This document shows positions 1 through 64,000 of a DNA stretch of 64,000 nucleotides, piece by piece; position 1 is the first letter of the stretch; each line of letters begins with the position of its first letter. The translations under genes and the position numbers were made by a program. The notes beneath the pieces were generated by a model that was not told the origin of the DNA, ran no database searches, and worked only from the letters and a program-made list of their open reading frames with translations. This stretch comes from Clostridia bacterium (GTDB taxonomy: Bacteria > Bacillota > Clostridia > Christensenellales > CAG-138). The stretch lies in NCBI GenBank assembly GCA_030526425.1, contig JAUNCT010000004.1, forward strand, positions 42,971 to 106,970, read 5' to 3'.

Positions 1-47
1 ACAACAGTAACCGCAATAACAACAGCAACCGCAACAACCGCGGATAA
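1..47 (+). CDS. C-terminal tail of an upstream protein (5' truncated by window)
   Basis: An open frame enters from the left edge and stops with TAA at 45-47. The 14 visible codons encode only Asn, Ser, Arg and Gly, in an N/R/S repeat pattern. The stop lies 12 bases before the ATG of the MacB-like ATPase, so it is probably the first gene of the same operon. In MacB-type systems that position is usually held by the HlyD/RND-type periplasmic adaptor, and such adaptors in Firmicutes can end in low-complexity tails. The adaptor assignment is inference from position; only the tail is seen. Confidence 0.5.
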   Translation, partial: NSNRNNNSNRNNRG

Positions 48-59
48 CGGAGCACCGCC

Positions 60-752
60 ATGCTGAAGCTCGAACATATCACCAAAACCTTTTTCGTGGG
101 CGACGAGCCGGTCTACGCCCTGCGGGATGTGAACCTGCATGTCAAGCCTTACGAATTCGTTGCCATCTGCGGTCCCTCGGGCAGCGGCAAAACCACGCTG
201 ATGAATATCATGGGGTGCCTCGACACCGCGGACACCGGAAGCTATCTGCTCGATGGGATCGACATCAACGACTGCACCGACGAGGAGCTTTCGGACATCC
301 GTTCCCGGAAGATCGGTTTCGTGTTCCAGCAGTTCAACCTGCTGCCCCAGATGAGCGCGCTCGAAAACGTTGAATTGCCGATGATCTACCAGAAGGTCCC
401 GGCAAGGGAGCGGATGCAGCGCGCCAAAGCCGCACTGGAGATGGTGGGACTTGAAAACCGCATCCATCACACGCCGGAACAGCTTTCCGGCGGGCAGCAG
501 CAGCGCGTCGCGATCGCCCGCGCGTTGGCTTCGAATCAATCCGGCGTGATTTTGGCTGACGAACCGACCGGTAACCTCGACACCAAGAGCGGCAACGACA
601 TCATGCAGTATTTCACCGACCTTGCCGCCAACAAGACGCACACGGTCATCCTCATCACCCACAACCCCGAAATCGCGGAACAGGCGCAGCGCACCGTGTT
701 CGTACGCGACGGCATCCTTTACGAGAAAGCAGGAGAGAACGAGATCATATGA
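60..752 (+). CDS. MacB/LolD-type ABC transporter ATP-binding protein
   Basis: This is the cytoplasmic ATPase of a type VII (MacB-like) ABC system, which drives export of peptides, antibiotics or envelope substrates without direct translocation. The 230 residues are the usual length. Visible motifs are Walker A GPSGSGKTT near residue 39, Q-loop FQQFNLLPQ, signature LSGGQQQR near residue 142, Walker B VILADEPTGNLD and the switch histidine in LITHN. The TGN after the Walker B glutamate is typical of the MacB/LolD/FtsE group. Its TGA overlaps the ATG of the permease by 4 bases (ATGA), so the two are translationally coupled. The exported substrate cannot be told from sequence. Confidence 0.93.
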   Translation: MLKLEHITKTFFVGDEPVYALRDVNLHVKPYEFVAICGPSGSGKTTLMNIMGCLDTADTGSYLLDGIDINDCTDEELSDIRSRKIGFVFQQFNLLPQMSALENVELPMIYQKVPARERMQRAKAALEMVGLENRIHHTPEQLSGGQQQRVAIARALASNQSGVILADEPTGNLDTKSGNDIMQYFTDLAANKTHTVILITHNPEIAEQAQRTVFVRDGILYEKAGENEII

Positions 753-1915
753 TGATGTTTTTCAACTCGGTGCGCCTCGCGATGCGGAGCGTGACGAAGA
801 ACAAAATGCGCTCGTTCCTGACGATGCTCGGTATCATCATCGGCGTTATGAGCGTCGTGATGCTGATGAGCATCGCGCAAAGCGCGACCGGTTCCATCAC
901 GGGGGCGATCGCCTCGATGGGTGCGGAACTGCTGACCGTATCCATCACCGAAGAAGACATCGCCCTGACGGAGGACGACCTCTCGCCGCTGAAGGAACAC
1001 GAGTCCGTTTCCGGCGTTGCCCCCTACCTCACCGTGAGCGGCACCGTGCGCAGCGGATCGAGCTACCTGAACGTATCCGCCACGGGCGTGACGGACACCT
1101 ACCTGGACGTTGCTGACCTGAAGCTGCAGTCCGGCCGTTCCGTCGTACCGAGCGACCTCGAATGGAACACGAAGGTCGCGGTCATCGGCACGGAGATCGC
1201 GGGGACTTTGTACCAAAGCTACGACGTCATCGGCAAGACGTTCACGATGTCGAACACGATCTTCACGGTGGTCGGTCTGCTGACGGAAAGCGGTTCGGAT
1301 TCCGGCGGTTCCCTCGACAGCCGCGTGCTGATCCCGCTCACGACGGCACAGCACATTTCGGACAACACCGATATCACGACCTTCTACGTCAAAGCCGTCT
1401 CCGCCGACGCCGTTGCAGAGGTGAAGACCTATACGGAACAGCTGATGTACAGCCTGACCGGGGATGAGGACGCGTATTCGGTTTACGATCAGTCGCAGCT
1501 GCAATCCACCCTCGACAGCGTCACGGGCACGATGTCCCTGCTGTACGGCGGCATCGCGGCGATCTCGCTGCTGGTCGGCGGCATCGGCATCATGAACATC
1601 ATGCTCGTTTCCGTTGCGGAGCGCACGCGAGAGATCGGCATCCGCAAGGCCATCGGCGCGAAGCGCAAGCACATCATGATGCAGTTTCTGACGGAGGCCT
1701 GCGTGCTTTCCGTCATCGGATGTCTGATCGGTCTCGGGCTCTCGGTCGTCGGGCTTCGGGTCTACTCCCTCATCGCGAAGACGGAAACGGAGATCTACTC
1801 CATCGCCGCGACCGCTTCGCTTGCGTTCTGCTCGGTGATCGGCATTGCCTTCGGCGGATATCCCGCGGCAAAAGCCGCCGCGATGACACCGATCGACGCG
1901 CTGCAGCGCAGATGA
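749..1915 (+). CDS. MacB-like ABC transporter permease (FtsX domain)
   Basis: Membrane partner of the preceding ATPase, 388 residues. The N-terminus has the cytoplasmic helix RLAMRSVTKNKMRS followed by a transmembrane segment (about residues 20-45). A large extracytoplasmic MacB_PCD domain follows (about 50-260). The C-terminal FtsX domain (about 270-385) has three helices and the coupling motif ERTREIGIRKAIGAK near residue 292. One N-terminal plus three C-terminal helices is the MacB topology. The start overlaps the ATPase stop. The gene ends just before a bidirectional terminator, so the operon ends here. No dedicated outer-membrane partner is visible in the window. Confidence 0.92.
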   Translation: MMMFFNSVRLAMRSVTKNKMRSFLTMLGIIIGVMSVVMLMSIAQSATGSITGAIASMGAELLTVSITEEDIALTEDDLSPLKEHESVSGVAPYLTVSGTVRSGSSYLNVSATGVTDTYLDVADLKLQSGRSVVPSDLEWNTKVAVIGTEIAGTLYQSYDVIGKTFTMSNTIFTVVGLLTESGSDSGGSLDSRVLIPLTTAQHISDNTDITTFYVKAVSADAVAEVKTYTEQLMYSLTGDEDAYSVYDQSQLQSTLDSVTGTMSLLYGGIAAISLLVGGIGIMNIMLVSVAERTREIGIRKAIGAKRKHIMMQFLTEACVLSVIGCLIGLGLSVVGLRVYSLIAKTETEIYSIAATASLAFCSVIGIAFGGYPAAKAAAMTPIDALQRR

Positions 1916-1934
1916 CCACACACGAACAAGAACA

Positions 1935-1969
1935 AAAAAAGAAGAGTGCAATGCGCACTCTTCTTTTTT
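1935..1969. terminator. Bidirectional intrinsic terminator
   Basis: A 15-bp stem (1935-1949 with 1955-1969) around a 5-base loop. The stem is A-rich on its left arm and T-rich on its right arm, so either strand gives a U-tract. It lies between the convergent MacB-like operon and the DUF1002 gene and can serve both. Confidence 0.85.
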
Positions 1970-1978
1970 GTTTCGTTT

Positions 1979-3043
1979 TCAACCGAACAGGTCTTCGAGG
2001 AAACCGACGACTCCGGAGAACGGACCCTCGATATCGTTCTCATAATTGTAAACGACATCGAACAATTCGTTTTCATCGAGGTCTTCCAAGCGGCGGATGA
2101 GTTTGATCGTTTTTTTCAGTTGCTTGTCGGTCAGCTTTTCCTCGGTCGCATTGCGGAGATACGTTTTGAGCTGCTTATCCGACATCGTCGCCGTTTCACC
2201 GAGGATCTGCTTGAGACCGCCGATCAGCGCTTCCGCGGGTTCGTCTCCGATCGACCGGGACAGTTCGCCGGTGATCACCAATTCTTCCGCGCCGAGCCGC
2301 TTTGCCGCCGCGGAAAGGGTGCAATCCGTTGCGTATTCATACGCTTTGTAGATCCCCGTCAGGGCGCCGGTCCCGCTGACGGGATACGGTGCGGAGACGA
2401 TCACAAGAGCGTCGTCGATGCCCGCGGTATGCAGCGCGTTGCGGATGATCCCGTTCGTGAGATAGGTAACGTTTTTAAGCCGGATATCCAAACCCGAACC
2501 TTCCGGCAGGATCGTGATGCGCACACAGCTGAGCGCCGAACGCCCGATCTGCCCATCGGACAGGATTCCCGACAGGCACGCGCGTTCTTCGCTGTTCGTC
2601 ACGGAGAGCTCGAATACCGTTCCGGGTTCGACCCCGAGGTCGGCATAGACCGCATTCCGTTGCGCGCGGGTGAGATCGGCACCCATGGCGACACAGGTCA
2701 TTTCCGTATCATACTGCGCCGGGAGCACGCTCTCTTCCGGCACGGTTTCCACAGCGGCCTCAGTCGTTTCTTCGGGATACTCTTCGGGTTCGACCCAAGA
2801 CTCTTCCGGGTAATTCACTTCGAGGCAGAACTCTTCCGGGTCTTCCCATACTTCCCCGTCTTCGTCTTCGCCTTCGTATTCGTATTCAAAAATCGTGTTT
2901 TCGTCTGTTTCATCGTAAAACCCGGATTCGAAATAGATATCATTCAGATCGATCTCTTCCGTCCAAGGGTCTTCTTCGGCGAATGCGCCGGCGGCGCTTC
3001 CCGCGATGAACGCAAACGTGAGCAACATCGACAACCACTTCAT
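1979..3043 (-). CDS. DUF1002 domain secreted protein with acidic N-terminal region
   Basis: I start it at the ATG at 3043 because GGAGG sits 6-10 bases upstream and the resulting 354-residue protein begins with a clear Sec signal peptide (MKWLSMLLTFAF to AFA, residues 1-22). An upstream in-frame Met would bury this signal. Residues about 23-105 are extremely rich in Glu, Asp, Tyr and Pro and look disordered. From about residue 110 the sequence matches DUF1002: LTRAQRNAV, then a region with VRIT and LTNGIIRNAL, then helices with GLKQILG. DUF1002 proteins are secreted or membrane-associated Firmicutes proteins of unknown function. It is monocistronic, between the shared terminator and its own extended -10 promoter. 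Confidence 0.85.
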   Translation of the reverse strand: MKWLSMLLTFAFIAGSAAGAFAEEDPWTEEIDLNDIYFESGFYDETDENTIFEYEYEGEDEDGEVWEDPEEFCLEVNYPEESWVEPEEYPEETTEAAVETVPEESVLPAQYDTEMTCVAMGADLTRAQRNAVYADLGVEPGTVFELSVTNSEERACLSGILSDGQIGRSALSCVRITILPEGSGLDIRLKNVTYLTNGIIRNALHTAGIDDALVIVSAPYPVSGTGALTGIYKAYEYATDCTLSAAAKRLGAEELVITGELSRSIGDEPAEALIGGLKQILGETATMSDKQLKTYLRNATEEKLTDKQLKKTIKLIRRLEDLDENELFDVVYNYENDIEGPFSGVVGFLEDLFG

Positions 3044-3087
3044 GTGGGGACCTCCGTATCGGGTTTGCTTGCGCTTTATCGTTTCAA

Positions 3088-3093
3088 AGTATA
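3088..3093 (-). promoter_or_regulatory. Extended -10 promoter of the DUF1002 gene
   Basis: On the minus strand TATACT is preceded by TGC (extended -10, TGn). No good -35 hexamer is seen 17 bases upstream. It lies about 45 bases upstream of the chosen start codon. Confidence 0.5.
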
Positions 3094-3170
3094 GCATAAG
3101 CCCGGCTTTTCCTTCCACGCGGGCAATGTTAACTTTTGGTGAAAGCACCTCCGAAAAAAAGAAAAAACTT

Positions 3171-3198
3171 TTGGATTTGCTATTGAATTTAGTATGCT
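3171..3198 (+). promoter_or_regulatory. Promoter of the amino acid ABC operon
   Basis: TTGGAT (3171-3176), a 16-base spacer and TATGCT (3193-3198). An inverted repeat TTAGTA/TACTAA (3189-3194 and 3211-3216) straddles the predicted start site and encloses the small palindrome GTAAATTAC; it could be an operator. No gene for a regulator is adjacent. Confidence 0.5.
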
Positions 3199-3246
3199 AA
3201 AGTGGTAAATTACTAACATACAAAATCAAAGAACGGAGAAACCACC

Positions 3247-4062
3247 ATGAAAAAGACCATGAGATCGATCGTTGCACTGTTGCTCGTCCTCGCATTCGCG
3301 CTGACCGCCACCGTTGCTTTTGCCGCAGATGACGACGCGGCATACATCAAAGAAAAAGGCAAGATGCTCATCGGCATCACCATTTTCGACCCGATGAACT
3401 ACTACGACGACAACGGCAAGCTCATCGGCTTCGACACCGAATTCGCCGAAGCGGTTTGCGCCAAGCTCGGCGTTGCTCCGGAGTTCGTTGAGATCAACTG
3501 GGACACCAAGGAGATCGAGCTGAACGCGAAGAGCATCGACTGCATCTGGAACGGTATGACCATCACCGAGGAGCGCAAAGAGAACATGGAGTTCTCCGCA
3601 GCGTACATCCGCAACAAGCAGGTCATCGTCATCCGCACCGAAAACGCCGCGAAGTACACCGATACCGCAAGCCTGTCCGGCGCGACCATCGTCGCCGAGA
3701 TCAGCTCCGCAGGTGAAGAAGCCATCCTCGCCGACGAGAACCTCTCCAAGGGTACCTACATCGCTTGCGGCAAACAGGCGGACACCCTGCTCGAAGTCAA
3801 AGCCGGCACCGCCGATGCAGCCGTCATCGACTATGTCATGGCGAAGTCCATGGTCGGCGAAGGCACCGATTACGCCGACATGATGATCGTCGAAGGCGTT
3901 GACCTCGCCGTGGAAGAGTACGGAATCGGCTTCCGCAAGGGCAGCACGATGGCCGCCGAAGTCGATGCGCAGTTCAAAGCGCTCATCGAAGACGGTACGA
4001 TGGCCGCCATCGCGGAAAAGTACGGTCAGGCCGATGTTCTCATCACCGATATCGCGAAATAA
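3247..4062 (+). CDS. Amino acid ABC transporter substrate-binding protein (SBP family 3)
   Basis: Extracytoplasmic receptor for a polar amino acid or cystine-type substrate, 271 residues. A Sec signal peptide runs to about residue 26 (AFA|ADD) with no lipobox cysteine. The mature part has the family-3 hallmarks: GKMLIGITIFDPMNYYDDNG, then IGFDTEFAEAVCAKLG, then WNGMTITEERKENMEFS, and the C-terminal YGIGFRKGS. SD AACGGAGAA precedes the ATG. It is the first gene of an SBP-permease-ATPase operon. A stable hairpin lies between it and the permease, which may raise SBP transcript levels. Substrate not resolvable; glutamine, cystine or a basic amino acid are all possible. Confidence 0.93.
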   Translation: MKKTMRSIVALLLVLAFALTATVAFAADDDAAYIKEKGKMLIGITIFDPMNYYDDNGKLIGFDTEFAEAVCAKLGVAPEFVEINWDTKEIELNAKSIDCIWNGMTITEERKENMEFSAAYIRNKQVIVIRTENAAKYTDTASLSGATIVAEISSAGEEAILADENLSKGTYIACGKQADTLLEVKAGTADAAVIDYVMAKSMVGEGTDYADMMIVEGVDLAVEEYGIGFRKGSTMAAEVDAQFKALIEDGTMAAIAEKYGQADVLITDIAK

Positions 4063-4101
4063 TCACATCATCATCAACACCCGAATCATCTCGGACATTC
4101 A

Positions 4102-4128
4102 GCGGGAGCCGCGCAACACGGCTCCCGC
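4102..4128 (+). other. Hairpin between SBP gene and permease gene
   Basis: A 10-bp perfect stem (4102-4111 with 4119-4128) around a 7-base loop, without a following T-run. Because it lacks a U-tract it is more likely an mRNA-stabilising or pausing element than a terminator. Comparable hairpins follow the SBP genes at 14091 and 27083. Confidence 0.6.
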
Positions 4129-4164
4129 AGTGTCGGTTCTCCGTCATTCGAGAAAGGAATCCAA

Positions 4165-4812
4165 ATGCCGTTTTCAACCGTAACCCTGCGCCTGCTGGAG
4201 GGCTTCGGCGTCACTGTGCAGATCTTTCTGATCACGCTCGCCGCCGCACTTCCGCTGGGTCTCGTACTTTCGTTCTGCACGATGTCGAAATTCGCACCGC
4301 TGCGCTGGCTGACCAAGACGCTCGTGTGGATCATCCGCGGGACTCCGCTGATGCTTCAGGTCATCATCGTGTTCTACGGACCCGGACTGATGTTCGGCTC
4401 CAAAGCCATCCCCCGCCTGAACGCGGTGCTCATCGCCTTCATCATCAATTACTCCTGTTATTTTTCCGAGATCTACCGCGGCGGTATCGAAAGCATCCCG
4501 AAAGGGCAATACGAAGCAGGCGCCGTGCTCGGCATGACGAAGACGCAGGTCTTCTTCCGCGTCATCCTGCTGCAGGTCGTCAAACGCATCGTCGCCCCGA
4601 TCGGCAACGAGATCATCACCCTCGTCAAGGACACCTCGCTTGCGCGGATCATCGCCGTGAAGGAGATCATCATGATGGCTCAGGAGTACATCACCTCGAA
4701 AGCACTCATCTGGCCGCTGTTCTACTCCGGCGCTTTCTACCTTCTGTTCTGCGGTCTGCTGACGCTGTTGCTCCGCGCCGTGGAAAAGAAACTCGACTAT
4801 TTTACGGTATAA
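4165..4812 (+). CDS. Amino acid ABC transporter permease (HisM/GlnP family)
   Basis: Inner-membrane permease, 215 residues, four or five predicted helices. It has the family's N-terminal start pattern (LRLLEGFGVTVQIFLITLAAALPLG), the RGTPLMLQV motif near residue 59 and the EAA coupling loop (EAGAVLGMTKTQVFFRVILLQ, about residues 117-137). The ending FTVKL-like DYFTV is usual for the family. SD GAAAGGAA precedes the ATG. One permease gene only, so it probably works as a homodimer with the SBP and the ATPase on either side. Confidence 0.93.
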   Translation: MPFSTVTLRLLEGFGVTVQIFLITLAAALPLGLVLSFCTMSKFAPLRWLTKTLVWIIRGTPLMLQVIIVFYGPGLMFGSKAIPRLNAVLIAFIINYSCYFSEIYRGGIESIPKGQYEAGAVLGMTKTQVFFRVILLQVVKRIVAPIGNEIITLVKDTSLARIIAVKEIIMMAQEYITSKALIWPLFYSGAFYLLFCGLLTLLLRAVEKKLDYFTV

Positions 4813-4818
4813 CGAACC

Positions 4819-5604
4819 ATGGCGATTCTTGAAGTCAAAAACCTGAAAAAGAACTTTGCGGGAACCGAGGTGCTCCGCGGCATCGACTTTTCGCTCGAAC
4901 GCGGAAACGTGCTGTCCATCATCGGCTCTTCCGGCAGCGGCAAAACGACCCTGCTCCGTTGCCTGAACTTTCTTGAGACCCCGACCGAGGGACAAATCGT
5001 CGTCAACGGGGAAACGCTGTTCGACGCGGCGGACCCTGCGACCCAAGCGGAAGCGCAGCTGAGAAAAAAGCGGCTCCACTTCGGGCTCGTGTTCCAGTCG
5101 TTCAATCTCTTTCCGCAGTATACGGCGCTGAAAAACGTAATGCTCGCCAAAGAACTGCTGGCAAAGGAGCGCCCCGATTACCGCGCGAACCGTGCGGCGG
5201 TCCGCAAGGAGATCGCGGAGACCGCGGAGCGTTTGCTGACCGAGGTGGGACTTGCCGACCGCATGAACCACTACCCGCACCAGCTTTCCGGCGGACAGCA
5301 GCAGCGTGTTGCGATCGCGCGGGCGCTGGCGCTCGACCCGGATATCCTTTGCTTCGACGAGCCGACGAGCGCGCTCGACCCCGAGATCACGGGTGAAGTT
5401 CTGAACGTCATCCGCGATCTGGCGAAGACGCGGAATATGACGATGATCATCGTCACGCACGAAATGAGCTTTGCACGCGAGGTCTCCGGGCGCGTTCTGT
5501 TCATGGCCGACGGCACTGTCATGGAAAAGGGGGCACCCGAAGAGCTGTTCGGAAACCCGAAAACGGAACGCCTGCGCAGCTTCCTTTCCGCGGTCCGCAC
5601 CTGA
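4819..5604 (+). CDS. Amino acid ABC transporter ATP-binding protein (GlnQ/HisP family)
   Basis: Cytoplasmic ATPase of the importer, 261 residues. It shows Walker A GSSGSGKTTLLR near residue 35, FQSFNLFPQYTALKNV Q-loop, signature LSGGQQQR near residue 155, Walker B ILCFDEPTSALDPE and H-loop IIVTHEMSFA. The motifs NLFPQ, TSALDPE and THEMSFAREV are diagnostic of the polar amino acid subfamily. It starts 6 bases after the permease stop with no strong SD of its own, suggesting translational coupling. A terminator follows, closing the three-gene operon. Confidence 0.95.
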   Translation: MAILEVKNLKKNFAGTEVLRGIDFSLERGNVLSIIGSSGSGKTTLLRCLNFLETPTEGQIVVNGETLFDAADPATQAEAQLRKKRLHFGLVFQSFNLFPQYTALKNVMLAKELLAKERPDYRANRAAVRKEIAETAERLLTEVGLADRMNHYPHQLSGGQQQRVAIARALALDPDILCFDEPTSALDPEITGEVLNVIRDLAKTRNMTMIIVTHEMSFAREVSGRVLFMADGTVMEKGAPEELFGNPKTERLRSFLSAVRT

Positions 5605-5612
5605 GAACGCAC

Positions 5613-5641
5613 GAACGCCCCGCACGGGGCGTTTTCGTTTT
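5613..5641 (+). terminator. Intrinsic terminator after amino acid ABC operon
   Basis: An 8-bp GC-rich stem (5614-5621 with 5626-5633) with tetraloop GCAC followed by TTCGTTTT. Confidence 0.85.
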
Positions 5642-5688
5642 GCCACATTTCCGTCAAGGAAATCCGCAAATCGTTCACAGGTTGTCTA

Positions 5689-5717
5689 TTGGCATCCGTT
5701 TCTCCGCGTGCTATGCT
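5689..5717 (+). promoter_or_regulatory. Promoter of the secreted-protein gene
   Basis: TTGGCA (5689-5694), 17-base spacer, TATGCT (5712-5717). It lies 40 bases upstream of the start codon at 5758. Confidence 0.65.
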
Positions 5718-5757
5718 CATGTCGTACCAAATAAATACAGAAAAGAAGGTGCAAACC

Positions 5758-6714
5758 ATGTTGAAAAAAACGATCGCCGCGGGTCTGGCGCTTTCGATGA
5801 CCCTTTCCTCTTTCGCCTTTGCCGCTGAGCGGGACTACACCGCCTATGACAAGCTGATCGCTTCCGTCGAGCAGCAGATGTCCTGCGGATGGGAAAAGAC
5901 TCCCGAAGATCTCGGTGTGAGCGTGATGCTCGAGGTCTCCCCGGAAACCACGGGATGGCTCCGCCGCGATATCGACAACAACGGCACCGATGAGCTGCTC
6001 ATCGGCGAACTGCCGCAGAAGGATTGGGACGGCGTGATCTACGATATGTTCACGCTCGACGCCGCGAACAACCCCGTGCATGTGTTTACCGGTTGGGACA
6101 GAAACCGTTGGTATCTGCTCGAGAACGGAATGCTGCGGAACGAAGGTTCGAGCGGTGCGGATAATTCCGTTACCGAATATTACACCTACAAAAGCGGCGA
6201 ACTGACGAAGGCGGAAGCCCCGAAAGACTCCGTGAAGGTCGTATCCCTCGACTTCACGCCCTTCTCTCCCGCATCCTCCGTTTCCATGGTGAACCCTTGG
6301 ACCGAAACGGACGCCAAGGATGTTCAGGATAAGACCGGTGTGACGATCGGTATCCCCGAGGGTGCCGAGAATGTCCGTTGGTTCGTGTTGGAAGATGCCG
6401 GTCTCGGAGACGCCGAATTCACGCTCAACGGAATCCCGTTCAGCGTTCGCTTCAAACTCACCGCGGAAGCCGAAGATCTTTCCGGTTTGTACTATGAAAA
6501 CTGGACGACCGAGAAAGCGACCGTCGGCTACTGCGACGCCACCGACCGCCGCGTGAAGGACGAAACGACCGGAAAGACGATCGCCAACTGCCTCTGGTTC
6601 GACCTCGTGCCCGGCATCTCCTACTCCGTCACGGCGGAAGCCGATGACCTCGACGGGTTCGACATCATTGCCGTTGCGGAACAGGTTTTCATTCCGATGC
6701 AGGGTGACGCCTGA
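5758..6714 (+). CDS. Secreted protein of unknown function
   Basis: I start it at 5758 because AGAAGGTG lies just upstream and the protein then opens with a Sec signal peptide (MLKKTIAAGLALSMTLSS to AFA, about residues 1-22, no lipobox Cys). Starting at an earlier in-frame Met would overlap the promoter. The mature 296 residues contain RRDIDNNGTDELLIGEL near residue 66, a D-x-D-x-N-G loop like EF-hand or FG-GAP calcium sites, a cluster of aromatic residues around WDRNRWYLLENG and a beta-rich C-terminus. I do not recognise a family. Monocistronic: own promoter and own terminator. Confidence 0.75.
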   Translation: MLKKTIAAGLALSMTLSSFAFAAERDYTAYDKLIASVEQQMSCGWEKTPEDLGVSVMLEVSPETTGWLRRDIDNNGTDELLIGELPQKDWDGVIYDMFTLDAANNPVHVFTGWDRNRWYLLENGMLRNEGSSGADNSVTEYYTYKSGELTKAEAPKDSVKVVSLDFTPFSPASSVSMVNPWTETDAKDVQDKTGVTIGIPEGAENVRWFVLEDAGLGDAEFTLNGIPFSVRFKLTAEAEDLSGLYYENWTTEKATVGYCDATDRRVKDETTGKTIANCLWFDLVPGISYSVTAEADDLDGFDIIAVAEQVFIPMQGDA

Positions 6715-6735
6715 CCGACGCCGCACCGATACGAC

Positions 6736-6769
6736 AAGCACGCCCTTTCCCGGGGCGTGCTTTTTCTGT
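6736..6769 (+). terminator. Intrinsic terminator
   Basis: A 10-bp stem (6736-6745 with 6753-6762) followed by TTTTCTG. It closes the secreted-protein gene. Confidence 0.85.
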
Positions 6770-6809
6770 TATACTGATTGTATCCACATTACAAAACAGG
6801 AGGACCCGT

Positions 6810-7928
6810 ATGTCCGTTGCGATCAAAAAACTCGGTTTCGGTCTGATGCGTCTGCCGAAGACGGAAGACGACAAATTCGACATGCCGCAGATCAAGGAGA
6901 TGGTGGACCGTTTCCTTGCGGCGGGTTACACCTATTTCGACACCGCCTGGGCATATGAAGGCAGCGAGACGACCATCCGCGAGGCTTTGGTCGACCGGTA
7001 TCCGCGCGAGAGCTTTTGCCTTGCGACGAAGAACGCCGCATGGATCAAATGCAACAGCCGCGAGGATGCGATCGCGCAGTTCGAGACCTCGCTCAAACTG
7101 ACGAACGCCGGATATTTCGATTATTACCTGCTGCACAACCTCGGCGCAAACCGCACGGAGCTGTTCGAAAAGTTCGGACTTTGGGATTTCTTCCTCGAGA
7201 AGAAAAAGGAGGGGCTCATCCGTCACCTCGGTTTTTCCTTCCACGACACAGCGGACAAGCTCGACGCGATCCTGACGGCGCACCCCGAAGCGGAATTCGT
7301 ACAGTTGCAGATCAACTACGCCGACTGGGAAAGCCCCACGGTGCAGTCGCGCCTCTGCTATGAAACGGCGCGCCGCCACGGGAAACCCGTGGTCGTTATG
7401 GAGCCCGTGAAAGGCGGTTTGCTCGCCGACCCGCCCGCCGCGGTGAAAGAGGTGTTCGACGCCGACGGGCTCGGGCTTTCGTACGCGGCGCGCGCAGTCC
7501 GTTTCGCGGCAAGCCGCGAAGGCGTTCTGACCGTGCTTTCCGGCATGTCGAGCATCGGACAGATGGAAGACAACCTCAAGGCAATGGAAGGCTTCGAGCG
7601 GCTTTCCGAAACGGAGTCCGCTTCCCTCGATGCGGCACGTGAGGTCATGGCGAGGATGCCGCTGATCCCCTGCACGAACTGCAAATACTGCATGAAGGTC
7701 TGCCCCGCGGGGATCGGCATCCCCGGGCTGTTTGCGGCACGCAACGGCTACACCCTGTATCAAAACATCACCAAAGCCAAGAACGACGTCCACTGGGCAA
7801 CCGCCGCCATCGGTCTTGCAAAGCCCGATGCTTGTCTCGAATGCGGCGCCTGCGAGGACGCATGCCCGCAGCACATCGGTATCCGCGACCGGCTGAAAGA
7901 GCTGACGGATACACTCGGGATCGAATAA
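6810..7928 (+). CDS. Aldo/keto reductase with C-terminal 4Fe-4S ferredoxin domain
   Basis: NAD(P)H-linked oxidoreductase, 372 residues, cytoplasmic. The N-terminal 270 residues form an AKR barrel with the tetrad in FDTAWAYEGSE (Asp and Tyr), LATK (Lys) and DYYLLHNL (His). The C-terminal part (about residues 285-360) has two cysteine clusters, CTNCKYCMKVCP and CLECGACEDACP, matching a 2x[4Fe-4S] ferredoxin-like domain. This fusion is common in anaerobes, where the clusters are thought to pass electrons to or from ferredoxin; the substrate is unknown. SD AGGAGG lies 7 bases upstream. It stands alone between terminators. Confidence 0.93.
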   Translation: MSVAIKKLGFGLMRLPKTEDDKFDMPQIKEMVDRFLAAGYTYFDTAWAYEGSETTIREALVDRYPRESFCLATKNAAWIKCNSREDAIAQFETSLKLTNAGYFDYYLLHNLGANRTELFEKFGLWDFFLEKKKEGLIRHLGFSFHDTADKLDAILTAHPEAEFVQLQINYADWESPTVQSRLCYETARRHGKPVVVMEPVKGGLLADPPAAVKEVFDADGLGLSYAARAVRFAASREGVLTVLSGMSSIGQMEDNLKAMEGFERLSETESASLDAAREVMARMPLIPCTNCKYCMKVCPAGIGIPGLFAARNGYTLYQNITKAKNDVHWATAAIGLAKPDACLECGACEDACPQHIGIRDRLKELTDTLGIE

Positions 7929-7934
7929 GCAAAA

Positions 7935-7969
7935 CACCCGGTCTCCCGCATGGGGACCGGGTATTTTTT
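7935..7969 (+). terminator. Intrinsic terminator
   Basis: Stem 7935-7946 with 7952-7962 (loop GCAT region), followed by ATTTTTTC. Closes the aldo/keto reductase gene. Confidence 0.85.
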
Positions 7970-8043
7970 CGCCTTGCCGGGACCGGTCTCACCGCCGCTT
8001 TCCGGAGCCGTTCCGGTTTGGGCTTTCCGGTAAAAAACGACAG

Positions 8044-8110
8044 TTGACACAAAGGGTCCGTTGTGTTTCAATATTATCCGAAAGTTTAGTAAGTGTAAAC
8101 CCAATGTTTA
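8044..8110 (+). promoter_or_regulatory. Promoter region with inverted repeats, upstream of XRE-cupin regulator and pot operon
   Basis: A consensus -35 TTGACA is at 8044-8049; the -10 is not clear (TATTAT at 8072-8077 is 22 bases away, AATATT is nearer). Two inverted repeats are present: ACACAA/TTGTGT (8047-8052 and 8061-8066), overlapping the -35, and GTTTA/TAAAC (8084-8088 and 8096-8100), with a further TGTTTA at 8105-8110 next to the SD. These are good candidates for operators bound by the regulator encoded immediately downstream. Confidence 0.5.
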
Positions 8111-8122
8111 GGAGTGCAAGAC

Positions 8123-8662
8123 ATGGCAGGTATCGGAGAAAAGATACGACTGCTTCGGTTGCAGCGGGGTCTGACCCAGGAGGAGCTGGCCGCGCGGACC
8201 GAACTCAGCAAAGGTTTCATATCCCAGTTGGAGCGTGATATCACCTCCCCCTCCATCGCCACGCTGATGGATATCCTCGAAGCGCTCGGCACAGATGTCG
8301 CACGGTTCTTTTCCGAGGACACGGACGATACGGTCGTCTTCAGTGACAAAGACATGTTCGTGAAGGAAGCGGAAAACGGCGTCGAGATCAAGTGGCTGGT
8401 CACGAGCGCACAAAAGAACGCGCTCGAGCCGATCCTCGTGACGATCCCGCCGCATGAGCAGACCGCGACGGACGAACCGCACGAGGGCGAGGAGTTCGGT
8501 TATGTCCTTTCGGGCAGCATCGAGCTGATCCTCGGCGGACGCAAGGTCCGCGCGCACAAGGGCGACAGCTTCTGTTTCCGCCCGACGACGGATCACGCGA
8601 TCCGCAACACCGGCAGCCACGAGGCGCGGGTCCTTTGGGTCTCGACGCCCCCCAGTTTTTGA
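8123..8662 (+). CDS. XRE-family HTH regulator with C-terminal cupin domain (PuuR-like)
   Basis: DNA-binding transcriptional regulator of 179 residues. Residues 5-60 are an XRE helix-turn-helix ([20 protein letters not shown], then [20 protein letters not shown]). Residues about 105-178 are a cupin fold ([35 protein letters not shown]) that would bind a small ligand. I use the ATG at 8123: AGGAG ends 8 bases before it, whereas the in-frame GTG at 8114 overlaps that SD. This architecture (PuuR/YdcN type) commonly controls polyamine genes, and potABCD begins 16 bases downstream, so local control of polyamine uptake with autoregulation is the likely role (inference). Confidence 0.92.
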
Positions 8663-8678
8663 CAGGAAAGGAAACCTC

Positions 8679-10061
8679 ATGAAAGACGAACACCTCATCG
8701 AGCTGATCGATGTATCCAAAGACTATCAGGGCGACGTTGCGCTTGAGCACGTCAACCTTTACATCAAGGACGGCGAGTTTCTCACCCTCCTCGGTCCCTC
8801 CGGTTGCGGAAAAACGACGATGCTGCGCCTGATCGCGGGCTTCATCCAGCCGACCTCGGGACGCATCGAGATGGATGGCGTCGACATCGCGAAGGTGCCG
8901 CCGCACAAGCGCAAGATCAACACGGTCTTCCAGAAATACGCCCTGTTCCCGCACCTGAACGTTTACGACAACATCGCGTTCGGTCTGCGCATCCAAAAAA
9001 TGGACGAGAAGACCATCGAACAGAAGGTCAACGCCATGCTCGAAATGGTCAACCTCTCCGGCTACGGCAAACGCGGCATCGACCAACTCTCCGGCGGTCA
9101 GCAGCAGCGCGTTGCCATCGCACGGGCATTGGTCAACGAGCCGCATGTCCTTCTGCTGGACGAACCGCTCGGCGCGCTGGACCTCAAGCTCCGCAAGGAG
9201 ATGCAGGTCGAGCTGAAGCGCATGCAGCAGCGCCTTGGGATCACCTTCATCTTCGTCACGCACGACCAGGAAGAGGCGCTCACCATGAGCGACACCATCG
9301 TCGTGCTGAAGGACGGAGAGATCCAGCAGATCGGCACGCCGACGGATATCTACAACGAGCCGAAGAACGCCTTCGTCGCGGACTTCATCGGCGAGTCGAA
9401 CATCGTGCCCGCCATCATGCTGCAGGACTACCGCGTTCGTTTCCGCGGACTCGTCTACGAGTGTGTGGACAGCGGTTTCAAGAAAAACGAGGAGGTCGAC
9501 GTGGTCGTCCGCCCCGAGGATATCGACATCGTTCCCGCAGAAAGCGCACGCGTGCACGGCATCGTCCGTTCCGTCGTTTTCATGGGCGTCCATTACGAGG
9601 TGGAGCTCGACTGCAACGGCTACGAATGGACCATCCACACCACCGACAAGGTCGACATCGGCGAGACCGTCGGCATCGTGATCCCCCCGGACGCCATCCA
9701 CGTCATGCACAAATCCCGCTCGATGAACATCTTCGATGCCATCGCCTGGCCGAAGGACGGGCTCGTCACCATCGACAACACCGATTTTGCGGCGAACGTC
9801 GGCAGCGGGTTCGAAGAGAAACAGGAAGTGCTCGCCGAGATCAAACCCGACGACGTCATGCTGATCCCCCCGCAGGATGAGCGCACGCAGATCACCGGAC
9901 GGGTCAAAGCCTGCATGTGGCTGGGGACCCATTACGAAGTCACGATCGACTGCGGCGAAAACGACTGGATCGCCTTTGCGGACGAGATCATGGAGGAAGG
10001 CGAAGAGGTCGGCATCCGCGTCGAGAAGGACGCCATCGCGGTTTCCGGAGGCGAAGCGTGA
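8679..10061 (+). CDS. potA: Spermidine/putrescine ABC transporter ATP-binding protein with duplicated TOBE domain
   Basis: ATPase of the polyamine importer. Walker [12 protein letters not shown] is at residues 39-49, signature QLSGGQQQR at 136-144, Walker [12 protein letters not shown] at 158-168 and H-loop [11 protein letters not shown] near 192. At 460 residues it is about 90 longer than usual PotA (around 370). The excess is a second C-terminal TOBE-like unit: residues about 275-345 and about 383-456 repeat the same pattern (RPEDIDIVP and KPDDVMLIP; then [13 protein letters not shown] and [13 protein letters not shown]). SD AGGAAAGGAAA precedes the ATG. First transport gene of potABCD. Confidence 0.95.
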
Positions 10062-10063
10062 CC

Positions 10064-10108
10064 ATGAAACTGACCTTTTCGGAAGGGGTGACACAACGTG
10101 CATCGTAA
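10064..10108 (+). CDS. Possible 14-codon leader ORF overlapping potB start
   Basis: ATG at 10064, 2 bases after the potA stop, opens a 14-codon frame that ends with TAA at 10106-10108, inside the first codons of potB in another frame. GGAGG lies 12 bases upstream. It could couple translation of potB to ribosomes leaving potA, or be chance. Seen only as an ORF; no homology claimed. Confidence 0.2.
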   Translation: MKLTFSEGVTQRAS

Positions 10109-10901
10109 GGTATTCGCATACCCCTACATCGTTTGGATGATCCTGTTCATCGCGGCGCCGATGCTGTTCATTTTCTACTACGCGGTGAACGTGGACGGCG
10201 TTTGGACGTTTGCGAAATGCTGGCAGACCCTGTCCGACCCGCAGAAATGGCGCATTCTCTGGGAAAGCGTCAAAATGGCTTTCAACACGACGGCGCTGTG
10301 CCTGCTGCTCGGCTACCCCATCGCGTACATCCTGTCCAACATGAAAAAGTCGGTCGCCGGGTTCATTTCGGTCCTGTTCTTCGTGCCGATGTGGATGAAC
10401 TTCGTGCTCCGCACCTACGCTTGGTACGCGATCCTCGAGTATGCGCTCCCCGACAAGATCTCGGCGGCGATCAGCGGCACCGAGGGCGCCGTGCTGATGG
10501 TGCTCGTGTACAACTTCATTCCCTTCATGGTGATGCCGCTGTACAACTGCCTCACCAAGCTCGACAGGAGCCTGCTCGAAGCCGCGGCGGACCTCGGCGC
10601 GAACCGATTCAAGACCTTCACCAAGGTGGTGCTCCCCCTTTCGGTGCCCGGCATCGTCAGCGGCATCACGATGGTGTTCATCCCAGCGATCACGGCGTTC
10701 ACCGTGCCCGCGCTGATCGGCAACGGCAACTATCACCTGTACGGCAACGAGATCGAGCTTGCATTCAAGCAGATGTCGAGCGCGGGTGATTATTCCATCG
10801 GCAGCACCTTGTCCATCATCCTGTTCGCACTGGTCATCATCAGCACGATGATCATGAACCGCGTGGACGGCAGCAACGCAGAAGGAGGTACCCTGCTGTG
10901 A
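10098..10901 (+). CDS. potB: Spermidine/putrescine ABC transporter permease PotB
   Basis: Inner-membrane permease, 267 residues, six predicted helices. It opens with FAYPYIVWMILFIAAPMLFIF, a typical PotB first helix, and has the EAA loop EAAADLGANRFKTFTKVVLPLS (about residues 160-180). GTG start: GGAAGGGG lies 9 bases upstream. The stop TGA overlaps the GTG of potC by 4 bases. Forms the heterodimeric channel with PotC. Confidence 0.93.
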   Translation: MHRKVFAYPYIVWMILFIAAPMLFIFYYAVNVDGVWTFAKCWQTLSDPQKWRILWESVKMAFNTTALCLLLGYPIAYILSNMKKSVAGFISVLFFVPMWMNFVLRTYAWYAILEYALPDKISAAISGTEGAVLMVLVYNFIPFMVMPLYNCLTKLDRSLLEAAADLGANRFKTFTKVVLPLSVPGIVSGITMVFIPAITAFTVPALIGNGNYHLYGNEIELAFKQMSSAGDYSIGSTLSIILFALVIISTMIMNRVDGSNAEGGTLL

Positions 10902-11755
10902 AAAAGGTACGCAGCTCCTTCAAATACGTTTACCTCGGGCTGATGCTGTTGTTCCTGTATCTGCCCATCCTGTACCTGATCGTTTTTTCGTTCAACGAGT
11001 TTTCCACGGGGCGCCGCATCAGCTATGCGAACCTCGGCAAGTGGAAGGGCTTCACCTTCGCGAACTACGGCCGCATCTTTACGGGAGAAGCCGGAAGCGC
11101 GCTGATCCTGACGCTTGAGATCGCCGTGATCACGAGCATCGTCGCCACGGTCATCGGCACGGCGGCGGCGATCGGCATCAACTCGATGAAGAAGCGCCCG
11201 CGGCAGCTCATCACCTCGGTTTCGCAGCTGCCGATGGTCAACCCCGACCTCGTCACCGGTATCACGTTCATGATGCTGTTCGCCTTCATCAACGGCATCC
11301 TCGTGAAGATGGGTATGGCGCAAGTCAACGACTTCGTCAAGCTGTTGGTCGCCCACATCTCGTTCAGCATCCCGTATGTGATCTTCTCGGTGCTGCCGCG
11401 CCTGCGCCAAAGCTCGGACATGCTTTACGAGGCGGCGCTCGACCTCGGCTGCACGCCCTTGCAGGCGCTTTGGAAGGTCGTCATCCCGGATATCATGCCG
11501 GGGATCTCGACCGGATTCATCATGGCGCTGACGATGTCCCTCGACGACTTCGTCGTCAGTTACTTCGTTTCCGACCTTCGGAGCACGCTTTCGGTGTACA
11601 TCTACTCCTCCGCGCGCGGCGCGAAGGGCGTGAACCCCGCACTGGCAACGGTGATCTTCATTCCGTTGGTCACGCTGTTGCTCGTCGTCAACCTCCGGAG
11701 GCTCAAAAAAGAGCACGAAGACGAGATCCAGAACCGCAAAGTCAAAATGAAATAA
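10898..11755 (+). CDS. potC: Spermidine/putrescine ABC transporter permease PotC
   Basis: Second permease subunit, 285 residues, six predicted helices. Features are the N-terminal YLGLMLLFLYLPILYLIVFSF, the loop EAALDLGCTPLQALWKVVIPD near residue 178 and the conserved SLDDFVVSYF near 212, which is characteristic of PotC. It starts at GTG overlapping the potB stop, with GAAGGAGG upstream. The C-terminus is charged (KKEHEDEIQNRKVKMK). Confidence 0.94.
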   Translation: MKKVRSSFKYVYLGLMLLFLYLPILYLIVFSFNEFSTGRRISYANLGKWKGFTFANYGRIFTGEAGSALILTLEIAVITSIVATVIGTAAAIGINSMKKRPRQLITSVSQLPMVNPDLVTGITFMMLFAFINGILVKMGMAQVNDFVKLLVAHISFSIPYVIFSVLPRLRQSSDMLYEAALDLGCTPLQALWKVVIPDIMPGISTGFIMALTMSLDDFVVSYFVSDLRSTLSVYIYSSARGAKGVNPALATVIFIPLVTLLLVVNLRRLKKEHEDEIQNRKVKMK

Positions 11756-11778
11756 CAATACCACAGGAGGAAACCCAA

Positions 11779-12855
11779 ATGAAAAAGATCGCATTGTTCC
11801 TCGCAGCCGTCATGCTGGCTGTCTCCCTTTCCGCCACGGCGTTTGCCGAAGAGATCTTCGCCAACGGCGACCAATACGACAAGATCGGCGGCGAGCTGAA
11901 CGTTCTGAACTGGGGTGAGTACATCGACCCCGAGCTGATCCAGCTGTTCGAGGAGGAGACCGGCGTAAAGGTCAACTACATCGAGATGCTGTCGAACGAA
12001 GAGATGCTCATCAAGCTCGCTTCGCCCGATTGCGTATACGACCTCTGCTTCCCCTCCGACTACATCATTGAGAAGCTGATCGCTTCCGATATGCTGCTGC
12101 CCCTCGATTACGACAAGATCCCGAACGCCAAGAACATCGCGCAGGAGCAGCTCGCGCTCACCGGCACCTTCGACCCGGGCAACAAGTACTCCCTCCCCTA
12201 TATGTGGGGCACCGTCGGCATCCTGTACAACACCGAGCTCGTGACCGAGCCCGTGACCAGCTGGAAGATCCTGTGGGACGAAAAGTACGCGGGACAGATC
12301 TGGATGTACGATTCCGTCCGCGACTCCATCGGCGTCACGCTGAAGATGCTCGGTTACGATCTGAACACCCGCAACGCGGATGAGGTCGCCGAAGCACGCG
12401 ATGCGCTCATCGCACAGAAGCCGCTCACGAAGGGCTACGGCACCGACAACACCCGCGCCTCCATGGTCAACGGCAAGGGCGCGCTGTGCGTCATCTATTC
12501 CGGCGACGCTTTCTGCTGCATCGATGAGAACGACAGCCTCGCATACGCGGTCCCCGAAGAGGGTTCCAACGTCTGGTACGACAACGTCATCATTCCCAAG
12601 ACCGCGAAGAACGTCGAAGCCGCGCACGCGTTCATCAACTTCCTGAACGACGCAAACATCGCCGCGCGTAACACCGAATACATCTGCTACTCCACGCCGA
12701 ACGCCGCCGCGATGGATCTGCTCGACGAGTATTACACCGGCAGCGAGACCTACAACCCGCCGGCAGAAGTGCTCGAGCGTTGCGAAGTGTTCCATGACCT
12801 CGGCGAATTCACCGAAGTCTTCAACGACGCCTGGACCAAGATCAAAGCGGCATAA
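11779..12855 (+). CDS. potD: Spermidine/putrescine ABC transporter substrate-binding protein PotD
   Basis: Extracytoplasmic polyamine receptor, 358 residues. The start at 11779 gives a signal peptide (MKKIALFLAAVMLAVSLSA to AFA, about 23 residues, no lipobox Cys) and has AGGAGGAA upstream; longer in-frame starts would run into potC. The mature N-terminus GGELNVLNWGEYIDPELI is the PotD/PotF signature, and YMWGTVGILYN and ARNTEYICYSTPN follow as in the family. Last gene of the operon, closed by a terminator. The polyamine preference is not decided by what I can see. Confidence 0.94.
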   Translation: MKKIALFLAAVMLAVSLSATAFAEEIFANGDQYDKIGGELNVLNWGEYIDPELIQLFEEETGVKVNYIEMLSNEEMLIKLASPDCVYDLCFPSDYIIEKLIASDMLLPLDYDKIPNAKNIAQEQLALTGTFDPGNKYSLPYMWGTVGILYNTELVTEPVTSWKILWDEKYAGQIWMYDSVRDSIGVTLKMLGYDLNTRNADEVAEARDALIAQKPLTKGYGTDNTRASMVNGKGALCVIYSGDAFCCIDENDSLAYAVPEEGSNVWYDNVIIPKTAKNVEAAHAFINFLNDANIAARNTEYICYSTPNAAAMDLLDEYYTGSETYNPPAEVLERCEVFHDLGEFTEVFNDAWTKIKAA

Positions 12856-12864
12856 CCGCGACCG

Positions 12865-12892
12865 GGGGAGACCGCACGGGTCTCCCCTTTTC
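12865..12892 (+). terminator. Intrinsic terminator after potABCD
   Basis: A 9-bp stem (12865-12873 with 12879-12887), loop GCACG, followed by TTTTCTC. Confidence 0.8.
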
Positions 12893-12923
12893 TCATACGA
12901 CCGACCATGAAAGGAAAAACCGA

Positions 12924-13916
12924 ATGAACAGCATCCTTCCGAACCCCAACGGCATCCGCCGCATCGGCGTGCTGACCTCCGGCGGAGACGCCCCGGGAAT
13001 GAACGCCGCCGTCCGCGCCGTCGCGCGCACGTGCGAAAAGAACAATATCGAATGCATCGGCATTTACCGCGGATACAGCGGTCTGATACGCTCCGACGTC
13101 GTTCCGCTGAAGGCACGCACCGTCAACAACATGACTTCGAAGGGCGGCACCATGCTGTACACGGCGCGCTGTGCCGCATTCAAGACAGAGGAAGGTCTGC
13201 GTCAGGGCGTGGACGCCTGCAAATACCTCGGCATCGGCGGTCTCATCACCATCGGCGGCGATGGGACCTTCCGCGGCGCGGAAAAGCTTGCGAACGCGGG
13301 CATCAACACCGTTGCCATCCCCGCGACGATCGACAACGACATCGGCTGCTCGCATTACTCCATCGGTTTCGATACCGCGGCGAACACCGCCATCGAGGTC
13401 ATCGACAAGCTGAGCGACACGATGCAATCGCACGAGCGCGCCTCCGTCGTGGAGGTCATGGGACACGGTGCCGGACACCTCGCCGTATATGTCGGCATCT
13501 CCGTCGGCGCGACGGCGATCGTACTGCCCGAAGGCGGCTTCGATTTCGAACGGGATATTCTCGAGCGCATCCGCGAGGGCAAGTTCAACGGTAAGCACCA
13601 TTTCATCATTATCGTCTCCGAGGGGGTGACCGACACGATGGCGCTGGCGGAACGCATCCAGCGCGAGACCGGCGTCGAGACCCGCACGACGATCCTCGGG
13701 CATATCCAGCGCGGCGGTTCCCCCTCCGCGCGCGACCGCGTGATGGCTTCCCGCATGGGACACTTTGCGGTGGAAGCTTTGCTGAAGGGCGAAACGAATC
13801 AGGTCGTATGCTACCGCGATTCCCGCCTGCTGCTCACCCCCATCAACGAAGCGCTGCAAATGAAAAAGCCCCTCGACGAGTACATGCGCAGGGTTTCATA
13901 CGAATTGCCGATCTGA
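12924..13916 (+). CDS. pfkA: ATP-dependent 6-phosphofructokinase
   Basis: Phosphorylates fructose-6-phosphate to fructose-1,6-bisphosphate in glycolysis; cytoplasmic, probably a tetramer. The 330 residues match bacterial PfkA. GVLTSGGDAPGMNAAVRAV is the nucleotide loop near residue 15, GGDGTFRGA the second ATP motif (G-D-G-T, ATP rather than PPi type), PATIDNDI the catalytic loop with Asp as base, and GHIQRGGSPSARDR the sugar-phosphate site. The effector region is intact. SD GAAAGGAAAA. It has its own terminator and no obvious operon partner. Confidence 0.96.
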   Translation: MNSILPNPNGIRRIGVLTSGGDAPGMNAAVRAVARTCEKNNIECIGIYRGYSGLIRSDVVPLKARTVNNMTSKGGTMLYTARCAAFKTEEGLRQGVDACKYLGIGGLITIGGDGTFRGAEKLANAGINTVAIPATIDNDIGCSHYSIGFDTAANTAIEVIDKLSDTMQSHERASVVEVMGHGAGHLAVYVGISVGATAIVLPEGGFDFERDILERIREGKFNGKHHFIIIVSEGVTDTMALAERIQRETGVETRTTILGHIQRGGSPSARDRVMASRMGHFAVEALLKGETNQVVCYRDSRLLLTPINEALQMKKPLDEYMRRVSYELPI

Positions 13917-13923
13917 CGGCGAT

Positions 13924-13950
13924 AACGGTCCGCACGGACCGTTTTTTCTT
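13924..13950 (+). terminator. Intrinsic terminator after pfkA
   Basis: An 8-bp stem (13924-13931 with 13936-13943), tetraloop GCAC, then TTTTTCTT. Confidence 0.88.
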
Positions 13951-13998
13951 TGCCCGTTTTCGCCTGCGCGGGGGGTGCCGTGTTTCGGAAACGTTCGG

Positions 13999-14027
13999 TT
14001 GACACCTGGATAGTTTTTCTCTATAAT
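13999..14027 (+). promoter_or_regulatory. Consensus sigma-A promoter of the AfuABC-type operon
   Basis: Perfect TTGACA (13999-14004), exactly 17 bases, perfect TATAAT (14022-14027). Transcription should start near 14034, leaving a leader of about 55 bases. Confidence 0.92.
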
Positions 14028-14046
14028 GGTTATGCATTTCTCAACA

Positions 14047-14069
14047 CACATACGGGTTCTCCGCATGTG
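14047..14069 (+). promoter_or_regulatory. Leader hairpin upstream of SBP start
   Basis: Nine-base arms (14047-14055 with 14061-14069, one A-C mismatch) around loop GTTCT in the 5' leader, ending 13 bases before the SD CGGAGG. It could stabilise the transcript or be a protein-binding site. No riboswitch class recognised. Confidence 0.4.
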
Positions 14070-14090
14070 AATAATCACGGAGGAAAACAA

Positions 14091-15182
14091 ATGAAAAAGT
14101 TGGTATCTCTGTTGCTGGCTCTCGTTATGGTCGTTTCGGTCTTCTCGATCGCAAGCGCCGATGAAGCCATGGACGCGCTGATCGCAGCCGCGAAAGCTGA
14201 GGGCGAACTCGTCGTCTACGGTTCCTGCGAAGAGCAGTATCTCTCCGCCGCATGCGAGAACTTCGAAAAGCTCTACGGCATCAAGGTCTCCTATCAGCGT
14301 CTCTCCACCGGTGAGGTGCAGGCGAAGATCGAAGAAGAAAACGGCAACCCGTCCGCAGACGTTTGGTTCGGCGGCACGACCGACCCCTACAACGTTTGTG
14401 CGGAAAAAGGTCTGCTCGAAGCCTACGATGCGATGAACGCCTCCCACATCACCAAGGAGAACTTCAAGCACAAGGAAGGCAAGTGGCACGGCATCTACAC
14501 CGGTATCCTCGGCTTCATGGTCAACCAGGAAGAGCTCGACCGTCTCGGTCTCGAAGCTCCCGCCGATTTCCCGGATCTGCTCAAGCCCGAGTACAAGGGT
14601 CTCATCTGGCTGTCCAACTACCAGACCGCAGGTACCGCGAAGCTGTTCATCAACACCATGATCCAGAAGTACGGTCATGATGAAGGCATCAAGATGATGG
14701 TCGACCTCGACAAGAACATCGAAGTCTACACCAAGAGCGGTTCCGGCCCCTCCAAGAACGTCGGCACCGGCGAGTGCGTCATCGGCATCGGTTTCCTCCA
14801 CGACGGTATCTATCAGATCGTCGACAACGGTTATGACAACATCAAGCTCGTCGTTCCCTCCAGCGGCACGACCTGCGAGATCGGCGCGACCGCGATCTTC
14901 ACCGGTGCGAAGCACCCCAGCGCGGCGAAGCTGTGGATCGAGTACGCTCTGAGCCCCGACTGCGTCAACCTTGCGAAGGACAACGGTTCCTACCAGTTCC
15001 TCGTCATCGACAACGCGGAGCAGCCCGCTGTTGCAGTCGAATTCGGTCTCGATCCGAACAACGTCATCGATTATGACTTCGAAGACGCCACCGCGAATAT
15101 CAAGACCTATCAGGCGGAAGTCATGGAAGCGATCGCAGCGTCCGGTTCCGATACCAGCGACGCGCGTTTCCAGACCAAATAA
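14091..15182 (+). CDS. AfuA/FbpA-type ABC transporter substrate-binding protein
   Basis: Extracytoplasmic receptor, 363 residues. The start at 14091 has ACGGAGGAA upstream and yields a signal peptide (MKKLVSLLLALVMVVSV to ASA, about 23 residues, no lipobox Cys). The mature N-terminus (AKAEGELVVYGSCEEQYL) and ADVWFGGTTDPYN place it in the family containing FbpA (ferric iron) and AfuA (now known to bind hexose phosphates in one species). I do not see a clear pair of adjacent iron-binding tyrosines, so iron should not be assumed. Followed by a hairpin, then the permease and ATPase. Confidence 0.88.
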   Translation: MKKLVSLLLALVMVVSVFSIASADEAMDALIAAAKAEGELVVYGSCEEQYLSAACENFEKLYGIKVSYQRLSTGEVQAKIEEENGNPSADVWFGGTTDPYNVCAEKGLLEAYDAMNASHITKENFKHKEGKWHGIYTGILGFMVNQEELDRLGLEAPADFPDLLKPEYKGLIWLSNYQTAGTAKLFINTMIQKYGHDEGIKMMVDLDKNIEVYTKSGSGPSKNVGTGECVIGIGFLHDGIYQIVDNGYDNIKLVVPSSGTTCEIGATAIFTGAKHPSAAKLWIEYALSPDCVNLAKDNGSYQFLVIDNAEQPAVAVEFGLDPNNVIDYDFEDATANIKTYQAEVMEAIAASGSDTSDARFQTK

Positions 15183-15204
15183 CATCCGACCCGGTACGTC
15201 CGAG

Positions 15205-15236
15205 GGGGACGGCGGTCACCTCCGCCGTCCCCTTTT
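15205..15236 (+). terminator. Hairpin/partial terminator between SBP and permease genes
   Basis: An 11-bp stem (15205-15215 with 15222-15232) followed by TTTTCATT. As it sits inside the operon it probably terminates only part of the transcripts, giving more SBP than permease. Confidence 0.7.
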
Positions 15237-15266
15237 CATTCCCATCCGACCCGAAAGGAGCCATGA

Positions 15267-16982
15267 ATGGCAACTGCTAAAGGCAAGGCGCTCGACCGGA
15301 AGAAACTGATGGCCGACCCCATCATGATCACGACGATCGTGCTGCTGATCACCTTCCTGACACTGTTTATCCTTTATCCGCTCGCAATGCTTCTCGTCGA
15401 CAGCTTCGTCGGTGAAGGCAGCGCGTTGACGCTCGACAACTTCAAGCGCATTTTCAAACTTCCCACCTTCAACACCGCGATCTCGAATACGATGAAGATC
15501 GGTTTCACGGTCGGTATCTTCTCCACGCTGATCGGTCTTCTTTTTGCATATGTCGAAGTCTATCTGAAAATGAACCGCGTGACCGGCGGACTGTTCAGGG
15601 TCGTTTCCCTGCTGCCCGTCGTTTCCCCGCCGTTCGTTCTTTCGCTGTCGATGATCATGCTGTTCGGAAAAGCGGGCATCATCACCCGGCACCTCCTCGG
15701 CATTTACGACAACTCCGTTTACGGCTTTTGGGGCATCGTGATCGTACAGACGCTGACGTTCTTCCCCGTTTGCTACATGATGCTGAAGGGACTGCTGAAG
15801 AACATCGACCCCTCGCTTGAAGAAGCGGCGCGCGACATGGGCGCGAGCCGTTGGCGCGTTTTCATGAATGTGACCCTGCCGTTGCTGCTGCCCGGTCTCG
15901 GCAACGCATTCCTCGTGACGTTTATCGAATCCATCGCGGACTTTGCGAACCCGATGATCATCGGCGGTTCGTACGACACGCTCGCAACGACGATCTACCT
16001 GCAGATCACCGGCGCGTACGACAAAGCCGGCGCAGCCTCGATGGCGGTCGTTCTGCTCGCCATCACACTGCTGATGTTCGCCGTGCAGAAATATTACCTC
16101 GAAGCGAAGACCGCAGCGACGCTGACGGGCAAAGCCTCCCGCGCGCGTATGCTCATTGAGGACAAGAGCGTGAAGATCCCCCTGACGATCTTCTGCACGG
16201 TGGTCGCCGCGTTCGTCATCCTGATGTATGCCTGCGTCCCCGTGGGCGCGTTCTTCCCGACCTGGGGCCGCAAGTTCTTCCCGCTGACGACGAAGTGGTT
16301 CAACCTCGTCTTCACCCGGTACAAGGGCTTCAAGGCCTTCGGCGACTCCTTCATGCTGAGCCTCATCGCGGCACCGATCACCGCATTGCTTTCGATGATC
16401 ATCTCCTACCTCGTCGTGAAACGGAATTTCCGCGGCAAGGGCTTCATCGAAGCGGTCTCGATGCTGGCGATGGCCGTGCCCGGCACGGTCCTCGGCGTCG
16501 GTTACATCCGCGGCTTCTCGGGCGGCGTGTTCCACACCGGTTTCCTGCAGGGGCTGTACGGTACGGGTCTGATCCTGATCATCGTATTCGTCGTGCGATC
16601 GTTGCCGACGGGTACGCGCAGCGGTATTTCCGCCTTGCGGCAGATCGACAAATCGATCGAGGAATCCGCATACGATATGGGTGCTGACAGCTTCAGGGTC
16701 TTTACGACCGTCACGCTTCCGCTGATCAAGGATTCGTTCCTGTCGGGTCTGGTGACCGCGTTCGTCCGCAGCATCACGGCGATCTCGGCGATCATTCTCC
16801 TGGTCACCCCCGAATTCCTGCTGATCACCGTCCAGATCAACGAATTTGCCGAAAAGGGCGAATACTCATTGGCTTGCGCGTTCGCGACCCTGCTGATCCT
16901 GATCACTTACGGTGCTGTGCTTCTGATGAACCTTGTGATGAAGTACTTCGGCACCAGCCGCAAAATAAAGGAGGACCGTTAA
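15267..16982 (+). CDS. Fused two-domain ABC permease (FbpB/AfuB type)
   Basis: Inner-membrane permease of 571 residues with about 12 helices, a tandem fusion of two binding-protein-dependent permease domains. Each half has an EAA loop: EEAARDMGASRWRVFMNVTLP near residue 190 and EESAYDMGADSFRVFTTVTLP near 470. This duplicated form is normal for FbpB/AfuB. Of two nearby ATGs, the one at 15267 opens the long frame; the one at 15263 runs into a stop after five codons. SD GAAAGGAG. It would pair with the ATPase downstream. Confidence 0.93.
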   Translation: MATAKGKALDRKKLMADPIMITTIVLLITFLTLFILYPLAMLLVDSFVGEGSALTLDNFKRIFKLPTFNTAISNTMKIGFTVGIFSTLIGLLFAYVEVYLKMNRVTGGLFRVVSLLPVVSPPFVLSLSMIMLFGKAGIITRHLLGIYDNSVYGFWGIVIVQTLTFFPVCYMMLKGLLKNIDPSLEEAARDMGASRWRVFMNVTLPLLLPGLGNAFLVTFIESIADFANPMIIGGSYDTLATTIYLQITGAYDKAGAASMAVVLLAITLLMFAVQKYYLEAKTAATLTGKASRARMLIEDKSVKIPLTIFCTVVAAFVILMYACVPVGAFFPTWGRKFFPLTTKWFNLVFTRYKGFKAFGDSFMLSLIAAPITALLSMIISYLVVKRNFRGKGFIEAVSMLAMAVPGTVLGVGYIRGFSGGVFHTGFLQGLYGTGLILIIVFVVRSLPTGTRSGISALRQIDKSIEESAYDMGADSFRVFTTVTLPLIKDSFLSGLVTAFVRSITAISAIILLVTPEFLLITVQINEFAEKGEYSLACAFATLLILITYGAVLLMNLVMKYFGTSRKIKEDR

Positions 16983-16983
16983 C

Positions 16984-18063
16984 ATGGAAAAACAGAAAAA
17001 GGGCGTACGCCTCGAACATATTTCGAAAATCTACCAAGATCCGAAAACCGGAAAGGATTTCTACGCCGTTCACGATACGACCCTGGAGATCGAACCGGGC
17101 AGCTTCGTGACCCTGCTCGGTCCTTCCGGTTGCGGCAAAACCACGACGCTGCGCATGATCGCCGGTTTCGAGAGCCCCGACGAGGGTGAGATCTATCTCG
17201 GCGAAGAACCCATCAACGAGCTGACGCCGAACAAGCGCGACACGGCGATGGTCTTCCAAAGCTATGCGTTGCTGCCGCACTACAACGTATTCGACAACGT
17301 CGCCTACGGTCTGAAGCTTCGCAAAGTCCCGAAGGACGAGATCAAGCAGCGCGTCATGCACATCCTCGACCTCGTCGAGCTGACGGGTATGGAAGCGCGC
17401 ATGACCAACCAGCTTTCCGGCGGTCAGCAGCAGCGTGTTGCGCTGGCACGCGCACTGGTCATCGAGCCGAGCGTTCTGCTGTTCGACGAACCGCTCTCGA
17501 ACCTCGACGCGAAGCTGCGTGTGTCGATGCGAACGGAGATCCGCCGCATCCAGCAGGAGGTCGGCATCACCGCCATCTACGTCACGCACGACCAGAGCGA
17601 AGCGATGGCCCTTTCGGATCAGATCATCATCATGAACAAGGGCGTCGTTGCGCAGATGGGCACGCCGCAGGAGATCTACTACCACCCCGTCGACCGCTTC
17701 GTCGCCGACTTCATCGGCGAGGCGAACTTCCTCGAAGGCAACTACCTCGGCGAACAGGACGGTGTGGCAAGCGTGAAAATGGACAGCGGCGAGGTGTTCC
17801 GCGTTGCGCCCAGACAGGGAATGCACGCGGGCGACCGTTGCACCGCGGTGCTGCGCCCCGAAGCGGCGATGCTTTCCGACGAGGGTGGTATCCCCTGCAA
17901 GGTGGAGCTCAGCTGCTTTATGGGCAGCTACCAGAACTACCATGTCCGCGTGGGCAATACCCTCGTGAAGCTCGAAGAGCACAACCCTCAGAACAAACGC
18001 ATCTACCGTGTCGGCGAGACCTGCTCTCTCGTGTTCGACCCGATGAGCGTGCACCTGCTGTAA
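16984..18063 (+). CDS. ABC transporter ATP-binding protein (FbpC/PotA family)
   Basis: ATPase of the same importer, 359 residues. Walker [13 protein letters not shown] near residue 44, FQSYALLPHYNVFDNV Q-loop, [15 protein letters not shown] signature, LLFDEPLSNLDAKLR Walker B and VTHDQSEAMALSD H-loop. A TOBE-2 domain occupies the last 90 residues or so. It begins 1 base after the permease stop with AAAGGAGG upstream. Closed by an intrinsic terminator. Confidence 0.94.
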   Translation: MEKQKKGVRLEHISKIYQDPKTGKDFYAVHDTTLEIEPGSFVTLLGPSGCGKTTTLRMIAGFESPDEGEIYLGEEPINELTPNKRDTAMVFQSYALLPHYNVFDNVAYGLKLRKVPKDEIKQRVMHILDLVELTGMEARMTNQLSGGQQQRVALARALVIEPSVLLFDEPLSNLDAKLRVSMRTEIRRIQQEVGITAIYVTHDQSEAMALSDQIIIMNKGVVAQMGTPQEIYYHPVDRFVADFIGEANFLEGNYLGEQDGVASVKMDSGEVFRVAPRQGMHAGDRCTAVLRPEAAMLSDEGGIPCKVELSCFMGSYQNYHVRVGNTLVKLEEHNPQNKRIYRVGETCSLVFDPMSVHLL

Positions 18064-18070
18064 CACTTCC

Positions 18071-18108
18071 AAGGACGGAGACCTTTTTCGGGGCTCCGTC
18101 CTTTTTTT
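18071..18108 (+). terminator. Intrinsic terminator after AfuABC-type operon
   Basis: A 10-bp stem (18071-18080 with 18094-18103) and a run of seven T. The 18104-18335 stretch beyond it holds a promoter and leader but no gene I can support. Confidence 0.85.
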
Positions 18109-18228
18109 CGGGGCCCGCACTATGAAACGTGAGAAACGCGTGGGGCGACGTTTGCGCGCGGGAAGCGTGCTTTTCCCGTCCTTCCGGCGCACGATGATTT
18201 TTTGTTCGCGTATCGTTGCGGATAATCA

Positions 18229-18268
18229 TTGCAATTTTCGTATCGTGTGCTAAAATATTTTTAGATAT
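18229..18268 (+). promoter_or_regulatory. Promoter of YgeY-type hydrolase gene with TTAGATAT element
   Basis: TTGCAA (18229-18234), 16-base spacer, TAAAAT (18251-18256). TTAGATAT (18261-18268), followed by CCTATT, lies over the predicted start site. The same element occupies the same place at the ahcY promoter (21772-21779). Confidence 0.5.
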
Positions 18269-18335
18269 CCTATTCAATTCTTCTATCGGCGAACGCCGGA
18301 ACACCGTTCCCCCTGTCCGCACCGGAGGCCGAACC

Positions 18336-19514
18336 ATGATGACCGACAATGAAACACTGATCGGCTTTTGCCGCGAAGCTTTGCGCATTCCATCCGTTTC
18401 CGGAGAGGAAGGTAAAGTCGCCGAACTGATGGCTTCCTATATGGAGCGCTTCGGTTTCGATTCCGTACACACCGACCGTTACGGCAGTGTGACCGGGCGC
18501 ATCAAGGGCAAGCGGCCGGGCAAGACCGTTTTGATGGACGGGCACATCGACACCGTCCCCGTGATCGATGCGGACGAATGGCAGCACGATCCCTTCGGCG
18601 CCGAGCTCGACGGAACGCGGATCTACGGACGCGGTGCTTCCGACATGAAAGGCAGCGTGACCGCGATGATCACCGCCGCCGCGCGGTTTGCCGAAGAAAC
18701 GGACCGCGATTTTGCGGGCGAAGTATGTGTTTCCTGCACCGTACACGAGGAATGCTTTGAGGGCGTTTCCTCCCGCGAGATCGTGAAGGATGTCAATCCC
18801 GATTTCGTTATCATCGGCGAAGCGACCTCCGGTACGGTCAAGATCGGACAACGCGGCAGAGCGGAAGTCGTCGTCGAGACCGAGGGCGTATCCTGTCACT
18901 CCTCGAACCCCGAAAAGGGTGTGAACGCCGTTTATCACATGGCGGTCCTGATCGGCGAGATCCGCAAGATCGAGCCGAACGAGCACCCCATTCTCGGCAA
19001 TGGGATCTTGGAATTGACCGATATCAAGTCTTTCCCCTATCCCGGTGCTTCCGTCGTCCCGAACCTGTGCCGTGCGACCTTCGACCGCCGCACCCTGCCG
19101 GGCGAAGACGAAACGGTCGTTCTCGGGCAGATCGAAGAAGCCATCGCCCGCGCGAAAGAACTTGTGCCCGGGTTGAAGGCACGCGCTTACATTGCGGAGG
19201 GTTCCGAACGCTGCTATACCGGAGAGACCATCTCCGCGAAGCGCTTCTTCCCCGCATGGTGCTACGGCGCGGAAGACGAGCTGACCGTAAAGGCATTGGC
19301 CGGACTCAAAAAAGCCGGTGTGGAAACAAAGCTTTCCCACTTCTCGTTCTGCACGAACGGAAGCTGCTTCTGCGGTGAGGCGGGGATCCCGGGGATCGGC
19401 TACGGTCCGTCGGAAGAGTATCTCGCGCACGTACGCGATGAATATATCGAAACGGCAGCCCTCATCAGCGCCTGCAAAGGCTTCACGGGCATCCTCAAAG
19501 AATTGCTGCAATAA
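18336..19514 (+). CDS. YgeY-family M20 metallohydrolase
   Basis: Zinc-dependent M20 peptidase/deacylase-like enzyme, 392 residues. The start at 18336 follows CGGAGGCC at a good distance. Motifs are LMDGHIDTVPV (first metal His-x-Asp), GASDMKGSVTAM (bridging Asp), HEECFEG (general base Glu followed by metal Glu), the dimerisation domain with GVSCHSSNPEKGVNAVYH and the C-terminal His region. The HEECFEGV and GRAEVVVE segments are typical of the subfamily named YgeY, which occurs in purine-catabolic and selenium-linked clusters. Its substrate here is unknown. Downstream lies a PLP enzyme 68 bases away with no terminator between, suggesting a two-gene operon. Confidence 0.85.
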   Translation: MMTDNETLIGFCREALRIPSVSGEEGKVAELMASYMERFGFDSVHTDRYGSVTGRIKGKRPGKTVLMDGHIDTVPVIDADEWQHDPFGAELDGTRIYGRGASDMKGSVTAMITAAARFAEETDRDFAGEVCVSCTVHEECFEGVSSREIVKDVNPDFVIIGEATSGTVKIGQRGRAEVVVETEGVSCHSSNPEKGVNAVYHMAVLIGEIRKIEPNEHPILGNGILELTDIKSFPYPGASVVPNLCRATFDRRTLPGEDETVVLGQIEEAIARAKELVPGLKARAYIAEGSERCYTGETISAKRFFPAWCYGAEDELTVKALAGLKKAGVETKLSHFSFCTNGSCFCGEAGIPGIGYGPSEEYLAHVRDEYIETAALISACKGFTGILKELLQ

Positions 19515-19582
19515 ACGACAACGGTTTTTTCGGGTATCCACCCGGTAAAATAAAAATTATTACGATCGGAGAGAAACAAGTT

Positions 19583-21064
19583 ATGGGTAAAATCGATCTG
19601 ACGATCTGCAAGGAAGGCCTCCAGCACAATATCGAAAAGGCCAAAGAGAACCATGTGATCGTCCCGACCTTCGCGCAGATGCAGGATCCTTCCAAGATCC
19701 CGGAGAAAGTCAAGGAAAAGCTCAAGAACACCGGTCTGTGGGATGTGAACCCCCTGAACCTGTTCCGCATCTCCTGGAAGAACGAAGCAAAGGAATTCGG
19801 CGGTCTGTATCAGGATGTGCCGAACTATGTTGAGATCCCCTCCGCTCTGTCCGGCGTTCCCTGCCGCATCGTTGCGATGGCAGGTAAGTGGTTCCCCACC
19901 GGTTGCCACAAGGTCGGTGCTTCCTTCGGCTGTCTGGCTCCCCGTCTTGTGACCGGTCAGTTCGATGCGACGAAGCATCACGCTGTTTGGCCCTCCACCG
20001 GTAACTACTGCCGCGGCGGCGCGTTCAACTCCAAGCTCCTCGCTTGCGACAGCGTTGCGATCCTCCCCGCCGAGATGAGCAAAGAGCGTTTCGACTGGCT
20101 GAAGACCATCGCCGGTCAGATCATCGCGACCCCCGGCTGCGAATCCAACGTCAAAGAGATCTTCGACAAGACCAACGAACTGAAGCAGGATCCGTCCATG
20201 ATGATCTTCAACCAGTTCGAAGAGATGGGCAACCCCCTCTGGCATTACAACGTCACCGGCCGCGCACTGGCCGATCTGTTCGAAGCCGTCAAGAAGCCCG
20301 GTCAGCGTCTCGCGGGTGCTTGCTTCACCAGCGGCAGCGCAGGCACGATGAGCTCCGGCGACCTGCTGAAGGAGCGTTATCCGGATTGCAAGCTCGGCGT
20401 CGGTGAAGCACTGCAGTGCCCGACCATCCTGAACAACGGCTTCGGCGGTCACCGCATCGAGGGTATCGGCGACAAGCACATCCCGTGGATCCACAACGTG
20501 AAGAACACCGACATGGCGATCGCGATCGACGACGAAGACAGCCAGCGCCTGCTCCGCCTGTTCAACACGCCCGACGGTGAAGCTTACCTGAAGAACGAGC
20601 TCGGTCTCGATCAGGAGCTCATCGAGAAGCTGCACTGGCTCGGTATCTCCGGTATCGCGAACATCCTCTGCTGCATCAAGATGGCGAAGTACTACGAGTT
20701 CACCGCGGACGACATCGTCTGCACCGTGCTCACCGACAGCGCCGTCATGTACCAGAGCCGTATCGAAGAGCTCAACCAGATGCACGGCGAGTACAACGCC
20801 CGCGAAGCGGTGCTCGATCACAACCTGCATATGCTCGGCCTCAAGACCGACAACATGCTCGAGCTCACCTATGCGGAGCGCAAGCGCGTCCACAACCTCA
20901 AGTACTACACCTGGGTCGAGCAGCAGGGCCGCACGGTCGAAGACCTCAACGCTCTGTGGTATGACACCAAGGGCACCTGGGATGCCGTCCATGCGCAGGC
21001 TGCGGAACTCGACGAACTCATCAACGAGTTCAACGAGGCGACCGGCGTGCTGAAGAACCTGTAA
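19583..21064 (+). CDS. Fold-type II PLP-dependent enzyme (cysteine synthase/TrpB-like), function unknown
   Basis: A 493-residue cytoplasmic enzyme of the tryptophan-synthase-beta superfamily. The Schiff-base lysine is most likely K110 in PTGCHKVGAS, which resembles the TrpB TGSHK loop. STGN at residues 138-141 is the fold-type II substrate-carboxylate loop, and TSGSAGT later in the protein resembles the PLP-phosphate-binding loop. It is longer than cysteine synthase (about 310) and DAP ammonia-lyase (about 400). Related clostridial proteins are annotated only as PLP-dependent beta-subunit-like. Next to a YgeY-type hydrolase, a joint role (hydrolase releasing an amino acid, lyase acting on it) is possible but is inference. 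SD GGAGAG. Ends at a strong terminator. Confidence 0.82.
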   Translation: MGKIDLTICKEGLQHNIEKAKENHVIVPTFAQMQDPSKIPEKVKEKLKNTGLWDVNPLNLFRISWKNEAKEFGGLYQDVPNYVEIPSALSGVPCRIVAMAGKWFPTGCHKVGASFGCLAPRLVTGQFDATKHHAVWPSTGNYCRGGAFNSKLLACDSVAILPAEMSKERFDWLKTIAGQIIATPGCESNVKEIFDKTNELKQDPSMMIFNQFEEMGNPLWHYNVTGRALADLFEAVKKPGQRLAGACFTSGSAGTMSSGDLLKERYPDCKLGVGEALQCPTILNNGFGGHRIEGIGDKHIPWIHNVKNTDMAIAIDDEDSQRLLRLFNTPDGEAYLKNELGLDQELIEKLHWLGISGIANILCCIKMAKYYEFTADDIVCTVLTDSAVMYQSRIEELNQMHGEYNAREAVLDHNLHMLGLKTDNMLELTYAERKRVHNLKYYTWVEQQGRTVEDLNALWYDTKGTWDAVHAQAAELDELINEFNEATGVLKNL

Positions 21065-21099
21065 GTCCTTTTTTCCCGGTAATCTGCCGGGATTCCGAA

Positions 21100-21138
21100 A
21101 AGGACCGCCGCACACATCGTGCGCGGCGGTCCTTTTCT
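21100..21138. terminator. Bidirectional intrinsic terminator
   Basis: A 12-bp GC-rich stem (21100-21111 with 21123-21134) with T-rich tail on the plus side and A-run on the other. It separates the convergent PLP-enzyme and MmcQ/YjbR genes. Confidence 0.85.
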
Positions 21139-21152
21139 TGTTTCGGTCTTTT

Positions 21153-21566
21153 TCATTTGTTCTTGTTTTCCGAAGCTCCGTCTTGGTTTGTGTTCCTTCG
21201 ATTGCGTCTCCGCGGTGCCGTGGCTTCGTAGCTGAGGTCCAGCAAAAACACCAGTTTCTCTTCGGGCACCGTCCCGTCCAGTGCGACGGAGACCCATTGT
21301 TCTTTGTTCATATGCCATGCGGGAAAGATGCCCGGTTCACAACGCAGCGAACCGACAAGAAGCGGATCGCATTTGAGATTCACGATATCCATCGTTCCGC
21401 TCCCCGGCGCCCCGAGTTTTTCCCTTGTCACGGAAACGCAGATGGCAAACCACTTGCCGCTTGCCCGATGACGGAAGACTTCGTTCTCCGGATACTTTGC
21501 CCACGGGCGGTCCGGAACCGTATCATAACGTTCCTCTATGATGCGTTTCAGCGTTGCGCGATCCAT
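21153..21566 (-). CDS. MmcQ/YjbR family protein
   Basis: Small cytoplasmic protein, 137 residues from the ATG at 21566, which is preceded by GGGAAGGGAG. It begins with an HTH-like helix (MDRATLKRIIEERY), then WAKYPENEVFRHRASGKWFAIC and the late motif NKEQWVSVALDG, which match the MmcQ/YjbR (CyaY-like fold) family. Some members bind DNA; the cellular role is mostly unknown. The C-terminus is basic (RRRNRRNTNQ). Monocistronic and convergent with the preceding gene. Confidence 0.87.
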   Translation of the reverse strand: MDRATLKRIIEERYDTVPDRPWAKYPENEVFRHRASGKWFAICVSVTREKLGAPGSGTMDIVNLKCDPLLVGSLRCEPGIFPAWHMNKEQWVSVALDGTVPEEKLVFLLDLSYEATAPRRRNRRNTNQDGASENKNK

Positions 21567-21736
21567 CGTTCCGTTCTCCCTTCCCCGGTTTACCGCCGAA
21601 ACGCGGGATACCCCGAAGTGATATCCGTAATTATAAGACATTTTTGATGAAATATCGCCATGTCTTCAACTCCCTGCTCGAAAAAACAACGGTTTGGACG
21701 ATAGAGGAAGACTTGTCCGACCACTTTCCGATTTCC

Positions 21737-21785
21737 TTGACAAAGGGTTTGAAAGAAAATAAGATGTACTTTAGATATTTCCTAT
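21737..21785 (+). promoter_or_regulatory. Promoter of the ahcY operon with TTAGATAT element
   Basis: TTGACA (21737-21742), 17 bases, TAAGAT (21760-21765). TTAGATAT at about 21772-21779, followed shortly by CCTATT, overlaps the predicted start site exactly as at 18261, which suggests a common regulator. Confidence 0.7.
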
Positions 21786-21812
21786 TAGAAATTTATGTAC
21801 GGAGGTTACATC

Positions 21813-23057
21813 ATGAGCTATATCCGCGACATCAACCTGGCGCCTTCCGGTAACGACAAAATCGAGTGGGTCCGCCGCAATATGCCGATTCTCCGCAGCG
21901 TTGAGGAGACTTTCCGCCGCGATCTTCCCTTCAAAGGTCTGAAGATCGCACTTTCCATCCATCTTGAGGCCAAGACCGCGTATCTGTGCCGCGTTCTCGC
22001 GGCGGGCGGTGCCGAGATGTACATCACCGGCAGCAACCCCCTCTCCACCCAGGACGACGTTGCAGCCGCGCTCGCAGCGGGCGGTCTGAACGTGTTCGCC
22101 ATCCACGGCTGCGATGCGGAAGAATATGAGAAGTGCATCGCGATGGTCTGCGAGCCCGGTCCGGACATCATCATCGACGACGGCGGTGACATCATCAACA
22201 TGATGCACAACAAGTACCCCGAGCTCGAGAAGAAGGTCTACGGCGGTTGCGAAGAGACCACCACGGGCATCGTCCGTCTCCGCGCGATGGAGAAGGACGG
22301 CGAGCTCCGCTTCCCGATGTTCGCGGTCAACGACGCGGACTGCAAGCACCTGTTCGACAACCGTTACGGTACGGGTCAATCCGTGTTCGACGGCATCAAC
22401 GGCACCACGAACCTCATCGTTGCCGGCAAGAAGGTCGTCGTTGCGGGCTACGGCTGGTGCGGTAAGGGCACCGCGATGCGCGCAAAGGGTCTCGGCGCGA
22501 AGGTCATCGTGACCGAGGTCGACCCCGTCAAGGCGATCGAAGCGGTCATGGACGGCTTCGAGGTCATGCCGATGGCGGAAGCCGCAAAGCTCGGCGATGT
22601 GTTCGTCACCGTCACCGGCTGCGCGGGCGTCATCACCGAAGAGCATTTCTACAACATGAAGGACGGCGTCCTGCTTTCGAACGCGGGTCACTTCGATGTT
22701 GAAGTCGATGTGGCGAAACTCCGCGAGATCGCCGTTGAGACCCGTGAGATGAAGCCCAACATCATGGGTTACAAGCTTTCGAACGGCAACTGGCTGTATG
22801 TGCTGGGTGAGGGTCGTCTGGTCAACCTCGCAGCGGGCAACGGTCACGCAGCGGAGATCATGGACATGAGCTTCGGCATCCAGGCGCTGTGCGCCCGTTA
22901 CGTTGCGGATCACCGCGGCGAGATGCCCGTCAAGCTGACCGCTGTCCCGCGGGAGATCGACGATCTCGTCGCGCGCACGAAACTCGCTTCCCTCGGCGTC
23001 ACCATCGACACACTGACCGCCGAGCAGGAGAAGTACCTCAACAGCTGGCAGGTCTGA
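21813..23057 (+). CDS. ahcY: Adenosylhomocysteinase (SAH hydrolase)
   Basis: NAD-dependent enzyme splitting S-adenosyl-homocysteine into adenosine and homocysteine; cytoplasmic. I start it at 21813 (GGAGG ends 7 bases upstream), giving 414 residues, the short form of the family. Seen are EETTTGIVRLRAMEKDG, NDADCKHLFDNRYGTGQS (substrate residues), VVAGYGWCGKGTAMRAKGLG (Rossmann NAD loop), TGCAGVITEEHFYNMKDG and SNAGHFDVEVDV. First gene of ahcY-pnp-mtaD-mtnA-like-GNAT: its stop lies 1 base before the pnp ATG. The operon layout implies that adenosine made here is passed straight to deamination and phosphorolysis. Confidence 0.95.
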   Translation: MSYIRDINLAPSGNDKIEWVRRNMPILRSVEETFRRDLPFKGLKIALSIHLEAKTAYLCRVLAAGGAEMYITGSNPLSTQDDVAAALAAGGLNVFAIHGCDAEEYEKCIAMVCEPGPDIIIDDGGDIINMMHNKYPELEKKVYGGCEETTTGIVRLRAMEKDGELRFPMFAVNDADCKHLFDNRYGTGQSVFDGINGTTNLIVAGKKVVVAGYGWCGKGTAMRAKGLGAKVIVTEVDPVKAIEAVMDGFEVMPMAEAAKLGDVFVTVTGCAGVITEEHFYNMKDGVLLSNAGHFDVEVDVAKLREIAVETREMKPNIMGYKLSNGNWLYVLGEGRLVNLAAGNGHAAEIMDMSFGIQALCARYVADHRGEMPVKLTAVPREIDDLVARTKLASLGVTIDTLTAEQEKYLNSWQV

Positions 23058-23058
23058 C

Positions 23059-23886
23059 ATGAAGCAAGCATATACCGAAGCATACTTCAAGGCGAGCGCG
23101 GACTATGTGCTCGAGAAGGCGGGCTTTGCTCCCGAGATCGGCGTGATCCTCGGGAGCGGTCTGTCGCCCCTCGGCGAAGCCGTTGAAAACGCCATCGAGA
23201 TCCCTTACGCGGACATTCCGAATTATCTCGTTTCCACCGTGCAAGGTCATGCCGGCAAGCTCATCCTCGGCACCGTCGCGGGCAAAAAGGTCGTCTGCAT
23301 GAGCGGACGTTTCCACACCTATGAGGGATACGACCCCGAGGAGCTGACCGCACCGATCCGCCTGTTCAAGCTGCTCGGCTGCAAAGCCGCCGTCGTCACC
23401 AACGCCGCGGGAGGCGTCAACACCGACTACAAGCCCGGCGACATCATGATCATCTCCGATCATATCAAGCTCATGGGCGACAGCCCGATGCGCGGCAGAA
23501 ACGTGGACGAATTCGGTCCCCGCTTCTTCGATGTGTCGAAAATGTACACGCCCGAGCTTCGTGAGATCGCCCGCCGTCTCGGAAAAGACAGCGGTCTGAC
23601 CATCCACGAGGGCTGCTATTTCTTCATGACGGGTCCCCAGTTCGAGACCCCCGCCGAGATCCGCGCGATCCGCATCCTGGGCGGCGACGCCGTCGGTATG
23701 TCCACTGTGACCGAAGCGCTGACGGCTGCGCATTGCGGTCTCCCCTTCCTCGGTCTGTCCGTCATCACGAACATGGCCGCGGGCATCCTCGACCAGCCGC
23801 TCGGTCACACCGAGGTCATCGAGACCGCGAACGCCATCCGCGACAGACTGACCGCCTATGTCAAGGCGATCATTGCCGAAATCTGA
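23059..23886 (+). CDS. Purine nucleoside phosphorylase (trimeric type)
   Basis: Phosphorolyses purine nucleosides (inosine, guanosine, possibly methylthioinosine) to base and pentose-1-phosphate. 275 residues, normal for the low-mass trimeric PNP/MTAP family. Motifs are GVILGSGLSPLGE (phosphate loop), VQGHAGKLILG, MSGRFHTYEGYD, NAAGGVNTDYKPGDIM and GPQFETPAEIRAIRILGGDAVGMSTVTE near residue 193; the final Asn in LSVITNMAAG is the base-binding residue. That Asn favours 6-oxopurines, which fits a pathway where deamination precedes phosphorolysis. Ends 11 bases before the next start. Confidence 0.94.
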   Translation: MKQAYTEAYFKASADYVLEKAGFAPEIGVILGSGLSPLGEAVENAIEIPYADIPNYLVSTVQGHAGKLILGTVAGKKVVCMSGRFHTYEGYDPEELTAPIRLFKLLGCKAAVVTNAAGGVNTDYKPGDIMIISDHIKLMGDSPMRGRNVDEFGPRFFDVSKMYTPELREIARRLGKDSGLTIHEGCYFFMTGPQFETPAEIRAIRILGGDAVGMSTVTEALTAAHCGLPFLGLSVITNMAAGILDQPLGHTEVIETANAIRDRLTAYVKAIIAEI

Positions 23887-23897
23887 GGAGAAACGAT

Positions 23898-25214
23898 TTG
23901 AAAACACTGTTTACCGGCGCAGATATCCTGACGCTCGAAGCCGGCAAGCCGGTCGTGCTGCGCAACGCCTGTCTCGGCGTTGACGGCGACCGGATCGACT
24001 ATGTCGGCACCGTGCGCCCCATTGCGCAATACGATACGACACGCGATTTCACCGGGAAGATGCTCATCCCCGGTCTCGTCAACACGCACTGCCACGCCGC
24101 GATGACGCTGTTGCGCGGACTCGGCAGCGACAAGCCGCTCGATGTGTGGCTGACGCAGTACATGTTCCCGACCGAAGACAAGCTCCGCCCGGAAGACATC
24201 CGCTCCGGTTCGTACCTTGCCATCCTCGAAATGCTTTCGACGGGCACGACTTCGTTCACCGATATGTATTACATCAACGATGAAACGATCGATGCCTGCC
24301 TGACTGCGGGGATCCGCGCGAACATCGCCCGCCCCGTGCAGGAATTCGACCCCTCCGCGCGCTACGAAGACAGCCGCCGCGCCAAGGAATCCTTCGACCT
24401 GTACCGCCGCCGCAACGGCGACGGGAACGGTCTGATCAAGATCGATTTCTCGATCCACGCCGAATACACCTGCACCGAGGAGATCGCCCGCCGCTACTGT
24501 GAGGAAGCCAAGCAGTACCCGGGTGCCGGCATGCACCTGCACATCTCCGAAACGAAAAAGGAGCACGTGGAATGCATGGCGCGCCGCAACGGCAAAACGC
24601 CCGCGCAGTGGTTCGATTCCATCGGCGCATTCGACGGCGTTCTCCGCCCCTATGCCGCGCATTGCGTTTGGGCAACGGACGAGGACATCGCCTTATTCGC
24701 CGAGCGCGGTGTTTCCGTGATGCACAACCCCTCGAGCAACATGAAGCTCGGCAGCGGTTTCTGCCCCGTTGAGAAGATGCGCGCCGCGGGCGTGAATGTG
24801 ACCCTCGGCACCGACGGTGCGGCAAGCAACAACAACCTCAACATGTTCGAGGAGCTGCACCTTGCAAGCACGATCCACAACGGTTACATGATCGACGCCG
24901 AAGTCATGAAGCCCGAATACACGCTGTTGATGTCGACCCTGAACGGCGCAAAGCTGCAGGGACGCGACGACACCGGCGCACTGCTTGCCGGTTACAAAGC
25001 GGACATCGTCGCCGTGGATATGAACAAGCCGCACCTCTACCCGAACCCCGAACCGATGGCAACGCTGTGCTATAGCGCACAGGGCTCGGATGTTTGCATG
25101 ACGATGGTCGACGGCAAGGTCGTTTACGAAAACGGCGAATTCAAAACGCTGGACAGCGAGCGCATCCTTTACGAAGCGAAGCGTTCCTGCGAGTACCTGT
25201 ACGGAAAGGAGTAA
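23898..25214 (+). CDS. mtaD: Adenosine/5'-methylthioadenosine/SAH deaminase (MtaD-type amidohydrolase)
   Basis: Metal-dependent amidohydrolase deaminating adenosine, MTA or SAH to the inosine analogue. I place the start at the TTG at 23898: GAGGAG ends 7 bases upstream and the protein then opens with the usual beta-sandwich strand (LKTLFTGADILTLEAG); no ATG fits. 438 residues. Metal and catalytic motifs are NTHCHAAMTLLRG, MHLHISETKKE, AAHCVWATDED, MHNPSSNMKL and LGTDGAASNNNLNMFEE. These match MtaD closely and SsnA less well. With AhcY and PNP it completes a route from SAH to hypoxanthine. Confidence 0.9.
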   Translation: MKTLFTGADILTLEAGKPVVLRNACLGVDGDRIDYVGTVRPIAQYDTTRDFTGKMLIPGLVNTHCHAAMTLLRGLGSDKPLDVWLTQYMFPTEDKLRPEDIRSGSYLAILEMLSTGTTSFTDMYYINDETIDACLTAGIRANIARPVQEFDPSARYEDSRRAKESFDLYRRRNGDGNGLIKIDFSIHAEYTCTEEIARRYCEEAKQYPGAGMHLHISETKKEHVECMARRNGKTPAQWFDSIGAFDGVLRPYAAHCVWATDEDIALFAERGVSVMHNPSSNMKLGSGFCPVEKMRAAGVNVTLGTDGAASNNNLNMFEELHLASTIHNGYMIDAEVMKPEYTLLMSTLNGAKLQGRDDTGALLAGYKADIVAVDMNKPHLYPNPEPMATLCYSAQGSDVCMTMVDGKVVYENGEFKTLDSERILYEAKRSCEYLYGKE

Positions 25215-25217
25215 ACC

Positions 25218-26282
25218 ATGGAAAGACAAGACCGCGGTCTCGCATTCATGCTGCAATACGAGAACATCGCTTGGTACGACAACGGTGAGGTCCGTATCCT
25301 CGACCGCCGCGTTTACCCCGGAACCATCCGTTTCGAAGTCTGCAAAAACCACGTGGAAGTCACCAAGGCCATCACCGACATGGTCACCCAGTCGGCGGGT
25401 CCCTTCACCGCAGCCGCGATGGGCATGGCTCTCGCAGCGTGGGAATGCCGTGACAAGAACGAAAAAGAGCAGATGGAGTACCTGACCAAGGCCTCCGAAA
25501 CCATCAGCCATGCGCGCCCGACCACCGTTGCACGCATGAAGCGCATCACCGAAGGCTGCCTCCCCGTTGCCGAAAAGGCACTCGCCGAGGGCAAGCCAGT
25601 CCCGGAAGCAATCGTCGCGCACGCCGTTGAAGCGAACGACCTGCGTTACTACAAGGTCGGCCGCATCGCGGAATACCTGGTCGACATGTTCCCCGACAAG
25701 GGCACGGTCATGACGCAGTGCTTTGCGGAGACCATTGTCGGTCAAATGCTGAAGGTCGCCAAGGCCCGCGGCAAGGACATCCGCCTCGTGTGCCCCGAAA
25801 CGCGCCCTTATTTCCAAGGCGCGCGCCTCACGGCGACCGTTGCGCACGACATGGGCTGCGACGTCACCGTCATCACCGACAACATGCCCGCTTTCTACAT
25901 GAAGAAGGAAGGCGTGGACCTTTTCACCTGTGCCGCGGATGCGATCTGCCTCGACGGTCATGTGGTCAACAAGGTCGGAACCTTCCAGCTCGGCATCGTT
26001 GCGAAATACATGGGCGTGCCCATGTTCGTGACCGGTGCGCCGGACCCGGGTCATCCGACGGTCGATACCATCAACATCGAGATGCGCGACCCCGAGTTCC
26101 CCCTGCAGGCGATGGGCGTCCGTACCGCAGCGGAAGGTGTCAAGGGTTGGTATCCCTCCTTTGACATCACGCCGCCGCACCTCATCAGCGGGATCGTCAC
26201 GGACCGCGGGATCTTCGCGCCGTACGACCTGAAGCGTTACTTTGCCGATGAGCCCATGGGCCGTTTTGAAATGATCGTATGA
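25218..26282 (+). CDS. MtnA-like aldose-1-phosphate isomerase (eIF2B-alpha/MtnA family)
   Basis: 354 residues aligning end to end, from memory, with S-methyl-5-thioribose-1-phosphate isomerase. Shared segments are ARPTTVARMKRI near residue 99, CPETRPYFQGARLTA near 192, NKVGTFQLGI near 251 and FDITPPHLISGIVTDRGI near the end. The catalytic pair is kept: C168 (TQCFAET, for the usual CNAG cysteine) and D241 (CAADAI, for GADRI). The substrate loop usually reading RGAPAIG is replaced by QSAGPFT at 58-64. With PNP two genes upstream, it probably acts on a pentose-1-phosphate such as ribose-1-phosphate, 5-deoxyribose-1-phosphate or MTR-1-phosphate. SD GGAAAGGAG; 3-base gap from mtaD. Confidence 0.78.
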   Translation: MERQDRGLAFMLQYENIAWYDNGEVRILDRRVYPGTIRFEVCKNHVEVTKAITDMVTQSAGPFTAAAMGMALAAWECRDKNEKEQMEYLTKASETISHARPTTVARMKRITEGCLPVAEKALAEGKPVPEAIVAHAVEANDLRYYKVGRIAEYLVDMFPDKGTVMTQCFAETIVGQMLKVAKARGKDIRLVCPETRPYFQGARLTATVAHDMGCDVTVITDNMPAFYMKKEGVDLFTCAADAICLDGHVVNKVGTFQLGIVAKYMGVPMFVTGAPDPGHPTVDTINIEMRDPEFPLQAMGVRTAAEGVKGWYPSFDITPPHLISGIVTDRGIFAPYDLKRYFADEPMGRFEMIV

Positions 26283-26974
26283 TTTTCCCCTTTCACCCCG
26301 ATGACCCATTGCACGCAAGCGCAATGGATTTCATCCTGACCGGTGCCGAGATCGCCGAGGACACCCCCGAATACCTGATCCTCCGGAAGGGTCTCATCCA
26401 TTACGGATTGGGACGAGCGGATCTTTCGGAAACCTTCCGCAAGTCTCTGATGGCCCTTTGCATGGACGAAGAGGCTTCGAAGATCATGGCGGACGACGGG
26501 TGCTTCGACGGCGTGATGCCCTGCTGGCAGTACGTCTTCCCGGAGAACCACATTGAGCTGCCGCACCCGGAAGGCTTCGATGTCCGTCCGCTGACGCTCG
26601 ACGATGTCCCGTTTCTGGTCAGGGAGTACCATCACCCGAGCGCGACGCCCCGCCAAATGACGGAGCGGGTCGAAGAAGGCATGCTCGGCGTTTGCCATGA
26701 GGGCAACCTCGTCGGTTTCGTCGGCACGCACGCGGAAGGATCGATCGGTCTGCTTGAGGTGCTGCCCGACTACCGCCGCAAAGGTCTTGCGAAATACCTG
26801 ATGAGCGCGATGGTCGACGATCTGCTGAAAAAGGGGCGTATCCCCTACGCGCATGTCAAACTCGGCAACGAAGCTTCCATGCGCCTGCAGGAGCATATCG
26901 GTATGGTACGCGCAGCGACACATGTGACCTGGCTTTGCAAAAACGAAGAGTACCGCAAAGCAAACCTGATTTGA
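26279..26974 (+). CDS. GNAT family N-acetyltransferase
   Basis: 231-residue cytoplasmic acetyl-CoA-dependent acyltransferase. The N-terminal 100 residues are not recognised. The GNAT fold runs from about residue 100 (FDVRPLTLDDVPFLVREY) to the end, with GLLEVLPDYRRKGLAKYL (acetyl-CoA pyrophosphate loop R-x-x-G-x-A) near residue 158 and the NEASMRLQEHIGM motif near 197. Its ATG overlaps the MtnA-like stop by 4 bases, so it belongs to the same operon. Acceptor unknown. No clear terminator follows, only weak hairpins before the nucleoside transporter. Confidence 0.87.
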   Translation: MIFPFHPDDPLHASAMDFILTGAEIAEDTPEYLILRKGLIHYGLGRADLSETFRKSLMALCMDEEASKIMADDGCFDGVMPCWQYVFPENHIELPHPEGFDVRPLTLDDVPFLVREYHHPSATPRQMTERVEEGMLGVCHEGNLVGFVGTHAEGSIGLLEVLPDYRRKGLAKYLMSAMVDDLLKKGRIPYAHVKLGNEASMRLQEHIGMVRAATHVTWLCKNEEYRKANLI

Positions 26975-27042
26975 AGTAATGTCAAACACGGACCCGGAGC
27001 GCTTCCGTTCAACGGAGCGTTCCCCGTTCCGTCAAATTATGC

Positions 27043-27057
27043 GGAGGCAAAACCTCC
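27043..27057 (+). other. Small hairpin upstream of BMP-type SBP gene
   Basis: GGAGG/CCTCC (27043-27047 with 27053-27057) around CAAAA; a second imperfect stem lies at about 27003-27022. Neither has a T-run. The 108-base gap therefore shows no convincing terminator, and read-through from the salvage operon is possible. Confidence 0.35.
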
Positions 27058-27082
27058 CAAAAATCAAAAAGGAGAAAGACAA

Positions 27083-28111
27083 ATGAAAAAGTTTCTTGCT
27101 CTCGTTCTCTCGCTCATGTTCGTGCTGAGCCTCGTTCCGATGGCACACGCCGAAGCGACCAAGCGCATCGCGGTCATCTGCGACCCGATCGGCACCAACC
27201 TGTTCCTGACCCAGGTCAAGGACACCATCGAAGCCCGTGCGGAAGAGCTCGGCTACACCTACAGCCTCATCGAGTGCACCGACTCCGACAAGTGGCAGTC
27301 CAACTACGAAGCTGCCGCACATGAAGATTACGACCTGATCATCGGCGTCGGCTGGCAGTCCGGCTCCTATGCGAAGGAGAACGCGGAAGCGGGCTACGGC
27401 GAGACCCAGTACGCGGTCATCGACACCGATGCGGGCAGCGATGCGGTCGCTTCCTTCAGCTACAACGAGGAGCAGGCTGCTTTCGTCATGGGTCTCATGG
27501 CGGGCAAAGCTTTCCCCGAGCAGGAGATCTACGGCTACATCGGCTGCTTCGACGGCCCCGGCAGCTGGAAGTATCGCTTCGGCTTCATGGAAGGCGTGAA
27601 GATCACCAACCCCGATGCGAAGTTCACCTTCAACTGGACCAACTCCTACTCCGACCCGACCAACGCGCATGAGTACGCCCTGCAGATGCAGGCGAAGGGT
27701 TGCACCTACATCTTCGGTGGTGCCGCCGCTTGCAACGAAGGTATCTTCCAGGCTGCTCTCGAGCTGGCGAAGGAAGGCAAGTACATCTACTCCATCGCTC
27801 AGGATGCCGACGCAACGACGCCCGACAACCCGTACATCATCAGCTCCCAGCTGAAGAACACCGGTGTCACCACCAGCATCATCCTCGACAAGTTCTTCGC
27901 GGGCGAGCTCACCACCGGCCTCACCGAGCTGAAGCTGGCGGATGGCGCGATCGGCGCGACCTGGGTCACCAACGACGGTAACTTCCGCAACACCGAGATC
28001 ATGACCGATGAGCTCATCGCGTTCTGCCAGGATTACGTTGCAAAGATCATCAGCGGCGAATATCCCTTCGTCCTTGCCGATGAAGCGACCTACCAGTTCA
28101 ACATCGCGTAA
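27083..28111 (+). CDS. BMP-family ABC transporter substrate-binding protein (nucleoside type)
   Basis: Extracytoplasmic receptor of the BMP/PnrA family, which bind purine nucleosides or related ligands. 342 residues. Signal peptide to about residue 22 (AHA|EAT) without lipobox Cys, although most Firmicutes BMP proteins are lipoproteins. Family features are KRIAVICDPIGTNLF, VGWQSGSYAKENAEAGY, DTDAGSDAVASFSYNEEQAAFVMGLMAG, IGCFDGPGSWKYRFGFMEGV and a late DADATTPDNPYI. SD AAAGGAG. Heads the importer with the ATPase and two permeases. Sitting downstream of PNP and the deaminase, a nucleoside ligand is likely (inference). Confidence 0.9.
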   Translation: MKKFLALVLSLMFVLSLVPMAHAEATKRIAVICDPIGTNLFLTQVKDTIEARAEELGYTYSLIECTDSDKWQSNYEAAAHEDYDLIIGVGWQSGSYAKENAEAGYGETQYAVIDTDAGSDAVASFSYNEEQAAFVMGLMAGKAFPEQEIYGYIGCFDGPGSWKYRFGFMEGVKITNPDAKFTFNWTNSYSDPTNAHEYALQMQAKGCTYIFGGAAACNEGIFQAALELAKEGKYIYSIAQDADATTPDNPYIISSQLKNTGVTTSIILDKFFAGELTTGLTELKLADGAIGATWVTNDGNFRNTEIMTDELIAFCQDYVAKIISGEYPFVLADEATYQFNIA

Positions 28112-28138
28112 TCATCACCCTGACTCACTGTAACCGAA

Positions 28139-28168
28139 GGGGGCGGCGGTAAGCCCGTCGTCCCCTTT
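28139..28168 (+). other. Hairpin between BMP SBP gene and ATPase gene
   Basis: An 11-bp stem with two G-U pairs (28139-28149 with 28155-28165) followed by TTTGC. Resembles the hairpin at 15205-15232 in sequence and position and may similarly raise SBP mRNA over the rest of the operon. Confidence 0.6.
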
Positions 28169-28216
28169 GCATTGGAACCGAAACGACACCGGTCCCCCGG
28201 GACCACAGGAGACAAT

Positions 28217-29728
28217 ATGGCCGAAACAATGTTTGAGATGCGCCACATCAAGAAGATGTACGGCACGCTCGCCGCCAACGACGATGTGTCCATCCGCCTC
28301 GACAAGGGTGAGATCCTCTGTATCGTCGGCGAAAACGGCGCGGGCAAATCCACGATCATGAAGGTGCTGTACGGTTTGGAGCAGCCGACTGCGGGCGAGA
28401 TCCTCGTGCGCGGTGAGCGCGTGCGCTTCCGTACCCCCTCCGACGCGATGGCAAAGGGCATCGGCATGGTGCAACAGCACTTCATGCTGTTCGAAGACCT
28501 GACCGTTGCCGAAAACATCGTGTTCAAAAACGAAGTCCGGAAAGGTCCGTTCCTTGACCGCAAGACCACCTTCGAGACCGTCCGTCAACTATCCGAAAAA
28601 TACGCGCTGAAGATCGACCCGAAAGCAAAGATCTCCGATTGTCAGGTGGGTCTGCGCCAGCGTGTTGAAATACTGAAGATCCTGTATCAAAACGCCGAGA
28701 TCATCATCTTCGACGAACCGAGCGCCGTGCTGACGCCGTTGGAGGTCGAAGGTCTGCTTGAAACCATGCGCAACCTCGCCGCTGCGGGAAAGAGCATCGT
28801 TTTGATCACACATAAACTGCAGGAGGTCATGGCCGTTGCGGACCGCATCTACGTCATGCGGTTGGGCAAGGTCGTTGCCGAGCGCAGGAAGAGCGAAACC
28901 AGCGCGGACGAACTTGCTTACCTGATGGTGGGTCATCACCCCGCGACACGCGATATCCCCGCGATCGCCCCCGGCCGCCCGTTGCTCGAGGTCAAGGACC
29001 TCTGCCTCGAAAACGACGGACGCGATATCCTCAAAAGCGTGAACCTGCACGTCGATGCGGGTGAAGTCGTCGGAATCGCTGGCGTTTCCGGCAACGGTCA
29101 GTCCGAGCTCGAGGCGTGCATCACGGGTCTCACCGCTTCGACCGGCGGAACCGTGTTGCTCGACGGAAAAGACGTAACGAAGGCAACCGTGCACGAACGC
29201 CGTGAGAACGGCATGGCCCACATCAGCGAAGACCGCTTCCTTTGGGGCGGTGCCACGGAGGGCATGCTGTACGAAAACGCATTGATGGCAAAGGAGGACA
29301 AAGCGCCCTTCTCGAAGCACGGCTTCCTGAACAAGCGCAGCATCTCCGATTACGCGGACGACCTGATGAAGCGTTTCAAGGTCAAGGCTTCATCCAATAC
29401 GCAAAAGCTCCACGAGCTTTCCGGCGGCAACGCGCAAAAGCTCATTACGGGACGCGAGATCATGATGAACAGCCCCGTGCTTATCTGCTGTGAGCCGACG
29501 CGCGGCATCGACATCGGCGCGCAGGAATTCATTCACGATGAAATCCTGAAAAAACGCGAAAACGGCGACGCCGTCTTGCTGATCTCTTCGGAGCTCACCG
29601 AGATCATGACCCTATCCGACCGCATCTACGTTCTGTTCGAGGGCAAGATCGCGGGCGAATTCAAACGCGGCGCCATCGATGAGAAGTCGCTCGGCATCCT
29701 GATGTTGGGAGGAAAAATCAATGAGTAA
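28217..29728 (+). CDS. Nucleoside-type ABC transporter ATP-binding protein (duplicated ATPase, NupO-like)
   Basis: 503-residue ATPase with two nucleotide-binding domains in one chain, as in ribose/BMP-type importers. Start at 28217 follows AGGAG. Domain 1 has Walker A GENGAGKSTIMK, signature-like LRQRVEILKILYQ and Walker B IIIFDEPSAVL. Domain 2 (from about residue 250) has a degenerate Walker A (GVSGNGQSELE), ELSGGNAQKLITGRE signature and CEPTRGIDIGAQEFI. This asymmetry is normal in the family. It overlaps the first permease gene by 8 bases. Confidence 0.93.
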   Translation: MAETMFEMRHIKKMYGTLAANDDVSIRLDKGEILCIVGENGAGKSTIMKVLYGLEQPTAGEILVRGERVRFRTPSDAMAKGIGMVQQHFMLFEDLTVAENIVFKNEVRKGPFLDRKTTFETVRQLSEKYALKIDPKAKISDCQVGLRQRVEILKILYQNAEIIIFDEPSAVLTPLEVEGLLETMRNLAAAGKSIVLITHKLQEVMAVADRIYVMRLGKVVAERRKSETSADELAYLMVGHHPATRDIPAIAPGRPLLEVKDLCLENDGRDILKSVNLHVDAGEVVGIAGVSGNGQSELEACITGLTASTGGTVLLDGKDVTKATVHERRENGMAHISEDRFLWGGATEGMLYENALMAKEDKAPFSKHGFLNKRSISDYADDLMKRFKVKASSNTQKLHELSGGNAQKLITGREIMMNSPVLICCEPTRGIDIGAQEFIHDEILKKRENGDAVLLISSELTEIMTLSDRIYVLFEGKIAGEFKRGAIDEKSLGILMLGGKINE

Positions 29729-30899
29729 AAACGGAAAAGGCTCCGGGCGCACCCTGTCGGGACTTCTCGACGCGCTCGGTCAGCCTGTGATCGCGGTGCT
29801 GATCAGTTTTCTGATCGGTGCGGTCATTCTTTTTGCATCGGGCTACAACCCGCTCACGGCGTACGGCACGATGATCACCGGCGCGTTCGGCAAGGGCTTC
29901 TACCTTTCGAGCACGCTGTCCCGCGCGACGCCGATCATCATGGGCGGTCTCGCGGTCTGCATCGCTTGGCGCTCCGGTTATGAGTGCATGGGCGGTGAAG
30001 GTCAGATGATCTTCGGTGCGATGGTCTCCGCCCTGATCTGCTACTATATGCCCGGTCCCGGGATCGTCCGCATCCTCGTCGCGTTTGCCGCCGCCTGCCT
30101 TGTCGGTGCGCTGTACTGCATGTTTTCCGGCTGGCTCTGGCACCGCTTCAAGGTGACCTTCGTCATCTCGACGCTGATGCTGAACTACATCGCAAACTAT
30201 GTTTGCTCCTACCTCACCCTGTATGTTTTCCGCGACCCCGCGAGCACCGATATCAACGCCACGCAGACCGGTAAGCTCATCGAATCCGCCAGGATCGGCC
30301 GCATCGATCTGCCCGGACTCGTCAACAGTCTGCCCGATGGGCTTCCCTTCAAGGAAGGTCTCGTCAAGTACTTCAAGGGCTTCAACCTGCACTGGGGCTT
30401 TGTGATCACGGTGGTCCTCGTTATCCTGACTTGGGTGTTGCTGAAGAAGACCGTGTTCGGATACCGTTCCCGCATGAACGGTCTGAACGACCGCTTTGCG
30501 CTTTACGGCGGCGTCGCCCCCGTGAAGATGCTGTACGTCGTGATGTTCCTTTCCGGCGCGGCTGCGGCACTCGGCGGTTCGTTTGAGGTGCTCGGTTCCA
30601 AATACCGTTACGTCGATCAGATGATCTTCTCCACCGGTTACGCATGGAGCGGCATGGTCGCCGCCCTGCTTGCGAACTTCGACCCCTTCGGAACGATGTT
30701 CGCTTCCATCCTGCTTGCGGCGCTTGCCACCGGCGGCGCCGCCATGCAGCGCAGCGCAGGCATCCCGATCGAAACGGTGAAGATGATCGAGGGCGTCATC
30801 ATGCTCCTGATGAGCGTGAAGCTCCTCCGCCTCTTCGCCTTCCGTCACAAAGCAAAAACCACGGCGACCGCCGATGAGAAAGGAGGCGATGAGGAATGA
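29721..30899 (+). CDS. Nucleoside-type ABC transporter permease 1 (NupP-like)
   Basis: 392-residue membrane protein of the BPD_transp_2 family, about ten helices. Conserved features are AVILFASGYNPLTAYGTMITGAFG, RATPIIMGGLAVCIAWRSG, the Gly-rich MGGEGQMIFGAMVSALICYY and the C-terminal ALLANFDPFGTMFAS. Starts inside the end of the ATPase gene and its stop overlaps the next ATG by 4 bases. Pairs with the next gene product. The last 20 residues are charged. Confidence 0.92.
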   Translation: MSKNGKGSGRTLSGLLDALGQPVIAVLISFLIGAVILFASGYNPLTAYGTMITGAFGKGFYLSSTLSRATPIIMGGLAVCIAWRSGYECMGGEGQMIFGAMVSALICYYMPGPGIVRILVAFAAACLVGALYCMFSGWLWHRFKVTFVISTLMLNYIANYVCSYLTLYVFRDPASTDINATQTGKLIESARIGRIDLPGLVNSLPDGLPFKEGLVKYFKGFNLHWGFVITVVLVILTWVLLKKTVFGYRSRMNGLNDRFALYGGVAPVKMLYVVMFLSGAAAALGGSFEVLGSKYRYVDQMIFSTGYAWSGMVAALLANFDPFGTMFASILLAALATGGAAMQRSAGIPIETVKMIEGVIMLLMSVKLLRLFAFRHKAKTTATADEKGGDEE

Positions 30900-31816
30900 C
30901 GCTTTCCGCAGATTATTTGGCACAGGTCTTCAACACGACCATCCGCTACCTCACGCCGATCCTGCTCATCACGCTGTGCGCGAACATCTGCTCCAAATCC
31001 CGCGTGTTCAACATCGGTTTGGAAGGAACCCTGCTGTCGAGCGCATTCTTCGCCTACCTGGTGCAGAACAAAGTCGGCAACATCTGGCTTGCGGTTTCCG
31101 TCGGTATGCTGACGGGCATGCTGTTCACGTTCATCATCGCGCTGTTCATCGTCAAACTCAACGGTCAGCCGATGATCGTCGGTATGGCGGTCAATACCTT
31201 TTCCCAAGGCTTGACGACCTTCCTTCTGCAAACGATCTTCCACACGAAGGGCGTTGTGAACGATGTGAAGGTCACCGGTCTCCCGAAGGTGAACCTGACC
31301 TTCCTCGAGGAGAAATTCCCGATCGTCTACAAGATGTTTTCGAAGCTGACCGCAGTGGACTACCTCGCCTTTGTTTTGGCGATCGTGATGTTCATCATCC
31401 TGTACCGCACGGTCATCGGTTTCCGCATCCGTTGCATCGGCATCAACCCCGAAGCGGCAAAGAGCCTCGGTCTCCGCGTCGACCGCTACCGCGTCATTGC
31501 GCCGACCCTTTCCGGCTGTATGATCGGTCTTGCGGGCTGCCTGCTGTCGCTCGGCTCGGTCACGATGTTCATGCAGGACATCTCCGCCGCCCGCGGTTAT
31601 GTCGCCCTCGCGGCAAACAACCTGTGCCTCGGTCATCCGCTCGGTGCGATCGCTTCTTCTGCGCTGTTCGGTTTCACGAAGGCCCTGTCGCAGATTTTGC
31701 AGAACGTTGCGCCGATGCAGCTGCTCGAGTGCATCCCCTATGCCTCCACGATCGCCGCGATGGCGATCTACTACGCCGTAACGACCCGCAAGCACAAAAA
31801 GCGCAAGGCGCTGTGA
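30896..31816 (+). CDS. Nucleoside-type ABC transporter permease 2 (NupQ-like)
   Basis: 306-residue permease, eight or nine helices. It shows TPILLITLCANICSKSRVFNIGLEG (the FNIGxEG motif of this family), FRIRCIGINPEAAKSLGLRVDRY near residue 178 and the ISAARGYVALA motif near 222. Overlap ATGA with the preceding permease and GGAGG upstream. Last gene of the importer, followed by a strong bidirectional terminator. Confidence 0.93.
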   Translation: MTLSADYLAQVFNTTIRYLTPILLITLCANICSKSRVFNIGLEGTLLSSAFFAYLVQNKVGNIWLAVSVGMLTGMLFTFIIALFIVKLNGQPMIVGMAVNTFSQGLTTFLLQTIFHTKGVVNDVKVTGLPKVNLTFLEEKFPIVYKMFSKLTAVDYLAFVLAIVMFIILYRTVIGFRIRCIGINPEAAKSLGLRVDRYRVIAPTLSGCMIGLAGCLLSLGSVTMFMQDISAARGYVALAANNLCLGHPLGAIASSALFGFTKALSQILQNVAPMQLLECIPYASTIAAMAIYYAVTTRKHKKRKAL

Positions 31817-31833
31817 GCCGCAGGTCCGCGGTA

Positions 31834-31871
31834 AAAAAGACGCTCCCCCATGACCGGGGGAGCGTCTTTTT
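31834..31871. terminator. Bidirectional intrinsic terminator
   Basis: A 16-bp stem (31834-31849 with 31856-31871) with A-run left and T-run right. Serves both the nucleoside importer and the convergent glnN-udk operon. Confidence 0.9.
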
Positions 31872-31922
31872 CTTCTTGCGGGCAAACAACAAGCCACCTG
31901 GGAATCGGGATGGCTTGGTTCG

Positions 31923-32570
31923 TTATTCTTCCGGGGGAACCGGATTGGAAGCCTCGAAGCGTTCCGCAAGGATCTTGGTCGTGAGGTAGGCGCTGATGGC
32001 ATCGATCGCCATTTTGTTTTTGCCGCCGCGCATGACGGCGAAATCGGCGTCGTCGATGTATTTTGCGATGTACTTTTCATACATCGGTTTGACCGTTGCG
32101 AGGTACTGCTCGGTGATGGAGTCGATCGAGCGCCCGCGCGACTTCATATCGCGGCGCACACGGCGCAGCAGGCAGATATCCGTGTCGACCTTGAGATAGA
32201 CCTTCAGCGCCATGAGATCGCACAGCCTCTTGTCGTAGAACATGTGGATCCCTTCGAGGATGAGCACATCCGGCGGCTCGATGAGCGTGTCGGAATCGGC
32301 ACGGAGATGGTTGGCGTAATCGTAACCTTTGGTCGTGATGGGCTTTCCCTCCGCCAGAAGCTTGACATCCGCGATCATCTCATCGAAATCGAAGATCGCG
32401 GGATCGTCGTAGTTGAGGTGACAGCGCTCTTCGAACGAAAGATGCTCGAAGCAACGGTAGTAACAGTCTTGCCCGATGACGGTGCAAGTGCAAGACAGGG
32501 ATTCCTTGATTCGTTTCGCAAGCGTGCTTTTCCCGCAGCCGCTTGCACCGCAAATGCCGACGATGATCAT
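31923..32570 (-). CDS. udk: Uridine kinase (uridine/cytidine kinase family)
   Basis: Phosphorylates uridine and cytidine to the monophosphates in pyrimidine salvage; cytoplasmic. 215 residues. GICGASGCGKSTLAKR is the P-loop near residue 5; DCYYRCFEHLSFEE and NYDDPAIFDFDEM are the family's substrate region; LILEGIHMFYDKRLCDLMALKVYLKVDTD holds Walker B, and RRVRRDMKSRGRS the lid. It lies 27 bases downstream of glnN on the same strand. The nearby nucleoside importer (convergent) would supply its substrate. A related phosphoribulokinase-like activity cannot be excluded. Confidence 0.9.
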   Translation of the reverse strand: MIIVGICGASGCGKSTLAKRIKESLSCTCTVIGQDCYYRCFEHLSFEERCHLNYDDPAIFDFDEMIADVKLLAEGKPITTKGYDYANHLRADSDTLIEPPDVLILEGIHMFYDKRLCDLMALKVYLKVDTDICLLRRVRRDMKSRGRSIDSITEQYLATVKPMYEKYIAKYIDDADFAVMRGGKNKMAIDAISAYLTTKILAERFEASNPVPPEE

Positions 32571-32597
32571 CTCTGATTCCTCCTTTTCCCGATGGGT

Positions 32598-34733
<2,136 letters not shown>

Positions 34734-34763
34734 TGGTTTGTTACTCCCTGATCGGTTTCTGTC

Positions 34764-34792
34764 AATATAACAGAAGGAGGGACGGTTTTCAA
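34764..34792 (-). promoter_or_regulatory. Promoter of glnN
   Basis: Minus strand TTGAAA (34792-34787), 17-base spacer, TATATT (34769-34764), placing the start site about 25 bases upstream of the start codon. Confidence 0.75.
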
Positions 34793-34897
34793 GCCAATTC
34801 GATTCGTTTTGCGTATTGTGGGGACAGTTTATCATTTTGAAAAGATATTGTTGTTTGCAGTGGGGAATTCTCGTTTTCCGCTGTGCTCCCGGGAAAC

Positions 34898-34927
34898 AAA
34901 AAACCGGGCACCCCGCACGGTACCCGG
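34898..34927 (-). terminator. Intrinsic terminator after thiT
   Basis: Nine-base arms with one mismatch (34919-34927 with 34904-34912) followed on the minus strand by six T (34898-34903). Confidence 0.8.
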
Positions 34928-34940
34928 TCCGGAAAACGCT

Positions 34941-35600
34941 TCAGCGCATCAAGCCGGTGAGTTTTTTGACTTTCGGAATGAACGCAACGATAAGACAGAG
35001 CACGGTGTCCACGCCGATGGTCAGGAAATTATAGAGAAAGCTGTAGACCCAGGGGTTCGCGATGCCGTAGTCGAGTCCGCCGTCTGCAAAGAAGACCGCG
35101 CCCGAGACGATGGAAACGAGCATCCGCGCGAAACCGCCGACCGCAACGCCGAGCGGCAGATTCTTCGGGAAGAACGCCGGGATACCGAGGCACAGGAACG
35201 CCGCGAAATAGTCGAGCACGAACTGAACGGGGTGCACGATCCAGGCGCCCTGAACGATTTGCAGCAGTGCGTACGCGAACGCCGCGATGAACCCCATTTT
35301 CGGACCGAACGCACAGGCGAACAGCATCAGCGGCAGCATGGACAGCAGCGTGATGGAACCGCCGAACGGCATGGAGAACAGCTTGAAATACGAAAGCACG
35401 AAGGACAGCGTCATGCACATCGCGCCGTAAACGAGCGCGCGGGTCGTGAGCTTCGCGGGTTTGACCAGCCCTTTGCGCACGCGGCTGCGGTAATCCAGCA
35501 CGCCGATGAGCAGTGCGGCAAAGACCGCGATCGCGATAAGGAACAGGACGAGTTCCGTTCCCGCAAGGGAACCGAGTTTGGAAAACAGTTTGAATTTCAT
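34941..35600 (-). CDS. thiT: ECF transporter S component for thiamine (ThiT)
   Basis: Substrate-capture membrane protein of an energy-coupling factor importer for thiamine. Start at 35600 follows GGAGG and is downstream of the riboswitch; it gives 219 residues with six predicted helices. ThiT features are LVYGAMCMTLSFVLSYFKLFSMP in the second helix region, GGSITLLSMLPLMLFACAFGPKMGFIAAFAYALLQ and VHPVQFVLDYFAAF, which carry the thiamine-site aromatic and acidic residues. An extra N-terminal helix and basic loop precede them. The EcfA/EcfT energising module is not in this window and is probably shared. Expression is controlled by a TPP riboswitch, which supports the ligand. Confidence 0.92.
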   Translation of the reverse strand: MKFKLFSKLGSLAGTELVLFLIAIAVFAALLIGVLDYRSRVRKGLVKPAKLTTRALVYGAMCMTLSFVLSYFKLFSMPFGGSITLLSMLPLMLFACAFGPKMGFIAAFAYALLQIVQGAWIVHPVQFVLDYFAAFLCLGIPAFFPKNLPLGVAVGGFARMLVSIVSGAVFFADGGLDYGIANPWVYSFLYNFLTIGVDTVLCLIVAFIPKVKKLTGLMR

Positions 35601-35616
35601 GAGATACCTCCGCAAT

Positions 35617-35740
35617 AAAAAAAGTCGCCACGGGCGACCATCGGTTGGAGCGTATATGGATATCACTTTCCTACGATGGCATGACCCAACAGGTTCCAAG
35701 GGTGCTTCTCAGTCCCGATGCGGCGGGACGCCCCCGTGAT
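35617..35740 (-). promoter_or_regulatory. TPP (THI-box) riboswitch with terminator, controlling thiT
   Basis: The minus strand carries the TPP aptamer between 35740 and 35662: P1 arms ATCAC/GTGAT, the GGGGGCG element, CTGAGA (35712-35707), ACCCTTGGAACCTG (to about 35690) and TAGGAAAGTG (to 35664). Between the aptamer and the SD lies a terminator: GTCGCC/GGCGAC (35638-35633 with 35629-35624) and seven T (35623-35617). Thiamine pyrophosphate binding should favour termination and switch thiT off. Confidence 0.95.
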
Positions 35741-35808
35741 GGTTCCGATTATAGCACCGCCCCCCGCGCGTTGTAAAGGCGGGGCACCCAACGCGCACGG
35801 GATTATGG

Positions 35809-35814
35809 TATAAT
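35809..35814 (+). promoter_or_regulatory. Extended -10 promoter of rqcP-ispDF-ligA
   Basis: Perfect TATAAT preceded by TGG (TGn extended -10), 47 bases upstream of the rqcP start. No clear -35. Confidence 0.6.
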
Positions 35815-35861
35815 GGAACAACGAATGCAACGCGCCGCGTGCGCGGAAAGGAAGACAACCA

Positions 35862-36113
35862 ATGCGATTGGATAAATATTTGAAGGTCTCGCGCATCATC
35901 AAGCGGCGGACCGTCGCGAACGAGGCGGCGGACGGCGGACGCGTGATGCTGAACGGAAAACCCGCCAAGCCCTCTGCGCAGGTGAAGCCCGGAGATGTGA
36001 TCGAGATCCGCTTCGGCGAGCACACCATGAAGGCCCGCATCGAAAACTGCGACGAAAAAGCGCAGAAAGCGGAGGCCGCCATGATGTACACTGTTTTGGA
36101 GAACGGCAAATGA
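35862..36113 (+). CDS. rqcP: S4-domain RNA-binding protein RqcP (YabO/HslR family)
   Basis: 83-residue protein that is a single S4 RNA-binding domain (MRLDKYLKVSRIIKRRTVANEA, GGRVMLNGKPAKPSAQVKPGDVIEI). RqcP binds the 50S subunit with RqcH and aids C-terminal Ala-tailing of stalled nascent chains. KVSRIIKRRTVA is the family-specific part, distinguishing it from larger S4 proteins. SD GAAAGGAAG. Its stop overlaps the ispDF ATG by 4 bases. Confidence 0.92.
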   Translation: MRLDKYLKVSRIIKRRTVANEAADGGRVMLNGKPAKPSAQVKPGDVIEIRFGEHTMKARIENCDEKAQKAEAAMMYTVLENGK

Positions 36114-37216
36114 GCGCGACGGGCATTTTGCTGTGCGCGGGCGGTTCGACGCGCATGGGCTTCGACAAGCTGATGACCCCCGTTTCCGGCAAGTGCGCGA
36201 TCGCACGGAGCGCGGAGGCGCTGATTGCAGGCGGCGTGACGGAGATCGTCTTTGCGGTCAGCGAGCGCACGCGCGCATTTTGCGAAGCACTCCCCCTCTC
36301 CGTTCCGAAAACGCTGGTGCAAGGCGGTGCGGAACGGCGGGATTCCGTCCGCAATGCGATCGCAGCGGCAACGGGCGACATCCTCGTGATCCACGATGCG
36401 GCACGCTGTCTCGTTTCTCCTGCGATCGTCCGAAGCAGTATCGCATCGGCGGAGCAATACGGCAACGGCGTCGTTGCGTTGTCCGTTACGGATACCGTGT
36501 TTCTTTCGGAAGACGGAAAGCTGACGCGGTTGCCGCGGGAAAAGCTTCTCCGGATGCAGACCCCGCAGACCTTCCGCAAGGCGGAGATCGCCGAAGCCTA
36601 CCGGAACACCGCGCCCGAGGCTGCGGAAGCGACCGACGATTGCACGCTGTACGCGCTTGCCGGCTATGTTCCGCACTTCGTTGCGGGAAGCGAGGACAAT
36701 TTCAAGCTGACGACCCCCGCCGATTTCGCGCGGGCGGAACGGTACTTCACGCGGTACGGCACCGGCTTCGACACGCACCGCCTGGTCGAAGGGCGCAAGC
36801 TCATCCTCGGCGGCGTGGATATCCCGTATGAGAAAGGTCTGCTCGGTCATTCGGATGCGGATGTATTGACCCATGCGGTGATGGACGCCCTGCTCGGCGC
36901 CGCGGGACTCCCCGATATCGGGCACCTGTTCCCCGACACCGACCCCGCATTCAAGGATGCGGACAGCATGGTGCTGCTCGGCAAGGTCGTTGCGGCGGTC
37001 GCGGAAAAAGGACTCCGCCCGGCAACGGTCTCGGCCGAGATCATCGCACAGCGCCCGAAGCTCGCGCCGCACCTTCCGGGGATGAAACGCCGCTTTGCCG
37101 AGGTTTTGGGGATTCCCGAAGAGGACATCGCCCTCGCGGCTACGACGACGGAAGGAATGAACGACGAAGGACGCGGCCTTTGCATTTCGGCGCAAGCCGT
37201 CGCATCCGCCCGCTGA
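36110..37216 (+). CDS. ispDF: Bifunctional IspD-IspF (MEP pathway cytidylyltransferase / cyclodiphosphate synthase)
   Basis: Fusion of two non-consecutive enzymes of the MEP isoprenoid pathway, 368 residues. Residues 1-215 are IspD: LLCAGGSTRMGFDK (CTP loop), QGGAERRDSVRNAI, VIHDAARCLVSPAIV and TDDCTLYALAGY. Residues about 218-368 are IspF: GTGFDTHRLVEGRKLILGG (metal Asp and His), LGHSDADVLTHAVMDALLGA (metal His), DIGHLFPDTDP and a C-terminal ATTTEGMNDEGRG. IspE is expected elsewhere. Overlaps rqcP, and ligA starts 12 bases downstream. Confidence 0.95.
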   Translation: MSATGILLCAGGSTRMGFDKLMTPVSGKCAIARSAEALIAGGVTEIVFAVSERTRAFCEALPLSVPKTLVQGGAERRDSVRNAIAAATGDILVIHDAARCLVSPAIVRSSIASAEQYGNGVVALSVTDTVFLSEDGKLTRLPREKLLRMQTPQTFRKAEIAEAYRNTAPEAAEATDDCTLYALAGYVPHFVAGSEDNFKLTTPADFARAERYFTRYGTGFDTHRLVEGRKLILGGVDIPYEKGLLGHSDADVLTHAVMDALLGAAGLPDIGHLFPDTDPAFKDADSMVLLGKVVAAVAEKGLRPATVSAEIIAQRPKLAPHLPGMKRRFAEVLGIPEEDIALAATTTEGMNDEGRGLCISAQAVASAR

Positions 37217-37228
37217 AACGGGGTGCCT

Positions 37229-39232
37229 ATGCAAAACGAAAACGCAAAGCAGCGCATGGAAGCGCTGGTCCGGAAACTCAACGAGGCTTCGGACGCTTAT
37301 TACAACGACAAGGACGAGATCCTGAGCAACTACGAATGGGACGCTTTGTTCGATGAGCTTTCCGCACTCGAACAGGAGACCGGGATCGTTCTTCCGGACA
37401 GTCCGACCCGGAAAACGGGTGCGGAAGAATCCTTCGGCAACGGCGCCCGCGAGGCGCACGAGTACCCGGCATTGTCCCTTGCCAAAAGCAAGGACGTCGG
37501 GGTGCTGCAAAAGTGGGCAGGTGACCGCCCCATCTGGCTGAGTTGGAAGCTGGACGGCATCACGCTCGTCGCGACCTACGACAACGGAAAGCTTTCCCGG
37601 CTCATGACGCGCGGCAACGGCGTGACGGGCACGAACATCACCTACCTCGCAAAGCATATCCGCGGCGTTCCGCTCACCGTGGCGGAAACCGGACATCTGG
37701 TGGTTCGCGGTGAGGCGACGATCTCCTACCCCGCGTTCGAAGCGTTGAACGAGCGCACCGAAAACGACGACGAAAAATACGCGAACCCGCGGAACCTCGT
37801 TGCGGGAACGCTCGCCCTCGATGAAGACCGCGCCGCAGAGGTCGCGGAGCGCGGCGTTTGCCTCAACGCGTTCACCCTCGTGCATACCGACCGCAAGATC
37901 GTTTCGTGGGGGAAACGCATGGCGTTCCTGCGGGAGCTCGGTTTCATTACCGTGGACTCCGAAGCATGCACCGCGGAAACCCTGCCCGATGTCATCGGCA
38001 AGTGGACGGAGCGCGTGCGCAGCGGCGCGATGGAGATCCCCGTCGACGGGCTCGTCATCTGCTTCGACGACACGGAATACGCAGCGACGGGAAGCGTCAC
38101 GGGGCACCATGCAACGAACGCGGGCATGGCATTCAAATGGCAGGATACCGCCGCCGACACCGTCCTCGATCACGTGGAGTGGAGCTGCGCCGCTGCCAGC
38201 ATCACGCCCGTGGCGGTCTTCGCCCCGGTTCGTCTGGAGGGCACGGATGTCCGCCGCGCCAGCCTCTGCAACCTGACCGAGATGAAGCGACTCGGCATCG
38301 GCGCGGACAGCGTGACGAAGCTCAAGGTCATCAAATCCAACATGATCATCCCGAAGGTCATCGCGGCAGACGGTTGCGGCACCGCCTTCTCCGTTCCGGA
38401 GACCTGCCCCGTGTGCGGCGCGCCGACCTTCATCCGCACCGGTTCCGGCACAGGCAGCGAGACCCTGCACTGCTCGAACCCCGATTGCACCGCGAAAAAC
38501 ATCCGCAAGTTCGAGCGCTTCGTTTCACGGCAGTGCATGGACATCGACGGACTGAGCATCGAAACGATCTCGAAGTTCATCAACGCCGGTGTGATCTCCG
38601 ACTTCGTGTCGTTTTACCACATCGCCGGGCACCGGGATACCATCGAACAGATGGACGGTTTCGGTCCGAAGAGCTTTCAAAACATCGTCGCCGCCGTGGA
38701 AAAGAGCCGGGATGCGCACCCCGCGAACCTCATCAACGCGCTCTCGATCCCGAAGATCGGTCTCGACGCCGGCAAACGCCTGATCGCCAAGTTCGGAACC
38801 GCGGGCTTTCTCGAGCACCTCGAAAAGGGCGAAGGGTTCGAAGCCATCGACGGCTTCGGTGCGGAACGCAGCAACTCGATCCTCACGTGGTATGCGGACG
38901 CCCGCAACCGCGAAATGTTCCTTCGCCTCATCGGCGAATTGCGGCTGAAAGAGCTCGACCCCGTTTCCGAAGACGCCGGCGGACGCCTGAAGGGACTTAC
39001 CTTCTGCATCACCGGGGATGTGCACCTGTTCAAAAACAGGGACGCCTTCAAGGCTTATGTGGAATCGCAGGGCGGCAAGGTCTCGGGCAGCGTTTCCTCG
39101 AAGACGGCGTTTCTCGTCAACAACGATGCGGCTTCGACCAGTTCGAAAAACAAAAAGGCCGCGGAGCTCGGCATTCCGATCCTCACGGAGGAAGAATTCA
39201 CCGCACGCTTCGGCGGTCCCGGAAGCGAATAA
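37229..39232 (+). CDS. ligA: NAD-dependent DNA ligase (somewhat divergent LigA)
   Basis: Seals nicks in DNA using NAD+. I use the ATG at 37229 (GGGG 5 bases upstream), 667 residues, normal for LigA; a GTG two codons earlier is possible. Domain Ia: AYYNDKDEILSNYEWDALFDEL. Adenylation motif KLDG at residues 107-110 with K107 the likely nucleophile. OB fold, then the four-Cys zinc finger (CPVCG... HCSNPDC), HhH repeats (about residues 475-570) and a C-terminal BRCT domain (GGRLKGLTFCITGD to the end). Some motif residues depart from textbook LigA (SWKLDG, not EPKIDG; HEYPALSLAKS). Third gene of rqcP-ispDF-ligA. Confidence 0.92.
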   Translation: MQNENAKQRMEALVRKLNEASDAYYNDKDEILSNYEWDALFDELSALEQETGIVLPDSPTRKTGAEESFGNGAREAHEYPALSLAKSKDVGVLQKWAGDRPIWLSWKLDGITLVATYDNGKLSRLMTRGNGVTGTNITYLAKHIRGVPLTVAETGHLVVRGEATISYPAFEALNERTENDDEKYANPRNLVAGTLALDEDRAAEVAERGVCLNAFTLVHTDRKIVSWGKRMAFLRELGFITVDSEACTAETLPDVIGKWTERVRSGAMEIPVDGLVICFDDTEYAATGSVTGHHATNAGMAFKWQDTAADTVLDHVEWSCAAASITPVAVFAPVRLEGTDVRRASLCNLTEMKRLGIGADSVTKLKVIKSNMIIPKVIAADGCGTAFSVPETCPVCGAPTFIRTGSGTGSETLHCSNPDCTAKNIRKFERFVSRQCMDIDGLSIETISKFINAGVISDFVSFYHIAGHRDTIEQMDGFGPKSFQNIVAAVEKSRDAHPANLINALSIPKIGLDAGKRLIAKFGTAGFLEHLEKGEGFEAIDGFGAERSNSILTWYADARNREMFLRLIGELRLKELDPVSEDAGGRLKGLTFCITGDVHLFKNRDAFKAYVESQGGKVSGSVSSKTAFLVNNDAASTSSKNKKAAELGIPILTEEEFTARFGGPGSE

Positions 39233-39235
39233 CGG

Positions 39236-39265
39236 AAAAAGCCCCGGCAAACTGCCGGGGCTTCG
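39236..39265. terminator. Bidirectional intrinsic terminator
   Basis: An 8-bp stem (39241-39248 with 39254-39261), five A on the left and TTCGTTATT on the right. Separates ligA and the convergent NYN-domain gene; stronger on the minus strand. Confidence 0.82.
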
Positions 39266-39287
39266 TTATTGCGGGCAAGCAACAATG

Positions 39288-40781
39288 TCATGCGAACCGG
39301 ATGGACAGGTTCCCTTCCCCGTCGATTTCCGGGCGGAGACCCTTGACGAAGTTCGCAAACATCTCATCCCGCACCGGGGCGCTTTCCTTCAGACGCGCAG
39401 CTTCGAACGCGCCCTCGAACAGATCGCGGAGGTTGACGACGATCGCGTTGTTCAGCTGCTTTTCGAACACATGACGGAGCGCCTTGTCTCGGAAGCCGCC
39501 GAGGTTCTGCGAAAACTCATCGGTATAGCAGACGGCAATGCCGCGGTCCTCATACAGACGGACGGTCTCCTTGCCGATGGCGTCACGCTCCGCGAGAACG
39601 AGGAACCGCACATCGGGCATGGCGCGCATCATACCCCAGAAGTCCGAATCGGACGAGGCGATGAGGAACGCGTCCGTCCCGTTGACGAAGTGCTCCCGGC
39701 AAGCACCCGCGGTCAATGCGATGTCCACAAGCGATTTTCTGCCCGTCACCCGTTCGATCTCCTCGTGTTCCACACGGACGCCGACGAAGGTTTCGAGGAT
39801 ATCCCAAGTATCGACGGTATGATAATCGTCGAACAGGACGATCTTTTTCAATGCGCCGTTTCTCAGCATGCCGTTGTCCTGCATATGGGAGAGTGTTGCG
39901 CACAGCTTGTAGGGATCGGCATTCTCACAATCCACCAGCAGCACCGCGCCCGTATTTTCGCGCATGAACGCATCCAGCCGTTCGCAGGTCTCGGCATCGG
40001 CGGCGGTCACCCGGTCGTAATCGGTGAACTCACTGCCGTTGATGCGGTAGACCAGCGTCAGGAACTTGCGGTCGTTCAGCAGGATGTTTCCCGCGGGGCA
40101 GGCATCCGCGTTGAGTTCGGGGCGTTCGTGATAGAACCGCGTTTCCAGCCGCCAGTTGATCCAGCACCGGAAAGGATAGCTACCGGAGGTTTCGCGGAAG
40201 CGGTCGATCGCCGCCTGTACCTCTTTCCCCTTCGAACCGTTCGGCATGACGATCGTGTTTTTCAGGTATTCGAACGGAAGGATCGTCGGAATGAGGTCTT
40301 TGATGTTCCGGATGCGGTTAGAGATCTCATTGTTGATGAGCACGATGTATTCCGTAACGCTTTTGAGCTTGCTGCCCGAAATGATGCGGATCCCCGCCTC
40401 GTTCAACGGTTTGAAATATGCGGGGTCGATGAGGTCCGGCATCGTATCGAGGTTTTTCATTTCGTTTTGCATTTTATGGGAGATCAGTCCGGGCTTCAGC
40501 ATGAGTGCCGTGCGGATCGCCGTGAGGCTGCGGATGATCCTCGCGCGGGTGTCCCCTTCCAAACGTTCGAATTCGGTTTCGGAATACTCTTTCCCAAAGC
40601 GTTCCCGCGGGATACCGCAGAGATATGCGACCACGGATACGATCCCGTTGGGTTGCGTTTGTGTTTTCTTTTCCGTTTCCGCTCCGTTCGTTTCGAAACT
40701 CTCCGGGGAGCCGCCCTCCATTTCGCAAAGGTCGTTCCGCAGTTCGGTCAGGTTTTTCATGCTCACTTCATCCAGGCACAT
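39288..40781 (-). CDS. NYN-domain (PIN-like nuclease) protein of unknown role
   Basis: 497 residues from the ATG at 40781, which has AAGGAG 10 bases upstream. Residues about 1-275 match nothing I recognise; they are mostly helical and charged. From about 278 to 420 there is a NYN/PIN-like fold: VLLVDCEN (D284), KSLVDIALTAGA (D353) and FLIASSDSDFWG (D378 and D380), the acidic set expected of a metal-dependent RNase. VLAERDAIGKETVRLYEDRG follows in the Rossmann-like sheet. Monocistronic, with an own terminator and a 15-bp palindrome in its promoter region. Confidence 0.8.
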   Translation of the reverse strand: MCLDEVSMKNLTELRNDLCEMEGGSPESFETNGAETEKKTQTQPNGIVSVVAYLCGIPRERFGKEYSETEFERLEGDTRARIIRSLTAIRTALMLKPGLISHKMQNEMKNLDTMPDLIDPAYFKPLNEAGIRIISGSKLKSVTEYIVLINNEISNRIRNIKDLIPTILPFEYLKNTIVMPNGSKGKEVQAAIDRFRETSGSYPFRCWINWRLETRFYHERPELNADACPAGNILLNDRKFLTLVYRINGSEFTDYDRVTAADAETCERLDAFMRENTGAVLLVDCENADPYKLCATLSHMQDNGMLRNGALKKIVLFDDYHTVDTWDILETFVGVRVEHEEIERVTGRKSLVDIALTAGACREHFVNGTDAFLIASSDSDFWGMMRAMPDVRFLVLAERDAIGKETVRLYEDRGIAVCYTDEFSQNLGGFRDKALRHVFEKQLNNAIVVNLRDLFEGAFEAARLKESAPVRDEMFANFVKGLRPEIDGEGNLSIRFA

Positions 40782-40895
40782 GTTTTTCGTTCTCCTTGTG
40801 TTTTGATTTTCGGAGTCCGAAGCCCGGTCGCCCCCCATCCGGATGCGGCCGGACTTCTTGCCCCCATCGCCGGGTTTTCCGGCATCTTCAGCATA

Positions 40896-40910
40896 GAACA
40901 GCACCTGTTC
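40896..40910 (-). promoter_or_regulatory. Palindrome in the promoter region of the NYN gene
   Basis: Perfect inverted repeat GAACAG-N3-CTGTTC. On the minus strand it directly precedes a possible -10 TATGCT (40895-40890), so a protein bound here would cover the promoter spacer. The half-site spacing does not match the Bacillus-type LexA box (GAAC-N4-GTTC). Confidence 0.4.
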
Positions 40911-40944
40911 CATAAAACGGACAGAGACGCGGGCACAGCACAAA

Positions 40945-40976
40945 AACACCCGGCATTTTAGTTGCCGGGTGTTTTT
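40945..40976. terminator. Bidirectional intrinsic terminator
   Basis: A 10-bp stem (40945-40954 with 40964-40973) with A-run left and T-run right. On the minus strand it ends the FAD oxidoreductase transcript before the NYN gene. Confidence 0.85.
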
Positions 40977-40989
40977 TCGTATTCGGTTT

Positions 40990-42207
40990 TCAATCCTCCG
41001 CGTGGAGACGGACCCCCGCGGCGACCAGTGCCTCCGCAAGCGTCTCATACGGCAAGGTCGCCGCATCCAGTCCTTGTTGCAGACAGAGGGCGGCTGCCAT
41101 GCCCGCGGCTTGCCCCGTTGCCGCAACACCGGGGATCACTCGGGCGACCATCCATGCCCAGCCATCGGCGGCAGCGGTACGCCCCGCCGCCCAGACATTG
41201 GGATATGCGGGATGGTACAGGGAGCGGTACGGGAGCTCCAGCCAGTCCCCGGAATGCAAAAAATCCGCCACGGGAGAGACGGAGTCCGCAATGTGCGTGT
41301 TGATATCCGCATCCACCGGCGTATACGCCGCGTCGATATGACGGATCACACGCAGCTGCGGCATCGTAGGCAGCTGGAGGATATCCTTCTGCTGCTTCGG
41401 ATACGGAACGGAAAGCAGATGTTCCTTCGCCGCCTTGCGTTCATACAGCATGAACTCGGTGACTTCCTTGCTTGTAACGCCCGCCATTTTGGGCAGGTCG
41501 CCGGGATGCCCTTGCCCCGAGGCATTCGACAGCAGAACACGGTGTCCGTACAGATCGAGGAGGTTTCCGGATGCAAGCGCGGTCTTCATCGTGTCCGGAT
41601 TGCCCTCCTTCAGGATGACGGAAATGACGTTTTCGCCCTTGACGCACGGGACGCCCATACGGTCCAGCAGGGTCGCGTCGCCGGTGGCGTCGATCGCCGC
41701 ACGGGTTTTGTAAACCCCTCTGCCCTCGGTGCTTTCGACGATGACCCCCGTGAGAACGTTGCCGTCCGTCTCAACGCCGACGATGCGGCTGTCGAACAAG
41801 ACCTCCGCCCCGCTTTCGATCACGAAATCATCGAGTGCGATCATGGAAGCTGCTTCCGAATAGAAGGATTTGCAGCGTCCGGAGCCCTCGGGGACACGGT
41901 CCGGGAAGTCTTCCCACGCCTCCGGTATCTTCACGGGACCGAGTTCCGCAAAGCGGCGGAACAGTTCCTCCGCCATTCCGTAGGTGATGCGTTTCCCCTT
42001 CCCGTCGTCGAGCGGTTCATACAGCACGATCAGACCCTGCGTGGCAAGCCCGCCGAGCACATAGCTTTTTTCCAAAAGGAGCACGCGCTCCACACCCGCG
42101 CGGCGTGCCTGCACCGCGGCACAACAGCCCGCGACGCCGCCGCCCGCGACGATCAGATCGTATTCGCCCCAAACGGGCGTCGTCATGGATTCTTTGATTT
42201 CCGTCAT
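40990..42207 (-). CDS. FAD-dependent oxidoreductase (FAD_oxidored family)
   Basis: 405-residue flavoprotein. The Rossmann dinucleotide loop is YDLIVAGGGVAGCCAAVQARRAG (GxGxxG) near residue 16, followed by LLEKSYVLGGLATQGL, which is typical of the FAD_oxidored group. AAIDATGDATLLDRMG is the second FAD motif (ATGD), and VWAAGRTAAADGWAW with GQAAGMAAALCLQQG closes the flavin site. Start at 42207 follows GGAGG. Substrate unknown. Transcribed divergently from the XdhC-family gene with a 154-base shared promoter region. Confidence 0.88.
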   Translation of the reverse strand: MTEIKESMTTPVWGEYDLIVAGGGVAGCCAAVQARRAGVERVLLLEKSYVLGGLATQGLIVLYEPLDDGKGKRITYGMAEELFRRFAELGPVKIPEAWEDFPDRVPEGSGRCKSFYSEAASMIALDDFVIESGAEVLFDSRIVGVETDGNVLTGVIVESTEGRGVYKTRAAIDATGDATLLDRMGVPCVKGENVISVILKEGNPDTMKTALASGNLLDLYGHRVLLSNASGQGHPGDLPKMAGVTSKEVTEFMLYERKAAKEHLLSVPYPKQQKDILQLPTMPQLRVIRHIDAAYTPVDADINTHIADSVSPVADFLHSGDWLELPYRSLYHPAYPNVWAAGRTAAADGWAWMVARVIPGVAATGQAAGMAAALCLQQGLDAATLPYETLAEALVAAGVRLHAED

Positions 42208-42247
42208 GAATATCCTCCGTGGGAACGATCGCCGTTCCGATCATTTG

Positions 42248-42277
42248 ATTATATATGATAACCCGATCCGCTATCAA
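42248..42277 (-). promoter_or_regulatory. Promoter of FAD oxidoreductase gene
   Basis: Minus strand TTGATA (42277-42272), 18-base spacer, TATAAT (42253-42248). Confidence 0.7.
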
Positions 42278-42299
42278 GTCGTGCAGATTCCTCAGGGTA

Positions 42300-42328
42300 T
42301 TGAGATATCCCTACCGGAGTGGTATGAT
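42300..42328 (+). promoter_or_regulatory. Promoter of XdhC-family gene
   Basis: TTGAGA (42300-42305), 17-base spacer, TATGAT (42323-42328), 34 bases upstream of the start codon. Divergent to the promoter at 42248-42277, so one regulator could act on both. Confidence 0.7.
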
Positions 42329-42361
42329 AAAAAGAAAAGCGAAACCGACGGAGGAAACAAC

Positions 42362-43159
42362 ATGCCCTCATTTTTGGAGCAACAGCTCGCATTGGAAAAA
42401 AGCCGTACCGGATATGCGGTGGTGACCATCGTTTCCTCGGGCGGCAGTACACCGCGTGAATACGGAAAAATGCTCGTGACCGCCGAGGGTTACGCAGGCG
42501 GGACCATCGGCGGCGGAAATGCGGAATATCTGGCCATCGCCGACGCCCAAGAAGCCCTGAAGCGCGGACGCAACACGGTGAAAACCTACACCCTGCAGGG
42601 AGAAAAGTCCTCGACGGGCATGACTTGCGGCGGCGAACTGAAGTTGCTGTTCGAAGTGTATCCCGCAAGACCCGTGCTCGTGATGATCGGCGCGGGGCAT
42701 GTCGGAAAAGCCGTGCTGACACTGGCGCGTTTCCTCGGCTTCGATACCGTTCTTTTGGACGACCGCCCGGAAGCGGACATCCGCGATGCCATCGCCCTTG
42801 CGGACCGCTTTGTCTCCACACCGGATTTCACAAATGAGCTTGTCGCGCTCGACGTTCCCGCGGATGCAAGCTATGTCATTGCGACCCACGGACACAAATT
42901 CGACAGCACGGCCCTGAAATCGGTTCTCGGGAAGCCCTTCGCTTACGCGGGAATGATCGGCAGCAGAGGCAAGGTCAACAAAGTGATCCACGACCTGCGC
43001 GCGGAAGGCGTTCCGGAAGAAAAGCTTGCCGCCGCGCGCGCGCCGATCGGTCTGGAGCTCGGCGGTGAGACCCCGGAGGCCGTTGCCTTCTCCATCCTCG
43101 CCGAGATCATGCAGGTCACAAACGGCACATCTGCCCGACCGATGCGAGAGGTGCGGTAA
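42362..43159 (+). CDS. XdhC/CoxI-family protein (molybdenum hydroxylase maturation)
   Basis: 265-residue cytoplasmic protein of the XdhC family, which bind and sulfurate or insert molybdenum cofactor into hydroxylases such as xanthine dehydrogenase. The N-terminal XdhC_CoxI domain shows SSGGSTPREYGKMLVT and GGTIGGGNAEYLA near residues 22-60. The C-terminal Rossmann domain shows VLVMIGAGHVGKAVLTLARFLGF, VIATHGHKFDSTALKSVLG, and AYAGMIGSRGKVNKV. SD GGAGGAAA. No hydroxylase gene is in the window, so the partner must be elsewhere. Directly abuts pepT. Confidence 0.9.
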   Translation: MPSFLEQQLALEKSRTGYAVVTIVSSGGSTPREYGKMLVTAEGYAGGTIGGGNAEYLAIADAQEALKRGRNTVKTYTLQGEKSSTGMTCGGELKLLFEVYPARPVLVMIGAGHVGKAVLTLARFLGFDTVLLDDRPEADIRDAIALADRFVSTPDFTNELVALDVPADASYVIATHGHKFDSTALKSVLGKPFAYAGMIGSRGKVNKVIHDLRAEGVPEEKLAAARAPIGLELGGETPEAVAFSILAEIMQVTNGTSARPMREVR

Positions 43160-44374
43160 ATGAAGGATGTTGCGGAACGCTTTTTGGAATACGTCGCGTT
43201 TGAGACGACTTCGGACGAGGACAGCGGGACCAGCCCGAGCAGTGCAAAGGAACTGCTGCTTTCCGCGCACCTCGCGGAGGAGCTGCGTGCGATCGGTCTG
43301 AACGACGCCGCCGTGGATGAATACGGCTATGTGTACGCCTCTCTGCCCGCGACGCACGGTTATGAAAACGAACCCGCAATCGGTCTCATCGCGCATGTGG
43401 ATACGGTCCCCGGCGTTTCCGGCACGGGGATCCGTCCGCGGCGCTTCGTGTACCGCGGAGGCGACATCCCGCTGAGTGAGACCATCGTAACACGGGTCGC
43501 GGATTTTCCGTTTCTCGAAACGCTGACCGGGGAGGAGCTGATCGTCACCGACGGAACGACCCTGCTCGGTGCGGACGACAAGGCCGGCGTTGCGGAGATC
43601 GTCCAAGCATTGGAGACCCTTGTGAACGATCCGTCGATCCCGCACGGGCGCGTGGCGGTTTGCTTCACGCCGGATGAAGAGATCGGCGAGGGCACCGCAC
43701 ATTTCGATTTGGACCGTTTCGGCGCGGATTTCGCCTATACCGCCGACGGCGGACTGCTCGGCGAGCTCGAGTACGAATGCTTCAACGCCGCCGGCGCGAA
43801 GCTCACTGTCAACGGGCGCAACATCCATACGGGCAGCGCCAAGAACAAAATGAAAAACGCCGTGCTGATGGCAACGGAATTCATCGGCATGCTTCCCGCC
43901 GCCGAAGCCCCCGCGCATACCGAAGGCTATGAAGGCTTCTTTCACGTCGGCGATATCTCCGGCAACGAAACGAAGACCGTCGTCAAAATGCTCGTGCGGG
44001 ATTTCGGCAAGGAAGCTTTCGAACGGCGGAAACGGTTTCTCGAAAGCACGGCGGATTATCTCAACGCCAAATACGGCGCGGGGACCTTCGTTCTCGACAT
44101 GCAGGACACCTATTACAACATGAAGGAAAAGATCCTGCCCGCCTTTCACGTGGTCGAACGTGCGGAACGCGCCTACCGCGCCGAAGGGATCGAACCGGTT
44201 GCCGTCCCGGTCCGCGGCGGAACGGACGGAGCGCGGCTTTCCCACATGGGGCTCCCCTGCCCGAACCTTTGCACGGGCGGCGCGAATTACCACGGCGTCA
44301 ATGAACTCGTTTCCGTGGACGCCATGAATAAATGCGTCTCGATCCTCGTGCGGATCCTTCGGGCGGACGGCTGA
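43160..44374 (+). CDS. pepT: Peptidase T (tripeptide aminopeptidase, M20B)
   Basis: Zinc aminopeptidase releasing the N-terminal residue of tripeptides; cytoplasmic; 404 residues, the PepT length. ERFLEYVAFETTSDEDSGTSPSS is the PepT N-terminus. Metal and catalytic motifs are GLIAHVDTVPG, GTTLLGADDKAGVAEI, CFTPDEEIGEG and the late VRGGTDGARLSHMGLPCPNL. GRNIHTGSAKNKMKNAV lies in the dimerisation domain. The ATG follows the XdhC-family stop with no gap; GAGAGGTG in the end of that gene can serve as SD. Confidence 0.95.
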   Translation: MKDVAERFLEYVAFETTSDEDSGTSPSSAKELLLSAHLAEELRAIGLNDAAVDEYGYVYASLPATHGYENEPAIGLIAHVDTVPGVSGTGIRPRRFVYRGGDIPLSETIVTRVADFPFLETLTGEELIVTDGTTLLGADDKAGVAEIVQALETLVNDPSIPHGRVAVCFTPDEEIGEGTAHFDLDRFGADFAYTADGGLLGELEYECFNAAGAKLTVNGRNIHTGSAKNKMKNAVLMATEFIGMLPAAEAPAHTEGYEGFFHVGDISGNETKTVVKMLVRDFGKEAFERRKRFLESTADYLNAKYGAGTFVLDMQDTYYNMKEKILPAFHVVERAERAYRAEGIEPVAVPVRGGTDGARLSHMGLPCPNLCTGGANYHGVNELVSVDAMNKCVSILVRILRADG

Positions 44375-44393
44375 CCTCCCGCAATCCATGAAA

Positions 44394-44425
44394 AAAACAC
44401 GCTTTCACAGGGAAAGCGTGTTTTT
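44394..44425. terminator. Bidirectional intrinsic terminator
   Basis: Stem of about 12 bp (44395-44406 with 44412-44423), A-rich on the left and T-rich on the right. Separates pepT from the convergent trkA-trkH operon. Confidence 0.87.
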
Positions 44426-44439
44426 CTTATGCAAAGGGA

Positions 44440-45900
44440 TCAGCGGAAGCTGCGTTTCTTGCTCCATACGGTCGGGGCGAAGATGAGCACCATCGGAAGG
44501 ATCTCGAGACGCCCGATGAGCATATTGAAGCTGAGGATGAGCTTGCTCGGCACGGACAGGAACGCGAAGTTCCCGATGGGACCGACGAGGCTGAGACCGG
44601 GACCGACGTTGTTGATACAGGCAGAAACCGCCGTAAAGCAGGTTTCGGTATCCGGTACCGCGGGGTCCATCGCAACGAGCAGCGTGCTCACAAACATGAT
44701 CAGCGCGTACAGGATAAAGTACAGCTGCGCGCCGCGGAGCGTCTTTTCCTCGATCGGCCGACCTTCGAAACGCGCAGTCGTGATCGCGTGGGGATGCAGC
44801 ATGCGCTTGATTTCGGCAATCGCGGACTTCACCAGGATCAGCACGCGGCCGACCTTGATGCCGCCGCCCGTCGAACCCGCACAGCCGCCGACGAACATGA
44901 GAAGGACCAGTACGATCTTCGAATACAGCGGCCAGACGTTGAAGTCTGCCGTGGCGTAACCGGTCGTCGTGATGATGCTGGACACCTGAAAGAAGGAAAA
45001 ACGGAGCGCATTGCCGGCGCCTTGGTACAGGTGGCGGATGTTCCACGCGATGGTGAGCGTGGAGAACGCGACGATGATCAGATATCCGCGGAGCTCTTCG
45101 GATTTCAGCGCGTCCTTGATCCGCCCGCGCAGCGCAAAGTAATAGAGGTTGAAGTTGACGCCGAACAGCAGGATGAACACGCCGATGACGATGTCGATAT
45201 AGGCGCTGTTATACGCACCGACGCTGGCAGCCCTGTTCGAAAAACCACCGGTACCGGCACTTCCGAAGGCGTGGATGAAAGCATCGTACCAATTCATACC
45301 GCCGAAGCGCAGCAAGACCGCCTCGACGAGAGTCATCACCGTGTAGATGCCGTACAGCACCTTTGCCGTATCCTGCGCTTTGCTGGAAAGCTTGCCGACC
45401 GTGGGACCCGCCATTTCCGCGCGCATCAGATGGATCGAGCGACCCTCCGCCAAGGGGATGACCGCCATGACGAACACCAGTACGCCCATGCCGCCGATCC
45501 AGTGCGTGAAGCTGCGCCAGAAGAGCATGCCCTTGCTCATCGCCTCGATATCGGTGAGGATCGTGGAACCCGTCGTGGTGAAACCGCTGACGGTTTCGAA
45601 GAAGGCGTCGACGTAGTTCGGGATCTCCCCGGAGATCACAAAGGGCAACGCGCCGAAGGCCGCCATGAGGACCCACGCGAGGGCAACGATGACAAAGCCT
45701 TCGCGCGCATACATGTTCTTCCGTTCGGGTACCTTGAACCCGAGCACCGCCGCACAGGCGACCAGCAGGGCGATCGTGATCAGGAACGCAGAGGCGCCCG
45801 CTTCCCCGTAACCGACGGTCACAAGCAGGGGCAACAGCAACAGGACCGCCTCCGCCGCGAGGATGCGGCTGAGCGTGAAACCGACCATGCGGTAATTCAT
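44440..45900 (-). CDS. trkH: Trk-type potassium uptake membrane protein TrkH
   Basis: Potassium channel-like permease with four M1-P-M2 repeats, 486 residues, about 10 helices. Filter-loop segments visible are SGFTTTGSTIL (first, near residue 110), GTGGFSNRAAS, TTTGYATADF and the last ACINNVGPGLSLVGP near residue 440. A glycine recurs at each filter (TTG, TGG, TTG, NVG), as expected. It works with the cytoplasmic TrkA gating ring encoded 12 bases upstream. The operon ends at the terminator at 44394-44425. Confidence 0.94.
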   Translation of the reverse strand: MNYRMVGFTLSRILAAEAVLLLLPLLVTVGYGEAGASAFLITIALLVACAAVLGFKVPERKNMYAREGFVIVALAWVLMAAFGALPFVISGEIPNYVDAFFETVSGFTTTGSTILTDIEAMSKGMLFWRSFTHWIGGMGVLVFVMAVIPLAEGRSIHLMRAEMAGPTVGKLSSKAQDTAKVLYGIYTVMTLVEAVLLRFGGMNWYDAFIHAFGSAGTGGFSNRAASVGAYNSAYIDIVIGVFILLFGVNFNLYYFALRGRIKDALKSEELRGYLIIVAFSTLTIAWNIRHLYQGAGNALRFSFFQVSSIITTTGYATADFNVWPLYSKIVLVLLMFVGGCAGSTGGGIKVGRVLILVKSAIAEIKRMLHPHAITTARFEGRPIEEKTLRGAQLYFILYALIMFVSTLLVAMDPAVPDTETCFTAVSACINNVGPGLSLVGPIGNFAFLSVPSKLILSFNMLIGRLEILPMVLIFAPTVWSKKRSFR

Positions 45901-45912
45901 TCCCGTGCCTCC

Positions 45913-47274
45913 TTACGCGAGGATCTGCTCGAGATCCGTCAGCGTCTTGTCGGTCGTGACGACGATGACATCGTCCCCCGGCTGCAGCGCATCGTTGCCG
46001 CCCGGAATGATGACATTGCCGCTTTGGCGCACGATACCGCCGATGAGCAGGTTCTTCTTCAGCCGGAGCTCTTTGAAGGGAACGCCCGCGAAGCTGCACC
46101 CCGCGGAAACACGGAATTCGAGCGCCTCGGCTTTTCCGTCCGCCACATGGTGCAATGCCGCGACACCGCCGCCGCGGCTCGACTGCATCGCCCGGATGTA
46201 CCGCGCGATCATTTCCGCAACCACGGGACCCGTGGATACGACCGTGTCCACCAGGCGGCTGTCGGCAACGAACTCCGTAAACCCGGGGCGGTTGACCTTC
46301 GCGATGGTCTTTTTGACCTGCTGTCCCTTCGCGTAGAGCGAAAGCAGGATGTTCGTTTCATCGAGACCCGTCAGCGCGACGAACGCATCCATCTGCGCGA
46401 GGTCCTCCTCCTGCAGGAGCTCGGAATCCGTCGCATCGCCGAAGATGACGAGCGCCTTGGGCACGGTTTCCGAAAACTCGCGGCAACGTTCTTCATCGAG
46501 ATCGACGACGCGCACGGCGATCCCCGCTTCGGAAAGTTCCTCGGTGAGGTATCGTGCGATGCGGCTCGCACCCGCGATCATGACATTGCGGACCGACTGT
46601 TTGACCCCGCACGCGGTATCGAAGAACCGCTCCATCTCCTTTGCGGAAGCGGCCACGTAAATGACGTCGTCCGCTTGGAGCACGAAATCACCAGAAGGGA
46701 TGATGCACTCCTTATTGCGCAGCACGGCACAGATGAGCACGCGCACGCGGAACTTCGCGTAGATGCCGTCGAGACGGCTTCCGTCGAGCTTCGAGCCGGC
46801 TTCGATGCGGTATTCGACAAAATCGAGACGGCGCTTGGAGAACGACTCGACCTTGGTCGCGTTCGGGAAGCGCAGGATACGCGCGATCTCGCGGGCGACC
46901 GCCTTTTCGGGATTGATCGCAAGGGACAAGCCGAGCTCTTCCCTGAGAAGGCGCACATGCTCGGCGTATTCGGGTTTGCGCACGCGCGCGATGGTATGCC
47001 GGATGCCGATTTTTTTCGCTGTCAGGCAGCACAGAATGTTGACCTCGTCGTTCGAGGTGCAGGCAATGAGCATATCCGATTCCGGAACGCCCGCCTCCCG
47101 CTGGATCTCAAGGGAAGCGCCGTTTCCGCAAAGGGCCAGAACATCATCGAGATTGGTGACCTCCTCGACGGTTGCGGGATCGGAATCCACCGCAACGATA
47201 TCGTATCCGCTTTCGGACAGCATCTTCGTAAGGTTCTTTCCGACCTTGCCGAGACCGACGATCACAATACGCAT
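45913..47274 (-). CDS. trkA: Trk potassium transport regulatory subunit TrkA
   Basis: Cytoplasmic NAD(H)/nucleotide-binding gating subunit of the Trk system, 453 residues. Two RCK units in tandem: VGLGKVGKNLTKMLSESGYDIVAVDSD with GNGASLEIQREAGVPESD in the first, VMIAGASRIARYLTEELSEAG with FGDATDSELLQEE in the second. Each Rossmann fold is followed by a TrkA-C domain (about residues 140-220 and 375-453). First gene of trkA-trkH, with an extended -10 promoter. Confidence 0.95.
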   Translation of the reverse strand: MRIVIVGLGKVGKNLTKMLSESGYDIVAVDSDPATVEEVTNLDDVLALCGNGASLEIQREAGVPESDMLIACTSNDEVNILCCLTAKKIGIRHTIARVRKPEYAEHVRLLREELGLSLAINPEKAVAREIARILRFPNATKVESFSKRRLDFVEYRIEAGSKLDGSRLDGIYAKFRVRVLICAVLRNKECIIPSGDFVLQADDVIYVAASAKEMERFFDTACGVKQSVRNVMIAGASRIARYLTEELSEAGIAVRVVDLDEERCREFSETVPKALVIFGDATDSELLQEEDLAQMDAFVALTGLDETNILLSLYAKGQQVKKTIAKVNRPGFTEFVADSRLVDTVVSTGPVVAEMIARYIRAMQSSRGGGVAALHHVADGKAEALEFRVSAGCSFAGVPFKELRLKKNLLIGGIVRQSGNVIIPGGNDALQPGDDVIVVTTDKTLTDLEQILA

Positions 47275-47393
47275 TTTGTTTCTCCTATTCGGCGAACCGC
47301 CTGTTATTCGTTATTCCCCATCCCGCCACCGGCTTTCCGCCGGTACCGTTTCGCTGCCGGTTTCACTGCAGATTCCGGGTAGTATTACACAGT

Positions 47394-47423
47394 ATTATAT
47401 CACAATGCGCGCGTAAGCTTCAA
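47394..47423 (-). promoter_or_regulatory. Promoter of trkA-trkH
   Basis: Minus strand TTGAAG (47423-47418), 18-base spacer, perfect TATAAT (47399-47394) preceded by TGA (extended -10). Confidence 0.75.
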
Positions 47424-47431
47424 GCGCGCCC

Positions 47432-47450
47432 GTTCCGCCGCCGGCGGAAC
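47432..47450. other. Perfect GC-rich hairpin in the gyrA-trkA gap
   Basis: GTTCCGCC/GGCGGAAC (47432-47439 with 47443-47450), loop of three bases. It lies between the type IIA topoisomerase terminator and the trkA promoter on the minus strand. No T-run on its minus-strand 3' side, so it is not itself a terminator. Confidence 0.5.
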
Positions 47451-47451
47451 G

Positions 47452-47480
47452 AAAAAAGGAACGGCCACGCGGACCGTTCC
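47452..47480 (-). terminator. Intrinsic terminator of the topoisomerase operon
   Basis: GGAACGG/CCGTTCC stem (47474-47480 with 47458-47464) followed on the minus strand by six T (47457-47452). Confidence 0.8.
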
Positions 47481-47487
47481 GATCGAA

Positions 47488-49920
47488 TCATTCGTTGTTG
47501 TCTGCCGTGACACGGGGGACGGGAACGACAGCCGTCACATCGTCGTCGAGGACGACCGCAACGAGCATGACGCCCTTGCCCGCACGCTCCTGGATACGGA
47601 ACTGTTCCGTCGAAAGGAGCGTTTCCGAACCGTGCCGCTGGAGGACCCGGACGTCGGCCGCATCCTTGACGGTGAACGCCGCGGCAAGGCGGGTACCGTT
47701 CGAGCCGTTTTTCTTGAACTCGAACGTGCGGACGCCCTTACCGCCCCTGCCTTGCGGTTCGTAGTCGAACAGGAAGCTGCGCTTTCCGTACCCGCGGTCG
47801 GTCAGAACGGCGAGTTCCCCTTCTTCCCCGCACTGTTCCATGAAGAACACGCTGTCGTCGGGGTCGACCTTCATGCCGCGCACGCCGCCGCTGACGCGCC
47901 CCTGTACCGGAACATCACCGAGTTTGAAGCGGATGCTCATTGCTTTTCTGGTGAGCATCATGACCGGCAGGCTCTCATCCAACGCGTGGACGACGCACAG
48001 CACGCGGTCGCCGTCCGACAGCTTCATGCCGATGGTGCGGTTGACGCGAAGCTTGTACTCCGCGGTCGCCGTCCGCTTGATCATGCCGCGCTGCGTGACG
48101 AACAGGTATTCACCGGCATCTTCCTCATCGTAAACGGCAATGATGTGTTCATCCTTTTCAAAGGGCACGAGACCCGCGAGGTTCGCGCTCTTGGCGTTCA
48201 TCCTCGTTTCGGGGATGGTATCCACACCGACGGTCAGCACCGCGCCGAGATCCGTGAAGATGCGGATGCGGCGGGCGGTGTTCGTTTCGATGATGTATTC
48301 GGGTTTCTCCTCGGCCAGCGCCGCGGCGTCGAAACGGCCGCGCGGCAGGCGGCGGATGCGCAGCCCTTCCAAAATCGCGACCGTGACATCCTCGGAAACA
48401 ATCTCCTTCTCTTCGCTGGCGGTGATCGTTTTGACGGTGTCCTTCACGATCTCGGTGCGGCGCGGGTCAGCGATCTTTTCCCGGACATCGAGCAGTTCCT
48501 TCTTGATGGTGTTCATGAGCTTGCGGTCGCTCGAGAGGATGCCCTTCAGCCGGTCGATCTCCTTGACGATCTTGTCGTAATCGTCTTTGATCTGCTGAAG
48601 CTCGGTATTCGTGAGGCGCTGGAGGCGCATGTCGAGGATGTACTGCGCCTGCAGTTCGGTGAGACCGAAGCGCTCCATCAACGCCGCTTTCGCCTCCTTC
48701 GGAGACTTCGACGCGCGGATGGTCGCGATGACCTCGTCGAGGTTCAGCACGGCGACCATGAGACCCGCGAACAGATGCTCCTGCTTTTGGGCGGCTTCGA
48801 GTTCGTATTCGGTGCGGCGCCGCACGACCTCACGGCGGTGCCCGATGTAACAGCCGATGAGCTGTTTGAGACCGAGCTGCTGGGGCTTGCCGTCGGCGAT
48901 CGCCATGATGTTCACGCCGAAGGTCATCTGCAGGTCGGAATACTTGAAGAGGTACTGCAGGATCTTTTCGGCGTCGTAGTCCTTTTTGACTTCGATGACG
49001 GCGCGGATGCCCGTGCGGTCGGACTCGTCGCGGATATCGGAGATACCGGCGAACAGGGTCTTCTTCTCCTGCGTGATGTCGAGGATCTTCTGCAGGCACG
49101 CCGCCTTGTTCACCTGATAGGGGAACTCCGTGGCGACGATGAGCGTTTTGCCGTTCTTCTGCGGCTCGAAATGCGTTTTGGCGCGCATGGTGAGTTTCGA
49201 TCGGCCCGTCGCGTAACCGAGCGCGATCTCGGGAGAATCGACCAAAAGACCGCCCGTCGGGAAGTCCGGCGCGGGCATGATCTTCATGAGGTCTTCCAAC
49301 GAAATGTCGGGATCGTCCATCTGCGCGATGACCGCATCGATCGCTTCGCCGGGATTATGCGGCGGGATGTTCGTCGCGACGCCGATGGCGATGCCCATCG
49401 CGCCGTTGATGAGAAGGTTCGGCATGGACGCGGGCAGCAGCTCCGGCTCGACCTCGGAATCATCGTAGTTGCGCACCATGGAAACGGTGTCCTTGTCGAG
49501 CGCCTCGAGCTGCAACATGGCCGCGCTCGTCATGCGGGCCTCGGTGTAACGCATCGCCGCGGCACTGTCGCCGTCTTCGGAACCGAAGTTGCCGTGACCG
49601 TCGACGAGCGGCACGCGCATGTTGAAGGGCTGGGCGAGGCGGACCATCGCATCGTACACGGAACTGTCGCCGTGCGGGTGGAACTTACCGAGGCACTCGC
49701 CGACGATACGCGCGCTCTTCTTGTGGGGCTTGTCCGGCGTGAGCCCGAGCTCCTTCATGGTGTAAAGGATGCGGCGCTGAACGGGCTTGAGACCGTCCTC
49801 CGCACGCGGCAGCGCACGCTCGAGGATGATATGCTCCGAATAGGGGATCATGCTTTCGTGCATGACCTCGTCCATGCTCTTTTCTACGATCTTTTCTTCG
49901 AAGATTTCGCTTTGTTTCAT
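47488..49920 (-). CDS. gyrA: Type IIA topoisomerase subunit A (GyrA/ParC)
   Basis: Breakage-reunion subunit, 810 residues. [26 protein letters not shown] (about residues 75-100) is the QRDR; Ser and Asp at the two main resistance positions are wild type. [10 protein letters not shown] carries the catalytic Tyr (RYTEARM). A coiled coil and a six-bladed beta-pinwheel CTD follow. The CTD has QGRGGKG near residue 718, close to the gyrase-defining GyrA box (QRRGGKG) but with G for the first [13 protein letters not shown] is also ParC-like. Gyrase versus topoisomerase IV therefore stays open; the symbol is provisional. 12 bases downstream of the B-subunit gene. Confidence 0.88.
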
Positions 49921-49932
49921 ACGCTGTGTCCT

Positions 49933-51909
49933 TTACGCCTTCTTTTCCTGCTTGTCGGCAAATTCGTCGAAGGCGGTTTTTTCTTTGTTGAAATTCGCGT
50001 TCCGGAAGATGTACTCCCTGCGCGGCTGAGCCTTGTCGCCCATGAGCACGGTGACGCGGCTCTCGACCTCGCCCGGGTTTTCGATGCTCACGCGCTGCAG
50101 CATGCGGTTGTGCGGATCCATCGTGGTTTCCCACAGCTGTTCGGCATCCATCTCACCGAGACCTTTGTAGCGCTGGACCTTCGCGCCCTTGCCGTAGGCA
50201 CGGAGCGCTTTGGTCATTTCCGCGTCGTCGTAGCAGTAGGTCTTTTTCTCGCCCTTGGAAACCATGTACAGCGGCGGCAGACCGATGTACACGTGCCCTT
50301 CGGTGATGAGGGGCTTCATATAGCGGTAGAAGAAGGTCAGCAGGATCGCGCGGATGTGGTAGCCGTCCTGATCCGCATCGGAGAGGATGACGACCTTGTC
50401 GTACTTGAGCCCCGACAGATCGAAATCTTCGCCGAAGCCCGTACCGAGTGCGGAAATGAGGGTGCGGAACTCCTCGTTCTGGAGGACCTTGTCCTCGCGC
50501 TGCTTTTCGACGTTGAGCGGCTTGCCTCGGAGCGGAAGGATCGCCTGGAACTTGCGGTCGCGCCCCTTTTTCGCGCTGCCGCCCGCAGAGTCGCCCTCGA
50601 CGATGAACAGCTCGTTTTTCGAGGCGTCGCGTCCGGTGCAGCTGGACAGCTTGCCGACGAGCGGCGCGATATCGAGCTTGTTCTTTTCGCGGGCTTTCTT
50701 CTTTTCCTTTTTCAGCTGTTCGCGCACCTTCGCCGCCTTGACGGCTTTTTCGAGGACCGCCTGCGCGACGGGACCGTTCTTCAGGTCCTCCATGAACTGC
50801 GTCAGACACTCGCTGACGACCGCTTCCACGGCGGTCTTCGCTTCGAGGTTGCCGAGCTTGGTCTTGGTCTGCCCCTCGAACTCGACGTTGCGCATTTTGA
50901 GGCTCAGCACCGCGGTGCGGCCTTCGCTGTAATCCGCGCCTTCGAAGTTCGGATCCTTGTCTTTGAGGACGCCGATGCGGCGGGCGCATTCGTTCATGAC
51001 CTTGGTGTAGGCACTCTTGAAGCCCGTTTCGTGCATGCCGCCCTCGGTCGTCGAGATGTTGTTGACGAAGCTGAACAGGGTCTCGGTATAGCTGTCGTTG
51101 TGTTGGAAGGCCAACTCCACGACGATGCCGTTCGACTCCCCGACGAAATGCACCGGGGCGTCGTACAGGGGCGTCTGCCCGTTGTTGAGGTAGCTCACGA
51201 AATCGGACAGACCGCCGTCGTAACGGTATTCGACGGTGCGCTCCTCGGGCTTTTTCCGTTCGTCGGTGAAAACGAAGCGGACGCCGCGGTTGAGATACGC
51301 CAGCTCTCTGAGGCGCTTCGCGACGGTCTTGTGCTCCATGGAGACGGTCGGATGGAACACGCGCTTGTCGGGCAGGAAGGTCACGGTCGTGCCCTGCTTG
51401 CGCGTCCGCCCGGTTTCCGTGAGCGGTTCCGCGACCTTGCCGGAAACGATGTGCCCGTCCTCCTCGGGGGAAGCGAAGCTCATTTCGTAACGGCGCCCCT
51501 GGGTGCAGACCTCGACCTTGACCCATTCGGACAGCGCGTTGACGACGGAAGCGCCGACACCGTGGAGACCGCCGGAATAGCCGTAGGAGTCGTTGCCGAA
51601 TTTGCCGCCCGCATGCAGCTGTGTGAACACGACCTCGACGCCGGATACGCCGAGCTTTTCGTGCGTGCCCACCGGGATGCCGCGCCCGTTATCGGTGACG
51701 GTGACGGAATCATCGCGGTGGATCGTCACGGAGATCTCGTTGGCAAAGCCGTTTGCCGCCTCGTCGACCGCATTGTCCACGATCTCCCACAGCAGGTGGT
51801 GGAGACCCTGCGGACCCGTCGAGCCGATATACATGCCGGGGCGCATGCGGACCGCGTCGAGCCCCTCCATGACCTTGATACTCGATACACTGTATTCCTG
51901 TTCCATCAT
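49933..51909 (-). CDS. gyrB: Type IIA topoisomerase subunit B (GyrB/ParE)
   Basis: ATPase subunit, 658 residues from the ATG at 51909; the next codon is also ATG (51906) and has the better SD spacing from AAGGA. GHKL ATPase motifs are EIVDNAVDEAANG (Mg-binding Glu/Asn), VTDNGRGIPVGTHEKLG and GGLHGVGASVVNALS near residue 100. The transducer has QTKTKLGN. Toprim motifs are VEGDSAGGSAKKGRDR and ILSDADQDGYHIR, and PLRGKPLNVEK and RYKGLGEMDAEQLWETTM follow. No gyrase-type insertion, which is normal outside proteobacteria. Forms an operon with the A subunit; divergent from mraZ. Confidence 0.9.
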   Translation of the reverse strand: MMEQEYSVSSIKVMEGLDAVRMRPGMYIGSTGPQGLHHLLWEIVDNAVDEAANGFANEISVTIHRDDSVTVTDNGRGIPVGTHEKLGVSGVEVVFTQLHAGGKFGNDSYGYSGGLHGVGASVVNALSEWVKVEVCTQGRRYEMSFASPEEDGHIVSGKVAEPLTETGRTRKQGTTVTFLPDKRVFHPTVSMEHKTVAKRLRELAYLNRGVRFVFTDERKKPEERTVEYRYDGGLSDFVSYLNNGQTPLYDAPVHFVGESNGIVVELAFQHNDSYTETLFSFVNNISTTEGGMHETGFKSAYTKVMNECARRIGVLKDKDPNFEGADYSEGRTAVLSLKMRNVEFEGQTKTKLGNLEAKTAVEAVVSECLTQFMEDLKNGPVAQAVLEKAVKAAKVREQLKKEKKKAREKNKLDIAPLVGKLSSCTGRDASKNELFIVEGDSAGGSAKKGRDRKFQAILPLRGKPLNVEKQREDKVLQNEEFRTLISALGTGFGEDFDLSGLKYDKVVILSDADQDGYHIRAILLTFFYRYMKPLITEGHVYIGLPPLYMVSKGEKKTYCYDDAEMTKALRAYGKGAKVQRYKGLGEMDAEQLWETTMDPHNRMLQRVSIENPGEVESRVTVLMGDKAQPRREYIFRNANFNKEKTAFDEFADKQEKKA

Positions 51910-52073
51910 TCCGTCCTTTTCCGCACATCCGCTCCCGCGGTCGCGGTGCCGGATGCGCATAGGTTCTACGATTTTATCATTCCCTATTGTGATGACTCCC
52001 GCGGGACCCCGCAATATTTTCCGCCTCCATTTCAAAAAAAATTCAAAAAAAGCACGCAGAATGAGGTTAATAA

Positions 52074-52104
52074 TGGTGACAAGTGGGGGGAAATGGTGTA
52101 TACT
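52074..52104 (+). promoter_or_regulatory. mraZ promoter with three MraZ boxes
   Basis: GTGACA (52076-52081), 17 bases, TATACT (52099-52104). Overlapping it are three TGGKG repeats at exact 10-base steps: TGGTG (52074-52078), TGGGG (52084-52088), TGGTG (52094-52098). MraZ is known to bind TGGGN direct repeats with 5-base spacers upstream of its own gene, so this is an autoregulatory operator. A-tracts at 52033-52051 lie upstream and could act as a distal UP element. Confidence 0.88.
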
Positions 52105-52187
52105 GCAATCAAACAGGCACCATACCCCGTTACGGCTACCCGTCCGGGTCATCAACAAGGGCGCCGCGGGAGGAGAAACACGCAGTC

Positions 52188-52634
52188 ATGCTGATCGGTT
52201 CATTCGGTCACGCCCTCGATGCAAAGGGCCGTGTGTTCATCCCCGCACGCTGGAGAGATTCTCTCGGCGATGCCGTGATCGTGATGATGGGACTTTTGCC
52301 GGACACGGAACTGCGGTGTCTTTTTTGTATGTCCCTGACGGAGTGGGACGCCTTCGGCGCGCGCCTTTCCCAGTTGCCCGTGACCGATATGGCAGGACAG
52401 GCCGTCCGCCGCAGGCTCTATGCGAGCGCAGCCGCCTGCGAGATCGACAAGCAGGGGCGCATTCTGTTGCCGCAGAACCTGCGCGATCTTTCCGGGATCA
52501 AAAAGGACGCCACCCTCATCGGCGTCGGCAACCGCTTCGAGATTTGGGATCCCGAGCAGCTGGACAAACACAACGCCGCGGTCGACCGCGATTACGGTGC
52601 CGTACTGACGCACCTTTCGGAGTTGGGAATATGA
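52188..52634 (+). CDS. mraZ: Transcriptional regulator MraZ
   Basis: DNA-binding regulator of the dcw cluster, 148 residues, forms ring oligomers. Two AbrB-like half-domains: IGSFGHALDAKGRVFIPARWR (residues 3-23) and ACEIDKQGRILLPQNLRD (about 84-101), each with the D-x-K/Q-G-R signature. GGGAGGAG lies 12 bases upstream, slightly far. Its own operator lies over the promoter. The stop overlaps the rsmH ATG by 4 bases. Confidence 0.95.
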   Translation: MLIGSFGHALDAKGRVFIPARWRDSLGDAVIVMMGLLPDTELRCLFCMSLTEWDAFGARLSQLPVTDMAGQAVRRRLYASAAACEIDKQGRILLPQNLRDLSGIKKDATLIGVGNRFEIWDPEQLDKHNAAVDRDYGAVLTHLSELGI

Positions 52635-53566
52635 ATTTTGAACACAAGCCGGTCCTCCTCAACGAGGTCCTCGGAATCCTCCGCCCGGAACGGGGCGGAA
52701 TTTTTGTAGACGGAACGCTCGGCGGCGGCGGGCATGCGGAAGCGGTGCTCGAACGGTTGCCCGAGGGCAGCCGACTCATCGGCATCGACCGCGATACCGA
52801 AGCGATCGCCGCGGCAAGCGCAAGGCTGGCCCGTTTCGGCGACCGGTTCACCGCCATCCACGGCAATTTCTTCGACCTTGCGGCGCTTTTGGCCGAGATT
52901 GACATTCAAAAGGTCGATGGTGTATTATTTGATTTTGGTGTATCCTCGCATCAGTTGGACGTTGCGGAACGCGGTTTTTCCTACCACCGCGACGCGCCGC
53001 TCGACATGCGGATGGATCAGACGGCACCGTTTTCCGCCTATGACGTGATCAACACGTACAGCTTCGAACAGCTGTGCCGGATCCTCCGGGAGTACGGCGA
53101 AGAACGCTATGCGGACCGGATCGCCGACCGCATCCTCCGGGAACGCGAAAAGGAGCCCATCGCTTCGACGGGGCGCCTTGCGGAGATCGTTTCCGCGGCG
53201 ATGCCGAAGAAGAGCCGTTACGAGCAGCAGCACCCCGCACGCCGCACCTTTCAGGCGGTGCGTATCGAGGTGAACCGCGAGCTCGACGGTTTGCGCGAAG
53301 CCGTCGACTCCGCCCACGAACTGCTGAATCCCGGCGGACGCCTTGCCATCCTCACCTTCCACTCACTGGAAGACCGGATCGTCAAGCAGGCGTTCCGCTG
53401 CCACGAGAACCCCTGCACCTGTCCGCCCTCGGCGCCGATCTGCATCTGCGGAAAGAAGCCGACGGCCAAGATCCTGACACGGAAACCGCAGACCGCTTCG
53501 GAAGAAGAGCTGTGCGACAATTCCCGTGCGACGTGCGCAAAGCTGCGGGGGATCGAAAAACTGTGA
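52631..53566 (+). CDS. rsmH: 16S rRNA (cytosine-1402-N4)-methyltransferase RsmH (MraW)
   Basis: SAM-dependent methyltransferase acting on 16S rRNA, 311 residues. HKPVLLNEVLGILRPERGGIFVDGTLGGGGHAEAV (residues 5-39) contains the SAM loop; GVLFDFGVSSHQLDVAERGFS is the catalytic region; RRTFQAVRIEVNRELDGL and LTFHSLEDRIVKQAF are family signatures. The C-terminus has KPTAKILTRKPQ. I take the ATG overlapping the mraZ stop; longer in-frame starts lie within mraZ. Confidence 0.96.
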   Translation: MNFEHKPVLLNEVLGILRPERGGIFVDGTLGGGGHAEAVLERLPEGSRLIGIDRDTEAIAAASARLARFGDRFTAIHGNFFDLAALLAEIDIQKVDGVLFDFGVSSHQLDVAERGFSYHRDAPLDMRMDQTAPFSAYDVINTYSFEQLCRILREYGEERYADRIADRILREREKEPIASTGRLAEIVSAAMPKKSRYEQQHPARRTFQAVRIEVNRELDGLREAVDSAHELLNPGGRLAILTFHSLEDRIVKQAFRCHENPCTCPPSAPICICGKKPTAKILTRKPQTASEEELCDNSRATCAKLRGIEKL

Positions 53567-53579
53567 AGGAGGGCTGTTA

Positions 53580-54170
53580 TTGGCCCGTTTTGAAAAAGAC
53601 GACGGGAAGAGCCGCCGCGCCGGAAGCGCGGAGACCCGGCTCCACTCGATATCCGATAAGGATACGAAAAAGAAAAAACCGACCGACAACGTGACGGACG
53701 AGAATGATGAAGTCATTCCCGTTCCTTTGCATATTCAAAACCGGCGCGAAATGAACACCGGAGAGCGCGTCGGCATTCTCGTTTGCACCTTCGTGCTCGC
53801 GGGAATGATCCTCTTCGTGCTGACCGGCTACGAGCGCATCACCCGCGCCTACGCGGCGATCAACGAACTGAGCCAAAGCATCGACGACGTGAACCTGCGC
53901 ATCTCCGAGCTGAACGTCGCCATCGAATGCGCCGTGACCATCGAGCAAGCGGAAAACGCCGCGCTCGCCGCGGGCATGACCTACCCGACCGAGGCGCAGA
54001 TCTTCAACGATTACCGCTTCCCCGGAGGAAGCATCGCTCCCTCCCAGCCGCAGGTCTTTTCGAGTGACGATTCCGTCACGGCGAACGTGCCGGCAGGCAC
54101 CCCCTCCGGAGCCGACCCGACCGCGCCTTCTGCGGAACCCGGCGGGGAAGACATCCCGACGGAGGAGTGA
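53580..54170 (+). CDS. FtsL-like cell division protein
   Basis: Bitopic membrane protein, 196 residues, in the standard ftsL position between rsmH and a PBP gene. I use TTG at 53580: AAGGAGGG ends 6 bases upstream, and no ATG fits. Residues 1-62 are cytoplasmic and highly charged (DTKKKKPTDN), 64-82 a single membrane helix (VGILVCTFVLAGMILFVL), 83-130 a probable coiled coil (ITRAYAAINELSQSIDDV), and 145-196 a Pro/Ser/Glu-rich tail. FtsL proteins are poorly conserved, so assignment rests on topology and synteny. The long acidic C-terminal tail is unusual. Confidence 0.75.
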   Translation: MARFEKDDGKSRRAGSAETRLHSISDKDTKKKKPTDNVTDENDEVIPVPLHIQNRREMNTGERVGILVCTFVLAGMILFVLTGYERITRAYAAINELSQSIDDVNLRISELNVAIECAVTIEQAENAALAAGMTYPTEAQIFNDYRFPGGSIAPSQPQVFSSDDSVTANVPAGTPSGADPTAPSAEPGGEDIPTEE

Positions 54171-54173
54171 GCC

Positions 54174-56441
54174 ATGGCTTCGAACGCTTCCCCGAAAATC
54201 AAACAGAAGCTCATCTGGCTGTTCCTTGTGATGTGCGGCATCTTCATGGCGCTGGTGTTCCGCCTGTTTCAGGTCGAGATCCTGAAGGGCGATGAATACT
54301 CCGCAAAGGCAGCCCGTCAGCAAACGCGCAATTCGAGCCTCGACGCGCAGCGCGGACGCATTTTCGACCGTTCCGGTATCGTGCTCGCACAGAGCGGCAC
54401 CTCGTACCGCGTTCTGGTCAACCCGCGCATGATCAACCCCTCCGAGCGCGTCCGTATCGCTTCCGAGGTTTCGGACATTCTCGGGCTCGATTACGATTAC
54501 GTCTACACCCGCGTCTGCCGCGTGGAAAAGCAGCAGATCGTTTTGAAACGACAGGTCGACAGCGATACCGTCGACCGCATCACCGCGCTGCAGCTCGGCA
54601 ACGGTATCAGCTTCACCACGGACCTCAAGCGCTACTATCCGATGGGACAGCTCGCCGCCCAGCTCGTGGGCTTCACCGGAACCGACGGCGAAGGTCAGAC
54701 CGGCATCGAGGCTTCTTACGACGAATATCTCGCCGGCAAAAACGGGCGCCTCGTCACCCCCGTCGACCGGAGCAACAACGCCATCCCCTATGCGGATGAG
54801 GAGTACATCGCCCCCGTTCACGGTTACGACATGAACCTGACGATCGACTCCGTCGCGCAATCCTACATCGAGGCGACGCTGGCGGAAGCGTATACGCTCA
54901 ACCGTTCCGTTCAGGTCACGGCGATTCTGATGAACCCGATGACCGGAGAGATCCTCGGCACGGCGTCCGCCCCCACCTACGACCTGAACAACCCGCCGCG
55001 AAGCGATGTCGCGCTGTTGCTCGAAATGTCGCGCAACTATTCCGTTTCCATCAAGTTCGAACCCGGCAGCGCGTTCAAGACCTTTGTCCTCGCCGCCGCG
55101 CTCGACAGCGGCGCCATCAGCGAGCACGACACCTTCACCTGTCAGGGTACCGGACCTTACGGTTACGAGACCTACGGAACGAAGCGGGTCTACTGCAACG
55201 GGAAGCACGGCACCATGACCCTGCAGGAGGCGGTCGCCGTCGACTGCGACTGCGCCTTCATGCAGATGGCGCACAAGATGGGCGTCAACACGCTGTACGA
55301 TTACATCTATGCTTTCGGCTTCGGTCAAAGCACCAAGAGCGGCATCCCCGGTGAAGACAGCGGTTCCGTAACGCACCGCAAATACATCCGCGATGTCGAA
55401 CTGGCGAACCTTGCCATCGGCAAGGGGATCACCGTGACGCCGATGCAGATGGCGAACGCCTTCTCCTGCGTGGTGAACGGCGGCTATCTCATGCAGCCAT
55501 ACGTGGTGAACAACATCGTCAACGCCTCGCAGTCTTCGGAAGTGATCGTGCAGAAAGAGCCGACCATTCTGAACCGCGTGATCAAGGAAACCACCTCCGC
55601 GGTCGTGCGGAAGCTGCTGCAGGGCGTGACCAGCACCGAAAAAGGCAACGCCTCGAACGGTCAGGTCCTGAACTACGCGACGGGCGGAAAGCCCGGTTGG
55701 GCAGTCCGCAATGATTCGGAGGGGCTTGCTTCGGACACGCTGTTCGTTGCGACCTATTCCGGTTTCATTCCGGTCGACAGACCCGAGCTCGTGTGCTTTT
55801 TGATGATCGACAAGCCCGCAGTCCCGCGGTCCTACGCGCCGACGCTGGCAGCCCCCTGGGTTTCGAAGATCTTCACGAGCCTCGCGAGATATTACACCAT
55901 CGATCCCATCCAGAGCGAATCCCGTACCGTGCCCGACGTCGTCGGCATGACGATGCTCGACGCAAAGCAAACGCTGTCGAGTCAGGCGGGTCTCCCCTGT
56001 CATGTCCCGGACAGCGAGCAGGACGCGATCGTCACCGCGCAGGTCCCGGCGGCAAACAGCGTCGTGCCGCGGCAGACGCGCGTCATCCTGTACGATACGA
56101 TGACGGGCTACAACAACGAAGGCGTGTTCGTCGAAATGGTGGAAGTCCCCGATTTCACGAATATGGCGCGCGGTTACAAGTACCGCCGTGCGGAAGCGTT
56201 GGATATCGCCTCCGAGCTCGGGTTGACCATCAGCTTCGACCCGACCCACTGCACGGGCTACGTCACGGGACAGTCCATCGAACCCGGCACCATGGTGTTA
56301 CCCGGAACGGACATTTACCTGACGTTCAGCGGCTATTATGTCGCCGCCAAGCTTCCGGAACCGACCCCCGCGCCGACACCCGAACCCACGCCGGTGCCGA
56401 CGCCCGAGCCCGCGGTTCCCGAAATCCCCAACGAACCGTAA
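54174..56441 (+). CDS. Class B PBP (FtsI/SpoVD-like) with two PASTA domains and altered active-site motifs
   Basis: 755-residue bitopic protein in the ftsI/spoVD position. Membrane helix about residues 13-33; PBP dimerisation domain about 55-210 (RGRIFDRSGIVLA); transpeptidase fold about 245-575; PASTA units about 583-643 and 656-720; Pro/Glu-rich tail 728-755. The SxxK motif is present (S299-A-F-K302). The SxN motif is not: the aligned residues are D357-C-D359 (VDCDCAF, where SpoVD has SCN). The KTG motif is K506-P-G508 followed by Trp. So acylation could be kept but catalysis is probably impaired or altered. Only class B PBP in this cluster; 3 bases after the ftsL-like gene. Confidence 0.93.
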   Translation: MASNASPKIKQKLIWLFLVMCGIFMALVFRLFQVEILKGDEYSAKAARQQTRNSSLDAQRGRIFDRSGIVLAQSGTSYRVLVNPRMINPSERVRIASEVSDILGLDYDYVYTRVCRVEKQQIVLKRQVDSDTVDRITALQLGNGISFTTDLKRYYPMGQLAAQLVGFTGTDGEGQTGIEASYDEYLAGKNGRLVTPVDRSNNAIPYADEEYIAPVHGYDMNLTIDSVAQSYIEATLAEAYTLNRSVQVTAILMNPMTGEILGTASAPTYDLNNPPRSDVALLLEMSRNYSVSIKFEPGSAFKTFVLAAALDSGAISEHDTFTCQGTGPYGYETYGTKRVYCNGKHGTMTLQEAVAVDCDCAFMQMAHKMGVNTLYDYIYAFGFGQSTKSGIPGEDSGSVTHRKYIRDVELANLAIGKGITVTPMQMANAFSCVVNGGYLMQPYVVNNIVNASQSSEVIVQKEPTILNRVIKETTSAVVRKLLQGVTSTEKGNASNGQVLNYATGGKPGWAVRNDSEGLASDTLFVATYSGFIPVDRPELVCFLMIDKPAVPRSYAPTLAAPWVSKIFTSLARYYTIDPIQSESRTVPDVVGMTMLDAKQTLSSQAGLPCHVPDSEQDAIVTAQVPAANSVVPRQTRVILYDTMTGYNNEGVFVEMVEVPDFTNMARGYKYRRAEALDIASELGLTISFDPTHCTGYVTGQSIEPGTMVLPGTDIYLTFSGYYVAAKLPEPTPAPTPEPTPVPTPEPAVPEIPNEP

Positions 56442-56495
56442 TCTCCCCGCCTTCCGGCGGTCGAACAATCCATTTCCAAGGGAGGAAACCCCGAT

Positions 56496-57938
56496 ATGCT
56501 GTTAAGCGAATTGTGCGCGCTCGCAGGGTTGACCTGCACCGGCGGAGACGCCGAGATCGCATCGATCGAATACGATTCCCGCAAGGTCACGGAGGGCAGC
56601 CTTTTCTGTTGCATCGTCGGACAACTCACGGACGGACACAAGTATGCCGCGCAGGCCGCCGAAAAGGGCGCCGTCGCGTTGCTTGCGGAACGCCCCCTCG
56701 AGATCGCGCTGCCGCAGATCGTCACCGACAACACCCGCAAGGCGATGGCTTTGCTGGCTGCCGCGTTCTATCACTACCCGCACTACGAGATGACGATGCT
56801 CGGCGTGACCGGAACGAACGGCAAAACGACGACCACCTACATGCTCAAGTCGATCGCGGAGCACGCCGGAAAGAAGGTCGGTCTGATCGGCACGATCCGC
56901 AACATGATCGGCGAGCGGAGCCTGAACACCGAGCGCACGACGCCGGAATCGGTCGACCTGTTCCGCATCCTTCGCGAGATGGCCGATGAGCACGTCGACA
57001 TCGTGATCATGGAGGTCTCGTCCCACGCGCTCGAGCAGCACCGTGTGCACGGCATCCTGTTCGATGCCGCCGCGTTCACGAACCTGACGCAGGACCATTT
57101 GGATTACCACAAGACCTTCGACAACTACCTCAACGCGAAGAAGATCCTTTTCCGCAACACGAAGCAGGCGGTCATCAACATGGACGACCCGCACGCCGCG
57201 GCGATCGCGGAGGACTTGGATATCCCCGTGCTGACCTTCGGCATCCGCGACCGCGCGGACATCAACGCGACGGACATCGACATCACCGCGGGCGGCGTCG
57301 TTTTCGACTTGCACACCCCGCAGGGCGGCTGCCGGATGCAGCTCCCCATCCCCGGTCTTTTCAGCGTATTCAACGCGATGGGCACCGTGGGTCTCGCGCT
57401 GTGCGCGGGCATCGGTCTCAACACCATCAAAGAGGGACTGGAGGGTATGATGACCGTTTCCGGTCGTCTCGAGCCCGTGAAGATCGGCCGTCCCGTTCCC
57501 TTCTCCGTATTCGTCGACTACGCGCACACGCCCGATGCGCTGGAAAACGTACTGAATACCATCCGCGATTTTGCGAAGGCACGCGTCATCACCGTGTTCG
57601 GCTGCGGCGGAAACCGGGACCGTGCGAAGCGCCCCATCATGGGTGAAGTCGCCGGGCGGTTCAGTGAGTTCGCGGTCGTGACTTCGGACAACCCGCGCAA
57701 CGAAAAGCCGATGGACATCATCGACGCCGTCGAAGAGGGCGTCAAGCGGTCGGGGACCCCGTACACCGTGATCGAAAACCGCAAGGATGCGATCACCTAT
57801 GCGCTTTCCATCGCGGAAAAAGACGACATCGTCCTCGTTGCCGGAAAAGGACACGAGAACTATCAGGAGATCAACGGCGTCAAATACCATTTCGACGACC
57901 GCGAGATCGTGGAAGATTTGCTGAAGGAGCGTTTCTGA
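56496..57938 (+). CDS. murE: UDP-MurNAc-L-Ala-D-Glu:meso-diaminopimelate ligase
   Basis: Adds the third stem-peptide residue in peptidoglycan synthesis; cytoplasmic; 480 residues. Uridine-binding N-domain includes SIEYDSRKVTEGSLF; ATP loop VTGTNGKTTTTYML at about residues 104-117; carbamylated-lysine region EVSSHALEQHRVHGI; and SGRLEPVKIGRP. TSDNPRNEKP near residue 395 has the DNPR motif that specifies meso-DAP rather than lysine. SD GGGAGGAAA. The next gene starts 1 base after its stop; murF, usually next, is absent. Confidence 0.96.
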   Translation: MLLSELCALAGLTCTGGDAEIASIEYDSRKVTEGSLFCCIVGQLTDGHKYAAQAAEKGAVALLAERPLEIALPQIVTDNTRKAMALLAAAFYHYPHYEMTMLGVTGTNGKTTTTYMLKSIAEHAGKKVGLIGTIRNMIGERSLNTERTTPESVDLFRILREMADEHVDIVIMEVSSHALEQHRVHGILFDAAAFTNLTQDHLDYHKTFDNYLNAKKILFRNTKQAVINMDDPHAAAIAEDLDIPVLTFGIRDRADINATDIDITAGGVVFDLHTPQGGCRMQLPIPGLFSVFNAMGTVGLALCAGIGLNTIKEGLEGMMTVSGRLEPVKIGRPVPFSVFVDYAHTPDALENVLNTIRDFAKARVITVFGCGGNRDRAKRPIMGEVAGRFSEFAVVTSDNPRNEKPMDIIDAVEEGVKRSGTPYTVIENRKDAITYALSIAEKDDIVLVAGKGHENYQEINGVKYHFDDREIVEDLLKERF

Positions 57939-57939
57939 A

Positions 57940-58956
57940 ATGTTTTTGAACTGTCTGCTGGCGGCGTTGCTTGCGCTCGTGCTCATGCTGGTCATGGGTC
58001 CGTTCGTGCTGCCGATGCTGCATAAGATGAAATTCGGTCAGGTCATCCGCGAAGAGGGTCCCGCCTCGCACATGGCGAAGCAGGGAACGCCGACGATGGG
58101 CGGTCTGATGTTCCTTGCGGCGATCCTCGTCGCTTCGCTGCTGTTCGCTCTCGACGGTGCGCAGATGGTTCTGCCGACCCTCGTGACGATGCTGTTGTTC
58201 GGTCTGGTCGGTTTCCTCGACGACTTTCTGAAGATCCACCACCACCGAAACCTCGGTCTGAGAGCGTGGCAGAAGATCTTCTGTCAGGTCGGCTTCGCGT
58301 TCCTCATTTCCTTCTGGGCGTACAAATCGCCCTACATCGGAAGCTCGCTGTATCTCCCGGTATCGGGAAAGAGCTTCGACCTCGGCATTTGGTACATCCC
58401 CGCGATGATGTTCGTCATTCTCGCGGAAGTCAACGGCGTGAACCTGACGGATGGTCTCGACGGTCTTTCCGCCAGCGTAACGAGCGTATACACGCTCTCG
58501 ATGGGCGCGATCTTCATGGTGCTCGCCACGACCGCGGGCGCTGCCGGTTCTTCCGCACTCGCCGCCAACTACAAGGGCATGGCCGTGCTTTGCACCGCAG
58601 TCGTCGGCGCGCTGATGGGTTACCTGTACTTCAACGTGTACCCCGCGCGCGTATTCATGGGCGACACCGGTTCGATGGCGCTCGGCGGACTCGTTTCCGT
58701 TCTTGCCATCTGCTCGCGTTCGGTGCTGCTGCTCCCGCTGATGGGCATTTGCTTCGTCGGCAGTTGCGTTTCCGTCATCATCCAGGTCGGTTATTTCAAA
58801 ATGACGCACGGCAAACGCGTGTTCCGCATGGCTCCGCTGCACCACCACTTCGAGCTCGGCGGAATGAGCGAGACGCGCATCGTCTGCATGTACACGATGG
58901 TCACCGCAGCCTGCTGTGCGCTGAGCCTGATCAGCTACTTCATCCCCAGAACCTGA
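57940..58956 (+). CDS. mraY: Phospho-N-acetylmuramoyl-pentapeptide-transferase (MraY)
   Basis: Integral membrane enzyme making lipid I from UDP-MurNAc-pentapeptide and undecaprenyl phosphate. 338 residues, about ten helices. HMAKQGTPTMGGLMFL near residue 46 is the MraY signature; LVGFLDDFLKIHHHRNLGL contains the DDxxK motif; NLTDGLDGLSA near residue 168 and MGDTGSMALGG near 241 hold catalytic Asp residues; PLHHHFELGGMSE is the HHH loop. Start is coupled to murE. Confidence 0.96.
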   Translation: MFLNCLLAALLALVLMLVMGPFVLPMLHKMKFGQVIREEGPASHMAKQGTPTMGGLMFLAAILVASLLFALDGAQMVLPTLVTMLLFGLVGFLDDFLKIHHHRNLGLRAWQKIFCQVGFAFLISFWAYKSPYIGSSLYLPVSGKSFDLGIWYIPAMMFVILAEVNGVNLTDGLDGLSASVTSVYTLSMGAIFMVLATTAGAAGSSALAANYKGMAVLCTAVVGALMGYLYFNVYPARVFMGDTGSMALGGLVSVLAICSRSVLLLPLMGICFVGSCVSVIIQVGYFKMTHGKRVFRMAPLHHHFELGGMSETRIVCMYTMVTAACCALSLISYFIPRT

Positions 58957-59035
58957 GAACCTTTTGCGGCGTCGAGGTACCCCGTAGCCCGCGGGACCGT
59001 GCGCCGCGTTATTTTTTGCGAACGGAGTAAAACCT

Positions 59036-60388
59036 ATGGAACAGAAAACAGCGCTCATCGTCGGCATGGCGAAGAGCGGTATCGGTGCCGCCAAGCTTCT
59101 TGCGAAGCAGGGTTGGCACGTGATCGTCAACGATATGAAATCCGAGATCCCGGGGCTGGAAGAAGCGCTGATGGGCGCCGAAGTCGAATACCGCCTCGGT
59201 GAGGACCCGTCTTCCCTGCTCGACGGTACGGACATGGTCGTGCCGAGCCCCATCATCCCGATGACGAAGCCCTTCCTCGTCGAAGCGCGGGAACGCGGCA
59301 TCGAGATCGTTTCCGAAATCGAACTCGGCTACCGTTATGCACAGGCGGATTTCGTGTGCATCACCGGCACGAACGGCAAAACCACCTGCACCGCCCTGAC
59401 GGGAGAGCTGTTCAAGGCAGCCGGAAAGCATACCTTCGTGCTCGGCAACATCGGCGTTGCGATCACGGAGCACGCACTGGAAACCGTGCCCGGCGACGTC
59501 ATCGTCGCGGAGACCGCCGCGCTGCAGCTGGAGGGCTGCTCCCGTTTCCATGCAAGGGCCGCAGGGTGCTGCAATGTGACCGAGGATCATCTCGACCATT
59601 TCGGTACGATGGAAAACTACACGCGCTGCAAAAACATGGTCTACATGAACCAGACCGCGGAAGACATCGCGGTGTTCAACGCGGACGATCCGACCGTTGC
59701 CGCAATGGCGGAAACAACGCCCGCCAAAGCTTATTTCTTCTCCCGCAAGGGTGAAGTCGAACGCGGCATATTCGTGCGTGACGGCATGGTCATTTACCGA
59801 GACAACGGCGTGGATACCCCCGTGCTGCGTGCGGATGAGATCCGCATCCCCGGCGGGCACAACCTCGAAAACGCGATGCTGTCTTCCCTGCTGGCGATTC
59901 CGATGGGGATCCCCGTCGAAACCGTTGCGGAGGTGCTGCGCACTTTCCCCGGCGTCGAGCACCGGATCGAGTTCGTGCGCGAGTACGAAGGCGTGCGCTA
60001 CATCAACGATTCGAAGGGAACGAACCCCGCTTCCACCATCCGCGCGATCGAAGCGATGTCGGGTCCCACGGTTCTGATCCTCGGCGGGTACGACAAACAC
60101 GGCGATTTCCACGAGCTGTTCGATGTGTTCAAAAAGACCGGGCTCGTCAAGGGCATGGTCGTGCTCGGCGCCACGCAGCAGCAGATCCTCGATACCGCGG
60201 GCGATGCCGGAATGCGCGAGCTGTGCATTCCCGTGGAAACGTTCCGCGAGGCGGTCGAAACCGCAAAGGGACTTTGCACGGAAGGCGATACGGTCCTGCT
60301 CTCCCCTGCCTGCGCCAGTTGGGGCATGTTCGACAATTTCGAACAGCGCGGCGAGATCTTCAAGCAGATCGTCAACGAATGGGTCTGA
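59036..60388 (+). CDS. murD: UDP-MurNAc-L-alanine:D-glutamate ligase
   Basis: Adds D-glutamate to UDP-MurNAc-L-Ala; cytoplasmic; 450 residues. N-terminal Rossmann domain LIVGMAKSGIGAAKLLAKQG; ATP loop ITGTNGKTTCTALTGE near residue 109; NIGVAITEHA; central N-V-T-E-D-H-L-D-H-F motif; GRNLEN-like GGHNLENAML; C-terminal EGVRYINDSKGTNPASTI and LSPACASWGMFDNFEQRG, the MurD hallmark. SD ACGGAG. Preceded by an 80-base gap with no clear terminator and followed by a strong one, so the cluster ends here without ftsW or murG. Confidence 0.96.
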   Translation: MEQKTALIVGMAKSGIGAAKLLAKQGWHVIVNDMKSEIPGLEEALMGAEVEYRLGEDPSSLLDGTDMVVPSPIIPMTKPFLVEARERGIEIVSEIELGYRYAQADFVCITGTNGKTTCTALTGELFKAAGKHTFVLGNIGVAITEHALETVPGDVIVAETAALQLEGCSRFHARAAGCCNVTEDHLDHFGTMENYTRCKNMVYMNQTAEDIAVFNADDPTVAAMAETTPAKAYFFSRKGEVERGIFVRDGMVIYRDNGVDTPVLRADEIRIPGGHNLENAMLSSLLAIPMGIPVETVAEVLRTFPGVEHRIEFVREYEGVRYINDSKGTNPASTIRAIEAMSGPTVLILGGYDKHGDFHELFDVFKKTGLVKGMVVLGATQQQILDTAGDAGMRELCIPVETFREAVETAKGLCTEGDTVLLSPACASWGMFDNFEQRGEIFKQIVNEWV

Positions 60389-60405
60389 CGCAAAGTCAAC
60401 GGTAA

Positions 60406-60439
60406 AAAAGACCACGCAACCGGAGTTGCGTGGTCTTTT
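60406..60439. terminator. Bidirectional intrinsic terminator
   Basis: A 15-bp perfect stem (60406-60420 with 60425-60439), loop CGGA, A-run left and T-run right. Ends the dcw cluster and the convergent Ntn-hydrolase operon. Confidence 0.92.
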
Positions 60440-60450
60440 CGTATGTTCGG

Positions 60451-61650
60451 TTATTCCGCCTTCAGCGCATAGTTGAATTCCGCATCGGGCTCATTGTAGT
60501 GTTCGTTCGGGACCCACATCACGGTGCGGTCGGTCAGATTGTAGATCGCGCTGTGCACGGTGATGCCGTTGCCGTCGTCGTTGTTCCAGCTGCGGCGGCC
60601 GACGATGGAAAGCACATCCATCGCCGCTTTTTCATCCGCGACGATGCCGTTGGTCTTGCCGAGCTCCTCATACAGGCGCTCGTAGCGGTCTGCGCCCTTC
60701 TTGTCCTCGGCGGGGGACCCCTCATAGTAGCCGGGCTGGATGACGAAGTTCGTCACGACCTGATAATCCGCAGCGGCTTCGGTTTCGCCGATGTGCGCGT
60801 CCATGTCGTTGTAGGTCACGACAAGCTCACGTGCCGAACCGTCGTTATCGGTGGAATCGGTCGTGCCGACCCATTCGAGCACCGCGCTGCGGCCGGAAGC
60901 ATCCGCCACCATGTAGTGGTAAGAGGTACCTGCGGAATCGTGCAGGTCGTATGCGGAAGCGATCTGGACCGCCTCATCGAGATCGTCGGCGTAGTCGAGG
61001 ATGAGCCGCAGAAGCGTCGTGGAGGTGAAGTCCGGCTTTTCGGTCTCCTGCGCGGTGGCGATGGTCTTCTCGCCGCCCTGATAGGTCATGTAGATACCAC
61101 AGGCAACGCCGGCGTCGTTGATGCCGTCGAGCGGCGCATAGGTCGCCGCCAGACACGTGATCTTCTTCATGAGCCCCTCGACGTTCTTGTTCGCATCCAT
61201 CCCGAGGAACCGGAGGTCGACCGTGGAGACGGAAGCGTGACGACCGGGATTCTTTTCCGTGAAGACCAGGCAGGTATTGGTCTTCGTCATATCGTAGTTG
61301 CGGGCAAAGAGCTTTTTGCCGTCGGTCGTGGTCGCGGTGAAGGAGGAGCATGCGATCTCGGGGTCCTTCATATCGATCTTGATCAGTCCCTTGGTGATCT
61401 TGTTCGTGACGAAGTTGATCAGTTCGGCGTCGTTCTTGGCGCCGCCCTGCGCAAGGAAATCATCCAGATAGAAACCGCCCTTGACGTGCATGGTGTAGAC
61501 AGCACCGTCCTTGTGGGAGTCGTCGCGGTCGCGCAGGAGCTTCATGCTCGCAACGGTCGCGATCTCATTCCGCCAAGTGAACGCAACGACACCGCAGAGC
61601 AACACGATGAGTGCCAGCAGAGCCAGCAAGATCCTTTTGAAAACTTTCAT
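60451..61650 (-). CDS. Membrane-anchored linear amide C-N hydrolase (Ntn/choloylglycine hydrolase-like)
   Basis: 399 residues. A hydrophobic segment (about 6-24) anchors or exports it. From C101 the sequence follows the choloylglycine-hydrolase/penicillin-acylase pattern: C101-S-S, FARNYD with R117 and D120 (the Cys-to-Arg distance of 16 equals that in bile-salt hydrolases), GINDAGVACGIYM near residue 180 and SYHYMVADASGRSAVLEW near 245. In this superfamily the Cys must become N-terminal, so the first 100 residues should be removed or the enzyme activated otherwise. Substrate may be an N-acyl amide, bile acid conjugate or penicillin-like compound; undecided. It lies 16 bases downstream of the ALDH gene on the same strand. 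Confidence 0.82.
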   Translation of the reverse strand: MKVFKRILLALLALIVLLCGVVAFTWRNEIATVASMKLLRDRDDSHKDGAVYTMHVKGGFYLDDFLAQGGAKNDAELINFVTNKITKGLIKIDMKDPEIACSSFTATTTDGKKLFARNYDMTKTNTCLVFTEKNPGRHASVSTVDLRFLGMDANKNVEGLMKKITCLAATYAPLDGINDAGVACGIYMTYQGGEKTIATAQETEKPDFTSTTLLRLILDYADDLDEAVQIASAYDLHDSAGTSYHYMVADASGRSAVLEWVGTTDSTDNDGSARELVVTYNDMDAHIGETEAAADYQVVTNFVIQPGYYEGSPAEDKKGADRYERLYEELGKTNGIVADEKAAMDVLSIVGRRSWNNDDGNGITVHSAIYNLTDRTVMWVPNEHYNEPDAEFNYALKAE

Positions 61651-61666
61651 TCTTATTTTCCTTTTC

Positions 61667-63049
61667 TTATTTCAAAAACAGTTCCAGCAGTTTTTGGTTG
61701 AGCTTACTTGTATACGGTTGGTAGCGCATGGGAAGATCCAGCCACGTCTTTTTGTCGATGACCGATTTTTTGTGACTGAACGCATCGAACCCGGCTTTGC
61801 CGTGGTATGCGCCCATACCGCTCGCCCCGACGCCGCCGAAGCCCATGCCGCTCGTCGCGAGGTGGATGATGACGTCGTTGACGCAGCCGCCGCCAAACGC
61901 GAGTTCTTTGTCGTAGCGGTCCCGGTGCGCTTTGTCACTTGTGAAGAGATACGCCGCAAGCGGTCTCTCCGCCTGTTTCAGCCGCTCGATCACCGTGCCG
62001 AAATCATCGAAAACGAGGACGGGCATCACCGGTCCGAAGATCTCTTCCCGCATGACGGGATCGTTCTCCGTAACGCCGTCCATGACGGTCGGCGCGATGC
62101 GCAGGCTTTCCGCATCCGCATTGCCGCCGTGTACGACCTTTTCCGGGTCGATCAGCCCCATGATGCGATCGAAGTGCTTGCGGTTGATGATCTTGCCGTA
62201 GTCGGGATTCGTGAGCGGATCGGCGCCGAATTGCGCTCCGATCTGCTTTTTGACCTCACGCAGGAACGCGTCCTTCACGGAACGCTCGCACAAAATGTAA
62301 TCGGGCGCGACGCAGGTCTGACCGCAGTTGAGATACTTGCCGAACACGATGCGCTTCGCCGCCAGCGGGATATCCGCCGTCGCGTCGACGATACAGGGGC
62401 TTTTTCCGCCGAGTTCCAGCACGGCGGGCGTCAGATGCTCCGCACAGCGGCGGAGGACCTCCCTGCCGACCGCCTGAGAGCCGGTGAAAAACACCAGGTC
62501 GAAGCGCTGGTCGAGCAACGCGTTGTTCTCTTCCCTGCTGCCGGTGACGACGGCAACATATTCTTCGGGGAAGATCTCGCCGAGCATCTCCGCAATGACT
62601 TTGCTCGTTGCGGGGGAATACGCCGCCGGTTTGACGATCGCCGTGTTTCCCGCTGCGATCGCATCGGCAAGGGGTTCGACGGTGAGCATGAAGGGATAAT
62701 TCCACGGACTCATGATCAGCGTGTTGCCGTAAGGCACCGGCTGCACGTAGCTGTGCGAGGCGAACTGCGCCAGCGGCGTCGCAACGGTTTTCTTGCGGGA
62801 GAAGGCACCGACGTGCCGGATTATATAAGTGATCTCCGCAAGGGTCATGCCGATCTCGCACATATAACCTTCGGTCGGGCTTTTCCCGAGGTCCGCCGTA
62901 AGCGCCTGTTCGATCCGCGGACGGTACCGCACGATCGCCCCATACAGCTTTTTCAGCTGTTCCTTCCGGAAAGCGACCGGAAGCGTTGTCCCCGTTTGAA
63001 AATATGCGCGCTGTTTGTCCCGCAGCGCGGCGATCTGTTCTTTGTTCAT
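61667..63049 (-). CDS. Aldehyde dehydrogenase (class 3-like)
   Basis: NAD(P)-dependent oxidation of an aldehyde to the acid; 460 residues from the ATG at 63049, with GGGAGGG upstream. The short length and C-terminal region resemble class 3 ALDH. MSPWNYPFMLTVEPLADAIAAGNTAIVKP is the cofactor region near residue 105; FFTGSQAVGREV the NAD loop; LELGGKSPCIVD holds the general-base Glu; YLNCGQTCVAPDYIL the nucleophilic Cys. EEIFGPVMPVLVFDD follows. Its ATG overlaps the stop of the alcohol dehydrogenase gene by 4 bases, so the pair could oxidise an alcohol to the acid or run in reverse. Confidence 0.93.
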   Translation of the reverse strand: MNKEQIAALRDKQRAYFQTGTTLPVAFRKEQLKKLYGAIVRYRPRIEQALTADLGKSPTEGYMCEIGMTLAEITYIIRHVGAFSRKKTVATPLAQFASHSYVQPVPYGNTLIMSPWNYPFMLTVEPLADAIAAGNTAIVKPAAYSPATSKVIAEMLGEIFPEEYVAVVTGSREENNALLDQRFDLVFFTGSQAVGREVLRRCAEHLTPAVLELGGKSPCIVDATADIPLAAKRIVFGKYLNCGQTCVAPDYILCERSVKDAFLREVKKQIGAQFGADPLTNPDYGKIINRKHFDRIMGLIDPEKVVHGGNADAESLRIAPTVMDGVTENDPVMREEIFGPVMPVLVFDDFGTVIERLKQAERPLAAYLFTSDKAHRDRYDKELAFGGGCVNDVIIHLATSGMGFGGVGASGMGAYHGKAGFDAFSHKKSVIDKKTWLDLPMRYQPYTSKLNQKLLELFLK

Positions 63050-64000
63050 GCTTCCCTCCCTGCTGAAATGCGGCGGTAAATAACAGCGATTTGTTCCTCC
63101 GTCCACAACACGGGAACGGGGTACAGCGGGTTCGCTTCGTGTTCCGCGTGCCGTGCAAGCGCGGGGATGTCTTCCTCGCGGATATCCGAAATCGTTTCGG
63201 GGATCTCCATCGAAGCGTTCAGCTCCCGGATGGCGCGGATAAAGCGCTTTGCGCCCTCTTCATGGGTATGTTCTTCCGTGCAGACGCCTGCGGCAATGCC
63301 GAGTTCATGCAGCTTTTTGCTTGCGGCGGCACCGTAGGCTTCGAGCACGTAGGGCATCGTGACCGCGTTTGCCAGACCGTGCGGCGTACCGTAATGACCG
63401 CCGAGCGAATGCGCGACCGCATGGACATAGCCGACATAGGACTGTGTGAACGCTTCTCCCGCACGGTAAGCGGCATGGAGCATGTTCTTTCTTGCCGTGA
63501 GGTCCGTTCCGTCCGTGTACGCGGTGCGGATGTTTTCGAACACGAGGCGCGTTGCTTCCAACGCATAGCGGCGGGTCATCTTGGTGGTCGACCTGCCAAT
63601 GTACGTTTCGACGGCGTGGGTCAAAGCATCCATGCCCGTCGTTGCGGTCAGATGCTTGGGCAGGGAAACCGTCAGCTTCGGGTCGAGCACGGCGTACCGC
63701 GGAATGAGCGGAAAGCTCATAATGGCGTACTTATCCATTTTCGCGCTGTCGGTGACGATCGCCGCCAAGGTGACCTCACTGCCCGTACCCGCAGTCGTCG
63801 GGACGGCGATGAGCAGCGGAAGCTTGCGCCATACACGCAGGATGCCCTTCATTTTGCGGAGGCTCTTTTTCGGATGTGCGAGGCGCGCGCCGACGCATTT
63901 GGCGCAATCCATCGCGGAACCGCCGCCGACGGCGATCAGCGCAGCACAATCGTTTTCACGGTAGACCCGCAAGGCATCGGCAACGTTTTCCACGGTGGGA
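63046..64000 (-). CDS. Iron-containing alcohol dehydrogenase (5' end cut by window)
   Basis: C-terminal 318 or so residues of a group III alcohol dehydrogenase (full length about 385). The frame stays open to the right edge, reading Pro-Thr before VENVADALRVYRE, which is the usual internal PTVENV motif, so the GTG at 63993 is not the start. GGGSAMDCAKCVG is the NAD loop, PTTAGTGSEVT a family signature, TTGMDALTHAVETYIG and YVHAVAHSLGGHYGTPHGLAN hold the Asp and three His metal ligands. First gene of the ADH-ALDH-Ntn hydrolase run on the minus strand. Confidence 0.93.
   Translation of the reverse strand, partial: PTVENVADALRVYRENDCAALIAVGGGSAMDCAKCVGARLAHPKKSLRKMKGILRVWRKLPLLIAVPTTAGTGSEVTLAAIVTDSAKMDKYAIMSFPLIPRYAVLDPKLTVSLPKHLTATTGMDALTHAVETYIGRSTTKMTRRYALEATRLVFENIRTAYTDGTDLTARKNMLHAAYRAGEAFTQSYVGYVHAVAHSLGGHYGTPHGLANAVTMPYVLEAYGAAASKKLHELGIAAGVCTEEHTHEEGAKRFIRAIRELNASMEIPETISDIREEDIPALARHAEHEANPLYPVPVLWTEEQIAVIYRRISAGREA

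Follow-up and report, generated by a model that had tools for sequence, protein, structure and literature searches.

Gene organisation of the dcw locus

The window, the 64,000-nucleotide stretch of DNA analysed here, is part of a 109-kb contig of genome G000, a 2.2-Mb assembly of 58 contigs that is 72% complete. It carries a division and cell-wall (dcw) cluster in which a penicillin-binding protein (PBP) gene is found in the order mraZ, rsmH, ftsL-like gene, PBP gene, murE, mraY and murD (Table 1). The putative ftsL gene gave no match in a Pfam search. The cluster ends at murD and is followed by genes on the opposite strand (60388-64000). The one adjoining murD (60454-61650, minus strand) encodes an NTN-hydrolase-like protein matching PF03417 (acyl-CoA:6-aminopenicillanic acid acyltransferase) and PF02275 (choloylglycine hydrolase). 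In a comparison of ftsW positions that took in loci L085, L090 and L093, ftsW was located on a separate contig in G000, distant from the PBP gene in genomes G010 and G031 of genus g11, and inside the dcw cluster in G005 and G006.

Table 1. Genes of the dcw cluster in the window and sites within the PBP gene
Feature	Position	Strand	Remarks
mraZ	52188..52634	+	PF02381
rsmH (mraW)	52631..53566	+	PF01795
ftsL-like gene, start codon uncertain	53526..54170	+	putative, from position/synteny and anatomy (one TM, coiled-coil-like)
dcw-cluster class B PBP, degenerate active site	54174..56441	+	755 aa; TM helix, PBP_dimer, Transpeptidase, 2 PASTA
SxxK motif, S299-A-F-K302, intact	55068..55079	+	from alignment; Lys lost in genus g11
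C323, predicted Zn ligand 1	55140..55142	+	Cys in 44/44 relatives
C341, predicted Zn ligand 2	55194..55196	+	Cys in 44/44
H345, predicted Zn ligand 3	55206..55208	+	His in 44/44
SxN position, D357-C358-D359 (gac tgc gac)	55242..55250	+	S-C-N in canonical relatives; C358 is predicted Zn ligand 4
KTGT position, K506-P507-G508-W509	55689..55700	+	from alignment
murE	56496..57938	+	Mur_ligase domains
mraY	57940..58956	+	PF00953/PF10555
murD	59036..60388	+	MurD-like_N

Active-site motifs of the dcw-cluster PBP

The PBP open reading frame is free of internal stops and frameshifts. Profile searches, with every match far over its cut-off, placed a PBP_dimer domain at residues 57-204, a Transpeptidase domain at 249-567 (202.9 bits against a cut-off of 22.1) and two PASTA domains in its product, which, with an N-terminal TM helix and no GT51 domain, has the architecture of a class B PBP. 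The closest solved structure by both sequence and fold was C. difficile SpoVD (top Foldseek hit 7rcz, E 8e-51), and the protein shares its domain order, dcw position, fold and Cys3His Zn ligands with the SpoVD/PBP2B-type PASTA PBPs (C. difficile SpoVD, B. subtilis PBP2B and SpoVD). It differs from these in having neither SxN nor KTG, and its relatives in g11 have also lost the SxxK lysine. Against the SpoVD equivalog model TIGR02214 it scored 471.9 bits, below the cut-off of 688, as did canonical members of the family (577-647 bits).

Motif positions were assigned by alignment to C. difficile SpoVD (7rcz) and gonococcal PBP2. Both alignments bore out the original prediction that SxxK is intact, and the reading of the KTG triad as K-P-G followed by Trp was likewise confirmed. 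At the SxN position the predicted residues D-C-D were correct, but their codons are those given in Table 1 and not 55248-55260. Thus, of the three motifs of an active serine D,D-transpeptidase the protein has SxxK and lacks SxN and K(T/S)G(T/S). In an AlphaFold2 model (pLDDT 86), S299 starts a helix (298-312), residues 357-359 lie between helices 350-355 and 359-369, and residues 506-508 lie on a strand (504-513). Since these are the canonical structural places, the true motifs are not to be sought elsewhere in the chain, and HMM alignments and models alike yielded no canonical SxN or KTG at any other site.

Motif state across the family

We searched 103 genomes of the same family and aligned the dcw PBP genes recovered, which fell into 35 canonical sequences and nine with lesions, referred to below as pseudo-PBPs: those of G000, G005 and seven species of g11 (G010, G031, G119, G120, G121, G122 and G124). 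The G005 protein, 59% identical to that of the window, reads SLFK, NCD and LSGL at the three sites. In the g11 proteins (48-52% identical) the SxxK site reads S/T-M-F-D/E/G, the catalytic Lys being absent in all seven recovered species; the SxN site is mostly SCN or close to it, and the KTG site is I-T/S-G-V, with Lys replaced by Ile wherever the sequence reaches it, that of G124 being truncated before this point. Canonical motifs were found in the sister genus represented by G006 (52% identical) and at locus L154. Further SxxD/E PBPs were sought in 396 genomes of the order by a scan that detects K-to-D/E changes only; it gave 49 pattern hits, and among the 30 inspected as loci the sole PBP was that of g11.

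On established PBP chemistry, the loss of the SxxK lysine makes it nearly certain that the g11 proteins are inactive. For the window's PBP, the two lost motifs and the 33 eroded columns described below suggest inactivity as well; its retention of SxxK, however, may still allow acylation and counts against regarding it as a pseudo-transpeptidase.

Erosion affects only the transpeptidase domain

We scored changes at columns with at least 97% conservation among the canonical relatives, the tested sequence being left out each time. Among about 100 such columns in the transpeptidase domain, 23-33 were changed in the eight full-length pseudo-PBPs as against 0-6 in the 35 canonical sequences; the truncated protein of G124 had 12 of 69 changed. 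The corresponding figures for the dimerisation domain were 2-3 of 30 in pseudo-PBPs and 0-3 of 30-32 in canonical proteins, and for the PASTA columns 0-2 of 16 and 0-3, respectively. In the window's PBP, 33 of 100 transpeptidase columns were changed compared with 2 of 30 in the dimerisation domain. Separate assemblies of related genera show different lesions at the same sites, and this, together with the contrast between the two domains, excludes sequencing error or chance.

Pairwise dN/dS (Nei-Gojobori, with dS often near saturation) stayed well under 1 in every domain, with values of 0.01-0.16 for the dimerisation domain. For each of the five pairs of pseudo-PBPs, divergence was faster in the transpeptidase domain than in the dimerisation domain, with identities for the latter and the former of, for example, 98% versus 81%, or 77% versus 52% between G000 and G005; canonical pairs displayed no consistent trend. 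Erosion confined to the transpeptidase domain, combined with this dN/dS pattern, is the signature of a protein retained for a non-catalytic purpose. That the eroded domain might instead mark a functionless gene in terminal decay, a pseudogene in the making, is barely credible: reading frames are full-length in all complete copies, the dimerisation domain is under the constraint given above, the position in the dcw cluster is retained, and the TM helix, dimerisation and PASTA domains and Zn ligands are conserved across genera at 48-59% identity. The original prediction that decay is unlikely is thus borne out at the level of the whole protein, though not at its active site, which has decayed.

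The predicted Zn ligands C323, C341, H345 and C358 form a Cys3His tetrad that is kept in all 44 sequences, pseudo-PBPs included. The same set of four, Cys/Asp, Cys/Asp, His and the Cys of SxN, has been described for SpoVD-type serine PBPs that bind Zn2+ in anaerobic Firmicutes (PMC9334274), from which the pseudo-PBPs differ in that the predicted site persists without the surrounding catalytic residues. Its survival in every pseudo-PBP indicates that its role is separable from catalysis.

This site also enters into another explanation, by which, in g1 and g6 only, S299/K302, D357/D359 and the Zn site would make up a new active site of an enzyme with altered chemistry or substrate. SxxK and the Zn ligands are indeed kept in both G000 and G005, as is an Asp at the third SxN position. 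However, the replacement at the KTG site differs between these two nearest genera (KPGW and LSGL), 33 conserved columns are eroded in each, their transpeptidase domains are far less alike than their dimerisation domains, and SxxK is lost altogether in g11. We therefore regard an altered enzyme, one of the options originally put forward, as improbable. The option of a pseudo-transpeptidase kept as scaffold has good support: the motif loss is clade-wide, varies with lineage and extends to SxxK in g11, erosion affects the transpeptidase domain only, and the genome has a second class B PBP that is intact, described below.

Phylogeny of the motif losses

In a tree of full-length PBPs the nine pseudo-PBPs formed one clade (98/96), which counts against two origins; this tree, however, includes the converging catalytic domain. 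With that domain removed, G000 and G005 were placed apart from g11 and G006 (93/78). The branching order was not resolved by murE alone. In a five-gene tree (RsmH, MurE, MraY, MurD and FtsW), the canonical G006 and L154 grouped with g11 (85/87) and G000 with G005 (99/99), and a single pseudo-PBP clade was rejected (AU p 0.009). As the five-gene tree rejects a single origin, two inactivations are favoured, though not proven; on these sequences the PBP was probably inactivated twice independently, in g1 and g6 and in g11.

Other cell wall enzymes of the pseudo-clade

The pseudo-clade genomes and G006 yielded no more than one SEDS protein each, compared with two or three in seven outgroups. It is FtsW, with the catalytic Asp of E-S-D-F-I-F kept. 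DivIB was present in every reasonably complete genome. Loss of the MreB system was considered as a correlate and rejected, as MreB is kept in the clade, the incomplete G000 giving only weaker MreB-like matches. Even so, the more complete genomes, in which MreB is kept, have a single SEDS protein, and no RodA/PbpA-type pair was seen in G000, G005, G006 or g11.

The second, canonical class B PBP that the original prediction proposed to look for was found. It is of the MecA_N type, homologous to Listeria PBP3, enterococcal PBP4/5 and MecA, and was present in all clade genomes except the fragmented G124; SxxK, SDN and KTGT were intact in 10 of the 10 copies read, G006 included. The partner L002, for instance, has a PF05223 domain and intact SxxK, SxN and KTG, which identifies it as a MecA_N (PBP3/Pbp4/PBP2a) class B PBP. 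No other class B PBP was found in the clade besides the dcw protein, and canonical relatives carry MecA_N PBPs too. The MecA_N PBPs of the clade have a long N-terminal low-complexity insertion rich in Pro, Thr and Asp (DPNATPDPNAT...), seen in L135, L136, L137, L139, L149, L150 (g11) and L151 (G000).

The presence of a low-affinity MecA-type partner, and the fact that loss of KTG and SxN would abolish beta-lactam binding, might suggest that antibiotic pressure reshaped the active site. We consider this very unlikely, given that MecA_N PBPs do not track with motif loss, being found in canonical relatives, and that g11, having lost the Lys entirely, shows inactivation and not tuning. Insensitivity to beta-lactams would follow from inactivity, but judging from these sequences it does not look like a selected trait.

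One canonical class A PBP was found in G005 and in each g11 genome except G123. None was seen in G000, from which, at 72% completeness, further PBPs may be missing; assembly errors, which cannot account for the lesion pattern, could affect such gene absences. The genomes also encode one to four YkuD proteins each, similar to the outgroups, and expansion of L,D-transpeptidases as compensation was rejected. A pseudo-PBP might be accompanied by septal cross-linking mainly by the class A PBP or by L,D-transpeptidases and not by the MecA_N PBP. The divisome of C. difficile uses the class A PBP1 (PMC12539705) and, in S. aureus, PBP2a is unable to replace the transpeptidase of PBP1 (PMC7617827), so that MecA_N PBPs are not always sufficient and the actual donor may be a class A PBP. 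Against this, YkuD numbers are not raised, G000 as assembled has no class A PBP, and, besides the dcw protein, the MecA_N PBP is the sole class B enzyme and has conserved motifs; we take such a route to be possible but somewhat unlikely.

Association with sporulation

SpoIVA was found in eight of eight canonical genomes, including G006, but not in any of the ten pseudo-clade genomes, of which several have a completeness of 92-98%. This comparison concerns one marker in 18 non-independent genomes, amounting to about two joint losses on the five-gene tree, and the ten negative genomes include G123, in which the dcw PBP was not recovered, and the 72%-complete G000. Other sporulation markers (genes after ftsZ; spoIIID near mreB) were not found in the controls either. 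While the window's PBP is of the SpoVD type, SpoVD belongs to endospore-forming organisms, and by the absence of SpoIVA, a single marker in an incomplete assembly, the organism of the window would not be one.

Discussion

Class B PBPs have two jobs, the activation of a SEDS partner and cross-linking. We propose, with a probability of roughly 0.7, that the window's protein is a natural pseudo-transpeptidase which serves as partner and scaffold of FtsW, with cross-linking in trans by the MecA_N PBP, and whose active site eroded after the loss of sporulation. It would descend from an active class B PBP of the SpoVD/FtsI type that lost D,D-transpeptidation, and may have been retained as a structural partner that activates FtsW, the one SEDS glycosyltransferase that the genome was found to encode, and as a platform on which the divisome assembles. 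The MecA_N class B PBP, whose gene lies elsewhere, would supply the cross-links, perhaps with help from the class A PBP.

Such a division of labour resembles two known systems, and mutants made in the laboratory show that it is feasible. In B. subtilis, PBP2B S309A is viable provided that PBP3, a MecA_N PBP, is present (PMC5656894), a dead division PBP thus serving as scaffold beside a MecA_N enzyme; that protein, however, is a laboratory point mutant, while the state of this clade is natural, involves multiple residues and is conserved among species. In E. faecalis, PbpB is required for FtsW activation even with its transpeptidase inactivated, and the MecA_N protein Pbp4 cross-links (PMC12724132), but inactivation there is drug-caused and transient, unlike that of the pseudo-PBPs.

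The ancestral catalysis was probably maintained by sporulation, for the spore cortex. In lineages with one SEDS protein, a single pair of FtsW/SpoVE-like and SpoVD/FtsI-like proteins may have served both division and cortex, and loss of sporulation, in g1 and g6 and separately in g11, would have freed the PBP active site from selection, so that it eroded and the scaffold was kept. We give even odds to the more general statement that in this lineage it is sporulation, and not division, that keeps the dcw PBP catalytic, and that its loss, at least twice, left FtsW with a dead class B PBP and all cross-linking in trans.

In the open-access papers searched we found no precedent for a natural pseudo-PBP, SEDS activation and cross-linking having so far been separated there only by laboratory mutation or drugs. 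A catalysis-free division PBP appears to have been fixed in nature, apparently twice, in proteins that automatic annotation would probably label as active transpeptidases. The clade offers a way to find the surfaces through which a division PBP activates FtsW, namely those kept conserved, and bears on the purpose of a Zn site that survives without catalysis and on why the active sites of other division PBPs stay conserved. A further prediction is that organisms exist in which the main septal PBP cannot serve as a beta-lactam target. If the link to sporulation is true, these lineages would represent a repeated natural experiment separating the allosteric from the catalytic role of a class B PBP.
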